64,000 bases of DNA from Natronolimnohabitans innermongolicus JCM 12255 (lineage in GTDB: Archaea > Halobacteriota > Halobacteria > Halobacteriales > Natrialbaceae): positions 62,265 to 126,264 of the forward strand of contig NZ_AOHZ01000081.1 in assembly GCF_000337215.1 (NCBI RefSeq). Reading direction: 5' to 3'. Every line of letters begins with the position of its first letter. Position 1 is the first letter of the stretch. A program made the translations under genes and the position numbers. Below are positions 1 through 64,000 of this stretch, piece after piece. Under the pieces are notes generated by a model, which was not told where the DNA came from, did no database searches, and was given only the letters and a program-made list of their open reading frames with translations.

Positions 1-582
1 GGGCATCGACGGACGCAGTCCGAGTACCCAGAGACCGATTGTGGCCGTCACGAGGTAGCCGATCGCATATCCCCACAGCATGCCGGAGAGTCCGAGGCCG
101 AACAGAGCGACCAGCCCGATCTGAGCGACGGCTCGCGTACCCTGTCTGCCCGTCGAGAGGATCGCGTAGACGTGGACAAGGTGATTCCCTTTCAGCGACG
201 CGTTGATAAGTGACTTGTACAGTGTCACGAATAGCAGCAAGACGACGAACTCGGCGACGGGAACGCCGACGTAGGCGTTGACCTGCTCGCGAAAGACGAT
301 CACGGCAACAGCGACGATCGTCATCATCGCCCCCATGACGACCAGGCCGGCCCCCGTGAACTCTTCTGGCTCTTCACCCTCGCTGATCCGTTTGGTGATT
401 GCTCGGTTGATTCCTACTTTGCCACCGATTCCGAGCCAGGTGACCACCGCTAGTACCAGTGCATACTGGCCGAGTACGTCCTCACCAAGGACACGCGCAA
501 AGTACACCGTCGCGAGGAACCCAAGAACTGATCCGAGGACCTTCGAGACGAGGTAGACGGCGGAGGTCTGTCCGAGGCGCAT
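1..582 (-). CDS. Polysaccharide/oligosaccharide flippase (Wzx/RfbX type), N-terminal part, cut by window edge
   Basis: Reading leftwards from the ATG at 582-580, the frame stays open for 194 codons to the window edge. The product is almost entirely hydrophobic with regularly spaced membrane segments. It begins MRLGQTSAVYLVSKVLGSVL, the usual opening of MATE/MVF-superfamily flippases that move lipid-linked sugars across the membrane. A GINRAITKRISEGEEPEEF loop after the second helix also fits. About five helices are visible; family members have 12-14 helices and 450-500 residues, so more than half lies outside the window. Its place beside glycosyltransferases and aglB suggests export of lipid-linked surface glycan; this is inference. 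No start nearer the N-terminus is available. Confidence 0.85.
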   Translation of the reverse strand, partial: MRLGQTSAVYLVSKVLGSVLGFLATVYFARVLGEDVLGQYALVLAVVTWLGIGGKVGINRAITKRISEGEEPEEFTGAGLVVMGAMMTIVAVAVIVFREQVNAYVGVPVAEFVVLLLFVTLYKSLINASLKGNHLVHVYAILSTGRQGTRAVAQIGLVALFGLGLSGMLWGYAIGYLVTATIGLWVLGLRPSMP

Positions 583-918
583 GACTTGACTATTTTCGAA
601 ACGGAACGATTACCGTATGGACTATCGGACGAACGATCGACGTAAAATCATTGTCTTGTTCGTCGGCCACGGTACCACTACGATATGGAGATTTCGTACT
701 ATGATCGCGATAGATTACTGAAGCCGTAAGTTCAATACCCATGCTATTCACAACCCATAATTCCAGACGTAATGCACAGAGCTATTGATGATCCAAAGAA
801 TAAATTAGAAGGGGAGTCACAGCTTCGTTGTGGATAATAAACAGAACCATTGCAGAGAATTTATTATTGTCCCATTCTAAAGGTAGGTTCAACATTTGTT
901 ATCAGGTGAGAAGAACCA
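583..918. other. AT-rich intergenic region between divergent flippase and ParB-like gene
   Basis: This 336-bp stretch has no convincing gene. A TATA-like ATTTATTATTG lies near 859-870, about 50 bp before the ATG at 919. A Shine-Dalgarno-like GGTGA at 905-909 sits 9 nt before that ATG, so the downstream gene appears to have a real leader, unlike most genes here. Otherwise only low-complexity AT-rich DNA is seen. Confidence 0.5.
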
Positions 919-1752
919 ATGACGAATCCCCACCCATTATATACATTCTATCCAGAAAGTGGAATTGCGAATTCGATACGAAGGACGGCAGCATTTTCAT
1001 TTCAGAAAGTGTTTTGGAGACGTGCTATTATAAAGGAACTTCCTATAGATGTGCTATGGTATTGGTTTGAGATTCGATCCGTGTTAGTGCCGTGGACAAG
1101 TGATGCAAACCCACTCCGTTTGATTTGGGTTGATCCGGCTGATATTGAATATTACCATAGTGGTGGCCCATGGAGATTTGGCCACGTGGTAGGTGGTGAT
1201 TGGGATGTGCCCCAACAGCGGTTCGAAAACACTACTTTACACCAATCATTGGTCGACCGGTTCACTAACGGTCAAAACTGGGAAGACACCGACCTATATA
1301 ATAAATACAATAAAGAACTCAACTCCGGCAAGAAGTCGTCTATCAAGGGAGTGACTGATATCGATTCGTATTTTGAAACAATCGATCAGCTATACTACCG
1401 GATAGATTCTCAAGGGTATCTAACCCAGCAGACTATTTTGAACAGAGAACCTGAGAAGGTCAAAGATTCTACACACGATAATCCACATCCTGCACTAAAC
1501 GAGATTTGTGTCAATATATATCGAGACGGCACATTGGCCAAGCGAAGCTCAGGAAATCATCGGCTTTCAATAGCTAAAATATTAGATATTGATAAAATAC
1601 CGGTGGTGGTCAGGGTTAGACACAAAAAATGGCAAAAATTAAGGGATAAAATTCGTAATTCAGATAATGGAAATGAAATTGGAGATCAAACGCACAAACA
1701 CCTCGGCCACCCTGATCTGAGGAATCTCTATGAAGGGCTCTCTTCTTCTTGA
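919..1752 (+). CDS. ParB-fold-like protein of a glycan locus (paralogue A)
   Basis: The 277-residue soluble protein has no signal peptide or membrane segment. The best motif is near residues 211-235: GNHRLSIAKILDIDKIP followed by VRHKKW. A G-x-H/R-R-x-x-A pattern is the nucleotide-binding signature of the ParB/Srx fold, which includes ParB CTPases, sulfiredoxin and the archaeal free-serine kinase SerK. Upstream motifs GGDWD and DRFTNGQNWED are shared with the protein at 3095-3943, so the two are paralogues around a GT61 gene. Biochemical role is unknown; a kinase or nucleotide-dependent step in glycan synthesis is possible. GC is far lower than the genome average. The start is supported by GGTGA at 905-909. 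Confidence 0.75.
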   Translation: MTNPHPLYTFYPESGIANSIRRTAAFSFQKVFWRRAIIKELPIDVLWYWFEIRSVLVPWTSDANPLRLIWVDPADIEYYHSGGPWRFGHVVGGDWDVPQQRFENTTLHQSLVDRFTNGQNWEDTDLYNKYNKELNSGKKSSIKGVTDIDSYFETIDQLYYRIDSQGYLTQQTILNREPEKVKDSTHDNPHPALNEICVNIYRDGTLAKRSSGNHRLSIAKILDIDKIPVVVRVRHKKWQKLRDKIRNSDNGNEIGDQTHKHLGHPDLRNLYEGLSSS

Positions 1753-1842
1753 ATATAACTTGCTGGGAAAGGCTATGGTTTGTGTAAAATTCGACTCACC
1801 GTCGGTCAGAAGGTATAAATTGTCCCCAAGCCTGCTTTGGAT

Positions 1843-3048
1843 ATGCGATCGATCACGGAGAGGGCAATCCATCGTTTCCACTATGATGGTTTATTTGGGA
1901 CGTTGAACGCCGGAGCAACTCTCCTTTTTAAAAAGAAACCAGCCGGTTTTTTTCTCCACTACCCCCAATTAACCATTGAAGATTTGTCTCAAAGTAAGAC
2001 AAAAGTCGCAGCGTCATATACTGAGATGATTGACTACTCTGGGTCTCTACATGTCTCTTCACCAGCCAATCTACGTAAAGCGGAGGGGGAGTTTGAAATT
2101 GCAGAAAGATACGTTTACGAACTATCCGAATCCGAACTGATCGGGAATAGTCCCCTGATCAGAGTACAGAATAAGTACCTCGTTCCCACGACCCTCGGAT
2201 TAGACACCTCCTTTGGACGTGAAATCTTTTACGAAGATATTGGTCCCCTTTCCGCAGCATACTATTCAATTGCTAAAAATAAACCCCAGAACTCAATTGA
2301 ATCTGCTTTTCTCTTGACGTCACACCGCACTGGAATGCCGATGTGGCTTTGTGAAATTCTCCCAAGAGTCAAACGCTACGAACAATTCTCAGATAAAACT
2401 GGAATCGAACCTAGATACATCATTCCAAAGAATACGAAGGAAGTCCAGAAGCAATGTCTTAGGCTGTTAGGGTATGATGAAGGGGATTGGATTGAATGGT
2501 CGGGCGAACCGACATCCGTCAAACGACTATTCGTAACGGCGAACCTGTTGCGACGAGGCCACGGTGAAGTGTCTCCCTCTCCGCGTGAAATTCGATGGTT
2601 GCGAAATCGACTGATATCGGCAACCTCCGATATAGATGATAAGTTCTCAAACCTTATTTATGTATCTCGAGAAGATGCTGAGAGGCGTCTTGTCAGGAAT
2701 GAAACTCAAGTGATGGACCTACTGCGTCCGTTTGGATTTGAACGGTACGAACCAGGAAGGTACACACTCCGTGAACAGATATCGATGTTCAACAACGCAG
2801 ACATTATCGTCGGACCACACGGTGCTGGTCTATCATCATTATTATTCGCCGAAAACGCTACTGTCATAGAACTGCTCTCTGAGGAGGGACCGCCCACATA
2901 TCACTTTTTCCTATTATCCCAAGAATTAGGATTAGATTATGATTTTCTTCTTTGTGATGTAGTTGGCAAAGGTATTAAGCCAAGGCATAAAGACTTGGTT
3001 GCGAATATTGACAATCTCAGGAATGCAATACAATCAATTAGTATATAA
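1843..3048 (+). CDS. Glycosyltransferase family 61 (DUF563-type)
   Basis: A 401-residue soluble protein. The C-terminal half has the GT61/DUF563 hallmark ADIIVGPHGAGLSSLLF (about residues 316-332), with the near-invariant GPHGAGL, followed by a conserved acidic V-I-E-L-L segment. An LRREQIS-like LREQISMFNNAD stretch precedes it. Family members transfer sugars such as xylose or GlcNAc onto glycans; archaeal homologues sit in extracellular-polysaccharide clusters, as here. The acceptor and donor cannot be read from sequence. ATG at 1843 is preferred over the in-frame TTG at 1837. It is flanked by the two ParB-like paralogues, the second facing it from the opposite strand with a 46-bp gap. Confidence 0.8.
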   Translation: MRSITERAIHRFHYDGLFGTLNAGATLLFKKKPAGFFLHYPQLTIEDLSQSKTKVAASYTEMIDYSGSLHVSSPANLRKAEGEFEIAERYVYELSESELIGNSPLIRVQNKYLVPTTLGLDTSFGREIFYEDIGPLSAAYYSIAKNKPQNSIESAFLLTSHRTGMPMWLCEILPRVKRYEQFSDKTGIEPRYIIPKNTKEVQKQCLRLLGYDEGDWIEWSGEPTSVKRLFVTANLLRRGHGEVSPSPREIRWLRNRLISATSDIDDKFSNLIYVSREDAERRLVRNETQVMDLLRPFGFERYEPGRYTLREQISMFNNADIIVGPHGAGLSSLLFAENATVIELLSEEGPPTYHFFLLSQELGLDYDFLLCDVVGKGIKPRHKDLVANIDNLRNAIQSISI

Positions 3049-3094
3049 ACTCTAATTTAGGCGTTGGATTAAGTAGAAATTGTACTGAATAGGG

Positions 3095-3943
3095 CTATTG
3101 ATGTCCTGTGTTAGGAACAATATCAGCAATATCGGGATGCTGCAGGTAATTATACGTTCGATCGTTTAATTCGTCAGCACTACTTGCTTGTGCAACCTCC
3201 TCACGGACGGTTTGCCATTCTTTATGTCTAACAAGAATGTTGGCGGGGATTTTATCGATATCCAGTATCTTGGCGATAGAGAGACGGTGCTTTCCGTCAA
3301 CAAAAAGAAATTGCCCATCTCTCCCAATATCAACCATTATATTATCCAAATGCTCGGTAATATCTCCGCCATTTTTAATAGCAGATTTAGGATCTCCATT
3401 CATCATAATTTCCGTTGGTTTAAACCCTTCTCTATCTATTTTCTTATAAAGCTCATCCATCTGTCTACAGCGGTTATAAATTTCCCTTGGAGTTTCACAT
3501 CCTCTCCAGGTACGATGTCGATAGAGACAGTCCTGAATGAACTTCGTCTCGCTCCACTCTTTCCCGTGAACAAACCTATCAGAAAGGCATTTAAATATGT
3601 ACATGTCCACGAACCGCTCACAATTTTGGTCCCAATCGCCACCTTCAATTTTTCCAACTGCATACTGGTCTGGCCGGTTTTTCGAAGATAGGTATCGAAT
3701 TTCGGTGGGTGAAATCCAGATTGTTTTGAAGGGGTCTGCAATAGCGTCATATCCGCCGAGTAACGATTGTTTCCACAGTCGGAACCGAAGGAAATCCCAG
3801 TCAGAGATAATCCATCGACGGATACGATGCAACTTTTTTGAGGTCGAGATTTTTTTCTGCTTGACTGCTCTGTTAAAAGCTTCACGGTTTCCTTGCGACT
3901 TTTGAACCTCATATATTCGACGGAGCTGGCGTGAGAGTGACAT
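3095..3943 (-). CDS. ParB-fold-like protein of a glycan locus (paralogue B)
   Basis: This 282-residue protein is homologous to the one at 919-1752. Both share GGDWD, a DRF-x2-G-x-x-W block, IDREGF/IDSQGY, and the nearly identical block GKHRLSIAKILDIDKIP (about residues 217-233) followed by LVRHKEW and a terminal HPD. The N-terminal ~80 residues (many Lys/Arg, KKISTSKKLHRIRRWI) differ. The conserved His-Arg in the ParB/Srx-like turn suggests a retained catalytic or nucleotide-binding site rather than a relic. It points towards the GT61 gene. Two diverged copies in one locus argue for two related steps or substrates rather than redundancy; this is inference. Confidence 0.75.
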   Translation of the reverse strand: MSLSRQLRRIYEVQKSQGNREAFNRAVKQKKISTSKKLHRIRRWIISDWDFLRFRLWKQSLLGGYDAIADPFKTIWISPTEIRYLSSKNRPDQYAVGKIEGGDWDQNCERFVDMYIFKCLSDRFVHGKEWSETKFIQDCLYRHRTWRGCETPREIYNRCRQMDELYKKIDREGFKPTEIMMNGDPKSAIKNGGDITEHLDNIMVDIGRDGQFLFVDGKHRLSIAKILDIDKIPANILVRHKEWQTVREEVAQASSADELNDRTYNYLQHPDIADIVPNTGHQ

Positions 3944-4015
3944 TCTACTGTTATACTATCACTAGTTGTTGATGAGTTTTTTTATTGCGCTTTTGTGGTG
4001 TAGATTGTTGGTGAG

Positions 4016-4157
4016 TTAGAGCGCAGTTTCAAGGATGGTTTTGAGTGCTTCTCTCCCTGGTTTCGGTAGACATAACGACGAATTAAAACGCTCTGAGATA
4101 CGCCGTGAGTTTGTCTTTGGAGATACCTCGGTGGCTCTCGCAGGTATGGTGGCCGTT
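4016..4157 (-). pseudogene. C-terminal remnant of a transposase (IS1595/ISXO2-like?), left copy
   Basis: On the minus strand the fragment reads CESHRGISKDKLTAYLRAF, hits a stop, and resumes in another frame as PKPGREALKTILETAL before a stop at 4018-4016. The HRGISKDKL-x-x-Y pattern resembles the end of ISXO2-like (IS1595-group) transposases; the assignment is from memory and weak. A matching fragment in the opposite orientation lies at 5590-5715. Frame breaks and absence of the catalytic part mark it as dead. Confidence 0.45.
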
Positions 4158-4188
4158 AGAAATAATTGCTTACATTTAGAAGTAAGAG

Positions 4189-4203
4189 TCAGTACCTCAC
4201 AAA
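4189..4203 (+). repeat. Left terminal inverted repeat of the ISH3-like element
   Basis: TCAGTACCTCACAAA reads into the element and pairs with the complement at 5575-5589 with one mismatch. Confidence 0.65.
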
Positions 4204-4373
4204 CCCTCCTCGGCTAACTGGTTTTGGAGCGTGATTTGGCGACGAATCGGAGTTGAACCTCTTCTCCGTAGATCTACCCGACAACAAGGGCCAAGAGGGT
4301 ATCGCAGTCGGCGGTGATCAGTCGCCGACGCGACGGTGTTGCAACTGGTCGATAGGGCATTCTCGGTCATCGG

Positions 4374-5547
4374 TTACCGGTGGAACCAATCACCCGGTGG
4401 CCGGTTCGCGGGGACGACCCGACGCACCGCGAGGGCCGTCCACGCTGACCGAGTCACCATGTCGATAAACTCTTTGAAAGGCCACCACCAGAGGCGACGC
4501 CCGCCTCGGCGAGGCGTCGCCACATACACCCAGTGCAAGTACCGCCAGATGTTCTGAATCAGCAGGCTGAGTACGACGAACACAGCCATCTTGTAGGATC
4601 TTGCGTCGTCGTTGAGGTAATCGTTAACTCGGAGAGACGGTAGCTTGCTTCGATCCCGAACCGTTTGCTGTAGTGGGATCGAGCCTGTCGGGGTTCATTG
4701 ACGAACGGCGCGTCAACGGCGTAGCCGTGACGCGCCACTCCATGCTCACCGTACCGCCCGTTTTTGTAGGTACAATCGATCATCACCGGGAATTCGATGA
4801 GTCCACTCGTTTTCGCCGTAGGACGTCGTGAGATCGTGAGTGATCTCACGATTCTAGCCCGTGCTGAGTTCGCTCTTGATCTTGCTGCCCCACTTAATTA
4901 CCAGAGAGATGTACTCGAAAATGTGTGCCTGAAGCAACGTGGGACACTTGTCGTCGTAGAAGTCGCTGTCGAGATAAACTGCTTTGACGTCAAAGTCGAA
5001 GTTGGTGAGCAGTCCAAGAAACTCAGCGAGACGTCGCTGGCGGTGTCGCCGTCGGTGAGACGGCGCACCGTCAAGGTGTATCGTTTGTTGTTCACGCAGG
5101 CGTAGAGTGTGGCGTAAGCATGGAACGCAGTTGTTCCTGCTTTGGCCTCGCTGTAGTAGAGACTGTCAGTCTCGTCTTCGTCACCGTAGTAGGGACGCAA
5201 CTGGAGGTCCGCAACGACCTCCACCTGCTGAGGGAGTGTTTCGAGGACATCCTGCTGGAGAAGCGTATTGCCGGTTGATTCGACAGTTTCGAGGTCGAAC
5301 TTGGTGCGTAGGTGATAGAGGATGTCGTTACCAGAGGGTGCGCCTTCACTCTTCTCGCAGAGTGAAGAGATTGAGGTTCCGTCGGCGGTTGCGCCGACGA
5401 GGACCTCAAAAATGTTCTCTGAGTCGATTTCAGCGTTCTCACCGTAGTCAAGTATAAATGAGCTGGTAAGAACGTTAACGAGAAAGTTAAGGAGCTGGTC
5501 CTCATGGATTTCACGTCTGCTTTTTGCTGTTTGATAGACACATTCAC
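4374..5547 (-). pseudogene. ISH3-family transposase, multiply frameshifted
   Basis: Joining three frames on the minus strand rebuilds an ISH3 transposase: start near 5547 (MNVSIKQQKAD), frameshift near 5515 into GEIHEDQLLNFLVN-like sequence, a long intact block with DGTSISSLCEKSEG and LYHLRTKFDLE, then VVADLQLRPYYGDEDETD (catalytic region) and FHAYATLYACV. A shift near 5020 moves AEFLGLLTNFDFDVKAVYL to another frame, with an internal TAG near 4858. Another frame gives VMIDCTYKNGRYGEHGVARH and HYSKRFGIEASYRL; a last shift near 4600 leads to LLIQNIWRYLHWVYVATPRR and the C-terminus at 4374. At least four lesions, so it cannot make active transposase. Confidence 0.85.
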
Positions 5548-5574
5548 AACAAGCAGATATTCTAACTAAGCGGC

Positions 5575-5589
5575 TTTGTGAAGTACTGA
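5575..5589 (-). repeat. Right terminal inverted repeat of the ISH3-like element
   Basis: TTTGTGAAGTACTGA on the plus strand is the complement of the left end with one mismatch. Confidence 0.65.
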
Positions 5590-5715
5590 GTTTCTTATAG
5601 CGTTCAAATTTCGACGAGGGTACTACGGAAACCAGGGAGAGAAACACTCAAACACGCCATCAAGCTATGCTGTGAGATCAACAAAGTGCTACACAAGAGC
5701 GATATATATATATGA
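5590..5715 (+). pseudogene. C-terminal remnant of a transposase, right copy, inverted relative to the left copy
   Basis: The plus strand gives LIAFKFRRGYYG and, one frame over, RKPGRETLKHAIKLCCEINK to a TGA at 5713-5715. The [RP]KPGRE-[AT]-LK block and the nucleotide stretch GAAACCAGGGAGAGAA match the left fragment at 4016-4157 but in reverse orientation. It is truncated exactly at the ISH3 terminal repeat. Confidence 0.45.
5702..5712 (+). promoter_or_regulatory. TATA-like promoter of the small-protein cassette
   Basis: An alternating AT tract (TATATATATA) begins about 40 bp before the ATG at 5743, a suitable position for an archaeal TATA box with a short leader. Confidence 0.5.
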
Positions 5716-5742
5716 GGAACAGCCTATTTTGAGTTCAACATC

Positions 5743-5949
5743 ATGAATATACTTCTTCATCTGTTAGCTAGGGATAGCCTCGATACGCCACCAAAAAGTG
5801 CAACGAAACTCGCTGTCGAAGATAATATTGGAGAGTCAATACATATACATGTTCGGAACGTGAGGTTGGAAATGAGTATTGACGATTATATGGAATTTGC
5901 TGATGAAGTGGAAAGTGCAGCGGAGGTGATTCGGAATGGGGATCGTTGA
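5743..5949 (+). CDS. Small 'IHIH' protein 1 of the glycan locus, unknown function
   Basis: A 68-residue acidic protein. Its core is SIHIHVRNVRLEMSIDDYMEFADEV (residues ~32-56, shown here as SIHIH, NVRLEM and EFADEV). The next gene encodes the same core (TIHIH, HVRIDL, QVADAI), so these are tandem paralogues. The pattern suggests a beta strand with two alternating histidines followed by a helix. Its stop overlaps the next start by 14 nt, implying translational coupling. The TATA-like tract at 5702-5712 precedes it. Function is not known; paired His could bind metal, but this is speculation. No catalytic motif is recognised. Confidence 0.65.
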   Translation: MNILLHLLARDSLDTPPKSATKLAVEDNIGESIHIHVRNVRLEMSIDDYMEFADEVESAAEVIRNGDR

Positions 5950-6136
5950 ACAATTACTAGCTGATTTTGAAACCCAGAGTGGGCAACAGTATCAAATCGA
6001 ACTGAATGAGGGTGGGACAATCCACATCCACACTGAACACGTTCGGATTGACTTAACCAAAGAAGAGTTTCTTCAAGTGGCAGATGCTATTTCGGAAGGG
6101 CAGGAGAAGCTCATCCAAGCTAAAAATGAACTATAA
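5936..6136 (+). CDS. Small 'IHIH' protein 2 of the glycan locus, unknown function
   Basis: A 66-residue protein (MGIVEQLLADFE...) paralogous to its upstream neighbour: both have a short N-terminal helix ending LLA, then [ST]IHIH, x-VR-[IL]-[ED], and a C-terminal amphipathic helix (FLQVADAISEGQEKLIQ here). It overlaps the previous gene by 14 nt and the next by 11 nt, so all three are likely co-translated. It lacks membrane segments and signal peptide. Possible roles include a subunit, chaperone or carrier for the nucleotidyltransferase-like protein; none is shown. Confidence 0.65.
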   Translation: MGIVEQLLADFETQSGQQYQIELNEGGTIHIHTEHVRIDLTKEEFLQVADAISEGQEKLIQAKNEL

Positions 6137-6887
6137 CACTACAGAACAAAATCGAATTCGATTACTTTTTGATGATCTCAATTCTAGCGAAATCGAATAC
6201 GTCGTTCCGCGAGGTCATCAACAGCTCCCCGAAAGAACGCCGGGGGGAGACATCGATTTTATAATTCATCCCGATTCGTTTGATAGCGCCGTTAATATCG
6301 CTAAAGAACGAGGATTTCTCCCGAAGAAATCTAGCCAATGGTGGGGTATAGCTCAACTCGGAATAAAAGGGCTCTCTCGCCCACGGGCTACAGTACAATA
6401 CGTTATTAATACCCCAAAAAAGGCAAAAGAACACGTGATAGCCCGTGTATCAGGCAGCAATCGCTCAATCGGAAGAGGAACTGTCACTGATTGGCGAGCA
6501 TATAGCGACGATATAATGGTCCACCTGCGTAATCATCTTGCGTATAAATCTCCTTGGAACAGTGGAGAATACAGAGTAGACCCTCTGGTTGAAGAACAGT
6601 TATTTAAACATCGACAGTTGGTTGACGGTATCAGTATTCCTTCTTTACCTGATGAACTAGCACACCTCATCTGCCGAGGTGTTTTTGATAAAGAGGGAGA
6701 ATTTCCAGAATATTACGCTTCTCGCTGCAATACATTATTTGAGCAAATGTCTGAAGCAGAGAAATCGCGTTTCAAGGAGATACTCTCGCTTATCTTTTTT
6801 GACGCGGATCAATTCGTCTTTGAACACATAGTTAACAGTGAATACAACATGATTCTATCCGATTTAAAATCGTATTCCAATTACTGA
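6126..6887 (+). CDS. Nucleotidyltransferase-like protein (NTP_transf_5-type)
   Basis: A 253-residue protein. Residues 40-44 read GGDID within PGGDIDFIIHPDSFDSAV, the GG/GS...DxD pattern of polymerase-beta-fold nucleotidyltransferases, with D42 and D44 as probable metal ligands. A third acid cannot be assigned safely. The C-terminal part (LPDELAHLICRGVFDKEGEF) is helical and resembles uncharacterised NTases in polysaccharide clusters. ATG at 6126 overlaps the upstream gene by 11 nt and is preferred to an ATG at 6084, which would run through that gene. The substrate is unknown. Its base composition is AT-rich like the rest of the island. Confidence 0.65.
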   Translation: MNYNTTEQNRIRLLFDDLNSSEIEYVVPRGHQQLPERTPGGDIDFIIHPDSFDSAVNIAKERGFLPKKSSQWWGIAQLGIKGLSRPRATVQYVINTPKKAKEHVIARVSGSNRSIGRGTVTDWRAYSDDIMVHLRNHLAYKSPWNSGEYRVDPLVEEQLFKHRQLVDGISIPSLPDELAHLICRGVFDKEGEFPEYYASRCNTLFEQMSEAEKSRFKEILSLIFFDADQFVFEHIVNSEYNMILSDLKSYSNY

Positions 6888-7189
6888 ACGCCACCCTCTT
6901 CGTATTCTCTTCTTTATTCCTTAAGGGCATCACTGACGGGTTGCTCAAGGTACGGTCACGATCTACCGAGAGTAGGTGCCTGATTGTTTGACGTAATACT
7001 ATGTACGCTCCATCTGTGTTTGGTTAAGGCCAGATCTCCGTGTTGAAGACTTGAAGTACTCGTTTGTGATCGAACCCTTTACGTATTGTAGAGATTTGTT
7101 GGAATATCAGATTATCTTTCAAAGCCCTTGTAGACAAATGGGGTCTGGATGAAAATGCCACCAACGTCTTTTTGTCATTGGAGGTGACT
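6888..7189. other. Intergenic region at the border of the AT-rich island
   Basis: About 300 bp with no gene, IS end or RNA that I can recognise. GC rises sharply after 7200. A strong Shine-Dalgarno GGAGGTGA stands at 7180-7187, directly before the next gene. Confidence 0.45.
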
Positions 7190-8101
7190 ATGACGATTGT
7201 CCAGAATTATATGTCGTACTTATCCGTCTCAATCATTATTCCCGTCTACAACGACCCTGACGGTATCCAGACCACCCTCGAGTCTCTCCTCACTCAAAGC
7301 CACACAAACTACCAGATCACCGTCGTCGACAACAACTCCGCCGACCGAACCCCCGACGTCGTCCAGTCCTACGACGACGACCGAATCACCCTCGCTCACG
7401 AGACCGAAATCCAATCCTCCTACGCAGCCCGCAACACGGGCATCCGAAACACCTCCGCTGAAATCCTTGCGTTCGTCGACGCGGACATGACCGTCCCCGA
7501 GGACTGGCTCGAGTCCGCCCTCGAAACCTTCCAAACCGAAGACGCCGACTACATGGGCTGTAACGTCGAGCTCACCCTACCGACCGACCCGACGCTCGCA
7601 GCCCGCTACGATCACCACACGGGCTTTCCCATCGAACAATACCTCGAGCACCAACAGTTCGCCCCGACCTGTTGCCTCTTCGTCCGCAGAAAAGTCTTCG
7701 AGGACGTCGGGCTCTTCGACCACAGACTGATCTCCGGCGGCGACAAGGAGTTCGGCAACCGCGTCCACGAGGCGGGCTACGACCTCCACTTCGCCGACGA
7801 CGCCACGATGTACCACCCGACCAGAAACTCCCTCACCGAACTCATCAAAAAGGACCGCCGCGTCGGCCGCGGCCTCTGTCAACTCCAGCGCTATCACCCC
7901 GACCGCTACGGGACGCCGGGCGTGCCGCCGCGACCGAGCGGCCTCAAGTCGCCCGACCGAGACCTTCCCACTAGAGACCGCCTCGCCTTCTCCTCGCTCT
8001 CCACGTTCCTCACGGGCGTCCGCGGCCTGGGTTACTACCAGGAGTACGCGACCGGCGAGCGACGCGACGACCTCGAGGGAATCCCGCGACTCGAGGACTG
8101 A
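7190..8101 (+). CDS. Glycosyltransferase family 2
   Basis: A 303-residue GT-A glycosyltransferase. SVSIIIPVYNDPDGIQTTL opens the nucleotide-binding fold, VDNNSADRTPDVV follows, and AFVDADMTVPEDW carries the DxD metal and nucleotide-sugar motif (about residue 104). The GGDKEFGNRVHEAG block (about 183) fits the acceptor-side ED motif. There is no C-terminal membrane helix, so it probably acts on lipid-linked glycan from the cytoplasm. Shine-Dalgarno GGAGGTGA at 7180-7187 precedes the ATG at 7190 by only 2 nt; the ATG at 7211 (MSYLSVS) is a real alternative. GC-rich, in contrast with the genes to its left. Donor sugar unknown. Confidence 0.85.
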   Translation: MTIVQNYMSYLSVSIIIPVYNDPDGIQTTLESLLTQSHTNYQITVVDNNSADRTPDVVQSYDDDRITLAHETEIQSSYAARNTGIRNTSAEILAFVDADMTVPEDWLESALETFQTEDADYMGCNVELTLPTDPTLAARYDHHTGFPIEQYLEHQQFAPTCCLFVRRKVFEDVGLFDHRLISGGDKEFGNRVHEAGYDLHFADDATMYHPTRNSLTELIKKDRRVGRGLCQLQRYHPDRYGTPGVPPRPSGLKSPDRDLPTRDRLAFSSLSTFLTGVRGLGYYQEYATGERRDDLEGIPRLED

Positions 8102-8163
8102 AAACACCAACAGGAACCGTCGCAGTGAGCACACTAGTGACGGGTCATCACGTTGGTTCGAGT

Positions 8164-8631
8164 ATGACCAACGGTGACGCGTCGAGGATCACCGCCGAAC
8201 GGATTCGGACGACGGTCCGGAGCGTGCTCGCCGACCATCCCGTCTCGTTCGCGATGCTATTCGGCTCGAGCGCCCGCGGGACGATGGACGACCGAAGCGA
8301 CGTCGATCCCACGCTCGAGTTCGAAACGCATCGACCGGAGGACGACGGCTACAGCGAACTGTACCTGCGGGTGGGTTCCGAGCTCGAAGACGCGCTACCG
8401 ACCGACGTCGATGTTGTCGACGTCCACACGATGACGCCCCAGTTCGCGAGCGTCGCGTTCGACGAGGGCGACGTGGTCGTCGTCACCGACGGCGGCGGCG
8501 CCCTCCTCGTCGTGAGCGAGGACGTTCGCGCCGAACTCGAGCGGGACGTGGCAGGTGATCCGCCGTCGTTCGAGAACGTACGCAATCGCGTGGCAGCTGC
8601 TGCGAAACGGCTACGGAACGATCAACTCTAA
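8164..8631 (+). CDS. MNT-type minimal nucleotidyltransferase, no HEPN partner adjacent
   Basis: The 155-residue protein has the MNT signature GSSARGTMDDRSDVD (residues 34-48), with G34-S35 and the D46-x-D48 metal pair. MNT proteins of HEPN-MNT modules AMPylate and silence a HEPN RNase partner. No HEPN gene (Rx4-6H) is next to it; neighbours are a GT2 enzyme and a DUF433/DUF5615 pair on the other strand. It may be an orphan antitoxin or a relic. After the DxD, PTLEF replaces the more usual hydrophobic LLV. ATG at 8164 was chosen over GTG at 8125 because the extension has no family similarity. Confidence 0.75.
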   Translation: MTNGDASRITAERIRTTVRSVLADHPVSFAMLFGSSARGTMDDRSDVDPTLEFETHRPEDDGYSELYLRVGSELEDALPTDVDVVDVHTMTPQFASVAFDEGDVVVVTDGGGALLVVSEDVRAELERDVAGDPPSFENVRNRVAAAAKRLRNDQL

Positions 8632-8673
8632 GAGAAAGATGAACCTCGTACGTACCAAAACCCATCTACCCAA

Positions 8674-9018
8674 TCACAACCACTCGGTGCTCACGCGCTC
8701 GAGTCCGTGGACCTGTGGTTGCGGGTAGTGGACGGACATTTCGTGAACGATATCGGCGACGTCGGCCGGCGGCATCGACAAGTCTGGAACGTAGAGAACG
8801 GCTCGATAGTCATCGTCGTCGAACTCGAGAACGAAATCGTCGTCGTACGTGAGAATCAATCGATCAGTGGAGTGAGAGTAGTCGGCGATTTGCGTATCAT
8901 CGACCCCTTTACCGAGTTCGGGAACGAAATCGACGTGTTCGACGTCGTGGCCGTAATTTTTGAGACGAAAGCCGATTTCCTGCTCGACGTTTTCGTCGAG
9001 TAGCAACCGGTAGGCCAT
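8674..9018 (-). CDS. DUF5615 PIN-like toxin
   Basis: A 114-residue PIN-fold-like protein: LLLDENVEQEIGFRLKNYGHDVEHV gives the first acidic residues (D8, E9), and STDRLILTYDDDFV the second Asp cluster. These are hallmarks of DUF5615 proteins, presumed VapC-like RNases. It begins one base after the stop of the DUF433 gene (9020-9313), the classic antitoxin-toxin order and spacing. The N-terminal acids and the TxDxDF-like motif are intact, so it looks functional. Cellular target unknown. Confidence 0.85.
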   Translation of the reverse strand: MAYRLLLDENVEQEIGFRLKNYGHDVEHVDFVPELGKGVDDTQIADYSHSTDRLILTYDDDFVLEFDDDDYRAVLYVPDLSMPPADVADIVHEMSVHYPQPQVHGLERVSTEWL

Positions 9019-9019
9019 C

Positions 9020-9313
9020 TTATGCGTCGTTCGGCGGTGTCATCGAGGAGCGTTCACTTGCGACCGCGTTCGCGCGCTCGTGTCGCTGTTCGGCCGCACG
9101 CATTTCTTCGGGATTGGAATGGTAGTACGCGAGGGCCTCGTACACGTCAGCGATGTCGAGATTGAAACGATCGGCAATCGTTTCCGGACGGAGATCTCGT
9201 TCGTCGACGTGGGCGTGAATTTCTCTGACGGTGAGTCGACTCTCGGGGAGATGCGGCTCGTCGTGAATATCGGAGTCGGTCCCGGAGACGATTCGATACT
9301 GCGTAGTCGCCAT
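9020..9313 (-). CDS. DUF433 antitoxin
   Basis: A 97-residue protein with the DUF433 helix-turn-helix: SRLTVREIHAHVDERDLRPE, then TIADRFNLDIADVYEALAYY, which is the diagnostic A-D-x-[FY]-x-L-x4-V-x-x-A-L-x-Y-Y pattern. DUF433 proteins are the antitoxin and DNA-binding half of DUF433/DUF5615 modules and usually autoregulate. The C-terminal tail (EEMRAAEQRHERANAV) would wrap the toxin. The toxin gene follows after one base. Confidence 0.85.
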   Translation of the reverse strand: MATTQYRIVSGTDSDIHDEPHLPESRLTVREIHAHVDERDLRPETIADRFNLDIADVYEALAYYHSNPEEMRAAEQRHERANAVASERSSMTPPNDA

Positions 9314-9380
9314 CGCTCGAACATAGGTGACTAATCGACTTTAAGAGTTTGGTCGTGTACAAACCGCCAACGATCGAATC

Positions 9381-10340
9381 CTATGCGTCGATCGAATCGC
9401 CGTGATCAGTCGTCAACGTAGACCGATCCACGTCGGCCAGCCCGTACAGATACCCGAACCCGACCGCCGCCGTAAACACGAAGATCGTCACCAGCTGCTT
9501 CGCCTTCGCCGACGAGGGCTCCCGAATCAACTTCCCGATCCGGTCGGGAACGAACTCGAGTAGTAACTGCCCTAAATACTCGTTCTTATCCCCGGAGGCC
9601 TCGGGCAGCAGGAGATCCATGATCCGCTTCGAGTAGCCCTGCCAGAACGACCGAAACACCAGCCAGCGAAAGTCGCCGCGATAGTCGAACAGCTTGTGGT
9701 TGACCACCGCGTCCGTATTGTACACCACGCCCTTCCCGTACGCATTCGCCATCCGGATACACACCGGGGCCTCGTGAGCCTGGATGTGGCGGTCGCCGTG
9801 GCGACCCGTGTTCTCGTCGTAGCCGCCGACGTTCAAAAACACGTCCCGGCGATACGAGATGTTCGACCCGTACGTGTTCCGCAGTTCCTCCATGTGCTCG
9901 CCCATGCCGCGCTCGTCACACCCCACCAGCCAGTAGAACTCCTCGGGGAAGAAGTCGGGCTTCTCGGTCACCCAGTCCGGTTTCGCATGTCCCCCAACAG
10001 CAATCGCGTCGGTCTCCGAATACACTCGAGCCAGCTCCGCCACCCAGTCCGGCTCGGCCACCGCGTCGTCGTCGATGAACGCCACGACCTCACCAGAAGC
10101 GATCCTGGCCCCTCGAGTCCGGCTGTACGAAATCCCCTGATTCTCGTCGTTACAGTGGAGGACGACGTCCTCGAGGCCCCCGTAATCGTCCCGAACTCGC
10201 TCGAAGACGTCCTCGTTTCCGTCGACGACGATAACGACCTCGAGCGGTTCGTACGTTTGATCGAGAACGCTGTCGACGCACTCGGAGAACACGTCGTAGC
10301 GCTCCATCGCGTAGGTGCAGATGACGACGGAGACCTTCAT
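9381..10340 (-). CDS. Glycosyltransferase family 2 next to aglB (AglG-like)
   Basis: A 319-residue GT2: MKVSVVICTYAMERYDVFSE at the N-terminus, VIVVDGNEDV, and AFIDDDAVAEPDW carrying the DxD (about residue 93). Near residues 275-320 is a membrane segment (QLVTIFVFTAAVGFGYLYGL), so the enzyme is membrane-anchored. In Haloferax volcanii the GT2 enzyme AglG, which adds a hexuronic acid to dolichol-phosphate-linked glycan, is encoded beside aglB; divergent pairing with aglB here supports a similar place in N-glycan assembly, but the sugar is inferred only by analogy. ATG at 10340 follows a TATA-like box at 10365-10373; an upstream start at 10418 would overlap the promoter. Confidence 0.8.
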   Translation of the reverse strand: MKVSVVICTYAMERYDVFSECVDSVLDQTYEPLEVVIVVDGNEDVFERVRDDYGGLEDVVLHCNDENQGISYSRTRGARIASGEVVAFIDDDAVAEPDWVAELARVYSETDAIAVGGHAKPDWVTEKPDFFPEEFYWLVGCDERGMGEHMEELRNTYGSNISYRRDVFLNVGGYDENTGRHGDRHIQAHEAPVCIRMANAYGKGVVYNTDAVVNHKLFDYRGDFRWLVFRSFWQGYSKRIMDLLLPEASGDKNEYLGQLLLEFVPDRIGKLIREPSSAKAKQLVTIFVFTAAVGFGYLYGLADVDRSTLTTDHGDSIDA

Positions 10341-10364
10341 CGGCTCTCGATTGCTGTGAGCGGT

Positions 10365-10373
10365 GAATAAGCC
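10365..10373 (-). promoter_or_regulatory. TATA-like box of the AglG-like gene
   Basis: GGCTTATTC on the minus strand, about 25-30 bp before the ATG at 10340. The same nine bases occur in aglB's promoter at 10492-10500 on the opposite strand. Confidence 0.55.
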
Positions 10374-10491
10374 TTTTCCTTCGGTCGATCGCGGCCCACC
10401 GCGTCCACCGTCCGTCATCCAAGAGAACCGAAATTCAGGCGTATATGACGGTTACGGCCCGGCATATCAAAAACGGGGCCGTAGATGGCAA

Positions 10492-10500
10492 GGCTTATTC
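10492..10500 (+). promoter_or_regulatory. TATA-like box of aglB
   Basis: GGCTTATTC lies 25 bp before the ATG at 10525, giving a nearly leaderless transcript. It is identical to the divergent box at 10365-10373. Confidence 0.6.
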
Positions 10501-10524
10501 TTGACTTGTGTCTGGTCCAACCTA

Positions 10525-13500
10525 ATGAGTACGGATACCGAACGCCTCGAGGGGGGGACTGAGACGTCGTCCTCGTTCCTCGAGACGTTGGCCGACTGGT
10601 ATCACGTCCCCGTCATCGGGGCCGTGATGCTGTTTATGATCTGGGTGCGAACCCAGGCGTACGATCGATTCGTCACCGACGGTGGCACGCCGGCGCTCGG
10701 CGGCGTCGACTCGTGGTACCACTGGCGAACCGTCGAGTGGACCGCGGAGAACTACCCGAGCACGATGCCCTACGAGATCTGGACCGGGTTTCCGACCGGC
10801 AGGTACGTCGGGCAGTTCGGGACCCTGTTCGACCAGATAATCGTCACCGTCGCGATGATCGTCGGGCTCGGCGATCCCTCCACCGAGACCCTCTACACCG
10901 TCGCCCTGCTCTCCGTCCCCGTGATGGCGGCGCTGGTCGCCATCCCGGTGTTCTACATCGGGCGCCGACTCGGCGGCACGATCGGCGGGCTCGTCTCGGT
11001 CGTCGTCCTCGCGCTCGCGCCCGGGACGTTCCTCTACCGCACCACCGTCGGCCAGCTCCAACACCACGTCGCCGAGGTGCTGTTCATGGCGATCTCGATC
11101 CTCGCGATGATGGTCGCCCTGCGCGTGGCCGAACGCGAGAAACCCGTTTACGAACTCCTGCTGGACAAAGACTGGGACGCCCTCCGAAAGCCGGCCGGCT
11201 TCAGCCTTCTCGCCGGCATCGCCCTGGCCCTCTACCTCTGGGTCTGGCCGCCGGGCGTCGTCCTCATCGGGATCTTCGCGATCTTCTTCACCGTCCAGCT
11301 CTGTCTCGACTACGTTCGGGGCACCTCGCCCGACCACGTCGCGATGGTCGGCGCGATCAGCATGGCCGTGCCGGCGCTCTTTATGCTCCTCATGATGGAG
11401 GAACCGAGCACGAGCGTCACCAGCTTCGGGCTGCTCCAGCCCGCGGCCGCCGCCCTCGTTGGCGCCGGCTGTCTGTTCATGGCCTGGTTCGCCCGCCAGT
11501 GGGACGGCTACGACCTCGAGCGACGCTACTATCCGGGTGCGATCGCCGGCCTCATCGGGGTTACGTTCCTCGCGATGTGGGTCGTCGTCCCCGACCTGTT
11601 CTCGACGATCGTGAGCAACGCGACGCGACGGGTCGTTCCGTTCGGCCAGACCGCGACCGACCTCACGATCTCCGAGGCCCAGCCGCCGGGCAACTTCACG
11701 GAACACGTCCAGGACGAGTTCGGGATGGCCTTCTACACGATGCTCGCGGGCCTCGCGCTCCTGCTCGCTCGCCCCTTCCTGGGACGCGAGTTCCGCGCCG
11801 AGCACACCCTGATCGTCGTCTGGTCGCTGTTCCTGATCAGCATGGCCGCGACGCAGGTTCGCTTCGCTTACTACCTCGTGCTCGCGGTCGCGGTCGTCAA
11901 CGCCGTCTTCGTGGCGGACGTCGTCCGCATCTTCAACCTCGACATCCAGAGCAGAGCGAACTCGCTGCGGAGCATCGAGACCTACCAGGTGATCGTCCTC
12001 ATCATGGTCGTCATGCTCCTGTTCGTGCCGCTGCTCCCGCCGATGGCCGCCGACGAGACGGCCTGGGACCGCGGCGAGGCGGTCGGCCCGCACGGCGAGG
12101 CCATGGTCTGGGAGGAGTCCAACCACTGGCTCGCCGAGAACACCCCCGAGCCGGGTAACTGGGGCGAACACGAGAACGCCCACAAGCTGGACTACTTCGG
12201 CAACTACGACTACCCCGACGACGGCGACTACGAGTACCCCGACGGAACCTACGGCGTGATGTCGTGGTGGGACTACGGCCACCTGATAACCACCCAGGCC
12301 GAACGGATCCCGCACTCGAACCCGTTCCAGCAGAACGCACAGTCCTCCTCGGCGTTCCTCACCGCCGAATCCGAGGAGCGCGGCGAACTGGTCCTCGACG
12401 CCATTGCCGCGGGCGAGTCGCCCGACGACGAGTCGCTCGAGGAACTCGAGGCGATGGCCGCAGACGCCGGCAACGAGGAGCTGCGCTACGTGATGATCGA
12501 CAGCTCGATGGCCGGCGGGAAGTTCAACGCGATCACGCAGTGGTCCGGGCCGGACTACGGCCACTACATGACGCCGCCGGATCAGAACCCAGACCAGCAC
12601 ATCGCCATCGATGACCTCGCCGCGGACTTCGACGAGGCGCCGTACCACGACACGATGCTCGCCCAGCTCTACAGCGACGACGCGGCGGGCATGGAACACT
12701 ACCGTCTCGTCCACGAAACCGAGGAGGCTGCGCCCGCGCTTCTCGCGACCTACGCGCAGGTGTACACCGACGGCCTGTTCCCACCGGACTCCGAGGAGTA
12801 CGAGGACGCCCAGGAAGCGGGCTACACCGAGGGTGACGTGCTCCACCTCGACGGCGGCGACATCGTCGCACCGGACGAGGGCGACCCGGCGATCATCACC
12901 CAGCAGCTACCCCAGCAGGAGCTCATGCAGCTCCAGCAGTCGCCGAACGTGGAACTCCTCGACGCCCAGATCAGCGCCGCGGTCAAGACCTACGAACGCG
13001 TCGACGGCGCCACGATCACCGGCCAGGTCGAGGACGAGGACGACCTGCTCAACGAGAGCGCGACGGTCACCGTCGACGTCGAACTCGAGGCCAACACCGA
13101 GCGCGCGCTCACCTACGAGCAGGAGGTCGAACTCGCCGAGGACGGCACCTTCGAAGTGACCGTGCCGTACGCGACCGACGACGACCTCGGCGTCGAGGAC
13201 GGCTACACGAACAGCGCCGTCGAGGCGACCGACCTGTACAACGTCTCCGTCGGCGAGTTCGGCGAGGAGGGCTACCAGGCCCAGATCGAGGTGACCGAAG
13301 AGGACGTCGTCACGGGCGGCGACGTCACCGTCGACGCCGACGCGTTCGAACAGGTCGAACTCGAGGAGCCCGCCGAGGACGAAGAACTCGACGAGGACCT
13401 CGAGGACGAGATCGACGAAGGCGAGGACGGTAACGAGACCGATACCGGCGACGGCAACGAGACCGACGCCGGCGACGGTAACGAAACCGACGACGAGACG

Positions 13501-13605
13501 GACGCCGAGAACGGCGACGACGACACCGAGGGCGCCGAGGAAGCCGACGAAGCCGACGAAGCCGACGAGGCTGACGACGCGGACGCCGACGACGGCGACG
13601 CGTAA
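10525..13605 (+). CDS. aglB: Dolichyl-phosphooligosaccharide-protein glycotransferase AglB
   Basis: A 1026-residue STT3-family oligosaccharyltransferase that moves the lipid-linked glycan onto Asn of N-X-S/T sequons outside the membrane. The N-terminal half has about 13 membrane helices with the first catalytic acidic motif in GGVDSWYHWRTVEW. The external part carries WWDYG at residues 581-585 and MIDSSMAGGKFNAITQW, corresponding to the DK/MI-type motif. After ~residue 830 follow beta-rich domains and then an extreme Asp/Glu/Thr tail (NETDTGDGNETDAGDGNE, then AEEADEADEADEADD) with no obvious membrane anchor. ATG at 10525 follows the TATA box at 10492-10500. It is divergent from an AglG-like enzyme and followed by a DUF368 protein. 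Confidence 0.95.
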   Translation: MSTDTERLEGGTETSSSFLETLADWYHVPVIGAVMLFMIWVRTQAYDRFVTDGGTPALGGVDSWYHWRTVEWTAENYPSTMPYEIWTGFPTGRYVGQFGTLFDQIIVTVAMIVGLGDPSTETLYTVALLSVPVMAALVAIPVFYIGRRLGGTIGGLVSVVVLALAPGTFLYRTTVGQLQHHVAEVLFMAISILAMMVALRVAEREKPVYELLLDKDWDALRKPAGFSLLAGIALALYLWVWPPGVVLIGIFAIFFTVQLCLDYVRGTSPDHVAMVGAISMAVPALFMLLMMEEPSTSVTSFGLLQPAAAALVGAGCLFMAWFARQWDGYDLERRYYPGAIAGLIGVTFLAMWVVVPDLFSTIVSNATRRVVPFGQTATDLTISEAQPPGNFTEHVQDEFGMAFYTMLAGLALLLARPFLGREFRAEHTLIVVWSLFLISMAATQVRFAYYLVLAVAVVNAVFVADVVRIFNLDIQSRANSLRSIETYQVIVLIMVVMLLFVPLLPPMAADETAWDRGEAVGPHGEAMVWEESNHWLAENTPEPGNWGEHENAHKLDYFGNYDYPDDGDYEYPDGTYGVMSWWDYGHLITTQAERIPHSNPFQQNAQSSSAFLTAESEERGELVLDAIAAGESPDDESLEELEAMAADAGNEELRYVMIDSSMAGGKFNAITQWSGPDYGHYMTPPDQNPDQHIAIDDLAADFDEAPYHDTMLAQLYSDDAAGMEHYRLVHETEEAAPALLATYAQVYTDGLFPPDSEEYEDAQEAGYTEGDVLHLDGGDIVAPDEGDPAIITQQLPQQELMQLQQSPNVELLDAQISAAVKTYERVDGATITGQVEDEDDLLNESATVTVDVELEANTERALTYEQEVELAEDGTFEVTVPYATDDDLGVEDGYTNSAVEATDLYNVSVGEFGEEGYQAQIEVTEEDVVTGGDVTVDADAFEQVELEEPAEDEELDEDLEDEIDEGEDGNETDTGDGNETDAGDGNETDDETDAENGDDDTEGAEEADEADEADEADDADADDGDA

Positions 13606-13883
13606 CCCTCACCAAGACCCGCCACCTCTCCTGTCTCGCGTCTTCTCCCCGCTTCTCTCGCTCGCTTCCCGATCGATTCTCCTCGAGTACCCGAATTCGA
13701 CTCGAGGCCCCACCCCAACCCACCGCACCCTGCCGACTCGAGCCCTCGAGTTCGCCCGCTCTGTTCCCGTTCACACCGAGTCCGATCGGCGCGCCCGCAC
13801 CCGATTCAGTTCCATCGCTGACGTGATGCAGCAGTCTACAAGAGTGGGAAGCCTTTTGCCGCCGTCCGGAATACTGGCGCGCA

Positions 13884-14810
13884 ATGCGGAAGCTTCTCTC
13901 CGTCTACCTGAAGGGGTTCTCGATGGGCGCAGCGGACGTCGTCCCCGGCGTTTCGGGCGCGACGATCGCGCTCATCGTCGGGATTTACGATCGAATGATC
14001 GCCGCGATCACGGCGATCGACCCGCGGCGGTTCCGATCGGCGCTGCGGGTCCACGAGCCCGAGGCCAGAGCGACGCTGCGAGACGAGTTCGAGTCGATGG
14101 ACCTCCCCTTCCTGATAACGCTCGGGTTGGGCGTGATGACGGCGATCGTCGTCCTCTCGCGGCTGATGCACGGCGCGGCGACGACGTACCCGGTGCCGAC
14201 CTACGGCTTCTTCTTCGGGTTGATCGCGGCGTCGGCGGTCGTCCTCTACGGCCAGATCGAGGCGTGGACGCCGGCCCGCGTGGGCGTCTCGCTGCTGGCG
14301 ATCGTCATCGCGTTCGTCATCACGGGCGCGACCGCGGGCGACGTCTCCCACGGCCCGCTGATCGTCTTCGTCGCGGGCGCGATCGCGATCTGTGCGATGG
14401 TGTTGCCGGGTGTCTCGGGCGCGTTCTTCCTGCTCGTGCTCGGGCAGTACGAGTACCTCACCGGCGTGCTGAGCGAGTTCGTCGACGGCGTCATCGGCCT
14501 CCTCAACGGGGCCGCCCTCGAGCCGGTGATCGAGGCCGGCGCGGTCGTCGGCATCTTCGGCGCGGGCGCGATCATCGGACTGTTCACGATGGCCCACGCG
14601 GTGGGCTACGCCCTGGATCGCTACCGGGCCGCGACGCTCGCCTTCCTGGTGAGTTTGATGGTCGGCGCGCTTCGTCTGCCGTACGTGGAGGTGACGACGA
14701 ACCTCGGCGAGACGGCCTACGGAACGACGAGCGCGGCCGTCGTCGCCGGCCTCGTCGGCGCCGGCGCGGTGTTGCTCGTCAACTGGTACACGGACGACCT
14801 CGAGTACTGA
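13884..14810 (+). CDS. DUF368 membrane protein, candidate polyprenyl-phosphate transporter (PopT family)
   Basis: A 308-residue protein with about eight to nine hydrophobic helices. Two diagnostic repeats occur: GAADVVPGVSGATIAL (about residues 15-30) and AICAMVLPGVSGAFFLLVLG (about 171-190). These paired PGVSG[AG] re-entrant motifs define DUF368, whose bacterial members were shown in 2022-23 to recycle undecaprenyl phosphate across the membrane (PopT). Here it follows aglB, whose reaction releases dolichyl (pyro)phosphate on the outer face. A recycling role for dolichyl phosphate is therefore attractive, but inferred. A T-rich TATA-like GCCTTTTG near 13851 would give a nearly leaderless mRNA. 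Confidence 0.85.
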   Translation: MRKLLSVYLKGFSMGAADVVPGVSGATIALIVGIYDRMIAAITAIDPRRFRSALRVHEPEARATLRDEFESMDLPFLITLGLGVMTAIVVLSRLMHGAATTYPVPTYGFFFGLIAASAVVLYGQIEAWTPARVGVSLLAIVIAFVITGATAGDVSHGPLIVFVAGAIAICAMVLPGVSGAFFLLVLGQYEYLTGVLSEFVDGVIGLLNGAALEPVIEAGAVVGIFGAGAIIGLFTMAHAVGYALDRYRAATLAFLVSLMVGALRLPYVEVTTNLGETAYGTTSAAVVAGLVGAGAVLLVNWYTDDLEY

Positions 14811-14981
14811 CGCGACCCGCCGTTTGGCGCTCGGTTCCGAATCCGTTCTCGGACTCGTGCTCGTGCTTGTTCCTCGAGTTGCCTCCCGTCTACCGATGAG
14901 TTGCACTCGCCGCGTTCGTCTCGAGTACCCCTCCGCGAGCACGGCACGACTCACGCAATATCCAAAAAACTCGCTCCGTTC

Positions 14982-16172
14982 TCAGGCGGACCCGTTCGAA
15001 TCCGTGCCGTCACCCTCGGTCACGGCCGGCCCGAGCGCACGGAACGCGATCGAGGGAAACGCCGGGACGACGCCGCTCGGACGGCGCCCGCTCCCGGTCG
15101 CCGGCAGCGGCACGCGGTCGATGATGCCCTGATCGGCGAGTTCGTAGAGAAACCGTTTGACCGTCCCCGTCGTCAGCGAGGAGCGATCGGCGATGATGGC
15201 CGCGATCTCGCGAATCGGTCGGTCGGCGGCGTCGATGGCCACGAGGTCGCGAAGCACGCGCTGGCGCGTTTCCGGCAGCGCGAGCACGCGGTCGAGGTGG
15301 ACGCCGTCGTCGGGCACGTCGGCCTTCGCGGCCTCGAGGTGGTCCGGAGCGATCCGATCGGCGCCGGCGTCGCTCGCGAGGACGGCGGCGCCGAACAGCG
15401 CAGCGAGCGCGTCGTGGGCGTCGCCGTCGGCCCACAGCGCTACCTCCCGAATCGACTCGTGGTCGATCGCGCCCGCGGCGAGCCCGGTCGACGTGCGGTC
15501 GGTGATGACGTCGACGAGTTCGTGGTGGCGGTAGGCCGGCACGGGGACGGTCGGATCGCCCTCGATCCAGCGCTCGGGGACGCGTGTCCCGACCGCGACC
15601 GTCGAGACGCTGTCGGCGACGGGATCGAGGAGTTCGAGCGCGCGCTCGTACTCGAGCGTGTCGGGCTCGTCGTGGTGGTCGACGGCGACGACCGCGCGGT
15701 GGTCCGGGCGCAGCAAGCGGTTACAGAGTCGCTCGCGGAGCGCGTCGGTGCCGACGCCGCTCTCGGGGATCGGCTCCGGACTCAACACGGAGAGGACGGC
15801 CCGGTAGAACGCGAAGGCGCTCTCGACGCGGCGGCCGTCGACGTAGACGAACCAGGTCACGGGTTCGGTGCTGCCGGCGCGGGTCGTCGTGCCGATCGAA
15901 CGCGTCGACTCGCCCAGCCGCTCGTTCAGCGCGTCGAACAGCGCGGTGACGACCGCCGACGTGCCGGCTCCCGAGGGGCCGACGACCGCGACCGGCGGCG
16001 GTAACTCGCCGTCGAAGACTGGCTCTAAGACGTCCAGTAACTGCTCGAGGACGGGGCCGCGGCCGATCGGCTCTGCGCGGTGGACGATCGGGCTCAGGTG
16101 GTCGCGGTCGACGAGAATCTCGCCGTGTTGGCGGGCCGACCGTCGCCGCGCGATTCGCTCCTCTAGGTCCAT
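14982..16172 (-). CDS. Orc1/Cdc6-like AAA+ protein with degenerate Walker A
   Basis: A 396-residue protein with the Orc1/Cdc6 layout: a leader ending DRDHLSPIVHRAEPIGRGPVLEQL, an AAA+ core and a C-terminal winged helix (RQRVLRDLVAIDAADRPIRE, then GTVKRFLYELADQGII). The Walker A region reads GPSGAGTSA (residues 65-73), with Thr where Lys is expected. The Walker B region reads VVAVDHHDEPD. Loss of the Lys argues against normal ATP hydrolysis, so replication initiation is unlikely; a DNA-binding regulator is plausible. The ATG at 16172 lies 5 nt after glpC's stop, so it is probably co-transcribed with glpABC. Confidence 0.7.
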   Translation of the reverse strand: MDLEERIARRRSARQHGEILVDRDHLSPIVHRAEPIGRGPVLEQLLDVLEPVFDGELPPPVAVVGPSGAGTSAVVTALFDALNERLGESTRSIGTTTRAGSTEPVTWFVYVDGRRVESAFAFYRAVLSVLSPEPIPESGVGTDALRERLCNRLLRPDHRAVVAVDHHDEPDTLEYERALELLDPVADSVSTVAVGTRVPERWIEGDPTVPVPAYRHHELVDVITDRTSTGLAAGAIDHESIREVALWADGDAHDALAALFGAAVLASDAGADRIAPDHLEAAKADVPDDGVHLDRVLALPETRQRVLRDLVAIDAADRPIREIAAIIADRSSLTTGTVKRFLYELADQGIIDRVPLPATGSGRRPSGVVPAFPSIAFRALGPAVTEGDGTDSNGSA

Positions 16173-16177
16173 CTCCC

Positions 16178-17566
16178 TTACTTGGCCTCCCGGCGCCCGC
16201 CGTCGACCGCGTCTGCGTCTCCGTCGCCGGTCCCACTCCCAGCTGTACCGAGTTCCGTCCCGAGCAGCGCCGCCTCGAGCACCTCGAGCGTGTGCGTGAT
16301 TTCGTAGCCGGTGCCGTGGCCCATCTGCATCGAGCAGGTCGGACACTCCGTCAGTCCGGTTTCCGCGGGGGCGTCTTCCATGTGTTCGAACATCTCCTCG
16401 CCGATTTTCATGGACGTCTCGTAGTTCTCCGCCTTCCAGCCGTAGGTGCCGGAGATCCCCGAACAGGAGTCGCCGACGTCGTGGGCGTCGATGCCGTCGA
16501 TCGCGCTGAGCACGTCTATCGTCTGTCCATCGAGTCCCTGGTTACGTGAATGACACGGTGCGTGATAGGCGAACGACTGCCCGTCGAGGCTGGTCCCCTC
16601 GAGTTCGCCCTCGAGGTCCTCGTGGACTCGCAGATACTCGACGGCGTCCCAGGTGTTCGCGGCCACGTCCTCGGTGTGTTCGAAGTCGAACAGTTCGGGG
16701 TACTCCTGGCGAATCGACATCGAACAGGAGCTACAGGAGGCGATGATATCGGCGCCGTCCTCGAGGGCGGCGGCGAGTTCCTCGACGTTGGTCTCGGCGG
16801 CCCGGCGGGCGTCATCGAGCATCCCGTTGGCGAACATCGGCGTGCCCGAACAGGACTGCTCGGGGACCATGACCTCGTAGCCGAAGTGCTCGTAGACGCG
16901 CACGAGGGCCTTCGCGACCTCGGGCGTGTTGTAGTTGGCGTAGCAGCCGTGGAAGTAGGCGATCCGCTTCTCGTCGCTCTCGACCTGCGCGCCGCCTCGC
17001 TTCGTCCACCACTCGCGGAACGTCTCCGTCGCGAACTCCGGGAACTCCCGCTCGCTCGTGATCCCCATGACCTTCTCGCCGAGCCACTTCGTGATCGAGA
17101 GCCCGGTCACGAAGTTCGCCGTCCGGGGGAACGTCGCGGCCAGCGGCGCGAGCCGGCGGTAGTTCGCGAGCATGCGGTTGCGCCAGTACTCCCGGGAGAG
17201 CTTGCTCATGTTCTCTTCGACGTACTCCGCCCGGGCCGTGTTGTGCATCTGCGAGAGAGGAACTTCGGAGGGGCAGGCGCTGTCACAGCGCATGCAGTTC
17301 GAACACTTCATCACGGAGTCGTCGATGTCGTGGTCGTCCTGGCGCTTGAGACGCCACTGCTCGGGCCCCTGGAACTTCGGCCCGGGGAACTCGTCGTCGA
17401 CCGCCGCGACGGGACAGTTGGTGTCGCAGGTCGAGCACTTGTAACAGTTGTCCGCGCCCGGCCGGAGGTCCATCTCCTCGGCCTCGGGGAACACCTGAAT
17501 CGGTTCGAACTCGTCGTCTTTCGCGCCCGGTACGTGATCGTCGGTCGGTCGTTCCGCGTCGCTCAT
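16178..17566 (-). CDS. glpC: Anaerobic-type glycerol-3-phosphate dehydrogenase subunit C
   Basis: A 462-residue iron-sulfur subunit. Two ferredoxin-type clusters are evident, CYKCSTCDTNCP (~residues 41-52) and CSNCMRCDSACP (~87-98). Two CCG-type Cys-rich domains follow, with YFHGCYANYNTPEVAKALV, EQSCSGTPMFANG, CSSCSMSIRQEYP and CSGISGTYG. With GlpA and GlpB it passes electrons from glycerol-3-phosphate to menaquinone at the membrane. Haloarchaea use this bacterial-type GlpABC enzyme under aerobic conditions. ATG at 17566 is chosen over a GTG at 17599. About 130 bp separate it from glpB. Confidence 0.95.
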   Translation of the reverse strand: MSDAERPTDDHVPGAKDDEFEPIQVFPEAEEMDLRPGADNCYKCSTCDTNCPVAAVDDEFPGPKFQGPEQWRLKRQDDHDIDDSVMKCSNCMRCDSACPSEVPLSQMHNTARAEYVEENMSKLSREYWRNRMLANYRRLAPLAATFPRTANFVTGLSITKWLGEKVMGITSEREFPEFATETFREWWTKRGGAQVESDEKRIAYFHGCYANYNTPEVAKALVRVYEHFGYEVMVPEQSCSGTPMFANGMLDDARRAAETNVEELAAALEDGADIIASCSSCSMSIRQEYPELFDFEHTEDVAANTWDAVEYLRVHEDLEGELEGTSLDGQSFAYHAPCHSRNQGLDGQTIDVLSAIDGIDAHDVGDSCSGISGTYGWKAENYETSMKIGEEMFEHMEDAPAETGLTECPTCSMQMGHGTGYEITHTLEVLEAALLGTELGTAGSGTGDGDADAVDGGRREAK

Positions 17567-17696
17567 GAAATCACCAGTAGCTGCGTCCGTCGGTCGCACT
17601 CGTCGTCCTCGCTCGAGTCGTCCACTCGCCTGTCAATACGCACGCTCGCTCGCTCGCCGACGCCTGCACTCGAGTCGCGCTGCCGTCTCGTTCCGG

Positions 17697-19049
17697 TCAT
17701 CGCCCGGCCCCCGCCTCCTCGGCGGCCCGTCGGCCGGCGACGTACCCCGTCGCGATGGAGACGCCGGCGCCGGATTTCTCGGCCGCGAAGTCGTAGCCGC
17801 CGAGCACCGCGCCCGCGGCCCGCAGGTTCGCGAACTCGGGGTCGCCGTCGGCGTCGAGCGGCCGCAGTTCGCGATCCGGCTCGAGGCCGAACCGCGCGTA
17901 GGGTTGCTCACCGAAGGCGTCGTCGACGAACCAGTCGTAGCGGTCCGCGGCGTGGGGGACGTGGCAGTCGAAGATCGGTTCGAACACCCGTTCGCGCTCG
18001 GAGCGGACGCCCTTCCCGACGAGCCCGCCGGTCGCGAGGATGTACTGCTCGGCACGGTGGGGAATCTCGGCGCCGTGGCGGTCGACGACGACGTGATCGA
18101 TGCGATCCGCGTCGCTGCCGCCGTCGGCCGCGACCGCCTCGTCCGCCGGATCCGCCCCCGCTGTGTCGCCGGCTTCGTACTCCACGACCGGCACGCCGGA
18201 GGTGACCCGAACGCCGGCGTCCTCGAGCGCCGCGTACAGCAGGTCCTCGAGTCGCACGCCCGGCAGGCTCGGCGGCCCCATCGGGATCTCGAAGACGTCG
18301 GCACCGAGGGCGGCGGAGAGGGCGGCCCGCACCTCGGCGGCGTGTTCGTCGCCTAGCACGGCGGGGAACCCGACGCGCGGCTCGCCCTCGAGGTGGGCCC
18401 CAACGGTCCTCGCGAGCGCCTCGCGAGCGCCGGTCTCGCCTGCGCTCGTCGCCACGGACTCGTCCTGGTCGAGCAGGTGGGCGTAGCGCGTCACCTTCGC
18501 GTCGTCGCGGACGATGCCGGGGAACGAGATCGTGACGCCGCGGGCCGAAAACGGCGCGCCGGCGGCCGCGAGGTGTTCGGCGGCCAGCGGCGCCTCGAAG
18601 TCCGGCAGCGTCTTGAACCCGACCAGGAGGGCGTCGCGGTCGTCGCTGGCCAGCCCCGCCGCGGTCGAGGCGGGGTAGCGCGCGGTCGGCTTGACCGTTC
18701 CGCCGTGGGTCGGGACGAGAGCGTTCGCGTCCGTGTGCGCGCCCGCGTAGGCGTCGCCCGCGATCTCGTCGAAGAACGCGAGCCCTTCGCGGACCGCCTC
18801 GCTCCCGACGCGTTCGTAGGGATGGCCGTCGGGGAGGTCCGCGAGCGCGTCGAAGGGGTCGACCAGTGGCCCCTCGCCGTCGGGCGTGTAGCCCAGCACG
18901 TCGATCAGCCCGCTGGCGTGGCGCAGCGTGCTCTGTTTGTAGGTGACGAGGCGCACTCGAGCGTCGTCGATCGCGTCCGCGGCGGCGAGTGCTGCCATCG
19001 AACCGGCGAGTCCCCCGCCGATGACGAGGACGTCGTCCTCGATGGCCAT
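17697..19049 (-). CDS. glpB: Glycerol-3-phosphate dehydrogenase subunit B
   Basis: A 450-residue FAD/NAD(P)-binding protein: DDVLVIGGGLAGSMAALAAAD gives the dinucleotide-binding GxGxxG-type motif at the N-terminus, and FAAEKSGAGVSIATGYVAGR closes the fold, as in GlpB. EQYILATGGLVGKG is the second nucleotide-binding stretch. GlpB links the GlpA dehydrogenase to GlpC. The ATG at 19049 is one base after glpA's stop; a GTG at 19061 would overlap glpA by 11 nt and is less likely. Length is typical. Confidence 0.95.
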   Translation of the reverse strand: MAIEDDVLVIGGGLAGSMAALAAADAIDDARVRLVTYKQSTLRHASGLIDVLGYTPDGEGPLVDPFDALADLPDGHPYERVGSEAVREGLAFFDEIAGDAYAGAHTDANALVPTHGGTVKPTARYPASTAAGLASDDRDALLVGFKTLPDFEAPLAAEHLAAAGAPFSARGVTISFPGIVRDDAKVTRYAHLLDQDESVATSAGETGAREALARTVGAHLEGEPRVGFPAVLGDEHAAEVRAALSAALGADVFEIPMGPPSLPGVRLEDLLYAALEDAGVRVTSGVPVVEYEAGDTAGADPADEAVAADGGSDADRIDHVVVDRHGAEIPHRAEQYILATGGLVGKGVRSERERVFEPIFDCHVPHAADRYDWFVDDAFGEQPYARFGLEPDRELRPLDADGDPEFANLRAAGAVLGGYDFAAEKSGAGVSIATGYVAGRRAAEEAGAGR

Positions 19050-19050
19050 C

Positions 19051-20814
19051 TCAGCGGTCACCTCGTCCGCGGCTCGAGTCCTCGCCGCCGGTTTCGCCTC
19101 GCAGCCGGGCCCCGCCGTCGGCTCGCGTCTCCGCGGTCGGTCGACCGCCGTCGAAGTTGTCGTACTCGAGCCCGTCCCCTTCGTCCTCGTTGGCCGGATC
19201 TCGATCCCGGTTCATCGTCGTCGCGTGCAGCGCGTAGTTGAGCATCGCCTGGGAGAGCTGTTCGCCCCAGAGGGCGTGGCGCTCGCCCTTCCAGCGCTCC
19301 TGATAGAGTTCGTCGAGCGCGGCTCGAACGGTTTCCTCGTCGTACGCTGGGTGGAGCTCGTTGGCCATATTCTGACAGCAGAAGCCGCCCTGGCAGTTGC
19401 CCATCGAGGCTCGCGTCCGAATGCGAACGGCGTTCAGGTCCGAGCCGGACTGGTCGATGGCGTCACAGACCTCCGCGCGCGTGACGCCCTCGCACTGGCA
19501 GACGACCGGGTTCGCCTCGTCCGTGTCCAGCACTTCCGAGGCTCGGCTTCCCAGCCGTTGCTTGCTCCGGCGCGCGACCGGCGAGCGCAGTCCGAAGTCG
19601 TCCATCCCGGCCTCGAGGGTCTCGATACGCTCGCTGCCCGGCAGCGGTTCGTCGGCGGTCGCACACGACGCGCGAACGCCGAGTTTCTCGCAGACGTGGT
19701 CGGAGATCTCCTCGGCCATCGCGCGGTAGGTGGTAAACTTCCCGCCGACGATGCTGGACATCCCCGAGACGCCGTCGCGGTCGGCGTGATCGAGCAGGAA
19801 GAAGTCGCGCGTGATGTCCGTCGGGTCCTGCGTGCCGGTGCCCGGCGGCTCGTACAGCGGTCGGACGCCCCAGAACGAACGGATCGTCCGGGCCTCCTCG
19901 AGGATCGGGACGAGTTCCGTCAGGGTGTCGATCATCTGGTCGACCTCCCATCCCTCCTCGGGGTAGTCGTCCGGATCCGAGACCTCCTCGTCGGTTGTCC
20001 CCAGGATCGCCGTCGTCTCGTGGGGGACGATGATGTCGGCGTCGCCCTTCGGTCGGCAGCGGTTGATCACGGTGTCGACCTGGCGGACGTTCATGATCGT
20101 CATGACGCCTTTGGAGGGCCGAACCTCGACCTCGAGGTCGGCCATCGCGCCGATCTGGCCGGCCCAGGCTCCCGTCGCGTTGACGACGTAGTCGGCCGTA
20201 ATCTCCTCGGTCGTCCCGGCGGCCTTGTGCGTTCGGTTCCCCGGCCCGGACTCGTGGCGTACCTCGACGCCGTAGATGTCGTCGCCGTCGCGCAGCAAGT
20301 CGACGACCTCGGCGTGGGTTTCGATGCGCGCGCCGTGGTTCTCGGCGTCCAACGCGTTGGCGACGCAGAGCCGGAACGGGTCCACCGCGCCGTCGGGGAC
20401 CTCGATCGCCCGCTTGACGTCGTTCGCGAGGTAGGGCTCGACCTCGCGAGCCTCCCGTCCCGAGAGGACGCGCGCGGGGATGCCACAGTCCCGACACCCC
20501 TCGAGTTTCTCCCGGAAGTAGTCGTCCGAGTCCTCGGGACGCTGGACGAACAGCCCGCCGGTCAGTTCGACGCAGTGGCCCGCGATGTCGCGCAGGATTT
20601 CGTTCTCCTCGATACACTCGGTCGCGCTCGCCTGGTCCGAGACGGCGTAGCGCCCGCCGCTGTGTAACAGCCCGTGCATGCGACCGGTCGTTCCGTCGGT
20701 CAGATTGCCCCGCTCGACGAGGGTGACCTCGAGGCCGCGCATCGCCAGATCCCGCGCGATGCCACAGCCCGTCGATCCGCCCCCGAGTACGAGGACCTCG
20801 GTGTCGTTTGCCAT
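19051..20814 (-). CDS. glpA: Glycerol-3-phosphate dehydrogenase subunit A
   Basis: The 587-residue catalytic subunit oxidises glycerol-3-phosphate to dihydroxyacetone phosphate with FAD. Motifs: [19 protein letters not shown] (FAD fold), [20 protein letters not shown] (active-site region), [15 protein letters not shown], and [16 protein letters not shown]. The C-terminus has a BFD-like [2Fe-2S] domain with VCQCEG and [10 protein letters not shown], as in bacterial GlpA. The tail ([14 protein letters not shown] and onward) is acidic and variable. It is the first gene of glpABC, with a TATA-like box at 20845-20853 giving a very short leader. Confidence 0.95.
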
Positions 20815-20844
20815 CCCTTCGTTCGTAGCTAGCCGTCCCGACTC

Positions 20845-20853
20845 ATTATTTTA
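20845..20853 (-). promoter_or_regulatory. TATA-like promoter of glpABC
   Basis: The complement of ATTATTTTA reads as an AT-rich TATA box about 30 bp before the glpA ATG at 20814. Confidence 0.5.
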
Positions 20854-21033
20854 TCGACGCTGGCCCAACAGTCATAACAATCCGACGGCGTTCACGATCG
20901 ACCTCTACCCCGGAAGCGGGTCGCTTCGAACGAATATCGGAGAAGCTGTCCGTCTCTCCATCCAAAGAGTGAATATCATCGATGTCGACTGTCCGAACTA
21001 CGGAACGAAATCTCTCGGCGAACATATGGTTTC

Positions 21034-21068
21034 GGTAACTTTTATAATGATTGTAGGTATTGTTTACC
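21034..21068 (+). promoter_or_regulatory. glpK promoter: TATA box within short inverted repeat
   Basis: TTTATAAT at 21041-21048 is a good TATA box. GGTAA at 21034-21038 and TTACC at 21064-21068 form 5-bp arms around it and could bind a regulator such as a DeoR-type GlpR. A Shine-Dalgarno-like GGGGTGA at 21107-21113 then sets the GTG start at 21120. Confidence 0.5.
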
Positions 21069-21119
21069 AGTAGCACGCGACCGTTGGTAAAGACGGCGCG
21101 TCGCACGGGGTGACCACCA

Positions 21120-22664
21120 GTGACAGCAAATACCTACGTCGGTGCGGTAGACCAGGGGACGACCGGAACCCGTTTCATCGTGTTCGATCACGGCGGACAG
21201 GTCGTCGCGAACGCCTACGAGAAGCACGAACAGATCTATCCGGAGCCAGGGTGGGTCGAACACGACCCGATGGAGATCTGGGAGAACACCAAGTCGGTGA
21301 TCACGCAGGCGCTCGGGCAGGCGGGGATCAGCCCCGATCAGCTCGAGGCGATCGGCGTCACGAACCAGCGCGAGACGACGCTGCTGTGGGACGCCGACTC
21401 CGGCAAGCCGGTCCACAACGCCATCGTCTGGCAGGACCGCCGGACGACCGACCGCGTCGAGGAACTCGAGGCGAACGACCTCGTCGAGGAGATCCGCGAG
21501 AAGACGGGCCTCGAGGCCGACGCCTACTTCTCGGCGACGAAAGCCGAGTGGCTGCTCGACAACGCGGATCCGATCAAGATGGAGCGTTCGCGGCCCGACG
21601 ACATCCGCGACCGCGCGGAGCGCGGCGACGTCCTTTTCGGAACGATCGACACGTGGCTGATCTACAATCTGACCGGCCAGCACGTCACCGAGGTGACCAA
21701 CGCCTCGCGGACGATGCTCTACAACATCCACGACCTCGACTGGGACGACGACCTCCTCGCGGAGTTCGGCGTGCCCCGCGAGATGCTTCCCGAGGTCCGG
21801 CCCTCGAGCGACGACGAAACGTACGGGACGACCGATCCAGAGGGCTTCCTCGAGGCCGAAATTCCCGTCGCGGGCGCACTCGGCGACCAGCAGGCGGCCC
21901 TGTTCGGCCAGACCTGTTTCGACGCCGGCGACGCGAAGAACACCTACGGGACGGGCTCGTTTTTCCTGATGAACACCGGCAACGAGGCCGTCACGAGCGA
22001 CCACGGCCTGCTGACGACGATCGGCTTCCAGCGCTCGGGCGAGGACGTCCAGTACGCGCTGGAGGGCTCGATCTTCATCACCGGCGCCGCCATCGAGTGG
22101 CTCGAGGACGTCTCGCTGATCGACAACCCGGCCCAGACGGCCGAACTGGCCCGCAGCGTCGACTCGACCGACGGCGTCTACGTCGTCCCCGCCTTCACCG
22201 GGCTGGGCGCGCCCCACTGGGATCAGCGCGCACGCGGGACCATCGTCGGCATGACTCGCGGCACGAAACGGGAACACATCGTCCGGGCGACCCTCGAGTC
22301 GATCGCCTACCAGACCCGCGACGTCGCGGAGGCGATGGAGGCCGACTCGGGCATCGAGATGACCTCGCTGAAAGTCGACGGCGGCGCGGTCAAGAACAAC
22401 TACCTCTGTCAGCTCCAGTCGGATATCATCGGCTCGGAGATCGTCCGCCCGGTCGTCGACGAGACGACGGCGCTCGGCTCGGCGTACGCGGCCGGGCTCG
22501 CGGTGGGCTACTGGGACGACGTCGACAGCCTGCGGAATAACTGGCAGGTCGACCGCGAATTCGAGCCGGAGATGGACAGCGAGACGGCGGACGCGCGCTA
22601 CGGGCGCTGGCAGGACGCCGTCGACCGGTCGCTGGGGTGGGCGAACGACGGTGGGAGTAAATGA
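21120..22664 (+). CDS. glpK: Glycerol kinase
   Basis: A 514-residue FGGY-family kinase phosphorylating glycerol with ATP. Diagnostic segments: YVGAVDQGTTGTRFIVFD (phosphate-1), IGVTNQRETT, AIVWQDRRT, the FGGY signature region VTNASRTMLYNIHDLDWDD, GALGDQQAALFGQ and KVDGGAVKNNYLCQLQSD. All catalytic segments look intact. The start is GTG, supported by GGGGTGA at 21107-21113. It is divergent from glpABC and overlaps the next gene by 4 nt (ATGA), so the two form a unit. The pathway feeds glycerol, abundant from Dunaliella in brines, into central metabolism. Confidence 0.97.
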   Translation: MTANTYVGAVDQGTTGTRFIVFDHGGQVVANAYEKHEQIYPEPGWVEHDPMEIWENTKSVITQALGQAGISPDQLEAIGVTNQRETTLLWDADSGKPVHNAIVWQDRRTTDRVEELEANDLVEEIREKTGLEADAYFSATKAEWLLDNADPIKMERSRPDDIRDRAERGDVLFGTIDTWLIYNLTGQHVTEVTNASRTMLYNIHDLDWDDDLLAEFGVPREMLPEVRPSSDDETYGTTDPEGFLEAEIPVAGALGDQQAALFGQTCFDAGDAKNTYGTGSFFLMNTGNEAVTSDHGLLTTIGFQRSGEDVQYALEGSIFITGAAIEWLEDVSLIDNPAQTAELARSVDSTDGVYVVPAFTGLGAPHWDQRARGTIVGMTRGTKREHIVRATLESIAYQTRDVAEAMEADSGIEMTSLKVDGGAVKNNYLCQLQSDIIGSEIVRPVVDETTALGSAYAAGLAVGYWDDVDSLRNNWQVDREFEPEMDSETADARYGRWQDAVDRSLGWANDGGSK

Positions 22665-23800
22665 TCGACGCGCTCACCGATCTCGCGGCGATCATCGCCT
22701 CGCTGGCCGGCGGCGCGTTCGGCGCCGCGATCGGGCCGCTTCCGGCGTTCGTCTTCACCGGCTTCATGGTGATCGCCGGGGAGGCTTCGGTGCTCGCCGG
22801 TGGCGACGGCGCGATCACCGATCAGATCGCGTTCGGCCCGGCGTTCTCGCCCGCGGTGAGTTTCGCCGGCGGGGTGGCCGCGACGGCCTACGCCGCGAAG
22901 AAGGGGTACATGGACGGCTTCGAACACGATTACCACCAGGCGAAGAACATCGCGCAGGCGCTTGGAACCAAGCCCGACGTGCTCCTCGTGGGCGCCGCCT
23001 TCGGCGTGCTCGGCTACTGGCTGACCGTCGCCTCGGAGGGGCTTGGCATGCCGTACGACCCAATCGCGATGGGCGTCGTCCTCTCGGCGATCTTCCACCG
23101 CCTCATCCTCGGCTACAGCATCATCGGGAAGGTTCGCGGCAGCAACGTCCTCGACATGGGTCCCTTCGAGCGCGAGGAGCGTCGCACCTCGGCGGACGGC
23201 GGGAAGGAGATGGTCGATCTGGCGGAAGCGGAGACCCCCAAAGGCGGCGACGCTATCGCTCCCGAACGGCAGGCCGGCGCCGCGGCAGCCGGCCGGTTCG
23301 CCGTCGAGCCGTGGCTGCCCCACCAGTACAAGTGGGGTCACGTCGCCACGCTCGGTGCGTTCGTCGGCATTCTCGGCGCCTGGATCTCGATCATGACCGA
23401 GAGCGCGTTCCTCGGGTTCGGTATCAGCGCGGCGTCGCTGCTGTTTCTCAACCTCGGCATCGAGAAGGTGCCCGTGACCCACCACATCACGCTGCCGGCC
23501 GGGACCGCCGCGCTCGCGGCGTGGGTCCCCGCTGACAACGCGCTCGCGGCGAACGCGCCCGTCGCCTACGAGGGCGGGGCCGTACTCGCCGGAACGAGCG
23601 TCGAGGTCGCGCTGCTCGTCGGCCTCGCGTTCGGGCTCGTCTGTGCGCTGTTCGGCGAACTGTTCCAGCGCGTCTTCTACGCCCACGGCGACACGCACGT
23701 GGATCCGCCGGCTGCGGCGATCGTCTTCGGGACCGCCCTGGTCGCGATCCTGTACGTCGCCGGCGTCTTCGGAACGACGATCTGGGTCCCGTGGTTCTGA
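22661..23800 (+). CDS. Multi-pass membrane protein co-transcribed with glpK (putative glycerol transporter, 'GlpX' of haloarchaea)
   Basis: A 379-residue protein with about eight to ten membrane helices in two halves, separated by a cytoplasmic loop around residues 165-220 (GPFEREERRTSADGGKEMVD). It is rich in Gly/Ala with segments such as GGAFGAAIGPLPAFVFTGF. It has no NPA boxes, so it is not an aquaglyceroporin. In Haloferax a similar gene follows glpK and has been proposed as a glycerol transport protein (from memory). It is unrelated to bacterial GlpX, a fructose-bisphosphatase. The ATG overlaps glpK's stop. No transport signature can be pointed to, so the role rests on context. Confidence 0.7.
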   Translation: MIDALTDLAAIIASLAGGAFGAAIGPLPAFVFTGFMVIAGEASVLAGGDGAITDQIAFGPAFSPAVSFAGGVAATAYAAKKGYMDGFEHDYHQAKNIAQALGTKPDVLLVGAAFGVLGYWLTVASEGLGMPYDPIAMGVVLSAIFHRLILGYSIIGKVRGSNVLDMGPFEREERRTSADGGKEMVDLAEAETPKGGDAIAPERQAGAAAAGRFAVEPWLPHQYKWGHVATLGAFVGILGAWISIMTESAFLGFGISAASLLFLNLGIEKVPVTHHITLPAGTAALAAWVPADNALAANAPVAYEGGAVLAGTSVEVALLVGLAFGLVCALFGELFQRVFYAHGDTHVDPPAAAIVFGTALVAILYVAGVFGTTIWVPWF

Positions 23801-23947
23801 CCCGCTGATCGCCCGCCGACCGTCCGCGTCCGTTTTCTCGTCGTCCGACTCGAGACGCGTCGCTCGAGCGAGCACCAGTACTCGACTCGAGTTGAGCCGC
23901 GTGCCGAGACCCGTTCGCTTTAGGCGACGGCCGGCCCATCTCACCCT

Positions 23948-24631
23948 ATGTCCGCCGATCCGCCGCTCGTGCTCGACATCGACGGCACGCTCACGCGCCC
24001 CGACCGCTGGGGCATCGACCCGCGCGTCTTCGACCCCGTTCGTGACTGGGAGGCCCCCGTCGTGATCGCGACCGGGAAGGCTTTTCCCTACCCCGTCGCC
24101 CTCTGTCACTTCGCCGGGATTCCCGAACTCGTCGTCGCCGAAAACGGCGGCGTGGTCTACACCGGCGACGACGTCTTCTTCACCGCCGACCGCGCCGCCG
24201 CTCAGGCCGTCCTCGAGGAGTATCGGGCCGCCGGCTACGACACGGGCTGGGGGCCGGAAAACACCGTCAACCGCTGGCGGGAGACCGAAATTGCGGTCGA
24301 TCTCGAACAGCCGATCGGCCCGCTGCGAGCGATCGCCGCCGAGCACGGCCTCGAGGTCGTCGACACCGGCTACGCCTACCACGTCAAGGACACCGCGCCG
24401 AACAAGGGCGACGGCGTCGAGACGATCGCCGAGCGCGTCGGCTTCGACCTCGCGGACGCGGTCGCCGTCGGCGACTCGGTCAACGACGTCTCGACGTTCG
24501 AAACCGTCGGCCGGAGCTTCGCCGTGAAAAACGCCGACGAGACGGCGAAAGCGGCGGCCGACGAGGTACTCGAGGGTGCACACGCCGACGGCACGTTGGC
24601 CGTCCTCGAGCGGGTTCGTGGGTCAGGATAG
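23948..24631 (+). CDS. HAD-superfamily phosphatase, archaeal phosphoglycolate phosphatase type
   Basis: A 227-residue HAD Cof/IIB-type protein: LVLDIDGTLTRPDRW (nucleophile Asp, residues ~8-12), VIATGKAF (motif II), the cap region with ELVVAENGGVVYTGD, KDTAPNKGDGVETIAERVG (motif III Lys) and VAVGDSVNDVSTFE (motif IV). This matches the archaeal phosphoglycolate phosphatase family. Its position after glpK makes a glycerol-phosphate-type substrate conceivable, but it has its own promoter region and the family assignment is firmer. Motifs all intact. A hairpin (8-bp stem at 24714-24733) and dispersed repeats follow. Confidence 0.85.
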   Translation: MSADPPLVLDIDGTLTRPDRWGIDPRVFDPVRDWEAPVVIATGKAFPYPVALCHFAGIPELVVAENGGVVYTGDDVFFTADRAAAQAVLEEYRAAGYDTGWGPENTVNRWRETEIAVDLEQPIGPLRAIAAEHGLEVVDTGYAYHVKDTAPNKGDGVETIAERVGFDLADAVAVGDSVNDVSTFETVGRSFAVKNADETAKAAADEVLEGAHADGTLAVLERVRGSG

Positions 24632-24759
24632 TGTAGCGGTCTCCGGGACTGGGTTCTCGGCGGCGCTTCGAGTCGCGCTTGAGGGCTTCGTGAGCGTAGC
24701 GAGCGAGGTCAGCCGAGACGGCTCGCCGTCTCGCGATGCGAAGATTCTCGGTTTTCAAA

Positions 24760-24863
24760 CTGTCGGACAGCAGTCAGTGCACCGTCGGTCGCGACGTCGC
24801 AGTCGGCTCCGACGGCGACGACCGCCGTCGCGCGACCGATCGGCAAATAGGTCTGTCCGGCAG
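24760..24863. repeat. 104-bp dispersed repeat, copy 1
   Basis: Ends are CTGTCGGACAG and CTGTCCGGCAG, an 11-bp terminal inverted repeat with one mismatch. The left end continues as CAGTCAGTGC, shared by all copies. An inner pair CGGTCGCG/CGCGACCG would nest inside. Other copies are at 44433-44536 and 59471-59573. Confidence 0.8.
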
Positions 24864-24903
24864 TATCAGTCGCGTGGAAGACGCTTCGGGTCTACCAGTG
24901 GAT

Positions 24904-25080
24904 GAGCGAGCGAATCGGCTGAGGAGGGAGAGGCAATCCTCGTAGCCAGTGTGAGAAGTCTCAGAGCGGTCGAATACGGAAACCGCCGCTCAACTAATTC
25001 GAGAACGACTGGTAGGCGACTGACTTCCGATCGTGGCTACGAGGGATTCCACATCCTCCCCAACCGATTCGCTCACTCGC
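24904..25080. repeat. Long inverted-repeat locus, copy A (45-47-bp arms)
   Basis: The arm at 24904-24948 (GCGAATCGGCTGAGGAGG, then TCCTCGTAGCCA) is complementary to 25034-25080 (TGGCTACGAGG, then CCAACCGATTCGC), around an 85-bp spacer. The same arms occur at 58137-58324. Confidence 0.7.
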
Positions 25081-25286
25081 TTCGCTCGTTCGCTCATCCC
25101 TCGCACGACGTCGAGCCACGGTTCACTCGTCGTTCACCGTGGCTCAGCGTGCGCCACGCGGAGAGATAGCTCGAGTCCGAACAACGAGAAGCCGGCTCCG
25201 AACGGTGAGTGCCCGCAGCCTGCGGACGAGGACTGCTCGAGCGCGACACTCAGAACGCTTTTCTTCGGCCCGACGAACACTCGAGT

Positions 25287-25574
25287 ATGCTCGCCGACGT
25301 TATCGCCGCGGTCCTCGGCATCGTGGTGACGCCCGCCCTGTTCATCGCGATCTACTTCGACGCCTCGAGAGTCGCGGTCTCGAGGCCGCTGCTGTGGGCG
25401 ACGGTCGCAGCGGCGCCGTTCGCGCTCGGGGTCGGCATGTACCTCTTTATCGACGCCGTCCCGATGACCGGCGTCATCATGACCGCCAACACCGGCATCG
25501 TCCTGTACGGCTTCGAACGCGAGATCACTCGCGGCGACGACCAACCCGCCGAGCCGGGAGAACTGCTCGAGTAG
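25287..25574 (+). CDS. Small haloarchaeal membrane protein, unknown function
   Basis: A 95-residue protein with three predicted membrane helices: MLADVIAAVLGIVVTPALF, LLWATVAAAPFALGVGMYLF and VIMTANTGIVLYGF. A charged cytoplasmic tail (EREITRGDDQPAEPGELLE) follows. No known domain was recognised. ATG at 25287 is preferred over an upstream frame extension with no hydrophobic start. A hairpin (CACCGGA/TCCGGTG, about 25609-25634) lies between it and the wyosine gene and could end the transcript. Confidence 0.65.
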   Translation: MLADVIAAVLGIVVTPALFIAIYFDASRVAVSRPLLWATVAAAPFALGVGMYLFIDAVPMTGVIMTANTGIVLYGFEREITRGDDQPAEPGELLE

Positions 25575-25676
25575 CCCGGTCGAACCGGCGCGCTCGAGTT
25601 CGCCGTTGCCACCGGAACGTTTTCGCTCCGGTGACACCACACGGTTTTTGTCCGCCCCCGCCCAAGCGGGGTCAAC

Positions 25677-26711
25677 ATGAGTGATTCCGCCGATTCGGGC
25701 GTCGATCCGGGGACCGACGCCGACGAGGCAGCCGACGCGGGAGACGGCGGTGCGATGCAGGTCTCGAGTCCGGATTATCACAGCGAGAACCACACGGCCG
25801 CCCAGACCTGCGGCTGGACGGCGAACGCCATCCGCGGCGAGGGGAAGTGCTACAAGTACATCTACTACGGGATCGAGTCCCACCGCTGCATCCAGATGAC
25901 GCCCGTCGTGCGCTGTAACGAGCGCTGCGTCTTCTGCTGGCGCGACCACCAGGGTCACACCTACGAGATGGACGACGTCGAGTGGGACGATCCCGAGGCG
26001 GTCGTCGACGCTTCGATCAGGCTCCAGAAGAAGCTACTGTCGGGCTTCGGCGGCAACGACGAGGTCCCTCGCGAGGTGTTCGACCAGGCGATGGAGCCGC
26101 GACACGTCGCCATCTCGCTCGACGGCGAACCGACGCTCTATCCCTACCTGCCGGAGCTCATCGACGCGTTTCACGACCGCGACATCACCACCTTCCTCGT
26201 CTCTAACGGCACCCGCCCCGAGGTGCTCAGGGAGTGCGATCCCACGCAACTGTACGTCAGCGTCGACGCCCCCGAGCGCCACACCTTCGACAACGTCGTC
26301 GGCGCGACGGAGGACGACGCCTGGGAGAAGCTCCTCGAGACCATGGCCGTCCTCGCCGAGAAGGACGAGACCCGGACGGTCCTCCGGACGACGCTCGTCG
26401 ACGGGGAGAACATGCACCACCCCGACTGGTACGCCGGCTTCTACCAGCAGGCCGACCCCGATTTCGTCGAGCTGAAAGCCTACATGCACGTCGGCCACTC
26501 GCAGGGCCGCCTCGACCGCTCGGCGATGCCCGACCACGAGGCCGTCGTCGCGTTCGCCGAGGACGTCATGTCGTACATGCCCGAGTTCACGGAGTGTCGC
26601 GGCGTGCCGGAGTCCCGCGTCGCCCTGCTCGCAACGCAAAAGGACACCTGGGTCCCCAAACTCAAGAAGGGCAGCGAGTTCTGGGAGCGCGATCCGGTCG
26701 TCGGGGACTGA
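25677..26711 (+). CDS. twy1: 4-demethylwyosine synthase (Taw1/TYW1)
   Basis: A 344-residue radical SAM enzyme condensing N1-methylguanosine-37 of tRNA-Phe with pyruvate to give 4-demethylwyosine. The radical SAM cluster CNERCVFC lies at C80, C84 and C87. A second Fe-S cluster is likely bound by C45, C58 and C71. SLDGEPTLYPYLPELIDAFH is the SAM-binding GEP-type motif, LVSNGTRPEVL follows, and SVDAPERHTFDNVVGA is family-specific. The acidic N-terminal ~26 residues are variable, so Met27 is an alternative start. A TATA-like GGTTTTTGTCC (~25645) precedes it. Confidence 0.95.
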   Translation: MSDSADSGVDPGTDADEAADAGDGGAMQVSSPDYHSENHTAAQTCGWTANAIRGEGKCYKYIYYGIESHRCIQMTPVVRCNERCVFCWRDHQGHTYEMDDVEWDDPEAVVDASIRLQKKLLSGFGGNDEVPREVFDQAMEPRHVAISLDGEPTLYPYLPELIDAFHDRDITTFLVSNGTRPEVLRECDPTQLYVSVDAPERHTFDNVVGATEDDAWEKLLETMAVLAEKDETRTVLRTTLVDGENMHHPDWYAGFYQQADPDFVELKAYMHVGHSQGRLDRSAMPDHEAVVAFAEDVMSYMPEFTECRGVPESRVALLATQKDTWVPKLKKGSEFWERDPVVGD

Positions 26712-26841
26712 GGGGCGTATCCCTCGTCTTCACCGATTTCACCTTCTTCGGCTCGAGTCTCCGCTCCACTTGAGCCCCACCTCGCTCGAGTCCCCCGTCG
26801 CGGCGAGAACGCTTACAAACCGACCGACCGAACTCCCGCCA

Positions 26842-27648
26842 GTGCCCCTTCGATCGTTCATCGACGATGTCGACGGGCCCGAGCGAACGATCGCCGTGGT
26901 GAGCGACGACGAGCCGGGACCGCTTGCAGCGATGCTCGAGGCGGCGTTCGAGACGCAGTCGGTCAACGTGCGGACCGACGGAGAGACGATCGTCGGTTCC
27001 GGACCCCTGGCGGACCTCGAGGGAGAGACCGACGGTGACGTCGCGGTCTTGCTCGAGGACGGCGAGCCCGTCGCGGCGTCACCGATGACGGCGCTCTACG
27101 AGTCGCTCCTCGCGATCAACTCTGATCTGTTCGTGACGGGTGCGCGCGGACTTGGCGAGATCGACCTGCCGGACGTCATCGCGGGCGTCGCCGAAGCCCC
27201 GCTCCGACTCCGGGGCTATCCCCTTGCGCACAAGGAGAAACTCCTGTTGATCCTGCTCTCGCGCCACATCGAGCAGCGGGCCTGGGAAGCGGGCGACGGA
27301 ACGCTTCGCTCGTCGTTCCAGCGGCTCTCGCGGATCGAGGACGAGGTCGGGACGCGAGAGGTATACGAGGGACTCGCGGCGACGGACGTCGACGTCCACG
27401 TCTACGGCGTCGACGACGGAACGACGGTCGACGTGGAGGCGACCGTCCACACCGGTACCGACTCGACCTACCGAAACGGCTGGTTCGTCGTGTATCGGCC
27501 CGACGGCGCCGCCGACGATAGCGGTCCCGACGCCGGCTCGGCGGCGCTCGTCTGCCTCGAGACCGCGTCACGGATCTGGGAGGGAGTCTGGACGCGCAAC
27601 TCCGAGCGCGTCGCGGAGATCGACGACGCGATCGCTCGGGAACTCTGA
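26842..27648 (+). CDS. DICT sensory domain protein
   Basis: A 268-residue protein. The start LRSFIDDVDGPERTIAVVSD and the core YESLLAINSDLFVTGARGLG are typical of DICT domains, often linked to diguanylate cyclases and two-component or light-sensing systems but free-standing in haloarchaea. The C-terminal half has HKEKLLLILLSRHIEQRAWE and SFQRLSRIEDEVGTREVYEG, then a beta-rich region. No DNA-binding or catalytic motif is seen. GTG at 26842 is preferred: homologues start near VPLR, while the longer TTG form at 26770 adds low-complexity residues. It is monocistronic. Confidence 0.75.
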   Translation: MPLRSFIDDVDGPERTIAVVSDDEPGPLAAMLEAAFETQSVNVRTDGETIVGSGPLADLEGETDGDVAVLLEDGEPVAASPMTALYESLLAINSDLFVTGARGLGEIDLPDVIAGVAEAPLRLRGYPLAHKEKLLLILLSRHIEQRAWEAGDGTLRSSFQRLSRIEDEVGTREVYEGLAATDVDVHVYGVDDGTTVDVEATVHTGTDSTYRNGWFVVYRPDGAADDSGPDAGSAALVCLETASRIWEGVWTRNSERVAEIDDAIAREL

Positions 27649-27768
27649 GTTCGCGACCACCTCGAGCGCCGCGACCGTCTGAGCCGTGAGGACGACCGAT
27701 GGCTTTTTGCGCCGACCCACCAACGGATCGGTACGCGACTAAACGCTCGACAACTTCGTCACAGTTTT

Positions 27769-27825
27769 GGTATGCATGCCACATTCGGTATGCTTTTAGG
27801 GTGGCCGATCATACCGGGTGGTATG
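27769..27825 (+). promoter_or_regulatory. Candidate RbkR operator over the ribK/rbkR start
   Basis: GGTATG occurs at 27769, 27787 and 27820, and CATACC at 27810. CATACC-GGGT-GGTATG (27810-27825) is a perfect palindrome ending in the start codon, and CGGTATG (27786-27792) pairs with CATACCG (27810-27816). A T-rich TATA-like GCTTTTAG lies at ~27792-27799, 25-30 bp before the ATG, so a protein bound here would block initiation. Confidence 0.6.
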
Positions 27826-28530
27826 TCAGTCTCAACCGCGTCCGCCGTCGGGCACGACGAACTCGCCGTGCTCAAACTTCTCGCACTCGAGGGCGGGCTC
27901 GAGGGCGACGTCAAGATCTCCTGTTCTCGCCTCGCGGATCGCCTCGACGCGTCGAACCAGACCGCCTCGCGACGGCTCCAGCGCCTCGAGAGCGCGGACT
28001 TGCTCGAGCGAGACACCGTCAGCGACGGGCAGTGGGTCGCGGTCACCGACGACGGCGAACGACTCCTGCATGCGGAGTACGAGGATTATCGGCGCATCTT
28101 CGAGGCCAAATCGGAGGTCGAACTCGACGGCACCGTCACCAGCGGCATGGGTGAGGGGCGCCACTACATCTCCCTGCCGGGCTACAAACGACAGTTCGAG
28201 GACCGACTCGGCTACGAGCCGTTCCCCGGCACGCTGAACGTCGAACTCCGCGAGGAGAGCGTTCGCCGTCGCAGCGCCGTCGCTTCCCTCGAGCCGGTGC
28301 CGATCGACGGCTGGGAGGACGACGACCGCACCTACGGGCCCGCCGTCTGTTATGCGGCGACGATCGAGACGGCCGAGGGCGACCGCTACGAGAACGCACA
28401 CACGATCGCACCCGAGCGAACCCATCACGACGACGACCAGCTCGAGGTCATCGCGCCGGAGAAACTCCGCGAGGAACTCGACCTCGAGGACGACGACCAC
28501 GTCACCGTCTACGTGGGTGATCGCCGATGA
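27823..28530 (+). CDS. rbkR: CTP-dependent riboflavin kinase with N-terminal wHTH (RbkR type)
   Basis: A 235-residue two-domain protein. Residues ~1-85 are a MarR-like winged helix ([35 protein letters not shown]). Residues ~95-235 form the archaeal DUF120 riboflavin kinase, which uses CTP to make [33 protein letters not shown] and [15 protein letters not shown]. Archaeal RbkR proteins combine this kinase with repression of riboflavin genes. The next gene, ribB, overlaps by 4 nt, so this operon probably makes its own repressor. ATG at 27823 overlaps the palindromic operator. A start at 27772 would include the operator in the coding region and is unlikely. Confidence 0.92.
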
Positions 28531-29249
28531 CGGGCCACCACGCCGGAACGCGATCGGACGCCAGCGGCACGAACACCAGCGCCGACGGCGGCTCCGCGAC
28601 GACGGCCAACACCGTCGAGGAGGCCCTCGAGTCGCTTCGCGCCGGCGAGCCGATCCTCGTCCACGACGCGGCCGACCGCGAGGGCGAGACGGACCTTATC
28701 TACCACGCCGACGCGGTGACTCCCGAGGCCGTCGCCCACCTGCGAAACGACGCGGGCGGACTCGTCTGCGTGGCGCTCGGCCACGACGTCGCCGACGCGT
28801 TCGACCTCCCCTTCTACACCGAGGAGATCGACCACCCCGCCGCGGGCGGCCACGAACTCGGCTACGACGAGCGCTCGTCGTTCTCGCTGACGGTCAACCA
28901 CCGCGACACCTACACCGGGATCACCGACAACGATCGCTCGACGACCATCCAGGCGCTCGGCGAAGCCGCAGCCAACCCCGACGCGACCGAGTTCGCCGCG
29001 GAGTTTCGCGTTCCCGGGCACGTCCACCTGCTCAAGGCCGCTCCCGATCTGCTCGCCCAGCGCGAGGGTCACACCGAACTCGGCGTCGCGCTCGCCGAAG
29101 CCGCCGACCTCTCCTCGGCGGTCGTCGTCTGCGAGATGCTCGCCGACGGCACCGGCGAGGCGATGACGCCCGCCGACGCCCGCGCCTACGCCGACCGTCA
29201 CGACTTTACGTATCTCGAGGGCAGCGCGATCCTCGAGCGCCTCGGCTGA
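28527..29249 (+). CDS. ribB: 3,4-dihydroxy-2-butanone-4-phosphate synthase
   Basis: A 240-residue enzyme converting ribulose-5-phosphate to 3,4-dihydroxy-2-butanone-4-phosphate for the riboflavin xylene ring. The acidic metal-binding loop is [20 protein letters not shown] (~residues 42-61). GGLVCVALG and [20 protein letters not shown] (substrate loop) are present. [20 protein letters not shown] holds the conserved His and Glu. The N-terminal ~28 residues are a Gly/Thr/Ser extension. It overlaps rbkR by 4 nt, so FMN and its precursor are produced from one transcript. Confidence 0.95.
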
Positions 29250-29298
29250 GGACATTGACTCGACGGCTCGACCGTTCTCGCTGGTAACGTTCCGCTCG

Positions 29299-29727
29299 TC
29301 AATCGTCGTCGGGACCGAGCGCCGCCTGCGTCGGATCCGACTCCGACCCCGAGCCTGAACCTGATCCTGATCCCGATCTCGATCTCGATCTCGACTCCGG
29401 ATCGGTACTGATTCCGGGTCCGCTCCGGTAGACGGCATACAGGATCAACACGGCGATCGAGAAGTCGACGCTGTGTTCGACGAGGTGATGGATCGTCATC
29501 GGCACCAGCCCGAAGACGGTGCCGAGGCCGACGATCGACCGCGTTACGAGTAAGCCGAGGACGGCCGTGACCAGCAGGTAGCGGGTCGACCGGCGGCGCG
29601 AGTAGGCGACGATCCCGCAGCCAAAGAGGATCGTCGTCCCCAGGACGGCCAGGACGATTACGGCGAGCAGGACCGGCGCCAGCTGGGGGTCCAGCCACTG
29701 GACCTCGAACGGGCTCGTGTGATCCAT
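29299..29727 (-). CDS. Four-helix haloarchaeal membrane protein, divergent from a wHTH regulator
   Basis: A 142-residue protein with about four hydrophobic segments (APVLLAVIVLAVLGTTILFG, STRYLLVTAVLGLLVTRSIVG, HHLVEHSVDFSIAVLILYAV). A Ser/Arg then Gly/Ser low-complexity tail (SRSRSGSGSGSGSGSE) follows, encoded by a near-perfect GAT-type hexamer repeat at 29350-29395. A His-His...His pattern in the third segment might bind metal or heme, which is speculative. In haloarchaea such proteins are commonly paired with a two-wHTH regulator like the one at 30037-30564. Function unknown. Confidence 0.65.
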   Translation of the reverse strand: MDHTSPFEVQWLDPQLAPVLLAVIVLAVLGTTILFGCGIVAYSRRRSTRYLLVTAVLGLLVTRSIVGLGTVFGLVPMTIHHLVEHSVDFSIAVLILYAVYRSGPGISTDPESRSRSRSGSGSGSGSGSESDPTQAALGPDDD

Positions 29728-30036
29728 CTACTCGTTTCTATATCGGAGCGGGGTCTATCTATGACCTTCGGTTAGATCCGTTACAGATTCCGCGGTCGAT
29801 CGGTCTCTCGAGCGACGCCGGTTTCGTCACATTTCGACGGCGTGGCCGCCCCCAATCGCCCATCGATAGCGTCCGCGAACGTCTCCGGACTCGCGTCCGC
29901 TCTCGCGGTACTGATTACCACCCGTCGTACGACGGTTCCCACCTATCAGGAACGATCGGAAGCCGTTATGATGCTCGCACCGCTAGCAACGGGTAGCTAC
30001 CCGCTTCGGAACGCGGACACCCTTCCACCCACTGCC
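29728..30036. other. Divergent promoter region
   Basis: This 309-bp region separates the membrane protein from the wHTH regulator. An AT-rich TCTATATCGG (29736-29745) is a possible TATA box for one or both genes. An in-frame ATG at 29968 could start a 23-residue longer regulator. Nothing else is recognised. Confidence 0.4.
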
Positions 30037-30564
30037 ATGAGCGACACTCGAAACCAGATCAGGGCGCACGTGCAGGCAAACGCCGGGATCCACTTCAACG
30101 AACTCGTCAGGGAGTCCGAGTTCGCCCCGGGACAGATTCAGTATCACGTCCGGCGGCTGCTCGACGCCGACGCCCTCGTTCGCGAGGAACTGTACGGACA
30201 GACCCACTACTACCCGCCACAGTACGACGCGTGGGAGCGGGCCGCGTTAGCGCTGTTTCGGCGGGAGACGGCCCGCGAGATCGTCGTCTACCTGATCGAG
30301 TCCGGTCCCTGCGGGCCGGCCACCGTCGCCGACGACCTCGGGATCGCCCGGAGCACGCTCGAGTACCATCTCGACCATCTCGTCGAGCGCGACATCGTCG
30401 TCAAAGAGTACGACGAGCGAAACCGGGTGACGCTCACGTTGTCGAACCCCGACCGCACCGCACCGCTGCTCTCGGAGGTGACGCCGACCGTTCCCGATCG
30501 ACTGCTCGATCGGTTTACGCGGCTTGTCGACGGCCTGCTCGAGGGGCCGCCGAACTCCCGGTAA
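30037..30564 (+). CDS. Winged-helix transcriptional regulator (tandem wHTH)
   Basis: A 175-residue regulator with two winged helices. The first is NQIRAHVQANAGIHFNELVR with QIQYHVRRLLDADALVRE; the second is ETAREIVVYLIESGPCGPAT with STLEYHLDHLVERDIVVKEY. The Q-[IY]-x-Y-H-x-x-x-L pattern is typical of haloarchaeal ArsR/TrmB-like tandem wHTH proteins. No ligand domain is seen, so it may sense through the divergently encoded membrane protein at 29299-29727. ATG at 30037 chosen; 29968 is an alternative. Confidence 0.75.
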   Translation: MSDTRNQIRAHVQANAGIHFNELVRESEFAPGQIQYHVRRLLDADALVREELYGQTHYYPPQYDAWERAALALFRRETAREIVVYLIESGPCGPATVADDLGIARSTLEYHLDHLVERDIVVKEYDERNRVTLTLSNPDRTAPLLSEVTPTVPDRLLDRFTRLVDGLLEGPPNSR

Positions 30565-30671
30565 CGTTCGCTCGAGCCTCGTTCGTCTCGAACGAACAGA
30601 TCTACCGTCAGACACCCTTTTTCGACGATCGGACCACAACCAAAAATAGCAGATGGAATAGATGTGTCCGT

Positions 30672-31913
30672 ATGACCCGGTCGATCGATCGACGACGTTT
30701 CGTACAGCTCTCAGCAGGCGGTCTCGCGGTCGGACTCGCCGGTTGTCTCGGTGGCGACGACGATGACGATGAGAACGGCGACGATGACGACGGAAACGGC
30801 GGCGAGAGCGGCGGCGACGAGGGGCTTGCGTACGCGTTCGCACCCAACCAGATTTCGATCATCGATCCCGCGGAGGGCGAGGTCGTCGACGAGATCACCG
30901 ACGGCATCGACGACTATAGCTGGGGCGACCCGCGGATCACGACCGACCTGAGCCAGATCTTCGTCATCGAGGACTCCCAGGACCAGGTCGTCGTGATCGA
31001 TACCGAGTCGCGCGAGATCACCGCTGAGGTCGGCATCGGCCCCGATGCGACCCACATGTATCATCCGAACGACGACGAGATGTGGGCCCATTCCGACGAG
31101 AACGGCGCGTTCTACGTCGTCGAGACCGACTCGCCGGAGGACGGAGACGTCCGCGTCGTCGAATCCGGCCTCGACGACGAGGGGCACGGCAAACTGCTCT
31201 ACCACGAGGACTTCGGCTCGATGGGATACGCGACGAACGTCAACGACCCCGGCGCGCCAGTCATCGACCTCGAGGACTACGAGCGCAGCGAGTTCATCGA
31301 CTTCACGGAATCCGACGAGATCGACGCGGAGGAGGGCACCCACTACAAGGCCTACGCGCCCGAGACCGGCCTCGCCTACTTCGAGTACGGCGACGAGACC
31401 GTCGTCGTCGACACCGAGACGAACGATATCGTCGACGTGCTCGACCTCGCCGGCGGGATGTACCTCACGCCCGACGAGCAACTGCTCGGCGTCCTCGACG
31501 GCGACGACGTTCGGTTCCTCGACGCGACCAGCGAGGACAGCGAGGAACTCGGCTCGGTCACCGTCGAGGGCGGCCCCGACGCGCTGCGCTACTACGACGA
31601 CGACGGCACGATATACGCCTTCACCGCCAACACGATGAACGACGAAGGCGCGGTCATCGACACCGACGAGTTCGAGATCCTCGACACGCTCGCGGTCGGC
31701 GACATCGAGCGACCCGAGGGAGCACGACACCTCCACCGCTCCGGCGTCGCCGGTGACGAGTACTTCCTCACGCCCGCGGACGGCGACGGCTTCGTCGCCG
31801 TCGTCGACATGGCCGAACAGGAGGTCGCCCACCAGGTCGACGTCGAAGACGGCGTCGACACTATCCAGTACGTCGGCGACTCCGGCGTCGGCTACTCCGG
31901 CAAAATTCGATAA
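30672..31913 (+). CDS. Tat-exported beta-propeller lipoprotein beside CopC-CopD
   Basis: A 413-residue protein. The N-terminus MTRSIDRRRFVQLSAGGLAVGLAGC has a Tat twin-arginine (RRRFVQ) and a lipobox with Cys at ~27, followed by an Asp/Gly linker. The rest comprises repeated blades with D-x-E-[ST] turns, such as QDQVVVIDTESREITAEVGI, ETVVVDTETNDIVDVLDLAG and FVAVVDMAEQEVAHQVDVED, resembling YncE-like propellers. An acidic surface is evident. Three bases separate its stop from the CopC-CopD start, so it is probably an extracellular partner in copper handling; no conserved Cys or Met cluster is visible. ATG at 30672 gives a proper signal peptide; a longer upstream reading does not. Confidence 0.75.
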   Translation: MTRSIDRRRFVQLSAGGLAVGLAGCLGGDDDDDENGDDDDGNGGESGGDEGLAYAFAPNQISIIDPAEGEVVDEITDGIDDYSWGDPRITTDLSQIFVIEDSQDQVVVIDTESREITAEVGIGPDATHMYHPNDDEMWAHSDENGAFYVVETDSPEDGDVRVVESGLDDEGHGKLLYHEDFGSMGYATNVNDPGAPVIDLEDYERSEFIDFTESDEIDAEEGTHYKAYAPETGLAYFEYGDETVVVDTETNDIVDVLDLAGGMYLTPDEQLLGVLDGDDVRFLDATSEDSEELGSVTVEGGPDALRYYDDDGTIYAFTANTMNDEGAVIDTDEFEILDTLAVGDIERPEGARHLHRSGVAGDEYFLTPADGDGFVAVVDMAEQEVAHQVDVEDGVDTIQYVGDSGVGYSGKIR

Positions 31914-31916
31914 GCG

Positions 31917-34025
31917 ATGACCGGACGCGAATCGACCGACCGTCGCCCGCCCGCCGGTTCCCGCCGCGCCTCGAGCGCTATCAGAGCAACCACAGTCGTC
32001 CTCGCCGTCGTCCTCCTGCTCGGGGCGGTCGCCACGCCGGTCGCGGCCCACGCGTACCTGAGCGAATCGGATCCGGCTAACGGCGAACAGGTCGAAGCAG
32101 TGCCCGACGACGTGACGCTGACGTTCTCGGGCGACGGCGTCCAGATCGTCACCGACGCGACGATCACCGGGCCCGACGGCGAGGAAGTGAACGGCGAACC
32201 CGAGATCGATCCCGACGACAGCCAGATCGTCCGGATCCCGATCGAGGACGCGGCCGATAGCGAGGACGCCGACGGCATGTACACCGTCGAGTGGGAAGTC
32301 ATCGCGGACGACGGTCACACGACCTCCGGGACGTTCTTTTTCGCCGTCGGCGACGAACCGCTCGACCGCGACGCCGTTCTCGAGGCCCACGCGGACGACG
32401 AGACCGACGAGTCGCCACCGCCGACCGAGACCGCCTCGAAGGGGCTGTTACTGGTCGCGCTCGTCGGGCTCGTCGGCGCCCCGCTGACGGCCGCCATCGC
32501 GGTCTACCCGGCTGCCGACCGATTCGGCTCGTCGACGCGCGCCGTCGATCGACGACTCTCTCGACTGCTCGCCGGCGGGGCCGCGCTGTTGCTCGCCGCG
32601 GCGCTCGCCCTCGGGCTGAGCAGAGTCCCGGATCCCGGACCGTTCACCCTCGAGGGGCTGGAGCAATTCGTCGCCACGCCGCTCGGACAGGTGTGGCTGC
32701 TCCAGCTCGCACTCGCCGTCGCGCTGCTCGCGTTCGTCGCCGTCGGCGGTCCGCGCCGCGGCGCGATTCCGCGGCGAGGCTGGCTCGCTGGGACGTTCGT
32801 CGGCGCACTCGGCGTCGGCGCGACGGTCGGCTGGACGAGCCACTCCGCGACGGCGATCGACCGCCTGCAGGGGATGGCCGTCGACTTCGCCCACATCGGC
32901 GGCGCGGCGCTGTGGGTCGGCGGTCTGGTCGTACTGGCGCTGATCGTCCCGCCGCTGCTCCGCGGAACGGCCGCCGAGGACCGCGCGGCGCTCGCCGCGG
33001 CGACGATCCGGCGCTACTCGCTGCTCGCGGTCGCGGGCGTCACGCTCGCCGGCGCGACCGGACTCGTCCTCGCCGCCTGGCACGTTCCGAGCATCGACGC
33101 GCTCGGCGAGACGGTCTACGGCACCGCCCTCTCCGCGAAGACGCTCCTGGTCCTGCTGGCGCTCGGACTGGGTGGATTCACCCGGTTCGTCCTACTTCGC
33201 CGACTCGAGGCCGACGCCGGCGACGAATCCGCCAGCCTGAGTGACGATGCGGACGCGCTCGGAAACGCTGGCGCGCAGACCCGCCAAGACGGCGGCCGAA
33301 TCGCGTCCGTCTCCGACCCGAGTCCCGCGGACGGAACGGTCACCCGATTTCGCCGCGCAGTCCGCCTCGAGGTCGCCCTCCTGGTCGTCGTACTCTTGCT
33401 CTCGGGGCTGCTCACGTCGGTGCCGACCGCGGCCGTCGCCGGCGATGACGACCTCGGAACGGCGACGATCGAGCGCGAGGGGAGCGCCGACCTCGAGTTG
33501 ACCGTGACGCCCGCCGACTACGACGAAGACGAGGAGGTCGTGTACGTCCAGGAGGGTGACCCGGTCGTCTTCGAGGCGAATCTGACCGACGACGGCGAGC
33601 AGGTCGAAACCGATCGCGAGCCGAGACTGTCGGTGGACGGCCCCGACGATTCGTTCGACGATACCCTCGAGCGAGCCGACGACGGCACCTACACGATCGT
33701 CCAGCCGTTCGCAGACGACGGCGACTGGGAGCTCGAGCTCTCCTACGAGTACGACAGCGCCCTCTCGAGCGAGACCGTCGACGTTCACGTGCTCCCCGAT
33801 GACGAGCACGACCACGGCGAGGAAGACCACGACCACGGTGATAACGAGCACGACCACGGTGATGAACACGCAGACCACGACGACGAGCACGCAGACCACG
33901 ACGTCGGTGACGAGACCGACGGCGCGTTCGCCACGCTCTTGCAGTTCGGCGCCGTCGCTATCGGCGTCGGCGGCACGGTCGCCGTCGTCACTGAAGTCGT
34001 TCGGTTCCGGGATCGCTCGAGCTAG
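31917..34025 (+). CDS. CopC-CopD fusion copper protein with His-rich tail region
   Basis: A 702-residue protein. A signal peptide ending ATPVAA|HAYLSESDP would leave His as first residue of the mature protein, a key Cu(II) ligand of CopC. The CopC domain ends with DGHTTSGTFFFAVGD, including another ligand His. About eight CopD membrane helices follow (~residues 175-430) with TVGWTSHSATAIDRLQG and DFAHIGGAALWVGGL, then a last TM, a beta-sandwich extracellular domain and the His/Asp-rich stretch EHDHGEEDHDHGDNEHDHGD (~620-640). A C-terminal TM helix ends it. Fits copper capture outside and import by CopD. It starts 3 nt after the lipoprotein gene. Confidence 0.88.
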   Translation: MTGRESTDRRPPAGSRRASSAIRATTVVLAVVLLLGAVATPVAAHAYLSESDPANGEQVEAVPDDVTLTFSGDGVQIVTDATITGPDGEEVNGEPEIDPDDSQIVRIPIEDAADSEDADGMYTVEWEVIADDGHTTSGTFFFAVGDEPLDRDAVLEAHADDETDESPPPTETASKGLLLVALVGLVGAPLTAAIAVYPAADRFGSSTRAVDRRLSRLLAGGAALLLAAALALGLSRVPDPGPFTLEGLEQFVATPLGQVWLLQLALAVALLAFVAVGGPRRGAIPRRGWLAGTFVGALGVGATVGWTSHSATAIDRLQGMAVDFAHIGGAALWVGGLVVLALIVPPLLRGTAAEDRAALAAATIRRYSLLAVAGVTLAGATGLVLAAWHVPSIDALGETVYGTALSAKTLLVLLALGLGGFTRFVLLRRLEADAGDESASLSDDADALGNAGAQTRQDGGRIASVSDPSPADGTVTRFRRAVRLEVALLVVVLLLSGLLTSVPTAAVAGDDDLGTATIEREGSADLELTVTPADYDEDEEVVYVQEGDPVVFEANLTDDGEQVETDREPRLSVDGPDDSFDDTLERADDGTYTIVQPFADDGDWELELSYEYDSALSSETVDVHVLPDDEHDHGEEDHDHGDNEHDHGDEHADHDDEHADHDVGDETDGAFATLLQFGAVAIGVGGTVAVVTEVVRFRDRSS

Positions 34026-34186
34026 GTCGGCGTCGCGACCACCCGGCCCGTGTCGATTCCGCGACTATCCGGCCCGCGTCGATTCCGCGACTATCCGGTC
34101 CGCGTCGAGTAACGCCCCGACTCGAGCGCTCCATCCCATTCGCAAATCGCGAACACTTAGTACAGTGGCTCGTAACACTCTCGATC

Positions 34187-35116
34187 ATGGGATTCGACGA
34201 GATGGACGTCAGCACGATCTGGATGGACGGCGAGTTCGTCGACTGGGACGACGCGCAGGTCCACGTCCTCACACATGGCTTGCACTACGGCAGCGGCGTC
34301 TTCGAGGGCGCACGCTGTTACGACACCGCGGAGGGCCCCGCGATCTTCCGCTGGGAGGAGCACCTGGATCGGCTCTACCAGTCGGCAAAGCCCTACGAGA
34401 TGGAGATCGATCACACGAAAGCGGAACTGACCGAGGCGACGAAAGAGCTCATCCAGCGCCAGGATCTCGAGTCCTGTTACATCCGCCCGATCGCCTTCTA
34501 CGGCTACAACTCCCTCGGCGTCAGCCCCGAGGACTGTCCGACCCGAACGGCGATCGCCGTCTGGCCGTGGGGAGCCTACCTCGGCGAGGAGGCTCTGGAA
34601 GCGGGCATCGAGGTCATGATCTCCTCGTGGCGCAAGCACGCTTCGAGTCAGATTCCGACGAACGCGAAGACGACGGGCCTGTACGTCAACAGCATGCTCG
34701 CCGGCGAGGAGGCGCGACGGAACGGCTACGCCGAAGCGATCGTCCTCAACAAGGAGGGCAACGTCGCCGAAGGGCCCGGCGAGAACATCTTCCTCGTCCG
34801 CGACGGCGAGATTCACACGCCCGGCCTCTCGGAGTCGATCCTCGACGGCATCACCCGCGACACGGTCATCGAGATCGCCGAGGATCTCGGCTACACGGTC
34901 CACGACAACGTCTCGATCTCTCGAGGCGAACTCAACACGGCCGACGAACTGTTCTTTACCGGCTCCGCGGCCGAGGTCACGCCCATCCGGAAGGTCGACA
35001 ACGTCGTCATCGGCGACGGCTCGCGCGGGCCCGTCACCGAGGAGATCCAGCAGCGATTCTTCGAGATCGTCGAGCGCGAAACCGACGCGTACGACGAGTG
35101 GTTCGAGTACGTCTGA
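34187..35116 (+). CDS. ilvE: Branched-chain amino acid aminotransferase
   Basis: A 309-residue fold-type IV PLP enzyme for Leu, Ile and Val synthesis. HGLHYGSGVFEGARCY (residues ~30-45) is the usual start. The PLP Lys lies in SSQIPTNAKTTGLYVNSMLA. EGNVAEGPGENIFLVRDGEI and GITRDTVIEIAEDLGY are typical, with ELFFTGSAAEVTPIRKVD near the C-terminus. All binding motifs intact. The ATG at 34187 lies ~28 bp after a TATA-like ACTTAGTAC (34154-34162), so the mRNA is essentially leaderless. Monocistronic; a structured repeat follows. Confidence 0.95.
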   Translation: MGFDEMDVSTIWMDGEFVDWDDAQVHVLTHGLHYGSGVFEGARCYDTAEGPAIFRWEEHLDRLYQSAKPYEMEIDHTKAELTEATKELIQRQDLESCYIRPIAFYGYNSLGVSPEDCPTRTAIAVWPWGAYLGEEALEAGIEVMISSWRKHASSQIPTNAKTTGLYVNSMLAGEEARRNGYAEAIVLNKEGNVAEGPGENIFLVRDGEIHTPGLSESILDGITRDTVIEIAEDLGYTVHDNVSISRGELNTADELFFTGSAAEVTPIRKVDNVVIGDGSRGPVTEEIQQRFFEIVERETDAYDEWFEYV

Positions 35117-35225
35117 ACTGAGCCGCGTGGGCGCAGTGACGCTCCGCTGACTTGTATTCGAATCAGCGTTCGGAACCGTATCGCTCGCTTGCGCTCGAGC
35201 ATTCGCGGACGAAGTGAGCGATTCA

Positions 35226-35326
35226 CCGCCGGAGCGGAGTGAAACTCCGCGACGGCGGCCTTTTTTCATCGACGTTTTTTGCCGGGGTTCGACCGAGTGA
35301 GCGAAGCGAATGAGGGAGGACCCCGG
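35226..35326. repeat. Hairpin-linker-hairpin element, copy 1
   Basis: Hairpin CCGCCG-ga-GCGGAGT-gaa-ACTCCGC-ga-CGGCGG (35226-35258) and hairpin CCGGGGT/ACCCCGG (35282-35288 with 35320-35326) flank a linker that reads GGCAAAAAACGTCGATGAAA on the minus strand. The linker recurs, in opposite orientation, at 37760-37781. Confidence 0.65.
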
Positions 35327-35420
35327 TAAAAAAACTTCGCTGTACTGAACGATAGGTTCGGACGATCGACTCGAGAGCCGAACGCTCTTGTCGGCGGCCC
35401 GCCAGCACCGAGACAGAGAG

Positions 35421-36425
35421 ATGCCCACGGACCCCGTTCGCTTCGAGTCGGTTACGGCTCGAGACGTCTCGCTGATCGTCCTCGAGGAACTGACGTGTTC
35501 GGCCGCGTTTCGCTCGTGGCTGCTCGAGGCGAGCGGTCTCGAGGGCGAGACCGAACCGACGACCGTCCTCGAGGCGCGGGATTCCCTCGGCGGGACTGAA
35601 ACCGTCAAGTTCGATGCCGACCGGAAACGGGCCGCGATCGAGGCTGGCCTCGAGATCGCGGACGAACGAGTCCTCCTCGTCCTGACGATCGACACTGCAC
35701 TCGAAGCCGACGCGGACGCGGACGCACTCGAGTCGATTCGGACGCGACGCGACCGCGCGCTGGACGGAGAGTGGGACGACTGCCAGACGGTAGCGGTCGC
35801 ACCGGCGGCCGCGCTCGAGACCGGGACGACCGGCGCCGAGTCACCGATGGACGCGACGATCTCGCTCGAGTCGCTTCGGGATCGGTTCGCCGCCCGCGAC
35901 ACCGAACGCGGCGCGTTTCGGGCGTCGCTGCTCGCGGCTGCGATCGGTGATCGGGGACGCACATCTGACGCGCCGACGATCGTCGACGACTACCGCGCCC
36001 ACCTGGCCGAACGCGAGCCGTCGGTCGACCTCGAGGCGGCCGACGCGTCGGCGCAGACCGACAGCGCGACGGTGGCGATCGACGGGCCGTCGCTCGCCGA
36101 CGACCATCGCCTCCTCCACTCGCTACGAGAGGGGACCATCGAGCTCCGCATCCCCGGCGCCGCGGCGCACCTCCAGCCCTTCGCCGCCCGGTACGCGACC
36201 GTACTCCCGCCGACGACGAACTTCCTGACCGACGGCGAGACGCTCGTGTTACGCCTGTCCGTCCCGTCGCTCGCGTCCGACTCGAGCGAGGCCGATTCAG
36301 CGGCTGATTCCGGCGACGATGGTCGCGGGAGCCTCGAGGTCGATCCGTCGGCGGTCGACGAGGCGCTGTCGGCCGTCCGGGACCTCCTCGATCTCTCCGC
36401 GCGCATCGCCGAACGGGGCTCGTGA
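35421..36425 (+). CDS. Haloarchaeal hypothetical protein, no recognised domain
   Basis: A 334-residue acidic, Ala/Asp/Ser-rich soluble protein. Recognisable blocks are [40 protein letters not shown] and [18 protein letters not shown]; a variable middle and a C-terminal part ([20 protein letters not shown]) follow. The first ~110 residues look like an alternating alpha/beta domain; beyond that I do not recognise a family. It precedes GGGP synthase by 73 bp and could share expression with it. ATG at 35421 is preferred over a start at 35388. No transmembrane segment. Confidence 0.6.
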
Positions 36426-36498
36426 GCGATTCTTCGGGGTGTTTTCGACCGGCGACCGATTCGTAGCGTTTTTGCCGGTTGTCGGGAAACGGGGCGGT

Positions 36499-37209
36499 AT
36501 GACTACCTCTACTCGCCCCTGGGACGACTGGAACCATATTCTCAAGATCGATCCGGACAAGGAGCTTCCCGAGGGCGTCACCTACGGCGATCTCTGTGCG
36601 ACCGGCACCGACGCGATCGAAGTCGGGGGGACGATGGGGATCACCGAGGAGAACATGGAAGCCGTCGTCGACGCCTGCGCCGAACACAACGTCCCCCTCT
36701 ACCAGGAACCCTCGAGCCCCGACGTCGTCATCGACAACCGCGCGCTCGAGGGGTATCTCATCCCGACGGTCTTCAACGCCGGCTCGCCGTTCTGGATCAC
36801 GGGCGCCCACAAGGAGTGGGTCCGCCTCGACGGCGACATGGACTGGGATCGCACCTGGACGGAGGCCTACATCGTGATGAACCCCGAATCCGACGTCGCG
36901 ACCTACACCGAGGCCGACTGCGATCTCGACGCCGACGACGTCGCGGCCTACGCCGAGACCGCGGAGCGGATGTTCGGCCAGGAGATCGTCTACCTCGAGT
37001 ACTCCGGTACGTTCGGCGACGAGGACGTCGTCGAGGCGGCCGCCGGGGCGACCGACGAGTCGACGCTGTTCTACGGCGGCGGAATCCACGACTACGAGTC
37101 GGCGGCGACGATGGCCCAGTACGCCGACGTGATCGTCGTCGGCGACCTGGCCCACGATGAGGGTGTCGAGGCGGTTCGCGAGACGGTCGAGGCGGCTCGA
37201 GACGTCTGA
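36499..37209 (+). CDS. Phosphoglycerol geranylgeranyltransferase (GGGP synthase)
   Basis: A 236-residue TIM-barrel enzyme forming the first ether bond of archaeal lipids, from sn-glycerol-1-phosphate and geranylgeranyl diphosphate. Motifs: [15 protein letters not shown] (phosphate- and Mg-binding Asp near 18), [45 protein letters not shown] and [14 protein letters not shown] (standard phosphate-binding loop). These match the PcrB/GGGPS family. ATG at 36499 follows a TATA-like GCGTTTTTGCCG (~36466) at the leaderless distance. Essential membrane-lipid gene. Confidence 0.95.
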
Positions 37210-37250
37210 GCGGAAGTCGGCCGAAACTCGAGCGGCGAGCGAAACGGCCG

Positions 37251-37553
37251 TCAGCCCGACCGCGTTCGGTCGCCGTTTTCGACCTGAATATCGAGTTTTC
37301 GCGTGTTGCGGATCCACTCGAGGTACGCCTGTAACCGATTCGCAGCGCGGAGCGAAGCGATCGTATCGTACTCGTCGCGGAGTTCGTCGTTCGAGAAGAC
37401 GGCGTGGATCTGCTTGTGACAGGGGCGACAGAGCAGTACCGTCGGACTCGAGGCGCGCTCTTCGGGTCGGAGGTGGTGTTCCTGTACGACCTGGGGGTCG
37501 TCGATACGCTCGTCGGGAACGACGCGCCGACACAGCGCACACGTCGTCGACAT
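37251..37553 (-). CDS. HNH endonuclease-like zinc protein
   Basis: A 100-residue protein: TCALCRRVVPD provides CxxC, EHHLRPEE the HH of the HNH core, and LLCRPCHKQIHAVFSNDEL the second CxxC with H and N. Spacing fits the HNH nuclease fold, and a basic/Arg-rich C-terminal helix follows (RAANRLQAYLEWIRNTRKL). Small stand-alone HNH proteins of this sort are common in haloarchaea and their substrate is unknown. Convergent with the GGGP synthase gene. A related CxxC/HNH-like arrangement occurs at 47599-48126. Confidence 0.8.
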   Translation of the reverse strand: MSTTCALCRRVVPDERIDDPQVVQEHHLRPEERASSPTVLLCRPCHKQIHAVFSNDELRDEYDTIASLRAANRLQAYLEWIRNTRKLDIQVENGDRTRSG

Positions 37554-37971
37554 CGGCGGCTATACGCTCCCTACCGGCAAAACGACTCGGGAACTGCGGC
37601 GTGCTCGAGTCGGATTCGAGAGGTGCAGTCAATGCTGCGTTACCAGTAGTTGGTAATACGGCTTCTTTATTCAGGTAGAACCGCGAATTTTAATTGGTCG
37701 ATTCGTCACCTACAGGTGCCAACCTTTTGCTCTGCGTGCGGTCGCTTCGCGACCGCACTCGGCAAAACGTTGATGAAAAGCGCGGCGTCACCCCCTCAGC
37801 CGCGCCGTTGGCGCGGCTTCGAGGGATTCCTTGGCCCGCTCGCTCACTCCGTTCGCTCGCGGCTGCTAACGGTAACGTCTCCACCTATATTGAACACGAG
37901 TTTCGCACAGAACTCTGTATAAAGAAACTGTACTACTATCTACTGTTACGACTCGAGTCCACACGAGTCGC
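37554..37971. other. 418-bp intergenic region with structured repeat
   Basis: Holds the second copy of the hairpin-linker-hairpin element at 37736-37817, then an inverted GCTCGCTCACTCCGTTCGCTCG-type stretch near 37838-37862 shared with other gene-free regions. No protein is supported. Confidence 0.5.
37736..37817. repeat. Hairpin-linker-hairpin element, copy 2
   Basis: A 10-bp-stem hairpin (GTGCGGTCGC-TTC-GCGACCGCAC, 37736-37758), the linker CGGCAAAACGTTGATGAAAA (37760-37779), and an 8-bp-stem hairpin GCCGCGCC/GGCGCGGC (37799-37817). The first copy at 35226-35326 has different hairpins with the same linker. Confidence 0.65.
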
Positions 37972-38640
37972 TCAATCGTCACCCTCGAGCGCGAGGTCGA
38001 CGCGCTCGAACTGGCCGCGACCGGTCTGCCGGTACCCGTTTGCCAGCGCTGCCGAGAGCAGCGTGTGCTCGGCCTTGCGGAGGTGTTCGTGCAGCGTCGC
38101 GCGGCTGATTCCGAGTTCCTCGGCGAGCCCTTCGTTCGTGATCTCGCGGGGCCAGTCGTAGTAGCCGCGCGCGAGGGCTTCGGTGACGACCTCGCGCTGG
38201 CGCTCGGTCAGCGGCGAGTCGGTCGCCCGGAACTCCTCGAGCTTGCCGAGCGTGACGGTTCCGAACGTTTCGAAGTCGTCGATGATGGCTTTGAGATCCT
38301 CGCGTCGGAAGACGAGGACGTTGTACTCGCGCTGGCGCCCCGAGACCGTATTCGCCCGCCGCAGCGTCCCGTGGTTCTGGTAGATCGCCGAATACGCCCC
38401 GCAGGACGGTTTCGTCACGAGCAGATTTTCCTCGTCGAGTCGGTCGACGTGTTCGACGTGGTCCGCGTCCTCGAGTGCCGACTGAAACGGGTCCGCGTGC
38501 GGGCCCGCCCGGAGGACGAACGTCACGAACCCGTTCTGAATCTCCTCGATTTCGATCGGAATGGGCGACTCGAGATCCGCCGTGAGCCGTCGGAGGATGC
38601 ACTCTCGGTGCTGGGTGAAATGAAGCGTCGCGGTGAACAT
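37972..38640 (-). CDS. HTH-10 (Bat-type) transcriptional regulator, divergent from hyu operon
   Basis: A 222-residue regulator. The N-terminal ~145 residues form the haloarchaeal sensor region (MFTATLHFTQHRECILRRLT). The C-terminal HTH-10 domain has LTERQREVVTEALARGYYDWP and GISRATLHEHLRKAEHTLLSA, the recognition helix pattern of bacterio-opsin activator-like proteins. Its place opposite hyuA, with a 14-bp perfect palindrome between, suggests control of the hydantoinase operon. ATG at 38640 chosen; the TATA-like box at 38669-38679 gives a leaderless message. Confidence 0.9.
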   Translation of the reverse strand: MFTATLHFTQHRECILRRLTADLESPIPIEIEEIQNGFVTFVLRAGPHADPFQSALEDADHVEHVDRLDEENLLVTKPSCGAYSAIYQNHGTLRRANTVSGRQREYNVLVFRREDLKAIIDDFETFGTVTLGKLEEFRATDSPLTERQREVVTEALARGYYDWPREITNEGLAEELGISRATLHEHLRKAEHTLLSAALANGYRQTGRGQFERVDLALEGDD

Positions 38641-38668
38641 CTCAGCGTGGTGTGTGGAGACAACCCAA

Positions 38669-38679
38669 GGATAAAAAGC
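38669..38679 (-). promoter_or_regulatory. TATA-like promoter of the Bat-type regulator
   Basis: GCTTTTTATCC on the minus strand, 29 bp before the ATG at 38640. Confidence 0.55.
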
Positions 38680-38718
38680 TGCGCGTCGAACCGGGAATCG
38701 GCCGAGTAGCGAACGGAG

Positions 38719-38743
38719 AATATAACGGACCAACAGCTGTTGG
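38719..38743 (+). promoter_or_regulatory. hyuA promoter with adjoining perfect palindrome
   Basis: A TATA-like AATATAAC at 38719-38726 is followed by the perfect 14-bp palindrome CCAACAGCTGTTGG at 38730-38743, between TATA box and expected start of transcription. Next to it, GGGGA/TCCCC (38743-38760) forms a second short inverted repeat. Confidence 0.6.
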
Positions 38744-38793
38744 GGGAATCCTTACTCCCCAACGCGACCACACCCCACACTGTACGATACCAT

Positions 38794-40854
38794 ATGACAC
38801 ATAACCTCGGCGTCGACGTCGGTGGGACGTTCACGGACGTGATCGTCTTCGACGAAGCGACACACGAACTCACGATAGACAAGGTGCTCTCGACACCCGA
38901 AAACCCCTCCAGGGGCGTCATTCGGGGCATCGAGGAAGCGACGACGAAGGCGGACACGTCGGTCGCCGACCTCGAACTCCTCTTTCACGGCACGACGGTC
39001 GTGACGAACATGCTCTTAGAGGAGACGGGAGCGCGAGTCGGCCTCATCACCAGCTCGGGTCACGAGGACGTCCTCCACCTGGCTCGAGCGTGGACCCCCG
39101 GCCCGCTGTACGGCTGGATGGACATGGAGAAGCCGGAGCCGCTCGCGGATCTGGTCGACACCCGCGGCGTCGACGGGACGATCAGTTCGCCCGACGGCGA
39201 GGAGACGGCGCCCCTCGACGAGGACGCTGTCAGGGAGGCCGTCCGCGACCTCGAGGCCGCCGGGGTCGAGTCGCTGACGGTCGCCCTGCTGAACGCGTAT
39301 CTCAACCCGGCCCACGAGGAGCGGGTTCGAGAGATCGTCGCGGAGGAAGCCCCGGAGCTGCCGGTGTCGATCTCCTCGGAGATCGTTCCGGAGTACGGCG
39401 AGTACGAGCGAACGCTGACGACGGTCATCAACGACTACGCGCGCCCGACGGTCATCGAGTACCTCGAGGAGCTGGACGACTCGCTGGCCGACGCCGGCTC
39501 GACGGCGACGATGAACGTCGTCCGCTCCGACGGCGGCTTGATGAGTTCCGGCGCGGCCACGGAGCGGCCGGTCGAACTCGCGCTCTCGGGGCCGAGCGGC
39601 GGCGTCGTCGGCGCGGCGACGATCGCCTCGAAGAAGGGCGTCCCGGACGTGCTCACCCTCGACATGGGCGGCACCTCGACGGACGTTTCGCTCGTCGAGG
39701 GCGGCAGTCCGGAGACGACGCGCCAGACGAAGGTGGGCTATCGCGAGTTCAAATCCCGCTCCGTCGACGTGAACACGGTCGGCGCGGGCGGGGGATCGAT
39801 CGCCCGCGTCCAGTTGAGCGGGTCGCTGCAGGTCGGCCCCGAGAGCTCCGGCGCGGATCCCGGGCCCGCATGTTACGGACAGGGCGGCGAGGAGCCAACC
39901 GTCACGGACGCCAACGTCGTTCTCGGTCGGATTCCGGAGTCGGTTCGCCTCGGCGGCCGGATGGAACTCGATCGGGAGGCCGCCCGCGACGCCGTCGCGA
40001 CGGTCGCCGACGAGCGCGGGAGCACGGTCGAGGAGGCCGCGCAAGCGATCCTCGACATCGTCAACGAGAACATGCACGGCGCCTTGCGCGTCGTAAGCGT
40101 CGAGCGCGGTTACGACCCTCGAGAGTTCGGGCTCGTCGCTTTCGGCGGCGCGGGGCCGATGCACGCCAACGCGCTCGCGGACGTGATGGGTGCCTATCCG
40201 TTGATCGTCCCGCCGGGACCGGGCGTCATGTCGGCGTTCGGCTTTCTCACCTCGGACGTCCAGAACGAGTTCTCCGAGACCTACCTCGAGACCGAGGACG
40301 ACGTCGACGGCGAGGACGTCTACGAGAAGTTGCGTGAACTCGAGGCCGAGGCCGGCGAGTGGCTCGCTTCGGAGGGCGTTCCCGAGGACGACCACGCGTT
40401 CGACTACGTCGCCGAGTGTCGGTACTTCCGCCAGGACATCCGGATGTCGATCCCGATCGCGATCGACGAGCTCCGCGAGACCGGGCTCGCCGAGATCCGA
40501 GACGACTTCGAAGCGCGCCACGACCGCCAGTTCGGCTTCTCGCTCGACGCGCCCCTCGAGATCGCCAACCTTCGCGTGATCGGGAAGGGGATGCTACAGG
40601 GCGTCACGATCGAGGAGCGCGAACTGGGCGATGCGGATCCGAGCGACGCCGAGATCGACGTCGACGACGTCTACTTCGACGGCGACACCGACGAGACGCC
40701 GATCTACGACCGAACCGAACTGCGGCCGGGCAACGAACTCGACGGGCCGGCGATCGTCACCGACGACGACTCGACGGTCGTCGTCCAGCCCGACCACGTC
40801 GCGACGATCGACCGCTACGCGAACATCGAAATCACCCGAGGTGAAGACCAGTGA
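38794..40854 (+). CDS. hyuA: Hydantoinase/oxoprolinase A subunit (N-methylhydantoinase HyuA type)
   Basis: A 686-residue ASKHA-fold protein: LGVDVGGTFTDVIVFDE at the N-terminus is the phosphate-1 motif, LLFHGTTVVTNMLLEETGARVG the linker, VLTLDMGGTSTDVSLVEGG phosphate-2 and FGLVAFGGAGPMHANALADV near the C-terminus. With HyuB it hydrolyses 5-oxoproline or hydantoin-type rings using ATP. The neighbour encoding an N-carbamoylsarcosine amidase-like protein favours an N-methylhydantoin substrate. Start ATG 38794. The hyuB start overlaps its stop (GTGA). Confidence 0.92.
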   Translation: MTHNLGVDVGGTFTDVIVFDEATHELTIDKVLSTPENPSRGVIRGIEEATTKADTSVADLELLFHGTTVVTNMLLEETGARVGLITSSGHEDVLHLARAWTPGPLYGWMDMEKPEPLADLVDTRGVDGTISSPDGEETAPLDEDAVREAVRDLEAAGVESLTVALLNAYLNPAHEERVREIVAEEAPELPVSISSEIVPEYGEYERTLTTVINDYARPTVIEYLEELDDSLADAGSTATMNVVRSDGGLMSSGAATERPVELALSGPSGGVVGAATIASKKGVPDVLTLDMGGTSTDVSLVEGGSPETTRQTKVGYREFKSRSVDVNTVGAGGGSIARVQLSGSLQVGPESSGADPGPACYGQGGEEPTVTDANVVLGRIPESVRLGGRMELDREAARDAVATVADERGSTVEEAAQAILDIVNENMHGALRVVSVERGYDPREFGLVAFGGAGPMHANALADVMGAYPLIVPPGPGVMSAFGFLTSDVQNEFSETYLETEDDVDGEDVYEKLRELEAEAGEWLASEGVPEDDHAFDYVAECRYFRQDIRMSIPIAIDELRETGLAEIRDDFEARHDRQFGFSLDAPLEIANLRVIGKGMLQGVTIEERELGDADPSDAEIDVDDVYFDGDTDETPIYDRTELRPGNELDGPAIVTDDDSTVVVQPDHVATIDRYANIEITRGEDQ

Positions 40855-42710
40855 GCGACACCGCAACCCCCGACTTCGTCGGCGACCACGACGTCGACCA
40901 GACCACGCTCGACATCATCGAGAGCACGCTCTCGAACACCCGCCACGAGATGGACCGAGTCGTCGAAACGACCGCGATCAGCCCCGTCATCCGCGAGCAG
41001 TCCGACCAGTTCCCGCTCATCGCGGACGCCCAGGGGCGGATGGTGATGGGCCAGTTCGGCTCCGCCATCGACACCATCCTCGAGAACTCGCCGTTCGACC
41101 GGGACGACCTGAACGACGGCGACGTGATCGCGACCAACGATCCCTACGCCTGCGCCGGCGCGGTCTCGCACACGCCGGACATGCTCCTGTTGCGTCCGAT
41201 CTTCTACGAGGGCGATCTCGTGGGCTTCTCGAGCCAGTGGGGGAACCTGATGGACGTCGGCGGGAAGACGCCGGGCAGCATGCCCGTCCAGGCGACGACC
41301 ATCTTCGAGGAGGGGATGCGGCTGCCGCCGGTCAAACTCTACAAGGAAGGCGAGTTCGACAGCGAACTGCTCGAGACGTTCGCGCACAACACGCGCCTGC
41401 CCGAGCACGCCGAGGCAGACATCAAGGCGCTGGCCGCGGGGACGAAAGCGGCCGAGACGCGCGTCCACGAACTCTGTGACCGGTTCGGGAAGGAGACGTA
41501 CGTCGAGGCCTGCGACGCCATCCTCGACCGGACTCGCGCCGGGATGATCGACCTCATCCACGAGTTCGTCCCCGAGGGCGAGCGCTACACCTTCGAGGAC
41601 TACGTCGACGACGACGGGATGGGCAACGGGCCGATCAAGCTCCACCTCGAGATCTACCGGGAGGGCGATACGGTCTACCTCGACTGGACCGGAACCGACG
41701 AGCAGGTGCCGGGGACGGTGAACTTCCTGCTGAACGAGCAGATGTTCAAGATGTTCACCGGGGTCTTCCTCATCATGGCCTTCGACCCCCTGCTCACCTT
41801 CAACGACGGCTACTACGACCTCTTCGAGGTGACGCTGCCCCAGGGCTCGGTCGTCCAGCCGGAGTTCCCGGCGGCGCTCGGCAACCGCCTGCCGCTGATG
41901 GCCCGCCAGTTCGACGTCCTGCAGGCGACGTTCTCGAAGCTCATCGACGGCTTCTCCGTGGCCGGCAGCTACGGGACTTCGCCGAACCTCGTCTACGCGG
42001 GCACCGATTCCGAGGGCAACGACTTCCAGATGCTCGAGATCCTCTACGGCGGCATTCCGGCGCGGCCGGGCGGCGACGGTCTCGACGGCCACTCCTGGTG
42101 GCCGCTGTTCCGGACCGTCCCCGCGGAGTACCAGGAGGCCTACTACCCCCTGACCATCGACGAGTACAGCACCCGCGCCGACACCGGCGGCGCCGGCGAG
42201 TTCCGCGGCGGCCACGGCATCACGAAGGTCTACACCTTCGAGGCCGAGGGCGCGATCACGTTCCAGGACGACCGCGCCCACACGTACCCGTGGGGCGTCG
42301 ACGGCGGCAAGCACGCCCAGACGAGCGAGAAGAAATTACTCCGAACCGACGGCACCGAGGAGGAGCTCCCCTCGAAGGTCGAAAACGTTCCCGTCTCGGC
42401 CGGCGACAAACTCGTCTTCAGCACCGCCGGCGGCGGCGGACTCGGCGACCCGCTCGAGCGCGACCCCGCGGTCGTCGCGAAAGAGGTCGAGCGCGGCCTC
42501 GTGACGGAATCAGCTGCCAGTGACGAGTACGGCGTCGTCCTCGCCGACGACGGCGGCGTGGACGAGGCGGCGACCGCGGACCGCCGCGAGGAGCTCCGGT
42601 CCGAACGCGACGAGCCCGCGGCCTTCGACTACGGGCCGCTGCCGGACGACGCCGACCTCGAGGAACGCATCGCCGCTGAACGCCGCGAGTTCGAGGATCG
42701 ACACGACTGA
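40851..42710 (+). CDS. hyuB: Hydantoinase/oxoprolinase B subunit
   Basis: A 619-residue HyuB protein: STLSNTRHEMDRVVETTAIS at the N-terminus, GDVIATNDPYACAGAVSHTPDM (metal-binding region), GFSSQWGNLMDVGGKTPGSM, and the C-terminal VSAGDKLVFSTAGGGGLGDP, all typical. HyuB subunits pair with HyuA in ATP-dependent ring opening. The start is GTG overlapping hyuA's TGA; no other start fits. Following residues show an acidic tail. Co-operonic with hyuA and the downstream amidase (36-bp gap). Confidence 0.92.
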   Translation: MSDTATPDFVGDHDVDQTTLDIIESTLSNTRHEMDRVVETTAISPVIREQSDQFPLIADAQGRMVMGQFGSAIDTILENSPFDRDDLNDGDVIATNDPYACAGAVSHTPDMLLLRPIFYEGDLVGFSSQWGNLMDVGGKTPGSMPVQATTIFEEGMRLPPVKLYKEGEFDSELLETFAHNTRLPEHAEADIKALAAGTKAAETRVHELCDRFGKETYVEACDAILDRTRAGMIDLIHEFVPEGERYTFEDYVDDDGMGNGPIKLHLEIYREGDTVYLDWTGTDEQVPGTVNFLLNEQMFKMFTGVFLIMAFDPLLTFNDGYYDLFEVTLPQGSVVQPEFPAALGNRLPLMARQFDVLQATFSKLIDGFSVAGSYGTSPNLVYAGTDSEGNDFQMLEILYGGIPARPGGDGLDGHSWWPLFRTVPAEYQEAYYPLTIDEYSTRADTGGAGEFRGGHGITKVYTFEAEGAITFQDDRAHTYPWGVDGGKHAQTSEKKLLRTDGTEEELPSKVENVPVSAGDKLVFSTAGGGGLGDPLERDPAVVAKEVERGLVTESAASDEYGVVLADDGGVDEAATADRREELRSERDEPAAFDYGPLPDDADLEERIAAERREFEDRHD

Positions 42711-42746
42711 CTCGTGGGAGACGAACGCCACACCACCCACCGCACG

Positions 42747-43391
42747 ATGGACTGGCCACACGACTTCGACGGCTACGACGAGACCGACTTCGGCTCGAGC
42801 GTCGGCCTCGGCGACCGTCCCGCACTGCTCGTGATCGACCTGATCAACGCCTTCACCGATCCCGAGGGGAGTCTCGGCTCGGACGTCGAGGACGTCCTCG
42901 CGGAGACGAGCCGACTGCTCGAGGCCTTCCGCAAGCGCGACCTGCCGCGGTACTTCACGACGGTCGCCTACGAGGAGTCCTACGGCGACGCCGGGCGATT
43001 CGTCGAGAAGGTGCCTGCGCTTCGCGAACTGCGACTGGGCACCGACGCGGTCGATGTCGACGACCGCGTCGCGCCCGTCGATGACGAGCGCGTGATTCTG
43101 AAGAAGTACGCGAGCGCCTTCTTCGGGACCGACCTGCAGACGGAACTGACGACGGATCGGGTCGACACGCTCGTGCTGACGGGCGTGACGACCAGCGGCT
43201 GCGTCCGCGCGACGGCGGTCGACAGCCTCCAGCACGGCTACCGAACGATCGTCCCCGCCGATGCCGTCGGCGACCGCGCCGAGGGCCCGCATCACGCGAA
43301 CCTCTTCGACATCGACGCGAAGTACGGCGACGTCGTGACGACCGACCACCTCCTCGAGCGACTCGAGACGTTCCCTGCAAATGACGAGTGA
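42747..43391 (+). CDS. Isochorismatase-family amidase, N-carbamoylsarcosine amidohydrolase-like
   Basis: A 214-residue cysteine hydrolase. The catalytic triad is visible: Asp in LLVIDLINAFTDP (~residue 33), Lys in VILKKYASAFFGT and Cys in LVLTGVTTSGCVRATAVDS with the typical cis-peptide GVTTSGC. Family members cleave N-carbamoyl or isochorismate substrates. Directly after hyuAB, removal of the carbamoyl group of the ring-opened hydantoin (e.g. N-carbamoylsarcosine to sarcosine, CO2 and ammonia) is the best guess. ATG at 42747 chosen; a GTG at 42714 is possible. Confidence 0.85.
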   Translation: MDWPHDFDGYDETDFGSSVGLGDRPALLVIDLINAFTDPEGSLGSDVEDVLAETSRLLEAFRKRDLPRYFTTVAYEESYGDAGRFVEKVPALRELRLGTDAVDVDDRVAPVDDERVILKKYASAFFGTDLQTELTTDRVDTLVLTGVTTSGCVRATAVDSLQHGYRTIVPADAVGDRAEGPHHANLFDIDAKYGDVVTTDHLLERLETFPANDE

Positions 43392-43466
43392 GACAACGCC
43401 CGATTCCACCGACGACCCGCGAACCGCATCGACACCGACTTCCCCGCTACTCCCGAGTGATCGGCC

Positions 43467-44414
43467 ATGACCGACGCAGGTGCCCAACTCCGCGAACTGC
43501 TCGAGCGCGACGAACTGCTGGTCTGTCCCGGTGTCCACGACCCGCTCACCGCGGCCGTCGCCGACGCCGTCGGCTTCGACGCCATCTACATGACCGGGTA
43601 CGGAACCTCGCTCTCGAAGACGGGCTACCCCGACGCCGGCCTCATCACGATGCCGGAGATGATCGACAACGCGGCGACCATCCAGGAGCGCATCGACGTG
43701 CCGCTGATCGCCGATTCCGACAACGGCTACGGGAACGCGACGAACGTCGTCCGAACCGTCCGCGAGTACATCAAAGCCGGCGTGGGCGCGATCCACATCG
43801 AAGACCAGACCTTCCCCAAGCGCTGTGGCCACACGAAGGGCCGACAGGTCGTTCCACGGGAGGAGGCGGTCGGCAAGATCCGCGCCGCCGCCGACGTCCG
43901 CGACGAGCGCGGCGAGGAGTTCGTGCTCATCGCCAGAACCGACGCCCGCGGCACCGGCGACGGCTCGCTCGACGAGGCGATCGGCCGCGTCAACGACTTC
44001 CTCGAGGCCGGCGCCGACGTCGCCTTCGTCGAGGGGCCGACCGACGAGGATGAACTCGAGCGCATCGGGCGCGAGGTCGATGGATGGCTCGTCTACAACT
44101 TCGTCGGGGACCTCGGCTCCTCGCCGTACGTCGAGCTGGAGGCGCTCGAGTCGTACGGCTTCGACCTCGTGCTCTTTCCGATCGCGTCGACGCTGTCGAC
44201 GATCGCGAACGTCCACGCCGATCTGGCGGCGTTCGCCGAGGACCCCGTCGACGCGATGCGGGACATCGACGACGCGTTCAACGACCGGCCGCTGGGGAGC
44301 CTCCACGAGTTCTCGGGCTTCCCCGAGGTCGTCGAGTGGGAGGAGCGGTACCTCCCCGAAGAGGACCAGGAGAAGTACGAGGGATCGCTCGGCGACGACC
44401 TCGAGGGCGAGTGA
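43467..44414 (+). CDS. Isocitrate lyase/PEP mutase family protein
   Basis: A 315-residue TIM-barrel enzyme. CPGVHDPLTAAVADAVGFDAIYMTGY starts the fold, PLIADSDNGYGNATNVVRTV carries the metal-binding Asp pair, and IHIEDQTFPKRCGHTKGRQ has the KRCGH active-site loop with Cys. These mark the family of methylisocitrate lyase, carboxyphosphonoenolpyruvate mutase and oxaloacetate decarboxylase; the substrate is not decided by these motifs. It is 75 bp downstream of the amidase, probably in the hyu operon, where it could process a carbon product. The 104-bp repeat begins 18 bp after its stop. Confidence 0.85.
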   Translation: MTDAGAQLRELLERDELLVCPGVHDPLTAAVADAVGFDAIYMTGYGTSLSKTGYPDAGLITMPEMIDNAATIQERIDVPLIADSDNGYGNATNVVRTVREYIKAGVGAIHIEDQTFPKRCGHTKGRQVVPREEAVGKIRAAADVRDERGEEFVLIARTDARGTGDGSLDEAIGRVNDFLEAGADVAFVEGPTDEDELERIGREVDGWLVYNFVGDLGSSPYVELEALESYGFDLVLFPIASTLSTIANVHADLAAFAEDPVDAMRDIDDAFNDRPLGSLHEFSGFPEVVEWEERYLPEEDQEKYEGSLGDDLEGE

Positions 44415-44432
44415 TCGACGGCGCCCGGTATG

Positions 44433-44536
44433 CTGCCGGACAGCAGTCAGTGCACCGTCGGTCGCGAACGTCTAGCCGTCTCCGACAGCGACGGCCGAAT
44501 TCGAGCGACCGAGCGTCGAATAGGTCTGTCCGGCAG
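44433..44536. repeat. 104-bp dispersed repeat, copy 2
   Basis: Perfect 11-bp terminal inverted repeats CTGCCGGACAG/CTGTCCGGCAG. The first 35 bases are nearly identical to copy 1 and the last 15 (AATAGGTCTGTCCGG) are identical. The inner stem CGGTCGCG/GAGCGACCG is slightly changed. It lies 18 bp after the PEP mutase-family gene. Confidence 0.8.
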
Positions 44537-44892
44537 TACTAATCGATGGCCACTCTGACGGCCCGCTGCCGGGGACGTCGCTGGCGACGGTCACACCGCG
44601 CGCCGGCGGAGTACGGCGCGTTCGAACTCGCGAAACCACAACGGACGTTCGTGATAGTTAATGGCGCCGGAGTTGGCAACTCGAAAATGAGTACTCGGTG
44701 TCGAGTTGTGACCGGTCGCCAGTAGGCGGCTCACGGCGGTGAGCAGCCCACAGCTACTGTCGTCGCCCGCTATTGGTATTTATTCAATTTCCGGGGAAAT
44801 AATAACCGCCAGTAACTATCATCTACTTCTATTATCGTCCGTGTAGGCCGTCTACACGGGGATTTTTGGGGTCGTAGTCGTACGGTCTCGGT
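44537..44892. other. Leader/promoter region of ppc
   Basis: A 356-bp gene-free stretch. TATTTATTCAATT at ~44775 and a T-rich GGATTTTTGGGG at ~44860 are TATA-like; the second, ~30 bp before the ATG at 44893, suits a leaderless mRNA. GTAGGCCGTCTACACGG (44844-44860) includes the short inverted pair GTAG/CTAC. No gene is seen. Confidence 0.45.
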
Positions 44893-47583
44893 ATGGTTCT
44901 ACACAACAGGGCGGTTCGACAGGACGTCCGCGAACTGGGTGCGTTGCTCGGCGACGTCCTCGAGGACCAGACGTCGCGTCGGGCGTTCGATACGGTCGAG
45001 TCGTGTCGCCGGTCAGCGATCGACTATCGCTCCGGTGACCTCGAGTCCCGGGAACCGCTGATCTCGGAACTCGAGGGACTCTCCCCCCACCAGCAGGGGA
45101 TCGTCGCTCGCGGCTTTACCACCTACTTCGAGCTAATCAACCTCGCGGAGGAACGCGAGCGCGTTCGCACGATCCGAACGGCCTCCCAGGAGGGGACCCT
45201 CGAGGACAGCCTCGAGACCGCCGCCGCGGAACTGGGCGAGAGCGACACGGAGACGGTAACGCAGGTGCTCGACGACGTCCTGATCGAGCCGACGTTTACG
45301 GCCCACCCGACGGAGGCGCGTCGGAAGACCGTCAAGTCGAAGCTGCGGACGATTTCGACGCACATCGAGACGCTGGACGAACGGCTACTGACCGACAAGG
45401 AAGCGGGACAGGTCTGGCGCGATATCGACGCCGAGGTGACGAGCCTCTGGCAGACCCCCCAGGTCCGCAACCGCCAGCCCGAACCCGAAGACGAGGCCCG
45501 AAACGTCCAGTGGTACCTGGAGAACACGCTGTTCGACGTCGTCGGCGAGGTCTACGACGAACTCGCTGACGCCATCGACGACGAAATCGACGGCGGTCTC
45601 GAGATTCCCAAACTGTTCGAGTTCCGCTCGTGGGCCGGCAGCGACCGCGACGGCAACCCCTACGTCACCCCCGAGGTCACCGCCAACACCCTCGAGACTC
45701 AGCGCGAGGTCGTCCTCGAGAAGTACCGCGACGAACTCAAACGCCTCTCGGGCGTCCTCAGCCAGGACGGCAGTCGCATCGACCCCGGCTCGTCGTTCGC
45801 GGCCTCCCTCGAGGACGACCGCGAGCGCCTGCCCGGCAGCGCACGCACCGCCGAGGAGCGCTACCCCGACGAGCCCTACCGCCAGAAGCTCAAGCTGATG
45901 CGCGAGCGCCTCGAACGCGTCGGCGACGTGCGCCCGGGCGGTTACAACGACGTCGACGACCTCCTCGAGGACCTCGAGATCATCGCCGAGAGCCTGCGGG
46001 ACAACGGCGCCGAGAGCGTCGTCGACGCCCACGTCGACCCCATCCGCCGGCAGGTCGCCACCTTCGGCTTCTCGCTTGCCAGCCTCGACCTGCGCGAACA
46101 CCAGCAGAAACATACCGACGCCATCGCCGAAGCCCTCGAGCGAGAGGGCATCGATTACCGAGCGCTCTCCGAGGACGAACGCGTCGAGTTGTTGACCGAC
46201 GCCGTCCTCCAGGACGATCCCGTTGTCGACCTCACGGACACGGCGGATCTCTCCGACGACTCCGCACGGGTGTTGACGCTGTTCGACAGCCTCGGCGACT
46301 GGCAAACCGAATACGGCGTCGAGGCCATCGACACCTACGCCATCTCGATGACCGAAGAGCCCAGTCACGTCCTCGAGGTGCTGTTCCTCGCCGATCAGGC
46401 CGGCGTCGTCTCCCTGCCCGAGCACTCTGGGATCGACATCGTGCCGCTGCTCGAGACCGAGTACGCCCTCTCTGGGGCCCGACGGATCATGGGGACGCTG
46501 TTCGAGAACGAGGCCTACGCGCAGGCCCTCGAGGCCCGCGGCCGAACCCAGGAGATCATGCTCGGCTACTCCGACTCGAACAAGGAAAACGGCTTTCTCG
46601 CCGCGAACTGGTCGCTGTACAAGAACCAGCGCCGCCTCGGGGAGATCTGCGACGACCACGACGTGACGATGCGGCTGTTCCACGGCCGCGGCGGCTCGAT
46701 CTCCCGCGGCGGCGGCCCGATGAACGAAGCGTTGCTCGCGCTGCCGAACTCGACCGTGACGGGGCAGGTCAAGTTCACCGAGCAGGGCGAGGCCATCGCC
46801 GAGAAGTACGCCAACCCCCGCATCGCCGAGCGCAACATCGAACAGATGCTCAACGCCCAGTTGCGCGCGCGCCTCGACGCGATGGACCAGCCCGAAGAAG
46901 ACGTCCCCGACGAGTGGGTCGAGGCCATGGAGACCATGGCTGACGCCGCCCGCCGGGAGTATCGCGACCTCCTCGAGAGCGACGGCTTCGTCCGCTACTT
47001 CGAGCAGGCGACGCCGATCACCGTCATCGAGAACCTCGACCTGGGATCGCGGCCGGCCTCGCGCAGCGGCGAGCGCACCGTCGAGGACCTGCGAGCGATC
47101 CCGTGGGTGTTCTCCTGGACCCAGTCGCGGTGTATCCTCCCCGGCTGGTACGCGATCGCATCGGGGATCGACGCCTACTTGGACGACGGTGGAGCCGTCG
47201 AAACCCTCCAGGAGATGTACGACGAGTGGGCCTTCTTCCGGACCACGCTCGACAACGCCTCGCTCTCGCTGTCGCGTAGCGAACTCGAGATCGCCGACCA
47301 GTACGCCGACCTCGCCGACGAGGAGCTCCGCGAGCGGTTCTTCCCGCGGGTCTCCGCGGAGTACGAGCGCGCGAGCGACCTGATCACCACCATCGCCCAG
47401 CGCGAGACGCTCCACACCCGCGACTGGCTCGGCGAGAACCTCGAGCGGCGCAACCCCTACGTCGATCCGTTGAACCTGCTGCAGGTCCACCTGCTCGGGC
47501 AGAATCACCGCACGGACCTTGAGGAACGGACCCTGCGGCTGACGGTCAAGGGGATCGCCGCCGGGATGAAAAACACCGGGTAG
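44893..47583 (+). CDS. ppc: Phosphoenolpyruvate carboxylase (bacterial type)
   Basis: An 896-residue enzyme adding bicarbonate to PEP to form oxaloacetate for anaplerosis. The catalytic His lies in EPTFTAHPTEARRKTVKSKL (~residue 138). ASLDLREHQQKHTDAIAE, LGYSDSNKENGFLAANWSL and RLFHGRGGSISRGGGPMNEA (PEP-binding Arg loop) are intact, and the C-terminus RLTVKGIAAGMKNTG matches. Length is typical for the long bacterial-type Ppc, which haloarchaea use instead of archaeal PpcA. Monocistronic; convergent with the HNH-like gene 15 bp downstream. Confidence 0.97.
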   Translation: MVLHNRAVRQDVRELGALLGDVLEDQTSRRAFDTVESCRRSAIDYRSGDLESREPLISELEGLSPHQQGIVARGFTTYFELINLAEERERVRTIRTASQEGTLEDSLETAAAELGESDTETVTQVLDDVLIEPTFTAHPTEARRKTVKSKLRTISTHIETLDERLLTDKEAGQVWRDIDAEVTSLWQTPQVRNRQPEPEDEARNVQWYLENTLFDVVGEVYDELADAIDDEIDGGLEIPKLFEFRSWAGSDRDGNPYVTPEVTANTLETQREVVLEKYRDELKRLSGVLSQDGSRIDPGSSFAASLEDDRERLPGSARTAEERYPDEPYRQKLKLMRERLERVGDVRPGGYNDVDDLLEDLEIIAESLRDNGAESVVDAHVDPIRRQVATFGFSLASLDLREHQQKHTDAIAEALEREGIDYRALSEDERVELLTDAVLQDDPVVDLTDTADLSDDSARVLTLFDSLGDWQTEYGVEAIDTYAISMTEEPSHVLEVLFLADQAGVVSLPEHSGIDIVPLLETEYALSGARRIMGTLFENEAYAQALEARGRTQEIMLGYSDSNKENGFLAANWSLYKNQRRLGEICDDHDVTMRLFHGRGGSISRGGGPMNEALLALPNSTVTGQVKFTEQGEAIAEKYANPRIAERNIEQMLNAQLRARLDAMDQPEEDVPDEWVEAMETMADAARREYRDLLESDGFVRYFEQATPITVIENLDLGSRPASRSGERTVEDLRAIPWVFSWTQSRCILPGWYAIASGIDAYLDDGGAVETLQEMYDEWAFFRTTLDNASLSLSRSELEIADQYADLADEELRERFFPRVSAEYERASDLITTIAQRETLHTRDWLGENLERRNPYVDPLNLLQVHLLGQNHRTDLEERTLRLTVKGIAAGMKNTG

Positions 47584-47598
47584 AGGGAGGCTCCGACT

Positions 47599-48126
47599 CT
47601 ACTCGTCCTCGCCGTATCGCTCCGCGGCCGACTCGAAGCCGAGTTCGTCGTACTCGCGACTCCGGCGCCCCTCGAGTTCCGCGACGGCGTCGGGTTCCGG
47701 CGACGCGTCGTCGGTGATCCGCGCCCACGAGTTGTGGACCTTGGCGTGACACCACCGACAGAGGTAGACCGTGATCTCGTGGGTCAGCCGCTCGCCGTCT
47801 CGAGCGTAGGAGAGGTGGTGCTCCTCGAGCAACGGGCGCTCGTCGTCGTGGGCCATCCGTTTTTCCTCAAGCCCGCAGCGGACGCACTCTCGGTCGCGGT
47901 TGCGAGACCGGAACTGCGGACAGTCGGCCCACGACCAGTCCGACTCGGGGTCGACGACGGGGCACTCGTAGTCGTCTTCGGCGCGCTCGCGGGCGAACTC
48001 GGGGTCGTGTTCGTAGTGGTCGAATGCGTACCGGCAGTTTCCGTCGCCGGTGAGGTAGTCACAGACGCCGGCGAACTCGTAGGGATCGTCGACGCCGACC
48101 GACGTTCCCCGTGGCGTCTTCTCCAT
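47599..48126 (-). CDS. HNH-like zinc-binding haloarchaeal protein
   Basis: A 175-residue protein. The start EKTPRGTSVGVDDPYEFAGV is conserved among haloarchaea from memory. It has Cys/His-rich segments: VCDYLTGDGNCRYAFDH, CPVVDPESDWSWADCPQFRS, RECVRCGLEEKR (CxxC), LLEEHHLSYARDG (HH) and VYLCRWCHAKVHNSWARI (CxxCH-x3-H-N). The last three resemble an HNH nuclease core; the first two could form another zinc site. A winding N-terminal zinc module plus HNH suggests nucleic-acid binding; substrate unknown. ATG at 48126 matches conservation better than a start at 48168. Confidence 0.75.
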   Translation of the reverse strand: MEKTPRGTSVGVDDPYEFAGVCDYLTGDGNCRYAFDHYEHDPEFARERAEDDYECPVVDPESDWSWADCPQFRSRNRDRECVRCGLEEKRMAHDDERPLLEEHHLSYARDGERLTHEITVYLCRWCHAKVHNSWARITDDASPEPDAVAELEGRRSREYDELGFESAAERYGEDE

Positions 48127-48301
48127 GTCTGTTAGCACCCGTTCGAACGCGGCGGAGTTGAACCTCACGGCTGCCGTTCGACGAGCGACCGTCCGGTGTG
48201 ATCGTGACCGACGCGAACGGTACGAACGAAACGAACGATATGGTACCGATCGACGACAACGACGAGCGACTGCTCGAGTCGGCCTCTTACGATGGCCCGC
48301 C

Positions 48302-48976
48302 TCAGTCGACCGTCCGCTTCGAGTCCGAATCGACCGCGGTCAGGTACTGCTCGAGGAGGTCGGGAAACTCCCGCCCGCGAATAAAGCGCAGCCCGAAGTC
48401 CTCGGTCCAGTCGATGATCCCGTTGTCCTCGGTGACCACGCCGGCCTCGAGTTCGCGGGCCAAGATTAGGAGGTCGAAGTCCTCGCGGGAGTCGAGGACG
48501 CCGGTGCGCATCGCCCGACGGTACTTCTCGCGCAGATCCGAGATGACGGCGTCGGTCTCGGTCATGTGCTCGTGATCCGCGAGCGGTCCGTCGTCGATCG
48601 CCTCGACCTCGCGGACGGCTTCCTCGGAGACGCGCAGCCCGCGGTCGACGCGGTCGCTCATCTCGTCGACGAAGCTGTAGACGACGTTCGCGGGCACCGA
48701 AACCGCGTACCGATCGGGGTGTTTTCGGATCACCCAGGTGTTGAGCTTCGAGTAGATTTCGTCGTCGACATCTCGCGCCGCGAGCATCGTCGTCAACTCG
48801 TCGTGGATCGTCGGCGGCACGTAACAGGAGATGCCGAGGTTGAGGCGCGCGTTCGCGATCAACTCGAGCAACCGGAGGACGGCGTCCTCGAGGGACTCGT
48901 CGTCGCGGCGGATCTCCTCGGTGATAAACAGCGAGGTGTCGAGAACGAACCGCTGTTTGAACGCCTCGGTGGCCAT
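48302..48976 (-). CDS. RNA ligase partner protein (PIN-like)
   Basis: A 224-residue PIN-domain-like protein: [20 protein letters not shown] gives the first catalytic-type Asp (D13), the middle [20 protein letters not shown] supplies the second acidic cluster, and [20 protein letters not shown] the last. These blocks match the family called RNA ligase partner protein in archaea, always near the ATP-dependent RNA ligase. That ligase is at 49640-50767, on the other strand, with one small gene in between. The acidic quartet suggests RNase activity to prepare ends for ligation, but no activity can be inferred directly. Confidence 0.9.
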
Positions 48977-49074
48977 ACCGCGTGTTCGTGGCGAACGGGG
49001 AAATAAGTGGACCCGGGTCGCGGGCCGGAAATGGATCCGCGTCGCGGGCTACGCTTCGACCGCCGGAACGGCGC

Positions 49075-49521
49075 CTAGACGTCGGGCTGTTTCTCCGGAT
49101 CCGCACCCAGCCCGGCCTCGGAGACGATCTCCGCACCGATCGAGGAGAGTTCGACGGAGACGTCGCCGGGGGCGACCTTGCTGATCTCGTCGACGTTGCC
49201 CGCGAGCACCGTCAGGATGTCGTCCGGATTGGCGTACAGCAACATGTTACCGTCTTCGCCCTCCGCGACCAGTTGCGTGTCGTTCAGAACGATCTGGTCG
49301 TTCTGGATCGTCGCCGCCACGACGGGCAGCGCCTCGGGTTTGCCCTGTTCGTCGTCGCGGACCCGCCGGATGTGGACGGCCTCGAGGTCCAGTGCGTCTT
49401 TGTGCTCCTGGATCACCTCGGCGCAGCTGACCATATCCTGGAGGAGCTGGGACTTCTGCTCGCCGCCGTGTCCGTCGTCGCCCTCGAGACAGTGCTGACA
49501 GACGCGAAGTTCGAGTCGCAT
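49075..49521 (-). CDS. Conserved CxxC protein between RNA ligase and its partner
   Basis: A 148-residue protein beginning MRLELRVCQHCLEGDDGHGG, with one CxxC that could bind zinc only with another partner or a later ligand. A helical part follows (QLLQDMVSCAEVIQEHKDAL) and then a beta-rich C-terminal domain with EAVHIRRVRDD, IVLNDTQLVAEG and VSVELSSIGAEIV. No known domain recognised. It has its own start, divergent from the RNA ligase gene and 98 bp from the ligase partner gene on the same strand. The placement suggests RNA repair or a housekeeping role, an inference only. Confidence 0.65.
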   Translation of the reverse strand: MRLELRVCQHCLEGDDGHGGEQKSQLLQDMVSCAEVIQEHKDALDLEAVHIRRVRDDEQGKPEALPVVAATIQNDQIVLNDTQLVAEGEDGNMLLYANPDDILTVLAGNVDEISKVAPGDVSVELSSIGAEIVSEAGLGADPEKQPDV

Positions 49522-49639
49522 TGAACTGTCGTTGTGCCTCGAGACCGATGAGAATTCCGTTTCCGGGAACCGCCGCGACCGGCCGGGCCGACGGCTTCGG
49601 GTGCGCGTTTTTTGCCCCGCCGCGCCGTACCGCTTCGTG

Positions 49640-50767
49640 ATGAGTGTTACCGAATACCACCGAACGCTCGGGATCGGCGAGGGGGCCTTCCGAACCCTCG
49701 AGTCGAACCTCGAGCGCCGCGAGTACGAGGGTCGGTCGTACCGCCACCTTCCGGACCACCGACAGGGCGTCGAGCGCGGCACCGCGTTACTCGACGGCGC
49801 GGTCGTCCGCGGCTTCCCGAAGGTCCCGCGGGCGCTCGTCCTCGGGACGGGTATTCCGGCGCAGTTCGCGGCCGACACCGCCGAAATCGCGGTCGAGGAG
49901 AAGCTAAACGGCTACAACGTTCGAGTGGCCCGGGTCGACGGCGACGTGCTCGCGTTCACCCGCAGCGGGATGATCTGCCCGTTCACGACCCGACTCGTCG
50001 AGCGACGGCTGGACCTCGAGGCGCTCTTCGACGCCCACCCCGAGGCGATGGTTTGCGGCGAGATGGTCGGGCCGGAGAATCCCTACACGGCCCACGACTA
50101 CCCCGAAATCGACTCGCTCGCGTTTCGGGCGTTCGACTGGCGCGACCGCGAGACGGGCGAACCCCTGCCGGTCGAGATGCGCCGCGAGCGCTACGATCGG
50201 TTCGGCGTTCCGCAGGTTCGACTGTTCGGGACGTACGCCGTCGAGGACGCCGCAAGCTGGGTCAGACCGATCGTCGACGCGCTCGACGACGAGGGGCGGG
50301 AAGGCGTCGTGATGAAGTCGACCGACGGTCGGACGCAACTCAAGTACACGACCGCGGCCGCGAACCGCGGCGACCTCGCGTACGCCTTCTCGTTGCCGTT
50401 CGACTACGGGCGATCGTTCGTGTTCCGCCGGCTCGTCCGCGAGGCGTTCCAGAGCGTCGAGTGGGACGAGTCCGACGCGGCCGCGCGCGAGCGCGCCCAC
50501 GATCTGGGTGAGGCGATCTTGCTCTCGATGCGGGAGACGATCGACGCTGTCGACGAGGGCGCCGACGCCGGCGACCGTCACACCGTCCGTGCCGCCCCGG
50601 AGGCCGTCGACGCCCTGCTCGAGCACCTCTGCAATCAGGGACTCGACCTCGAGATCGAAGCCGATCGCCGCGAGGACGGCGACCGCGTCTGTACGTTCCT
50701 GAAGCGGACGCAATCGACCACCGACAAGACGCGAAACTACCTCGAGGGGCACATCGTTCGGGAGTGA
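49640..50767 (+). CDS. ATP-dependent RNA ligase (archaeal Rnl3 type)
   Basis: A 375-residue nucleotidyltransferase. The adenylated Lys is in VEEKLNGYNVRV (motif I KxNG, K88). PEAMVCGEMVGPENPYTAHD (motif III/IIIa region), EGVVMKSTDGRTQLKYTTAAA (motif IV EGVV and motif V KYT) are intact. The C-terminal domain (ESDAAARERAHDLGEAILLS onward) is the extra dimerisation region of archaeal Rnl3 ligases such as MthRnl, which close RNA circles. ATG at 49640 is ~27 bp after a T-rich TATA-like CGTTTTTTGCC. The RNA ligase partner gene is nearby. Confidence 0.93.
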   Translation: MSVTEYHRTLGIGEGAFRTLESNLERREYEGRSYRHLPDHRQGVERGTALLDGAVVRGFPKVPRALVLGTGIPAQFAADTAEIAVEEKLNGYNVRVARVDGDVLAFTRSGMICPFTTRLVERRLDLEALFDAHPEAMVCGEMVGPENPYTAHDYPEIDSLAFRAFDWRDRETGEPLPVEMRRERYDRFGVPQVRLFGTYAVEDAASWVRPIVDALDDEGREGVVMKSTDGRTQLKYTTAAANRGDLAYAFSLPFDYGRSFVFRRLVREAFQSVEWDESDAAARERAHDLGEAILLSMRETIDAVDEGADAGDRHTVRAAPEAVDALLEHLCNQGLDLEIEADRREDGDRVCTFLKRTQSTTDKTRNYLEGHIVRE

Positions 50768-50945
50768 GACGGTCTGCTGTACCACTGTACCGGCGCAATC
50801 GCAGGACGTGTCGCGGGTGCGCCGGAACTGACGGACGGTCGTCCGTACGAGCGCGAGGTCGGGACTCGAGCGAACGCGGTCGGAAGGCGGTCGCTGGGAT
50901 ACCCTTCAACTGTCTCCGGACGATAGTCGAGACGGGAGTCCACCG

Positions 50946-52181
50946 ATGTCCACGCCAGAGTACACCCGACGATCCCTGCTCGCGGCCGGCGCGACGGCGG
51001 GCGCGCTCTCCGTCGCGGGCTGTACGAGTCTGCTCGACGACGAGGACGATTTCCCCGGCGAGGTCGAGACCGTCGTCGACGGGCTGGCCCACCCCTGGGC
51101 CCTCGAATTCGTGCCGGACGAGCCGTGGCTGCTCGTGACGGAACGGGAGGGAGCGCTGCGCCTGATCGATAGGGAAGAAGACGAGGCTGCAACGATCGAT
51201 GGCACGCCGGACGTCTTCGCCGAGGGTCAGGGCGGACTGCTCGACGTCGCCCTCCACCCCGATTTCGACGAGGAGCCCTGGGTCTACCTGACCTACGCCG
51301 CGACGAACGACGACGGCGAGTCGGCGACGCACCTCGGCCGCGGCCGACTCGAGGTCGACGACGACGGCGAGGGCGGTGCCCTCGAGGAGTTCGAGGAACT
51401 CCACGTCGCGGAGCCGTTCGTCGAGGACAGCGGCCACTTCGGCTCGCGTGCGGTTTTCGGTCCCGACGGCGCACTCTACGTGACGACCGGCGACCGGCAA
51501 TTCAAGGATTTCGGCCCGGAGCACGTTTCCCAGGACCCGACGAACGAACTCGGCGCGACGCTGCGCCTCGAGCCGGACGGGTCGGTTCCGGACGACAACC
51601 CGTTCGTCGACAGCGAGGGGACGGAACTCCCTCGAGCAGACGGCGACGCCGTCGACGGGGACGACGTAGAAGACGCGATCTACAGCTACGGCCATCGGAA
51701 CGTCCAGGGGATGACCGTCCACCCGGAGACCGACGAGATCTGGCAGAGCGAGCACGGCGAGGAGGACGGCGACGAACTCAACGTCCTCGAGGAAGGCGGC
51801 AACTACGGCTGGCCGATCGCCCACACCGGCTGCGAGTACGGCACCGACGAGCCGGTCGGCGACGACCCCTTCGACGACGACGATATCGTCGATCCGGTCT
51901 ACTACTGGGAGTGCAACAGCGGCGGGTTTCCGCCCGCCGGAATGACCTTCTACGACGGCGACGCCTTCGAAGATTGGCAGGGCGACCTGTTCGTCGGCAA
52001 CCTGGCCGGCGAGTACCTCGGACGGTTCAGCGTCGACGGCACCGACGTCGAGGAGACCGATCAGTTACTCGAAACCCGCGGCTGGCGGATCCGCGACGTG
52101 GCCGTCGCGCCCGATACCGACTACATCTACGTCGCCGTCGACGACGCCGACGCGCCGATCGTCAGGCTCGTGCCGGAGTAA
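50946..52181 (+). CDS. Tat-exported PQQ-dependent sugar dehydrogenase family protein
   Basis: A 411-residue glucose/sorbosone dehydrogenase-type beta-propeller. YTRRSLLAAGATAGALSVAGC is a Tat lipoprotein signal with Cys at ~26. HPWALEFVPDEPWLLVTERE and GGLLDVALHPDFDEEPWVYL follow, then HFGSRAVFGPDGALYVTTGD, YSYGHRNVQGMTVHPETDEI and GEEDGDELNVLEEGGNYGWP, which hold the PQQ- and Ca-binding loops of this family. It probably oxidises sugars or aldoses outside the cell, if PQQ is available; the cofactor source is not visible here. Monocistronic. Confidence 0.9.
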   Translation: MSTPEYTRRSLLAAGATAGALSVAGCTSLLDDEDDFPGEVETVVDGLAHPWALEFVPDEPWLLVTEREGALRLIDREEDEAATIDGTPDVFAEGQGGLLDVALHPDFDEEPWVYLTYAATNDDGESATHLGRGRLEVDDDGEGGALEEFEELHVAEPFVEDSGHFGSRAVFGPDGALYVTTGDRQFKDFGPEHVSQDPTNELGATLRLEPDGSVPDDNPFVDSEGTELPRADGDAVDGDDVEDAIYSYGHRNVQGMTVHPETDEIWQSEHGEEDGDELNVLEEGGNYGWPIAHTGCEYGTDEPVGDDPFDDDDIVDPVYYWECNSGGFPPAGMTFYDGDAFEDWQGDLFVGNLAGEYLGRFSVDGTDVEETDQLLETRGWRIRDVAVAPDTDYIYVAVDDADAPIVRLVPE

Positions 52182-52233
52182 CCGGAGCAACGAAGCTAAC
52201 TCCTGATTCGAGTGGCGCCCCCAAAGCGAGCGG

Positions 52234-52917
52234 CTACGATCGCTCCGCGACGATCTCTTCGATCCGATCGCCGCCGCTATCGACGTAGCCGCCGTGATAA
52301 CAGACGACGTGTTCGATCCCGCGACTCGAGAGCGCCTCGAGCGAGCCGTACGCGCGATCCATATCCGGCGTGAACTCCGGCTTCGGCCCCGAAAGCGGCT
52401 CGTCACCGTCGGAGACGAGTGCGTCGCCCGCGATTAAGAGCCCGTCTTCCGGAAAGTGCAGCGACACGTGTCCGGGCGTGTGGCCGGGCGTCTCGACGAT
52501 CTCCATCGGCCCCGCGAGCGTCGGAATGCGGACGCCGCCGACCACCTCGAGGTCGACGTCGACCGGCGGGTACCGATCCCCGTCGCCTTTGATCGGATCG
52601 CGCTCGCCCGTGAGATACGGCGCTTCCTCGGGGTGGGTCGCGACGACCGCGTCGACGGCCTCGAGCAGGTCAGCGAGGCCGCCGACGTGGTCGCCGTCGT
52701 GGTGGGTCGCGAGGACGAGCCAGACGTCCTCGAGTTCGTAGCCGAGCGAACGAAGGTGCGTTCGGAGCCCGTCGACCGCGTTCGCCGGGCCGACGTCGAT
52801 CAGAACGGGCCCGCGCTCGGTCTCGACGAGCGTCGGGGTGACCGTGAGTTCTCGACCGCCGTACTCGATCGTCAGCGGGAGCGTGTGGACGCCCGCATCG
52901 CGCTGGTCGTCTTCCAT
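52234..52917 (-). CDS. Metallo-beta-lactamase fold hydrolase
   Basis: A 227-residue MBL protein. The zinc motif is LATHHDGDHVGGLADLLEA (~residues 72-90; HxHxDH-like with THHDGDH), with a later His in VETPGHTPGHVSLHFPED and Asp in LLIAGDALVSDGDEPL; C-terminal HVVCYHGGYV supplies the last His. The layout is of glyoxalase II-like hydrolases; the substrate cannot be told. ATG at 52917 excludes ~56 upstream residues that would run through an AT-rich promoter. Divergent from the terpene-synthase-like gene. Confidence 0.88.
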   Translation of the reverse strand: MEDDQRDAGVHTLPLTIEYGGRELTVTPTLVETERGPVLIDVGPANAVDGLRTHLRSLGYELEDVWLVLATHHDGDHVGGLADLLEAVDAVVATHPEEAPYLTGERDPIKGDGDRYPPVDVDLEVVGGVRIPTLAGPMEIVETPGHTPGHVSLHFPEDGLLIAGDALVSDGDEPLSGPKPEFTPDMDRAYGSLEALSSRGIEHVVCYHGGYVDSGGDRIEEIVAERS

Positions 52918-53036
52918 ACGCGCCCTGTTTCGGTCCGGAACGAAAATCGTGTCCGTTCTCGGCGGCGACCGAAGGCTGTTCACGCCGAGCCATGCCATAA
53001 TATTGATTATATTCTCAATTATAATAAGAAACAAGA

Positions 53037-53046
53037 TATATTTATT
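53037..53046 (+). promoter_or_regulatory. TATA box of the terpene-synthase-like gene
   Basis: TATATTTATT within a 70-bp AT-rich tract (52990-53050), unusual for this GC-rich chromosome, lies ~25 bp before ATG 53069, predicting a leaderless mRNA. Confidence 0.6.
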
Positions 53047-53068
53047 TTCGGCCGTGTACAGTAGTCCA

Positions 53069-54064
53069 ATGAGCGTAAACGTCACGTTCCCAACACTCGA
53101 GGTCGAGTCGGATCCGTTCGCGGATGCGCCGACGCGGACCCTCTCGGAGACGATCCAGCCCTTCGCTGACGCCTACGACGAGCGCATCGGCGACCGCGAC
53201 CGGACGACCTGGCGATGGTTCGATCGCGTCGAATCCGAGTTCCGACTCTCCTGTCTCGACGAAGCCCACGCCCAACGCGCCCGTGACGCCAAGGTGCTCG
53301 CGACGATGTTCATCACCGTCGTCGACGACGTCGCCGAACGCCACGGCGACCGGAAGACCCTCGAGGAACTCCTCACGGTTCCGTTCGAGAGCCGCCCCGC
53401 GGAACCGACCCGCGACGGCGTCGACGGCGAGTACGTGCGGTTCCAGCAGGAGCTCTGGGACGGGCTACTGGCGCTCTACGACCAGAGTCCGCGGGCCCCG
53501 GCGTTCGAAGATCTGTTACGGTTCGACGTCCGACAGGCCCTGCAGTCGGTCGATTACTCATCACTCATCGCTGACCGCCCCGGCCTCGCCGGCGAACGCG
53601 AACTCTGGACGTACGACGCGCACAATATGATGATCTTCGTCTTCGCCGACATCGACCTCGCGAACAGCCCTGCCTTCGACGCAGGCGAACTCGCCGCCAT
53701 CCGAACCGTCGTCGATCGAACCCAGCGGATGGCCCGCATCGGCAACTGGATCGGGACCTGGGAACGGGAACTCGCCGAAGGCGACTACAGCTCCGGCGTC
53801 GTCGTCCGCGCCCTCGAGTCGGGGCTCGTCTCGGAAACCGAACTCCGGGCGATTCACCAGTCTCCGACCGAGTCGACCGTCGAGCCGGTCGTCGACCGGA
53901 TCCGCGACTCGGAGATCGAGGCCGCGTTCGTCGACCGGTGGTGCCAGGAGTACGACGCGGCCGTGGCGTACGCCGACGACGTCGACTCCGTCGACGTGTG
54001 CGACTACGTCGAGAGCTTCGAACCGATCTTTCGCTCACAGCTCGCACGTCGGCCCTCGGACTGA
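53069..54064 (+). CDS. Class I terpene-synthase-like protein
   Basis: A 331-residue all-helical acidic protein. Two features match class I terpene cyclases: ATMFITVVDDVAERHGD, with DDxxE at residues 86-90, and IGNWIGTWERELAEGDY, with N226-x3-T230-x3-E234 in NSE spacing. Arg177, 49 residues before, could be a pyrophosphate sensor. The NSE motif lacks its usual Asp (Trp227 instead). The overall length also fits. The substrate could be farnesyl or geranylgeranyl diphosphate. No prenyltransferase or oxygenase lies nearby. A strong AT-rich promoter precedes it, so it is probably well expressed. An isoprenoid function is inferred from motifs only. Confidence 0.6.
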   Translation: MSVNVTFPTLEVESDPFADAPTRTLSETIQPFADAYDERIGDRDRTTWRWFDRVESEFRLSCLDEAHAQRARDAKVLATMFITVVDDVAERHGDRKTLEELLTVPFESRPAEPTRDGVDGEYVRFQQELWDGLLALYDQSPRAPAFEDLLRFDVRQALQSVDYSSLIADRPGLAGERELWTYDAHNMMIFVFADIDLANSPAFDAGELAAIRTVVDRTQRMARIGNWIGTWERELAEGDYSSGVVVRALESGLVSETELRAIHQSPTESTVEPVVDRIRDSEIEAAFVDRWCQEYDAAVAYADDVDSVDVCDYVESFEPIFRSQLARRPSD

Positions 54065-54184
54065 GCGACGCGCGGGGTGTAACGGCGGGACGGTCACAGC
54101 GGGGCGATCACGGCGGACGAGCACCGGCGGCCGGTCGCAGTCCCATGCCCCTGTTTCACACCCCAATGATCAACAAAGAAAAGT

Positions 54185-54192
54185 CTATATGG
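54185..54192 (+). promoter_or_regulatory. TATA-like box of the PLD-like gene
   Basis: CTATATGG lies about 55 bp before ATG 54247 and would give an ~30-nt leader; it argues against the earlier start at 54146. Confidence 0.45.
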
Positions 54193-54246
54193 GAACAGCA
54201 TCGAGGTCACCGATACGAAACGTCCCAGCTGCGGACGGTGCCCTCC

Positions 54247-54888
54247 ATGGAATTAATTAGCAATCAGAGCGGTGATACGCGAGTCACGGACGGTATCACC
54301 CAACTTTTCGACGAGGACGGAACGGTCTACCTCGTGACCGGCTACTTTACTAACAGTGCCTACAGACTCATTCGTCCCGATATCGAGCACTTTCTGGAGC
54401 GATCCCCGGAGAACGAACTTGTCGTCGTCGTGAGCCCGACGGCCGACCAGTTCACGCCCGAAATCGCCCGCGACCTCCGTCGTCTCGACGACGGCGACGA
54501 GCGGATTCAGCTGTACAAGTATCCACACGGCTGTCTCCACGCGAAGCTCTACGTTCGAACCGGCGACCATCCGATGGCGATGGTCGGCTCGGTGAACCTG
54601 ACGCGGGTCGCCTTCGAGCAGAATATCGAACTGAGCGTCCTCGTCGAACCGGACGACGGCGACGAGGCCGAGATCGAACCGTTCCTCGAGTGGACCGAAG
54701 GACTCCTCTCGATCTGCGAGCCGTTTCGCTATCGCGATACGTTCCGGCCGGTGATGCTGTTTAACACCGTCACCGTGTGGACGAACAAGGCCCGACTGCT
54801 CTCCGGGCGGACGATCGTTCAACAGCCGTCGACGTACGTCGTGCTCGTCCTGTTGGGACTGTTCGTTATGCTGTCCCTGGCGACGTGA
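54247..54888 (+). CDS. Phospholipase D-like protein with C-terminal membrane anchor
   Basis: A 213-residue protein with one HKD-type motif: HAKLYV (H98, K100) and GSVNLTRVAFEQNIELSV, where N117 and E128 complete a single PLD half-site. It is shorter than two-domain PLDs, so activity would need a dimer. The C-terminus (TYVVLVLLGLFVMLSLAT) is a membrane anchor, placing the catalytic part in the cytoplasm or outside depending on topology. It runs 8 nt before a PAP2 phosphatase gene, hence probably one unit for lipid cleavage or turnover. ATG at 54247 chosen; 54146 would place the promoter inside the gene. Confidence 0.7.
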   Translation: MELISNQSGDTRVTDGITQLFDEDGTVYLVTGYFTNSAYRLIRPDIEHFLERSPENELVVVVSPTADQFTPEIARDLRRLDDGDERIQLYKYPHGCLHAKLYVRTGDHPMAMVGSVNLTRVAFEQNIELSVLVEPDDGDEAEIEPFLEWTEGLLSICEPFRYRDTFRPVMLFNTVTVWTNKARLLSGRTIVQQPSTYVVLVLLGLFVMLSLAT

Positions 54889-54896
54889 GGTGGCCG

Positions 54897-55628
54897 ATGA
54901 CGCGTGGATTCGGTGAAGTCGACCTGTTGCAAGAGTTCGTCCCGGACGCGCTCGCGTTCCCGGTCGCGATGGCGACCCAGCTCGGCGCGATCTGGTTCGC
55001 ACTGGTGATCATCGCCTGCGTCTACCGGTTTCACGACCGCGAAGATGCCGTCGTGATCGGCGGATTGCTCGTCGCCGGAACCGGAATCTGGCGGACGATC
55101 AAAATCGTCGCACCGGTCCCCCGTCCCGAACAGCCGCTGGTCGCCCTCGAGTCGCTGCCGACGCTCCTCCAGCCGCTGTTCGAACTGGCCGTCGTCGACA
55201 GCGGCGCCGGCTTTCCGAGCGGCCACGCCGTGACGACGACGGTGATCTACCTCTCGCTGGCGCGGTATCTCTCCGTTGGGACCCGACTCCAGCGGTATCT
55301 GGGCGCGTTCTCGATGGTCTCGCTCGTCGGCCTGACGCGAATCACGCTCGGCGTCCACTACCTCGTCGACGTCGTCGCCGGCGCGCTGATCGGGAACACG
55401 CTGCTCCTGTCGGCCCACTGGCTCGCGGCGCGGGCGCCCGACCACCGCGTCTCGATCGCGCTCTCGCTCGGCGTCTGTTCGGCGTCGATCTGCCTGCTCG
55501 CGAACCTGCTCGTCGGGCCGTTCGGACTCTGGGAGGTCGCCCTCTTCGCCGGCGGCGTCGGGGGCTACGTCTGGTGGCACTTCATCGCCGTCGATCGTCG
55601 TCCGATCGGATTCGGCGAGCCGTCGTGA
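54897..55628 (+). CDS. PAP2-type membrane phosphatase
   Basis: A 243-residue protein with about six membrane helices. The three PAP2 motifs are complete: KIVAPVPRP (KxxxxxxRP), GAGFPSGHAVTT (PSGH) and LTRITLGVHYLVDVVAG (SRxxxxxHxxxD with Thr for Ser). PAP2 enzymes dephosphorylate lipid phosphates such as phosphatidate or polyprenyl pyrophosphate. Its ATG comes 8 nt after the PLD-like gene's stop. Together they could turn a phospholipid head group into a neutral lipid; a dolichyl-diphosphate substrate is also possible. Confidence 0.85.
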   Translation: MTRGFGEVDLLQEFVPDALAFPVAMATQLGAIWFALVIIACVYRFHDREDAVVIGGLLVAGTGIWRTIKIVAPVPRPEQPLVALESLPTLLQPLFELAVVDSGAGFPSGHAVTTTVIYLSLARYLSVGTRLQRYLGAFSMVSLVGLTRITLGVHYLVDVVAGALIGNTLLLSAHWLAARAPDHRVSIALSLGVCSASICLLANLLVGPFGLWEVALFAGGVGGYVWWHFIAVDRRPIGFGEPS

Positions 55629-55646
55629 GCCGCCGGTCGACGCTCG

Positions 55647-56336
55647 TCACTGCGTCGTCGTCCGTTGGTTCGACTCGACGACCGGCTCCGAGACGACGTG
55701 CTTGACGAGTTTCGCCTCGATCTTCCGGAGGTGCTCGCCGACGGTGCCGCCGGCGAGGTCGACCTCGCTGCCGATCTTCTCGTACGTTGTCTCGCGCGGG
55801 GAGCCGTAGTAGCCGAGATCGATCGCCGTCTCGAACAGCCGGCGCTGTGTCGGCGTGAGCTTCGCGAGAAACACGTTTTCTTCGGGCTCGAAGGGCTGTT
55901 TCGTCTCGAGCGTGACGGAAACGTCGTCGGGAACGGCCGCCAGCGCCTGCTGAAACGCGTCTTCGGTGGCGACGACCGTTACCTGTAGATCGCCGTCGCG
56001 GGTGTAGGTCATCGGCGGATCGACGAAGACGGGATGCGCTCGCGAGATACCGAGCAGATCGTCGACGGTCTCGGTGAGTTCGCATTCGGCACAGACGAAG
56101 ATGCGGCCGTCGAACGCCTCGATCCAGTACCCGAGCGAGTCGAGTTCGGCCTCGAGGACGGTTTCGGCTCGCTCGCGATCGCCGGCGAGTTCGTAGAGCA
56201 CCACTCCCCAATCGTCGTCGAGACGGCGGACGCGATGGATCGCGACGCGACGCACTCCCTCCGTCCGCTCGAGTCGCTCCTCGAACGGGTGAAACCACCC
56301 CGTCGGCGGAGAGAGTCGAACGTCGTAGTGGCGCAT
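55647..56336 (-). CDS. HTH-10 (Bat-type) transcriptional regulator
   Basis: A 229-residue regulator. N-terminal part MRHYDVRLSPPTGWFHPFEE, with an internal VCAECELTETVDDLLGISR, is a haloarchaeal sensor region. The C-terminal HTH-10 has LTPTQRRLFETAIDLGYYGS and LAGGTVGEHLRKIEAKLVKH. Convergent with the PAP2 gene (18 bp) and divergent from rpl21e. Which genes it controls is unknown; the single CxxC-free sensor with two Cys (VCAEC) may sense redox or metal. ATG at 56336. Confidence 0.85.
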   Translation of the reverse strand: MRHYDVRLSPPTGWFHPFEERLERTEGVRRVAIHRVRRLDDDWGVVLYELAGDRERAETVLEAELDSLGYWIEAFDGRIFVCAECELTETVDDLLGISRAHPVFVDPPMTYTRDGDLQVTVVATEDAFQQALAAVPDDVSVTLETKQPFEPEENVFLAKLTPTQRRLFETAIDLGYYGSPRETTYEKIGSEVDLAGGTVGEHLRKIEAKLVKHVVSEPVVESNQRTTTQ

Positions 56337-56533
56337 ACCACCGTTACTGGAGCGCACGCTGATAATTATCCGTCGGCAAACGGATCGTTAGCACGCCCTT
56401 TCCACCGAACGAAATCGACGGACGCAATGACGACGCGGACTCGAAACGGCGCGATACGAGAGACGTGGACCGCGCTCGTCACGACCGGGCGGTCGCCGGT
56501 CTCGCGACGAAATCGGTGGCCGGAAGACGTGCG

Positions 56534-56541
56534 TTTTATAA
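56534..56541 (+). promoter_or_regulatory. TATA box of rpl21e
   Basis: TTTTATAA 30 bp before the ATG at 56571; classical position. Confidence 0.65.
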
Positions 56542-56570
56542 CCGTCACCGCGTAAGAGGGTCGTACGACT

Positions 56571-56879
56571 ATGCCCCACTCTAATGGCCCACGTCAGGGA
56601 ACGCGAGGCAAGCTATCGAACGATCCGCGCGAACGCGGCACCTCGCCGCCACAGCGAGCGATTCAGGAGTACGAAGAAGGCGAGAAGGTCCACCTGAAGA
56701 TCGACCCGAGCGTTCACAAGGGTCGCTTCCACCCGCGCTTCGACGGCCAGACCGGCGAAGTCGTCGGGAAACAGGGCGCCGCGTTCAAGGTCCAGATCAC
56801 GGACGGCGGAAAGGAGAAGACGCTGATCGTCACCGCCGCGCACCTGCGCGCCCAGAACCAGGAAAAGTCCCGGATCTGA
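56571..56879 (+). CDS. rpl21e: 50S ribosomal protein L21e
   Basis: A 102-residue basic ribosomal protein with the haloarchaeal opening [20 protein letters not shown] and the L21e core [20 protein letters not shown], then [18 protein letters not shown]. It starts the conserved cluster with rpoF and DUF655. Acidic adaptation is moderate, as usual for rRNA-binding proteins. Confidence 0.97.
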
Positions 56880-56885
56880 GCCAGG

Positions 56886-57242
56886 ATGACGATCTTCAAA
56901 GAGATCGTCGACGAGGAGTTCCTGACGGTCTCGGAGACGAAGGAGCTGCTCGCCGACATCGAAGCCGAACGCGCGTTAGACGAAGACCGCGAGCTACCGT
57001 ACGAGCTCGCCCGCGCGATCGAACACGCCAACCGCTTTGCCGTCCTCGAGCCCGAGGAGGCCCAGCAGCTCGTCGACGACCTCCAGGAACTGGAGAAGAT
57101 CGACGAGCCGACGGCGTACAAGATCGCCAACCTCATGCCGCGCAACCGCGACGAGCTCCGTTCGGTGTTCGCACAGCAACGCTACTCGCTGTCCGGTGAC
57201 GAACTGGACGAGATTCTCAACGTCATCGCGCAGTACGCCTGA
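56886..57242 (+). CDS. rpoF: DNA-directed RNA polymerase subunit Rpo4 (RpoF)
   Basis: The 118-residue Rpb4 homologue forms the stalk with RpoE. MTIFKEIVDEEFLTVSETKE, LPYELARAIEHANRFA and MPRNRDELRSVFAQQRYSLS are typical, ending with the HRDC-like helices. Starts 6 nt after L21e, in the same operon. Confidence 0.95.
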   Translation: MTIFKEIVDEEFLTVSETKELLADIEAERALDEDRELPYELARAIEHANRFAVLEPEEAQQLVDDLQELEKIDEPTAYKIANLMPRNRDELRSVFAQQRYSLSGDELDEILNVIAQYA

Positions 57243-57255
57243 CGGCGGGCCGACT

Positions 57256-57264
57256 CTTTAAGTA
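57256..57264 (+). promoter_or_regulatory. Internal TATA-like box before the DUF655 gene
   Basis: CTTTAAGTA ~28 bp before ATG 57289, giving a possible separate leaderless transcript within the operon. Confidence 0.45.
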
Positions 57265-57288
57265 CGGCGTCGCCGTATGGTTATCTCA

Positions 57289-57885
57289 ATGACCGAATCC
57301 GATAGCGGCGGGGCGAACGTCCGTCGTGCAGTCGTACTGGATTACCTCGCACACGGGCTCTCGGGCGACAATCGTCCGCAGTACGAGAAGTCGCCGGCCG
57401 GCTACGCCCTCGAGACCGAAGATTTCGAGCTCTATCAGGTTGCCTTCGACGAAGAGGAACGGCTGACCATCGGGAGCGAGGTCGGCATCGAACCGCCGGA
57501 AGCGCGCGACGTCGTCACCGAGGCCCACAAGGTCGAGTACGAGGACCTCTCCTCGGGCGCCCAGTCGGAACTCGAGTACGTCGTCGCGGACCTCGTCGAG
57601 GAGGACGAAGAGCGGTTCGTCGACTTCTACAACGACGCCCAACCGATCACGCTGCGGCTCCACCAGCTGAATCTCCTGCCGGGGATCGGAAAGAAACTGC
57701 GCAACAGCATCTTAGACGAGCGCAAGCGCAAGCCCTTCGAGAGCTTCGAGGAACTCTCCGAGCGCGTCTCGGGGCTGCACGACCCCGACGAAATCCTCGT
57801 CGAACGCATCATCGAGGAGTTGCGCGACGACGATCTGAAGTACCAGACGTTCGTCGGGCGGCAGGAACAGGAACAGAATCAGTAG
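57289..57885 (+). CDS. DUF655 RNA-associated protein
   Basis: A 198-residue archaeal DUF655 protein. The N-terminal OB-like part has VLDYLAHGLSGDNRPQYEKS and AYALETEDFELYQVAFDEEE. The C-terminal helix-hairpin-helix LLPGIGKKLRNSILDERKRK, then FESFEELSERVSGLHDPDEI, is the nucleic-acid-binding part. Homologues sit between rpoF and ksgA in many archaea, so a role in ribosome assembly or RNA is likely. A 740-bp repeat-filled gap now separates it from ksgA. Confidence 0.92.
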   Translation: MTESDSGGANVRRAVVLDYLAHGLSGDNRPQYEKSPAGYALETEDFELYQVAFDEEERLTIGSEVGIEPPEARDVVTEAHKVEYEDLSSGAQSELEYVVADLVEEDEERFVDFYNDAQPITLRLHQLNLLPGIGKKLRNSILDERKRKPFESFEELSERVSGLHDPDEILVERIIEELRDDDLKYQTFVGRQEQEQNQ

Positions 57886-57968
57886 CTGCTTTTCGCGCGG
57901 CGAGGTGCAGCGGCGACACCGCCAGAAGCGTCGACTGGCCGCTGACACCGCTGTCTCGGGCACCGATC

Positions 57969-57982
57969 CCGAGTGCACTCGG
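57969..57982. repeat. Perfect 14-bp palindrome
   Basis: CCGAGTGCACTCGG, self-complementary over its whole length. Confidence 0.8.
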
Positions 57983-58006
57983 TCGGTGAGTACGGGTCGT
58001 ACACGT

Positions 58007-58048
58007 ACGTACCACACCGGACCGAGGGACATACCACACTGGACCGAG
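58007..58048 (+). repeat. Tandem repeat, two 20-bp units at 22-bp period
   Basis: ACGTACCACACCGGACCGAG at 58007-58026 and ACATACCACACTGGACCGAG at 58029-58048 differ at two positions. Confidence 0.75.
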
Positions 58049-58136
58049 AACCCGGCAGGCGGTGGCGCGCGCTGTCGATCGCGTCTGAACGAGAGTGAAG
58101 ACCGATCGACGACACCGTGCGAGGGGTGAAGCGAAC

Positions 58137-58324
58137 GCAGTGAGCGAATCGGCTGGGGAGGGAGAGGCAGTTCCTCGTTGCCACGGTCGTAGGACACCGC
58201 GTGGCGTTTTGATCCAGTACTCGAGAGGGATCAGTACTCGAGGGGAATCAGTCGAAACCAAGGCCCTGATTCCCTGGCTACGGGAAATCGCATCGATCTC
58301 CCCAGCCGATTCGCTCGTTCACTC
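58137..58324. repeat. Long inverted-repeat locus, copy B
   Basis: The arm at 58137-58186 (GTGAGCGAATCGGCTGGGGA and onward to TCCTCGTTGCCA) is complementary to 58275-58324 (TGGCTACGGG, then CTCCCCAGCCGATTCGCTCG), around an 88-bp spacer. The arms match copy A at 24904-25080. Confidence 0.7.
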
Positions 58325-58625
58325 CGTTCTCTCAACCGATAGAAGACGCGAGACGTCCCCCGCGCCTTCGCTCGCGATGCTCGCGAAGACCGCGCACGGT
58401 TTCGGGACGAAGTTCGTTCGTCACTCACCGAATCCCGGCGCGCGCCACCGCAAACGGCGACTCGAGCGCGACACGAAACCGGAACCGAATCCTCGAGACG
58501 GCGGCTCGACCGGTGGGCGCGGTCGGTCCCTCGAGCACGAGTACGGCGGTCTCGAGCGCGCGCCGTCTGGAGCGTCTCGCAGGCGAGACGGTGCGTTTAC
58601 ACCGGGGCCCACCCAAACCCGGGCA

Positions 58626-59468
58626 ATGAGAGACCCAGACGGACTGATCGCGCGGGCGGGCGTCCGCGGCGATCCGGACCGCGACCAGCACTTCCTGGTC
58701 GACGACCGCGTTCTCGATCGGCTGCCGACCTATCTCACCGAAATCGACGCCGACACCTCCCACCTGCTCGAGATCGGCGGCGGGACGGGCGCACTGACGG
58801 ACCGACTGCTGGCGATCGCAGACGAAGTGACCGTCGTCGAGCGCGACCGGAAACTCGCCGCGTTCTTAGAGGCGGAGTTCGCCGACGAGATCGACGCGGG
58901 TCGGCTGACCGTGATCGAGGGCGACGCCCTCGAGGTCGCCCTCCCCGACTTCACGGCCTCCGTCTCGAACCTGCCCTACGGCGTCTCGAGCGAGATCACG
59001 TTCCGCTTGCTGCCGGAACAGCGCCCGCTCGTCCTGATGTTCCAACAGGAGTTCGCCGAACGGATGGTCGCCCAACCGGGGACCAGCGAGTACGGACGGC
59101 TCTCGGTGTCGACCCAGCACTACGCCGACGCCGAACTGGTCGAGTCGATCCCGAAGGAGGCGTTTTCCCCGCCGCCGGCCGTCCAGAGCGCGGTGGTACG
59201 GCTCGAGCCTCGAGCGCCCGACTACGAGGTCGACGACGAGGCGTTCTTCCTGCGGTTCGTCAAGGCGCTGTTCACCCAGCGCCGGAAGACGATTCGGAAC
59301 GCGATCCGGAACACGGCCCACATCTCGGGACTCGAGGCTCCCGACGCGGTCGTCGAGGCGGCCGACGACGACGTCCTGCAAAAGCGTGCGGACGCGATGT
59401 CGCCCGCGGCGTTCGCCGCGCTCGCGCAGTTGGCTCTCGACGTCGGCGAACCCGGCGAGGGGCAGTGA
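58626..59468 (+). CDS. ksgA: 16S rRNA dimethyladenosine transferase (RsmA/KsgA)
   Basis: A 280-residue SAM-dependent enzyme dimethylating two adenosines in the 3' hairpin of 16S rRNA. DQHFLVDDRVLDRL starts the fold; HLLEIGGGTGALTDRLL is the SAM motif I; TVVERDRKLAAFLEAEF motif II; VSNLPYGVSSEITFRLL is motif IV (NLPY). The C-terminal helical domain has FTQRRKTIRNAIRNTAHI. ATG at 58626 is the natural start; a longer reading would cross the repeats. The 104-bp repeat begins 3 bp after the stop. Confidence 0.96.
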   Translation: MRDPDGLIARAGVRGDPDRDQHFLVDDRVLDRLPTYLTEIDADTSHLLEIGGGTGALTDRLLAIADEVTVVERDRKLAAFLEAEFADEIDAGRLTVIEGDALEVALPDFTASVSNLPYGVSSEITFRLLPEQRPLVLMFQQEFAERMVAQPGTSEYGRLSVSTQHYADAELVESIPKEAFSPPPAVQSAVVRLEPRAPDYEVDDEAFFLRFVKALFTQRRKTIRNAIRNTAHISGLEAPDAVVEAADDDVLQKRADAMSPAAFAALAQLALDVGEPGEGQ

Positions 59469-59470
59469 TA

Positions 59471-59573
59471 CTGTTGGACAGCAGTCAGTGCGACGTCGGT
59501 CGCGAATTCGCGGCCGGCTCCGACGGCGACGACCGCAGAGCGCGACCGATCGGCAACTCGTGCTGTCCGGCAG
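59471..59573. repeat. 104-bp dispersed repeat, copy 3
   Basis: Starts 3 bp after ksgA. Ends are CTGTTGGACAG and CTGTCCGGCAG. The inner stem CGGTCGCG/CGCGACCG and the core GGCTCCGACGGCGACGACCG match copy 1. Confidence 0.8.
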
Positions 59574-59715
59574 TTTGAGACGACGGACCGTCCGCCCGGA
59601 GCCGGTCCCGATTCTGATCCCGACCACCGTTCGAGACGCGCTCGCAGGGTCGGCGTCGACCGACGAATACTCATAGCTGCGCAGATCATTCGCTCGAGAG
59701 ACGAGGATCGATTTC

Positions 59716-60939
59716 ATGGAAACACGACAGGCGGCGCTCGGCGGGCTGTTCGACGCGTTCGGGCTGGACGTCCGGATCGCGATCACGGTCGCAGCGATCG
59801 GCTTCCTGCTGGTCGTGTTGCTGACCTACCGGCGGCTACAGCGGTGGCTCAACGATCGAACGAAGCCGCTGTACAGCGATATTCTGTCGACGACGATCCT
59901 CATCGGCTCCTGTCTACTGTCGCTTTCCGTCGTTCTGGGTACGTGGGGGCTGACCGACGACGTACGGGACGTTTACTCGGAGTACTTCGGCCAGGGCGTT
60001 CTCGTCCAGGCGGCCGTCACGTTCATCCTCGTCGTCGGGACGGTCATCGTCACGCGCTTCGTCAAGCGGGTCCTCGAAGAGCTCCTCGGGTCGGCGTCCG
60101 CCATCACCGACCACCAGCGCGAGATTACACACCGGGTCACGCAGGTGATCATCTGGTCGGTGTCGCTGGTCGTCATCCTGGGCGTCTGGGTCGACGACCT
60201 CGGCGGGCTGCTCGTCGGTGCCGGGTTCGCCGGGATCGTCATCGGTATCGCCGCCCAGCAGACGCTCGGAACCGTTCTCTCGGGGTTCGTCCTGATGTTC
60301 GACCGCCCCTTCGAGATCGGTGACTGGATCGAGGTCGACGACGAGGAAGGGATCGTCACCGACATCTCGATCGTCAACACTCGGCTCCAGTCGTTCGACG
60401 GGGAGTATATCATGATCCCCAACGACGTCATCTCCTCGAGTATGGTGACGAACCGCTCGCGGCGCGGCCGACTGCGAATCGAGGTCGACGTCGGCGTGGA
60501 CTACGAGAGCGATCCCGAGCGGGCGGCGGAAATCGCCAGATCGCGGGTCGAGGAGCTGGACGCCTCGTTGACGGCGCCGTCGCCGCAAGTCATCACGAAG
60601 GAGTTCGGCGACTCGGCGGTCGTCCTCGGCGTTCGGTTCTGGATCGATAACCCGAACGCCAGGCGGTACAATCGCGCTCGGACGACGGCGATCAACGAGA
60701 TCAAAGCGGCGTTCGAAGAAGCAGGAATCAAGATCCCCTACCCGCAGCGCGAACTCTCCGGTCGAGCCGAAACCGGCGGCTTCCGGATCGCCGACGACGG
60801 TCGGCCGAACGCGCCGTCTGCAGGGAACTCGAGGTCGCGCGGGGAGCGGTCGGATGCGGACTCGGACGACGGCGAGTCGGACTCGGGATCCGAATCCGAA
60901 TCGGAACCCACACCAGGCCTGCCCTCGGAGGACGATTAG
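59716..60939 (+). CDS. Mechanosensitive channel MscS family
   Basis: A 407-residue channel protein. About five membrane helices precede the pore helix VGAGFAGIVIGIAAQQTLGTVL (~residues 168-190), the hallmark TM3 with its Gly/Ala face. The beta domain LMFDRPFEIGDWIEVDDEEG follows, then VTDISIVNTRLQSFDGEYIMIP and the C-terminal MscS_C fold. The tail (DADSDDGESDSGSESESEPT) is acidic and low-complexity. Opens under osmotic downshift to protect the cell. Its stop directly abuts the hemK ATG, so they may be co-transcribed. Confidence 0.93.
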   Translation: METRQAALGGLFDAFGLDVRIAITVAAIGFLLVVLLTYRRLQRWLNDRTKPLYSDILSTTILIGSCLLSLSVVLGTWGLTDDVRDVYSEYFGQGVLVQAAVTFILVVGTVIVTRFVKRVLEELLGSASAITDHQREITHRVTQVIIWSVSLVVILGVWVDDLGGLLVGAGFAGIVIGIAAQQTLGTVLSGFVLMFDRPFEIGDWIEVDDEEGIVTDISIVNTRLQSFDGEYIMIPNDVISSSMVTNRSRRGRLRIEVDVGVDYESDPERAAEIARSRVEELDASLTAPSPQVITKEFGDSAVVLGVRFWIDNPNARRYNRARTTAINEIKAAFEEAGIKIPYPQRELSGRAETGGFRIADDGRPNAPSAGNSRSRGERSDADSDDGESDSGSESESEPTPGLPSEDD

Positions 60940-61545
60940 ATGGGACTCGAGGACCGCCGCGGGGCGACCGACGACGTCTACCAGCCCGCCGAAGACTCGT
61001 ATCTCTTGGCCGACGCCGCCGTCGAACGGCTCTCGGAGACGGCGACCGACGCCGACGCGAAGCCGCTCGTTCTCGAGGTCGGCACGGGCTCCGGCTACGT
61101 CGCGAACCGAATCGACGAGGAGACGGACGCGAACGTGGTCGCCGCGGACCTGAACCCCCACGCGGTGAGACAGGCTCGCGACGAAGGGCTGGAGGCCGTG
61201 AGAGCCGACCTCGTCGCTCCCTTCGCCGACGACGCCCTCGACGCGGTCGTCTTCAACCCGCCGTATCTCCCGACGGATCCGGACAACGAGTGGGACGACT
61301 GGATGGAGCGTGCGCTGTCGGGCGGCGAGGACGGTCGGGCCGTCATCGACCCCTTCCTCGCGGACGTCGGGCGCGTGTTGGCTCCCGACGGCGTCGTCTA
61401 CCTGCTCGTCAGTAGCCTCACCGGCGTCGACGCGGTCGTCGAGGAAGCCGGCGAGTACGGCTTCAGCGCCGTCGCGCTCGCCGACGAGTCGTTCCCCTTC
61501 GAGACGCTGACAGTGCTGGCGCTGTACCCCGCTCGCATCCCCTGA
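60940..61545 (+). CDS. HemK2-type release-factor or RNA methyltransferase
   Basis: A 201-residue SAM methyltransferase. DDVYQPAEDSYLLADAAVER is the typical archaeal HemK2 opening; VLEVGTGSGYVANRIDEE is motif I; VVFNPPYLPTDPDNEWDDW is the catalytic NPPY (motif IV). It methylates Gln of release factors in related systems; archaeal members act with a Trm112-like partner. It starts exactly after the mscS stop. Its final base is the first base of the palindromic element at 61545-61619. Confidence 0.92.
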   Translation: MGLEDRRGATDDVYQPAEDSYLLADAAVERLSETATDADAKPLVLEVGTGSGYVANRIDEETDANVVAADLNPHAVRQARDEGLEAVRADLVAPFADDALDAVVFNPPYLPTDPDNEWDDWMERALSGGEDGRAVIDPFLADVGRVLAPDGVVYLLVSSLTGVDAVVEEAGEYGFSAVALADESFPFETLTVLALYPARIP

Positions 61546-61619
61546 TACGGATTGCTGTCCCGATGTCCCGGGCAACCGCGACCCGGGCGGCGATTGCGCC
61601 GGCTTACAGCAAACCGTAT
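61545..61619. repeat. 75-bp palindromic element wedged between two genes
   Basis: Ends ATACGGATTGCTGT (61545-61558) and ACAGCAAACCGTAT (61606-61619) are inverted with one mismatch. Inside are CCCGGGCAACC and ACCCGGGCGG (two CCCGGG palindromes). It begins on hemK's stop codon and stops 2 bp before the next start codon. Confidence 0.75.
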
Positions 61620-61621
61620 GA

Positions 61622-62272
61622 GTGGGAAGAAACATAACTGTTCGAGAGAAACTCGCGGCCGTGTCGCCGAAGACGCCGCTCTTGGGGCCCGCGGAGTACT
61701 TCGCCAGCGCCGATGATCCGCTTCCCGTCGGGATGGCCGTATTCGCCCTCTACGTGCTGGCAACGGTCGGACTGGGTGTCGTCAGTGTCGCGTTGCTCGC
61801 GACGCAGCCCGCCGATCCGCCGGCCACCGTCGAACTGCTCGAGACCGTGGGCCACGTCGTTTTTATCACCGGTATCGATCTCGGGATCGCGATCGCCGCG
61901 GTCACGATCGTCGTCCACCGCTTTAGCGGCGGTTCGTTCGACGGAACGATCGGCTGGACGCTCGCAGTCGTCGGCTGGTCGTACGCGCCGAACCTGCTCG
62001 CCGTTCCGATCGAACTCGCGTTCACGATCGCCGGAAACCTCGGCGAATCCGACGCCAGCGCCATCGCCGTACTCGACCTCGGCGACGGGCACGTGGCGTT
62101 CTCCTCGACCGGCGTCGCTCCGATCGGACTGATTCCGTTGCTCGCCGTCACGATCTGGAGCGTCTACATTATCGGATACGGCGTCGCGGCGGCCAACGAC
62201 GTGCCCGTGCGCTCCGCGATGGGGGTCGCGATCCTCGTCGGGATCGGGTCGCTGTTGACCTCGCTTCTGTGA
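61622..62272 (+). CDS. Yip1-domain membrane protein
   Basis: A 216-residue protein with about five membrane helices: GMAVFALYVLATVGLGVVSV, HVVFITGIDLGIAIAAVTIV, GTIGWTLAVVGWSYAPNLLA, LIPLLAVTIWSVYIIGYGVA and a C-terminal helix. The fingerprint GWSYAPNLLAVPIELAF is Yip1-like. Haloarchaeal Yip1 proteins have no known role. GTG at 61622 is immediately after the palindromic element, so no separate promoter is visible; either it is read through from hemK, or the true start is further in. Confidence 0.7.
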   Translation: MGRNITVREKLAAVSPKTPLLGPAEYFASADDPLPVGMAVFALYVLATVGLGVVSVALLATQPADPPATVELLETVGHVVFITGIDLGIAIAAVTIVVHRFSGGSFDGTIGWTLAVVGWSYAPNLLAVPIELAFTIAGNLGESDASAIAVLDLGDGHVAFSSTGVAPIGLIPLLAVTIWSVYIIGYGVAAANDVPVRSAMGVAILVGIGSLLTSLL

Positions 62273-62412
62273 AAGGGCCTGACGTGGGCCGCGGCGAGCG
62301 CTCACATCGTCTCGAGACGAGCCGAAAACGTTCTCGAGCGAAAACTCCGTGAGTACTATACACACACGCTGTCGACCCCGATCTCGTACTCCGGAGAAAC
62401 CTGCAAGAATTA

Positions 62413-62445
62413 CTGTAGTGTATTACAGAGGATGGAAAATATTAA
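62413..62445 (+). promoter_or_regulatory. Promoter and palindrome of the metE operon
   Basis: CTGTA-GTGTAT-TACAG (62413-62428) has perfect 5-bp arms and is followed by AAAATATTAA (62436-62445), a TATA box ~30 bp before ATG 62474. A regulator at the palindrome would sit directly upstream of the TATA box. Confidence 0.55.
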
Positions 62446-62473
62446 GCGTCGGTATAGCCTAGCCGTCGGTACG

Positions 62474-63475
62474 ATGACTGAGTACGTGTCGACCACGCCG
62501 GGGCTGTTTCCGCTCCCGGATTGGGCGAAAGACGACCTCTCGGACCTCAAGGGCCATCAGAAACACGACCTCATCAGCGGCGACGAGGGTGAGGAGACCA
62601 CCGCAGCCTACGAGACGGCTCGCGAGGAAGTGATCGACGTACAGGACGACGCCGGACTCGACCGGATCGTCGAGGGACAGCTGCGCTGGGACGACATGCT
62701 CGCCCACCCGCTGGCCGTCAACGACGCCGTCGAGACCCGCGGTATCGTTCGCTACTACGACAACAACAACTTCTACCGCGAGCCCGTCGTTCAGGACGAG
62801 CTCGAGGCCTCCGGCGATGTCGCAGCGGAACTCGAGGCCACGGCGGACCTGACCGACGGCGACCTGCAGGCCGTCCTCCCCGGTCCGTACTCGCTCGCCG
62901 ACCTCGCGACCGACGAACAGTACGGCGACGACGCGGAATTCCTCGCGGCGATCGGGGAGTTCCTCGCCGACGAGGTCGACGCGTTCCCGGACGTCGAGAC
63001 CCTGTTCCTGCTCGAGCCGTCGCTCGTCGAGTCGGCGCCCGAAGACGGCGAGGACGAGCGCGCCAGCGAGGCGATCGATCAGGTTGCACGCGCCACGGAC
63101 GCCGACGTCGTCGTCCAGCCCTACTGGGGCGCCCTCGAGGAGAAGGTCTACGCGCACCTGCTCGACGCGGATATCGACGCGGTCGGCTTCGACTTCGTCG
63201 CGAATCAGGACGACAACCTCTACAACATCCAGGAGTACGGTGCGACCGATTCCGCCTCGCTCGGTCTCGCGGACGGGCAGAGCACACTCGTCGAGGACGC
63301 GGAAGCGATCCGTGACCGCGTCGACTGGGTCGAAGACCAGCTACAGGTTACCGAGTTCGAGACGGTGTATCTGACTACGAACACGGAGACGTTCTACCTG
63401 CCGTACAACAAGTTCGAGGAGAAACTCGCCGTTCTTGCCGAAGCGGCGGAGCTCGCGGAGGTGAAAGCAGCATGA
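62474..63475 (+). CDS. MetE-like methionine synthase, first subunit
   Basis: A 333-residue protein of the cobalamin-independent methionine synthase family: TTPGLFPLPDWAKDDLSDLK at the N-terminus, LRWDDMLAHPLAVNDAVETR, LPGPYSLADL and FLLEPSLVESAP. It resembles the half of archaeal MetE that lacks the zinc site, found next to the other half in haloarchaea. Its stop overlaps the next start by 4 nt. ATG at 62474 follows the TATA box; the earlier start at 62432 would include it. Together the pair probably makes methionine from homocysteine. Confidence 0.85.
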   Translation: MTEYVSTTPGLFPLPDWAKDDLSDLKGHQKHDLISGDEGEETTAAYETAREEVIDVQDDAGLDRIVEGQLRWDDMLAHPLAVNDAVETRGIVRYYDNNNFYREPVVQDELEASGDVAAELEATADLTDGDLQAVLPGPYSLADLATDEQYGDDAEFLAAIGEFLADEVDAFPDVETLFLLEPSLVESAPEDGEDERASEAIDQVARATDADVVVQPYWGALEEKVYAHLLDADIDAVGFDFVANQDDNLYNIQEYGATDSASLGLADGQSTLVEDAEAIRDRVDWVEDQLQVTEFETVYLTTNTETFYLPYNKFEEKLAVLAEAAELAEVKAA

Positions 63476-64000
63476 GCAACGAGAACAAAGATCAGTTCCG
63501 ACCCGAGGATCACGCGAACGACCACTTCCTGCTGACGACCGTCGTCGGCAGCTACCCGAAGCCCAAGTGGCTCAACCGCGCGAAGGAGCTCTACGAGGAC
63601 CCCGAGCACGGCTTCGACGAGGACGACTACCAGGAAGCGAAAGACGATGCCGCGCGCCTCATCACCAACGAACACGAGCGCGCCGGTCTGGACGTCGTCG
63701 TCGACGGCGAGATGCGGCGCAACGAGATGGTCGAGTTCTTCGCCCACCGCATCGAGGGCTACGAGTTCAACGGTCCCGTCAAGGTCTGGGGGCACAACTA
63801 CTTCGACAAGCCCTCCGTCGTCAGCGACGTCGAGTACACCGACTCCTGGCTCGTCGACGAGTACAAGTTTACGGCTGACGCGACCGACCGTCCCGTCAAG
63901 GTCCCCATCACGGGTCCCTACACCCTCGCGAGCTGGTCGTTCAACGAGGCCTACGAGGACGACGCGGAACTCGCCTACGCGCTCGCCGACCTCGTCAACG
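63472..64000 (+). CDS. Core methionine synthase (MetE C-terminal type), truncated by window end
   Basis: The first 176 residues, open to the window edge. HFLLTTVVGSYPKPKWLNRA is the characteristic start of archaeal MetE; AGLDVVVDGEMRRNEMVEFF contains the substrate-binding D-G-E, and VPITGPYTLASWSFNEAYED is typical. The zinc ligands (His, Cys, Glu, Cys) should come later and lie outside the window. ATG overlaps the upstream stop (ATGA), showing translational coupling. Archaeal core MetE enzymes may use methylcobamide-type donors instead of folate. Confidence 0.88.
   Translation, partial: MSNENKDQFRPEDHANDHFLLTTVVGSYPKPKWLNRAKELYEDPEHGFDEDDYQEAKDDAARLITNEHERAGLDVVVDGEMRRNEMVEFFAHRIEGYEFNGPVKVWGHNYFDKPSVVSDVEYTDSWLVDEYKFTADATDRPVKVPITGPYTLASWSFNEAYEDDAELAYALADLVN

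Follow-up and report, generated by a model that had tools for sequence, protein, structure and literature searches.

The window analysed here, a stretch of 64 000 nucleotides from Natronolimnohabitans innermongolicus JCM 12255 with a haloarchaeal G+C content (64%), carries aglB, the gene of the archaeal oligosaccharyltransferase, followed on the same strand by a gene of the DUF368 family (table 1). The preliminary description had placed a DUF368 protein with both PGVSG[AG] repeats directly after aglB, and we locate both motifs, each as PGVSGA, in the downstream gene. The aglB product has 1026 residues. A GTG codon at 10363 is open in frame upstream, and the ATG at 10525 matches the start typical of the family. 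The protein scores 870 bits with TIGR04154 (cut-off 450), exceeds the cut-offs of PF02516, PF22627 and PF18079, and combines the STT3 domain, the AglB core domain and the catalytic motif WWDYG at residue 581. The source genome belongs to a group in which the archaeosortase-associated type of aglB is universal. Genes for an AglG-type glycosyltransferase, divergent from aglB, and for a Wzx-type protein lie in the same window.

Table 1. Features of the aglB–DUF368 locus (positions in the window).
Feature	Position	Strand	Evidence or remark
Wzx-type gene	1–582		
AglG-type glucosyl-dolichyl-phosphate glucuronosyltransferase	9381–10418	-	divergent from aglB; NF041394, 530 bits (cut-off 440)
aglB, archaeal oligosaccharyltransferase (archaeosortase-associated type)	10525–13605	+	TIGR04154, PF02516, PF22627, PF18079; WWDYG
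Catalytic WWDYG motif of AglB	12265–12279		
Spacer aglB/DUF368	13606–13883	none	278 bp
DUF368 (PF04018) polytopic membrane protein, proposed dolichyl-phosphate translocase	13884–14810	+	PF04018, AlphaFold2 model, internal repeat
First PGVSGA motif (DUF368)	13944–13961	+	residue 21; break between model helices 2–19 and 25–32
Second PGVSGA motif (DUF368)	14406–14423	+	residue 175; break between model helices 158–173 and 179–185

The DUF368 protein (308 residues) is present in a single copy in the source genome. Its assignment to the family is borne out by a PF04018 score of 221 bits (gathering cut-off 26), covering positions 1–235 of the 246 in the profile, and by the presence of the positions conserved in the family. 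The two halves of the protein form a true internal repeat, each with a PG[VI]SG motif (hhalign probability 98%, E 5e-14). Across 66 sequences, bacterial ones included, residues P21, G22, S24 and G25 of the first motif and G176, S178 and G179 of the second are invariant. The AlphaFold2 model (mean pLDDT 93) is all-helical, and in it each motif breaks a helix pair; with its hydrophobic helices, the protein is confidently predicted to be a polytopic membrane protein. No solved relative was found by sequence search or by Foldseek (best E 0.08).

Among bacterial DUF368 proteins, PopT and VCA0040 are translocases of undecaprenyl phosphate. The window protein shares with them the PF04018 domain above cut-off, the two PG[VI]SG repeats and the invariant residues, and its best NCBIfam model is a Vibrio-type polyprenyl-phosphate transporter. 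However, it scores only 107 and 202 bits with the equivalog models NF052563 and NF052564, whose cut-offs are 400, and the Haloferax volcanii protein used as a control also falls below the NF052564 cut-off. Because these cut-offs are not reached, we class the window protein as a member of DUF368 whose mode of action is probably PopT-like, and not as a PopT proper. It also differs in that the bacterial sequences form a single clade to which the archaeal ones do not belong, in that the expected carrier is dolichyl rather than undecaprenyl phosphate, and in having aglB as its gene neighbour. BacA/UppP, the undecaprenyl-pyrophosphate phosphatase, works in the same lipid cycle but has no significant fold match to the DUF368 protein (rank 43, E 0.81, TM-score 0.16), and a pyrophosphatase step is not expected with monophosphate carriers.

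The linkage of the two genes was studied in 145 Halobacteria genomes, in which DUF368 and aglB were searched for and their coordinates compared; genes within 3 kb of each other were considered closely linked. All 145 genomes carry aglB and 144 carry DUF368. The adjacency, which the preliminary description had proposed to check for conservation, extends well beyond the window genome: DUF368 lies less than 3 kb from aglB in 99 of the 145 genomes, representing nine of the 10 families, and in every one of these 99 pairs it is downstream of aglB on the same strand. This recurrence of order and strand rules out chance or a local accident. In a census of the neighbours of 38 linked DUF368 loci, aglB was found at 31 and the next commonest gene at 11. 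Of 47 fetched pairs, 23 have overlapping genes or a gap of at most 10 bp, a sign that translation of the two genes may be coupled in the lineages concerned. The spacer in the window is at the long end of the distribution and exceeds that of most relatives, so that the source genome gives no clear sign of co-transcription.

As a control for regional synteny, we followed glpA, a member of the next conserved block, scored as near aglB when less than 16 kb away. The control gene is near aglB in just 50 of 144 genomes, as against 99 of 145 for DUF368, and the DUF368–aglB link is kept without a nearby glpA in 65 genomes, a count that takes in one genome (G043) where aglB and DUF368 lie 3.2 kb apart. 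Plain regional synteny is thereby ruled out. The genomes share ancestry and are not independent, so that what the comparison shows is a link between aglB and DUF368 outlasting its surroundings. In a tree of 108 DUF368 proteins, the haloarchaeal sequences form one clade in which the linked genes are scattered over the main branches, and the linkage state requires only about seven changes. The linkage is therefore probably ancestral in Halobacteria.

In Halobacteriota other than Halobacteria, the distribution of DUF368 is patchy. Among the genomes sampled there, 34 carry the gene, and it does not lie beside the gene of the oligosaccharyltransferase; an apparent link in methanogens was judged coincidental (four genomes of one family, with the genes 13–15 kb apart and housekeeping genes between them). 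The control genomes of Methanosarcina, Sulfolobus and Methanocaldococcus have an oligosaccharyltransferase and no DUF368, so DUF368 is not universally needed. In one class of Thermoplasmata, DUF368 is found in 13 of 80 genomes, and 10 of these 13 share the order aglB–AMMECR1–amidohydrolase–DUF368, with all genes on the same strand and contig (AMMECR1 was not called in one of the 10). The block is followed by an inositol-monophosphatase-like gene in most and by the gene of geranylgeranylglyceryl-phosphate synthase in several. The Thermoplasmata proteins form a clade separate from the haloarchaeal one in a second, quicker tree, where the bacterial sequences form one clade. The same gene order therefore occurs in another lineage, in which DUF368 is linked to aglB too; its support is weaker than that from the Halobacteria because the block also holds housekeeping genes.

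Part of the biological background is available for H. volcanii. Its DUF368 protein, HVO_RS12060, at least partly complements a Vibrio cholerae strain lacking vca0040, and the same study reported that Halobacteria are enriched in DUF368 and named dolichol phosphate as a possible cargo (Sit et al. 2022, PMC9876793); its text makes no mention of aglB, glycosylation or the S-layer. In this species, aglB is HVO_RS12050, and aglG, aglI and aglF are HVO_RS12045, 12040 and 12035 (PMC5131992, PMC7749143), which places the DUF368 gene two RefSeq tags after aglB, a position read from the locus-tag numbers alone. In three genomes whose DUF368 is Haloferax-like, aglB and DUF368 are separated by a gene for a UDP-sugar dehydrogenase on the opposite strand; in Haloferax mucosum, aglB and DUF368 are adjacent and a Wzx-type gene lies nearby (L119:3193-4656).

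By established chemistry, the dolichyl monophosphate released by AglB is at the outer face, from which this carrier must return. We consider it fairly probable that the DUF368 protein is the translocase that brings it back after AglB has acted. The cycle would begin in the cell interior, where AglG-type enzymes assemble the glycan on dolichyl monophosphate; the charged carrier would then be turned outward by a Wzx-type flippase, and AglB would hand the glycan to protein, with dolichyl monophosphate left outside. The DUF368 protein would carry the latter back to the inner leaflet, ready for reuse, much as PopT does with undecaprenyl phosphate. As dolichyl monophosphate is the carrier on which haloarchaeal N-glycans are built (PMC4476749, PMC3871713), the proposed cycle would require no prior pyrophosphatase step. 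Since the return of undecaprenyl phosphate is the task of DUF368 proteins in bacteria (PMC12826051, PMC12893004) and the archaeal gene stands beside aglB, a role in dolichyl-phosphate return fits both observations. We infer the substrate, the direction of transport and its energy source, as well as the dependence of AglB on the DUF368 protein. A stronger version holds that the aglB-linked proteins are a dedicated branch of archaeal polyprenyl-phosphate transporters with specificity for dolichyl phosphate, that they act as partners of AglB, and that they supply the first identified carrier-recycling step in archaeal N-glycosylation; this version is somewhat doubtful.

Several other functions could account for part of these observations. 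The DUF368 protein might translocate dolichyl phosphate for the cell as a whole, supplying new carrier, dolichyl-phosphate mannose, exopolysaccharide and low-salt glycans as well as AglB, with the adjacency to aglB reflecting co-regulation or history and not a dedicated partnership. Such a general role would suit the several dolichyl-phosphate pathways of H. volcanii, one of which is independent of AglB (PMC3871713), and the retention of DUF368 in nearly every genome, even when moved away from aglB; a closer tie is nevertheless indicated by how often the gene tightly overlaps aglB and by the existence of another linked clade, that of the Thermoplasmata, and we regard this explanation as rather unlikely. 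It is less likely again that the protein has some other membrane function, in adaptation to salt or pH or in the translocation of another lipid, and that its proximity to aglB is mere hitchhiking. The conditional alkaline and sodium phenotypes and the enrichment of DUF368 in halophiles (Sit et al. 2022, PMC9876793) are in line with this, and there is no solved relative to reveal the substrate site; yet undecaprenyl phosphate is the substrate of the bacterial members, one of which can be partly replaced by the H. volcanii protein, and the link to aglB outlives the neighbouring synteny.

Adjacency to aglB would suit the step just before glycan transfer as well as the step just after it, and a predicted polytopic membrane protein might be the outward flippase of glycan-charged dolichyl phosphate. 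With Wzx-type genes in the same neighbourhoods, however, the outward step appears already occupied; Agl15, AglR and Agl29 have been assigned to it (PMC3871713, PMC11980604), and the bacterial substrate of the DUF368 family is the carrier without glycan (PMC12826051). This makes an outward flippase very improbable. The DedA/UptA polyprenyl-phosphate flippases, which have a VTT domain and belong to a different family, are proposed for the same step as DUF368 and could do the same carrier-return job. VTT/DedA proteins occur alongside DUF368 in all 145 Halobacteria genomes, in one to six copies each, and DedA and DUF368 substitute for each other in Pseudomonas (PMC12893004). That dolichyl phosphate is moved mainly by VTT/DedA proteins, with DUF368 as a redundant back-up, is nonetheless the explanation to which we give least credence: DUF368 is kept in all but one of the genomes, unlike the mutually exclusive pattern in Pseudomonas, and VTT copy numbers are silent on which of these proteins act on polyprenyl phosphate.

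The preferred reading thus remains that of a carrier-returning translocase, well supported as a hypothesis and not as a demonstrated function. The conserved context makes it probable that the DUF368 gene serves a step in archaeal N-glycosylation, and for the carrier-recycling step that is missing from archaeal protein glycosylation, the linked gene is the strongest candidate. The preliminary description had presented this as a gap in the pathway. The haloarchaeal N-glycosylation pathway papers checked assign no protein to the return of the carrier, and carrier-recycling terms are absent from three of them, PMC3871713 and PMC11980604 included; the idea that dolichol phosphate is the cargo had already been raised (PMC9876793), and the core notion of DUF368 as a transporter of the dolichyl-phosphate carrier is accordingly partly known. 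What is new is the genomic tie of DUF368 to N-glycosylation, a conserved context undescribed in the literature searched, where we also found no archaeal DUF368 mutant or activity assay. The conserved link singles out one gene, usually present once per genome, in organisms that are genetically tractable, so that the question can be tested directly, and the general hint that such proteins may move dolichol phosphate would become a defined position in a pathway.

There are 46 genomes (of the 145) without a DUF368 gene within 3 kb of aglB, and a role broader than the AglB cycle is therefore possible. In 45 of them, DUF368 is found elsewhere, often as a distinct paralogue. The exception is G021, a draft of 98% completeness, which has aglB but lacks a DUF368 gene: no match exceeded 16 bits, and the 16-bit fragment, which contains a stop, was rejected. 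Fifteen genomes in which aglB and glpA have stayed together no longer have DUF368 beside aglB, and each of them carries a copy elsewhere. The unlinked paralogues form a separate clade of 31 sequences, which has replaced the linked type in part of the family of the source genome and in another family. Some genomes have both the linked type and the unlinked paralogue, and a few linked-type genes have simply been relocated. The neighbours of the unlinked copies are mostly unrelated genes, and their membership of another glycan locus was rejected on that account. The sole hint of glycan metabolism at these copies is a family-2 glycosyltransferase gene adjoining five of them.

A second clade of DUF368 paralogues occurs in haloarchaea without linkage to aglB (L031–L064 among the fetched loci, for example L050:5929–6888). 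In many genomes a member of this clade has taken the place of the aglB-linked gene, and several genomes carry both. The draft Halobacteria genome G021 encodes aglB on contig C31 (L211), with an AglG-like gene upstream; a search of this genome for DUF368 found no recognisable copy, and there are two VTT/DedA matches. G021 constitutes a natural test case for redundancy.

In Thermoplasmata (L220–L227, L229 and L233), the gene order is ribose-phosphate pyrophosphokinase-like gene, aglB, AMMECR1, amidohydrolase, DUF368 and inositol-monophosphatase-like gene, followed by enolase-like or GGGP synthase genes.

In the window, an Orc1/Cdc6-like AAA gene is located between DUF368 and the glp genes, as it is in Haloferax mucosum (L119:10949–12118). 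The score of the window protein is well below the TIGR02928 cut-off of 181 bits, and the protein is perhaps a regulator derived from Orc1. The glycosylation region contains adjacent DUF5615 and DUF433 genes, an arrangement resembling a small toxin–antitoxin pair.

Minor features of the window
Feature	Position	Strand	Match	Remark
Orc1/Cdc6-like AAA protein	14982–16346	minus	TIGR02928, 71 bits	
DUF5615 gene and adjoining DUF433 gene	8674–9313	minus	PF18480, 48 bits; PF04255, 25 bits	
Polbeta-type nucleotidyltransferase	8125–8631			adjoins DUF5615/DUF433 pair

A long tail of acidic repeats (EADEADEADE...) forms the C-terminus of the AglB protein of the window, and the DNA encoding this tail (13400–13600) is of low complexity.
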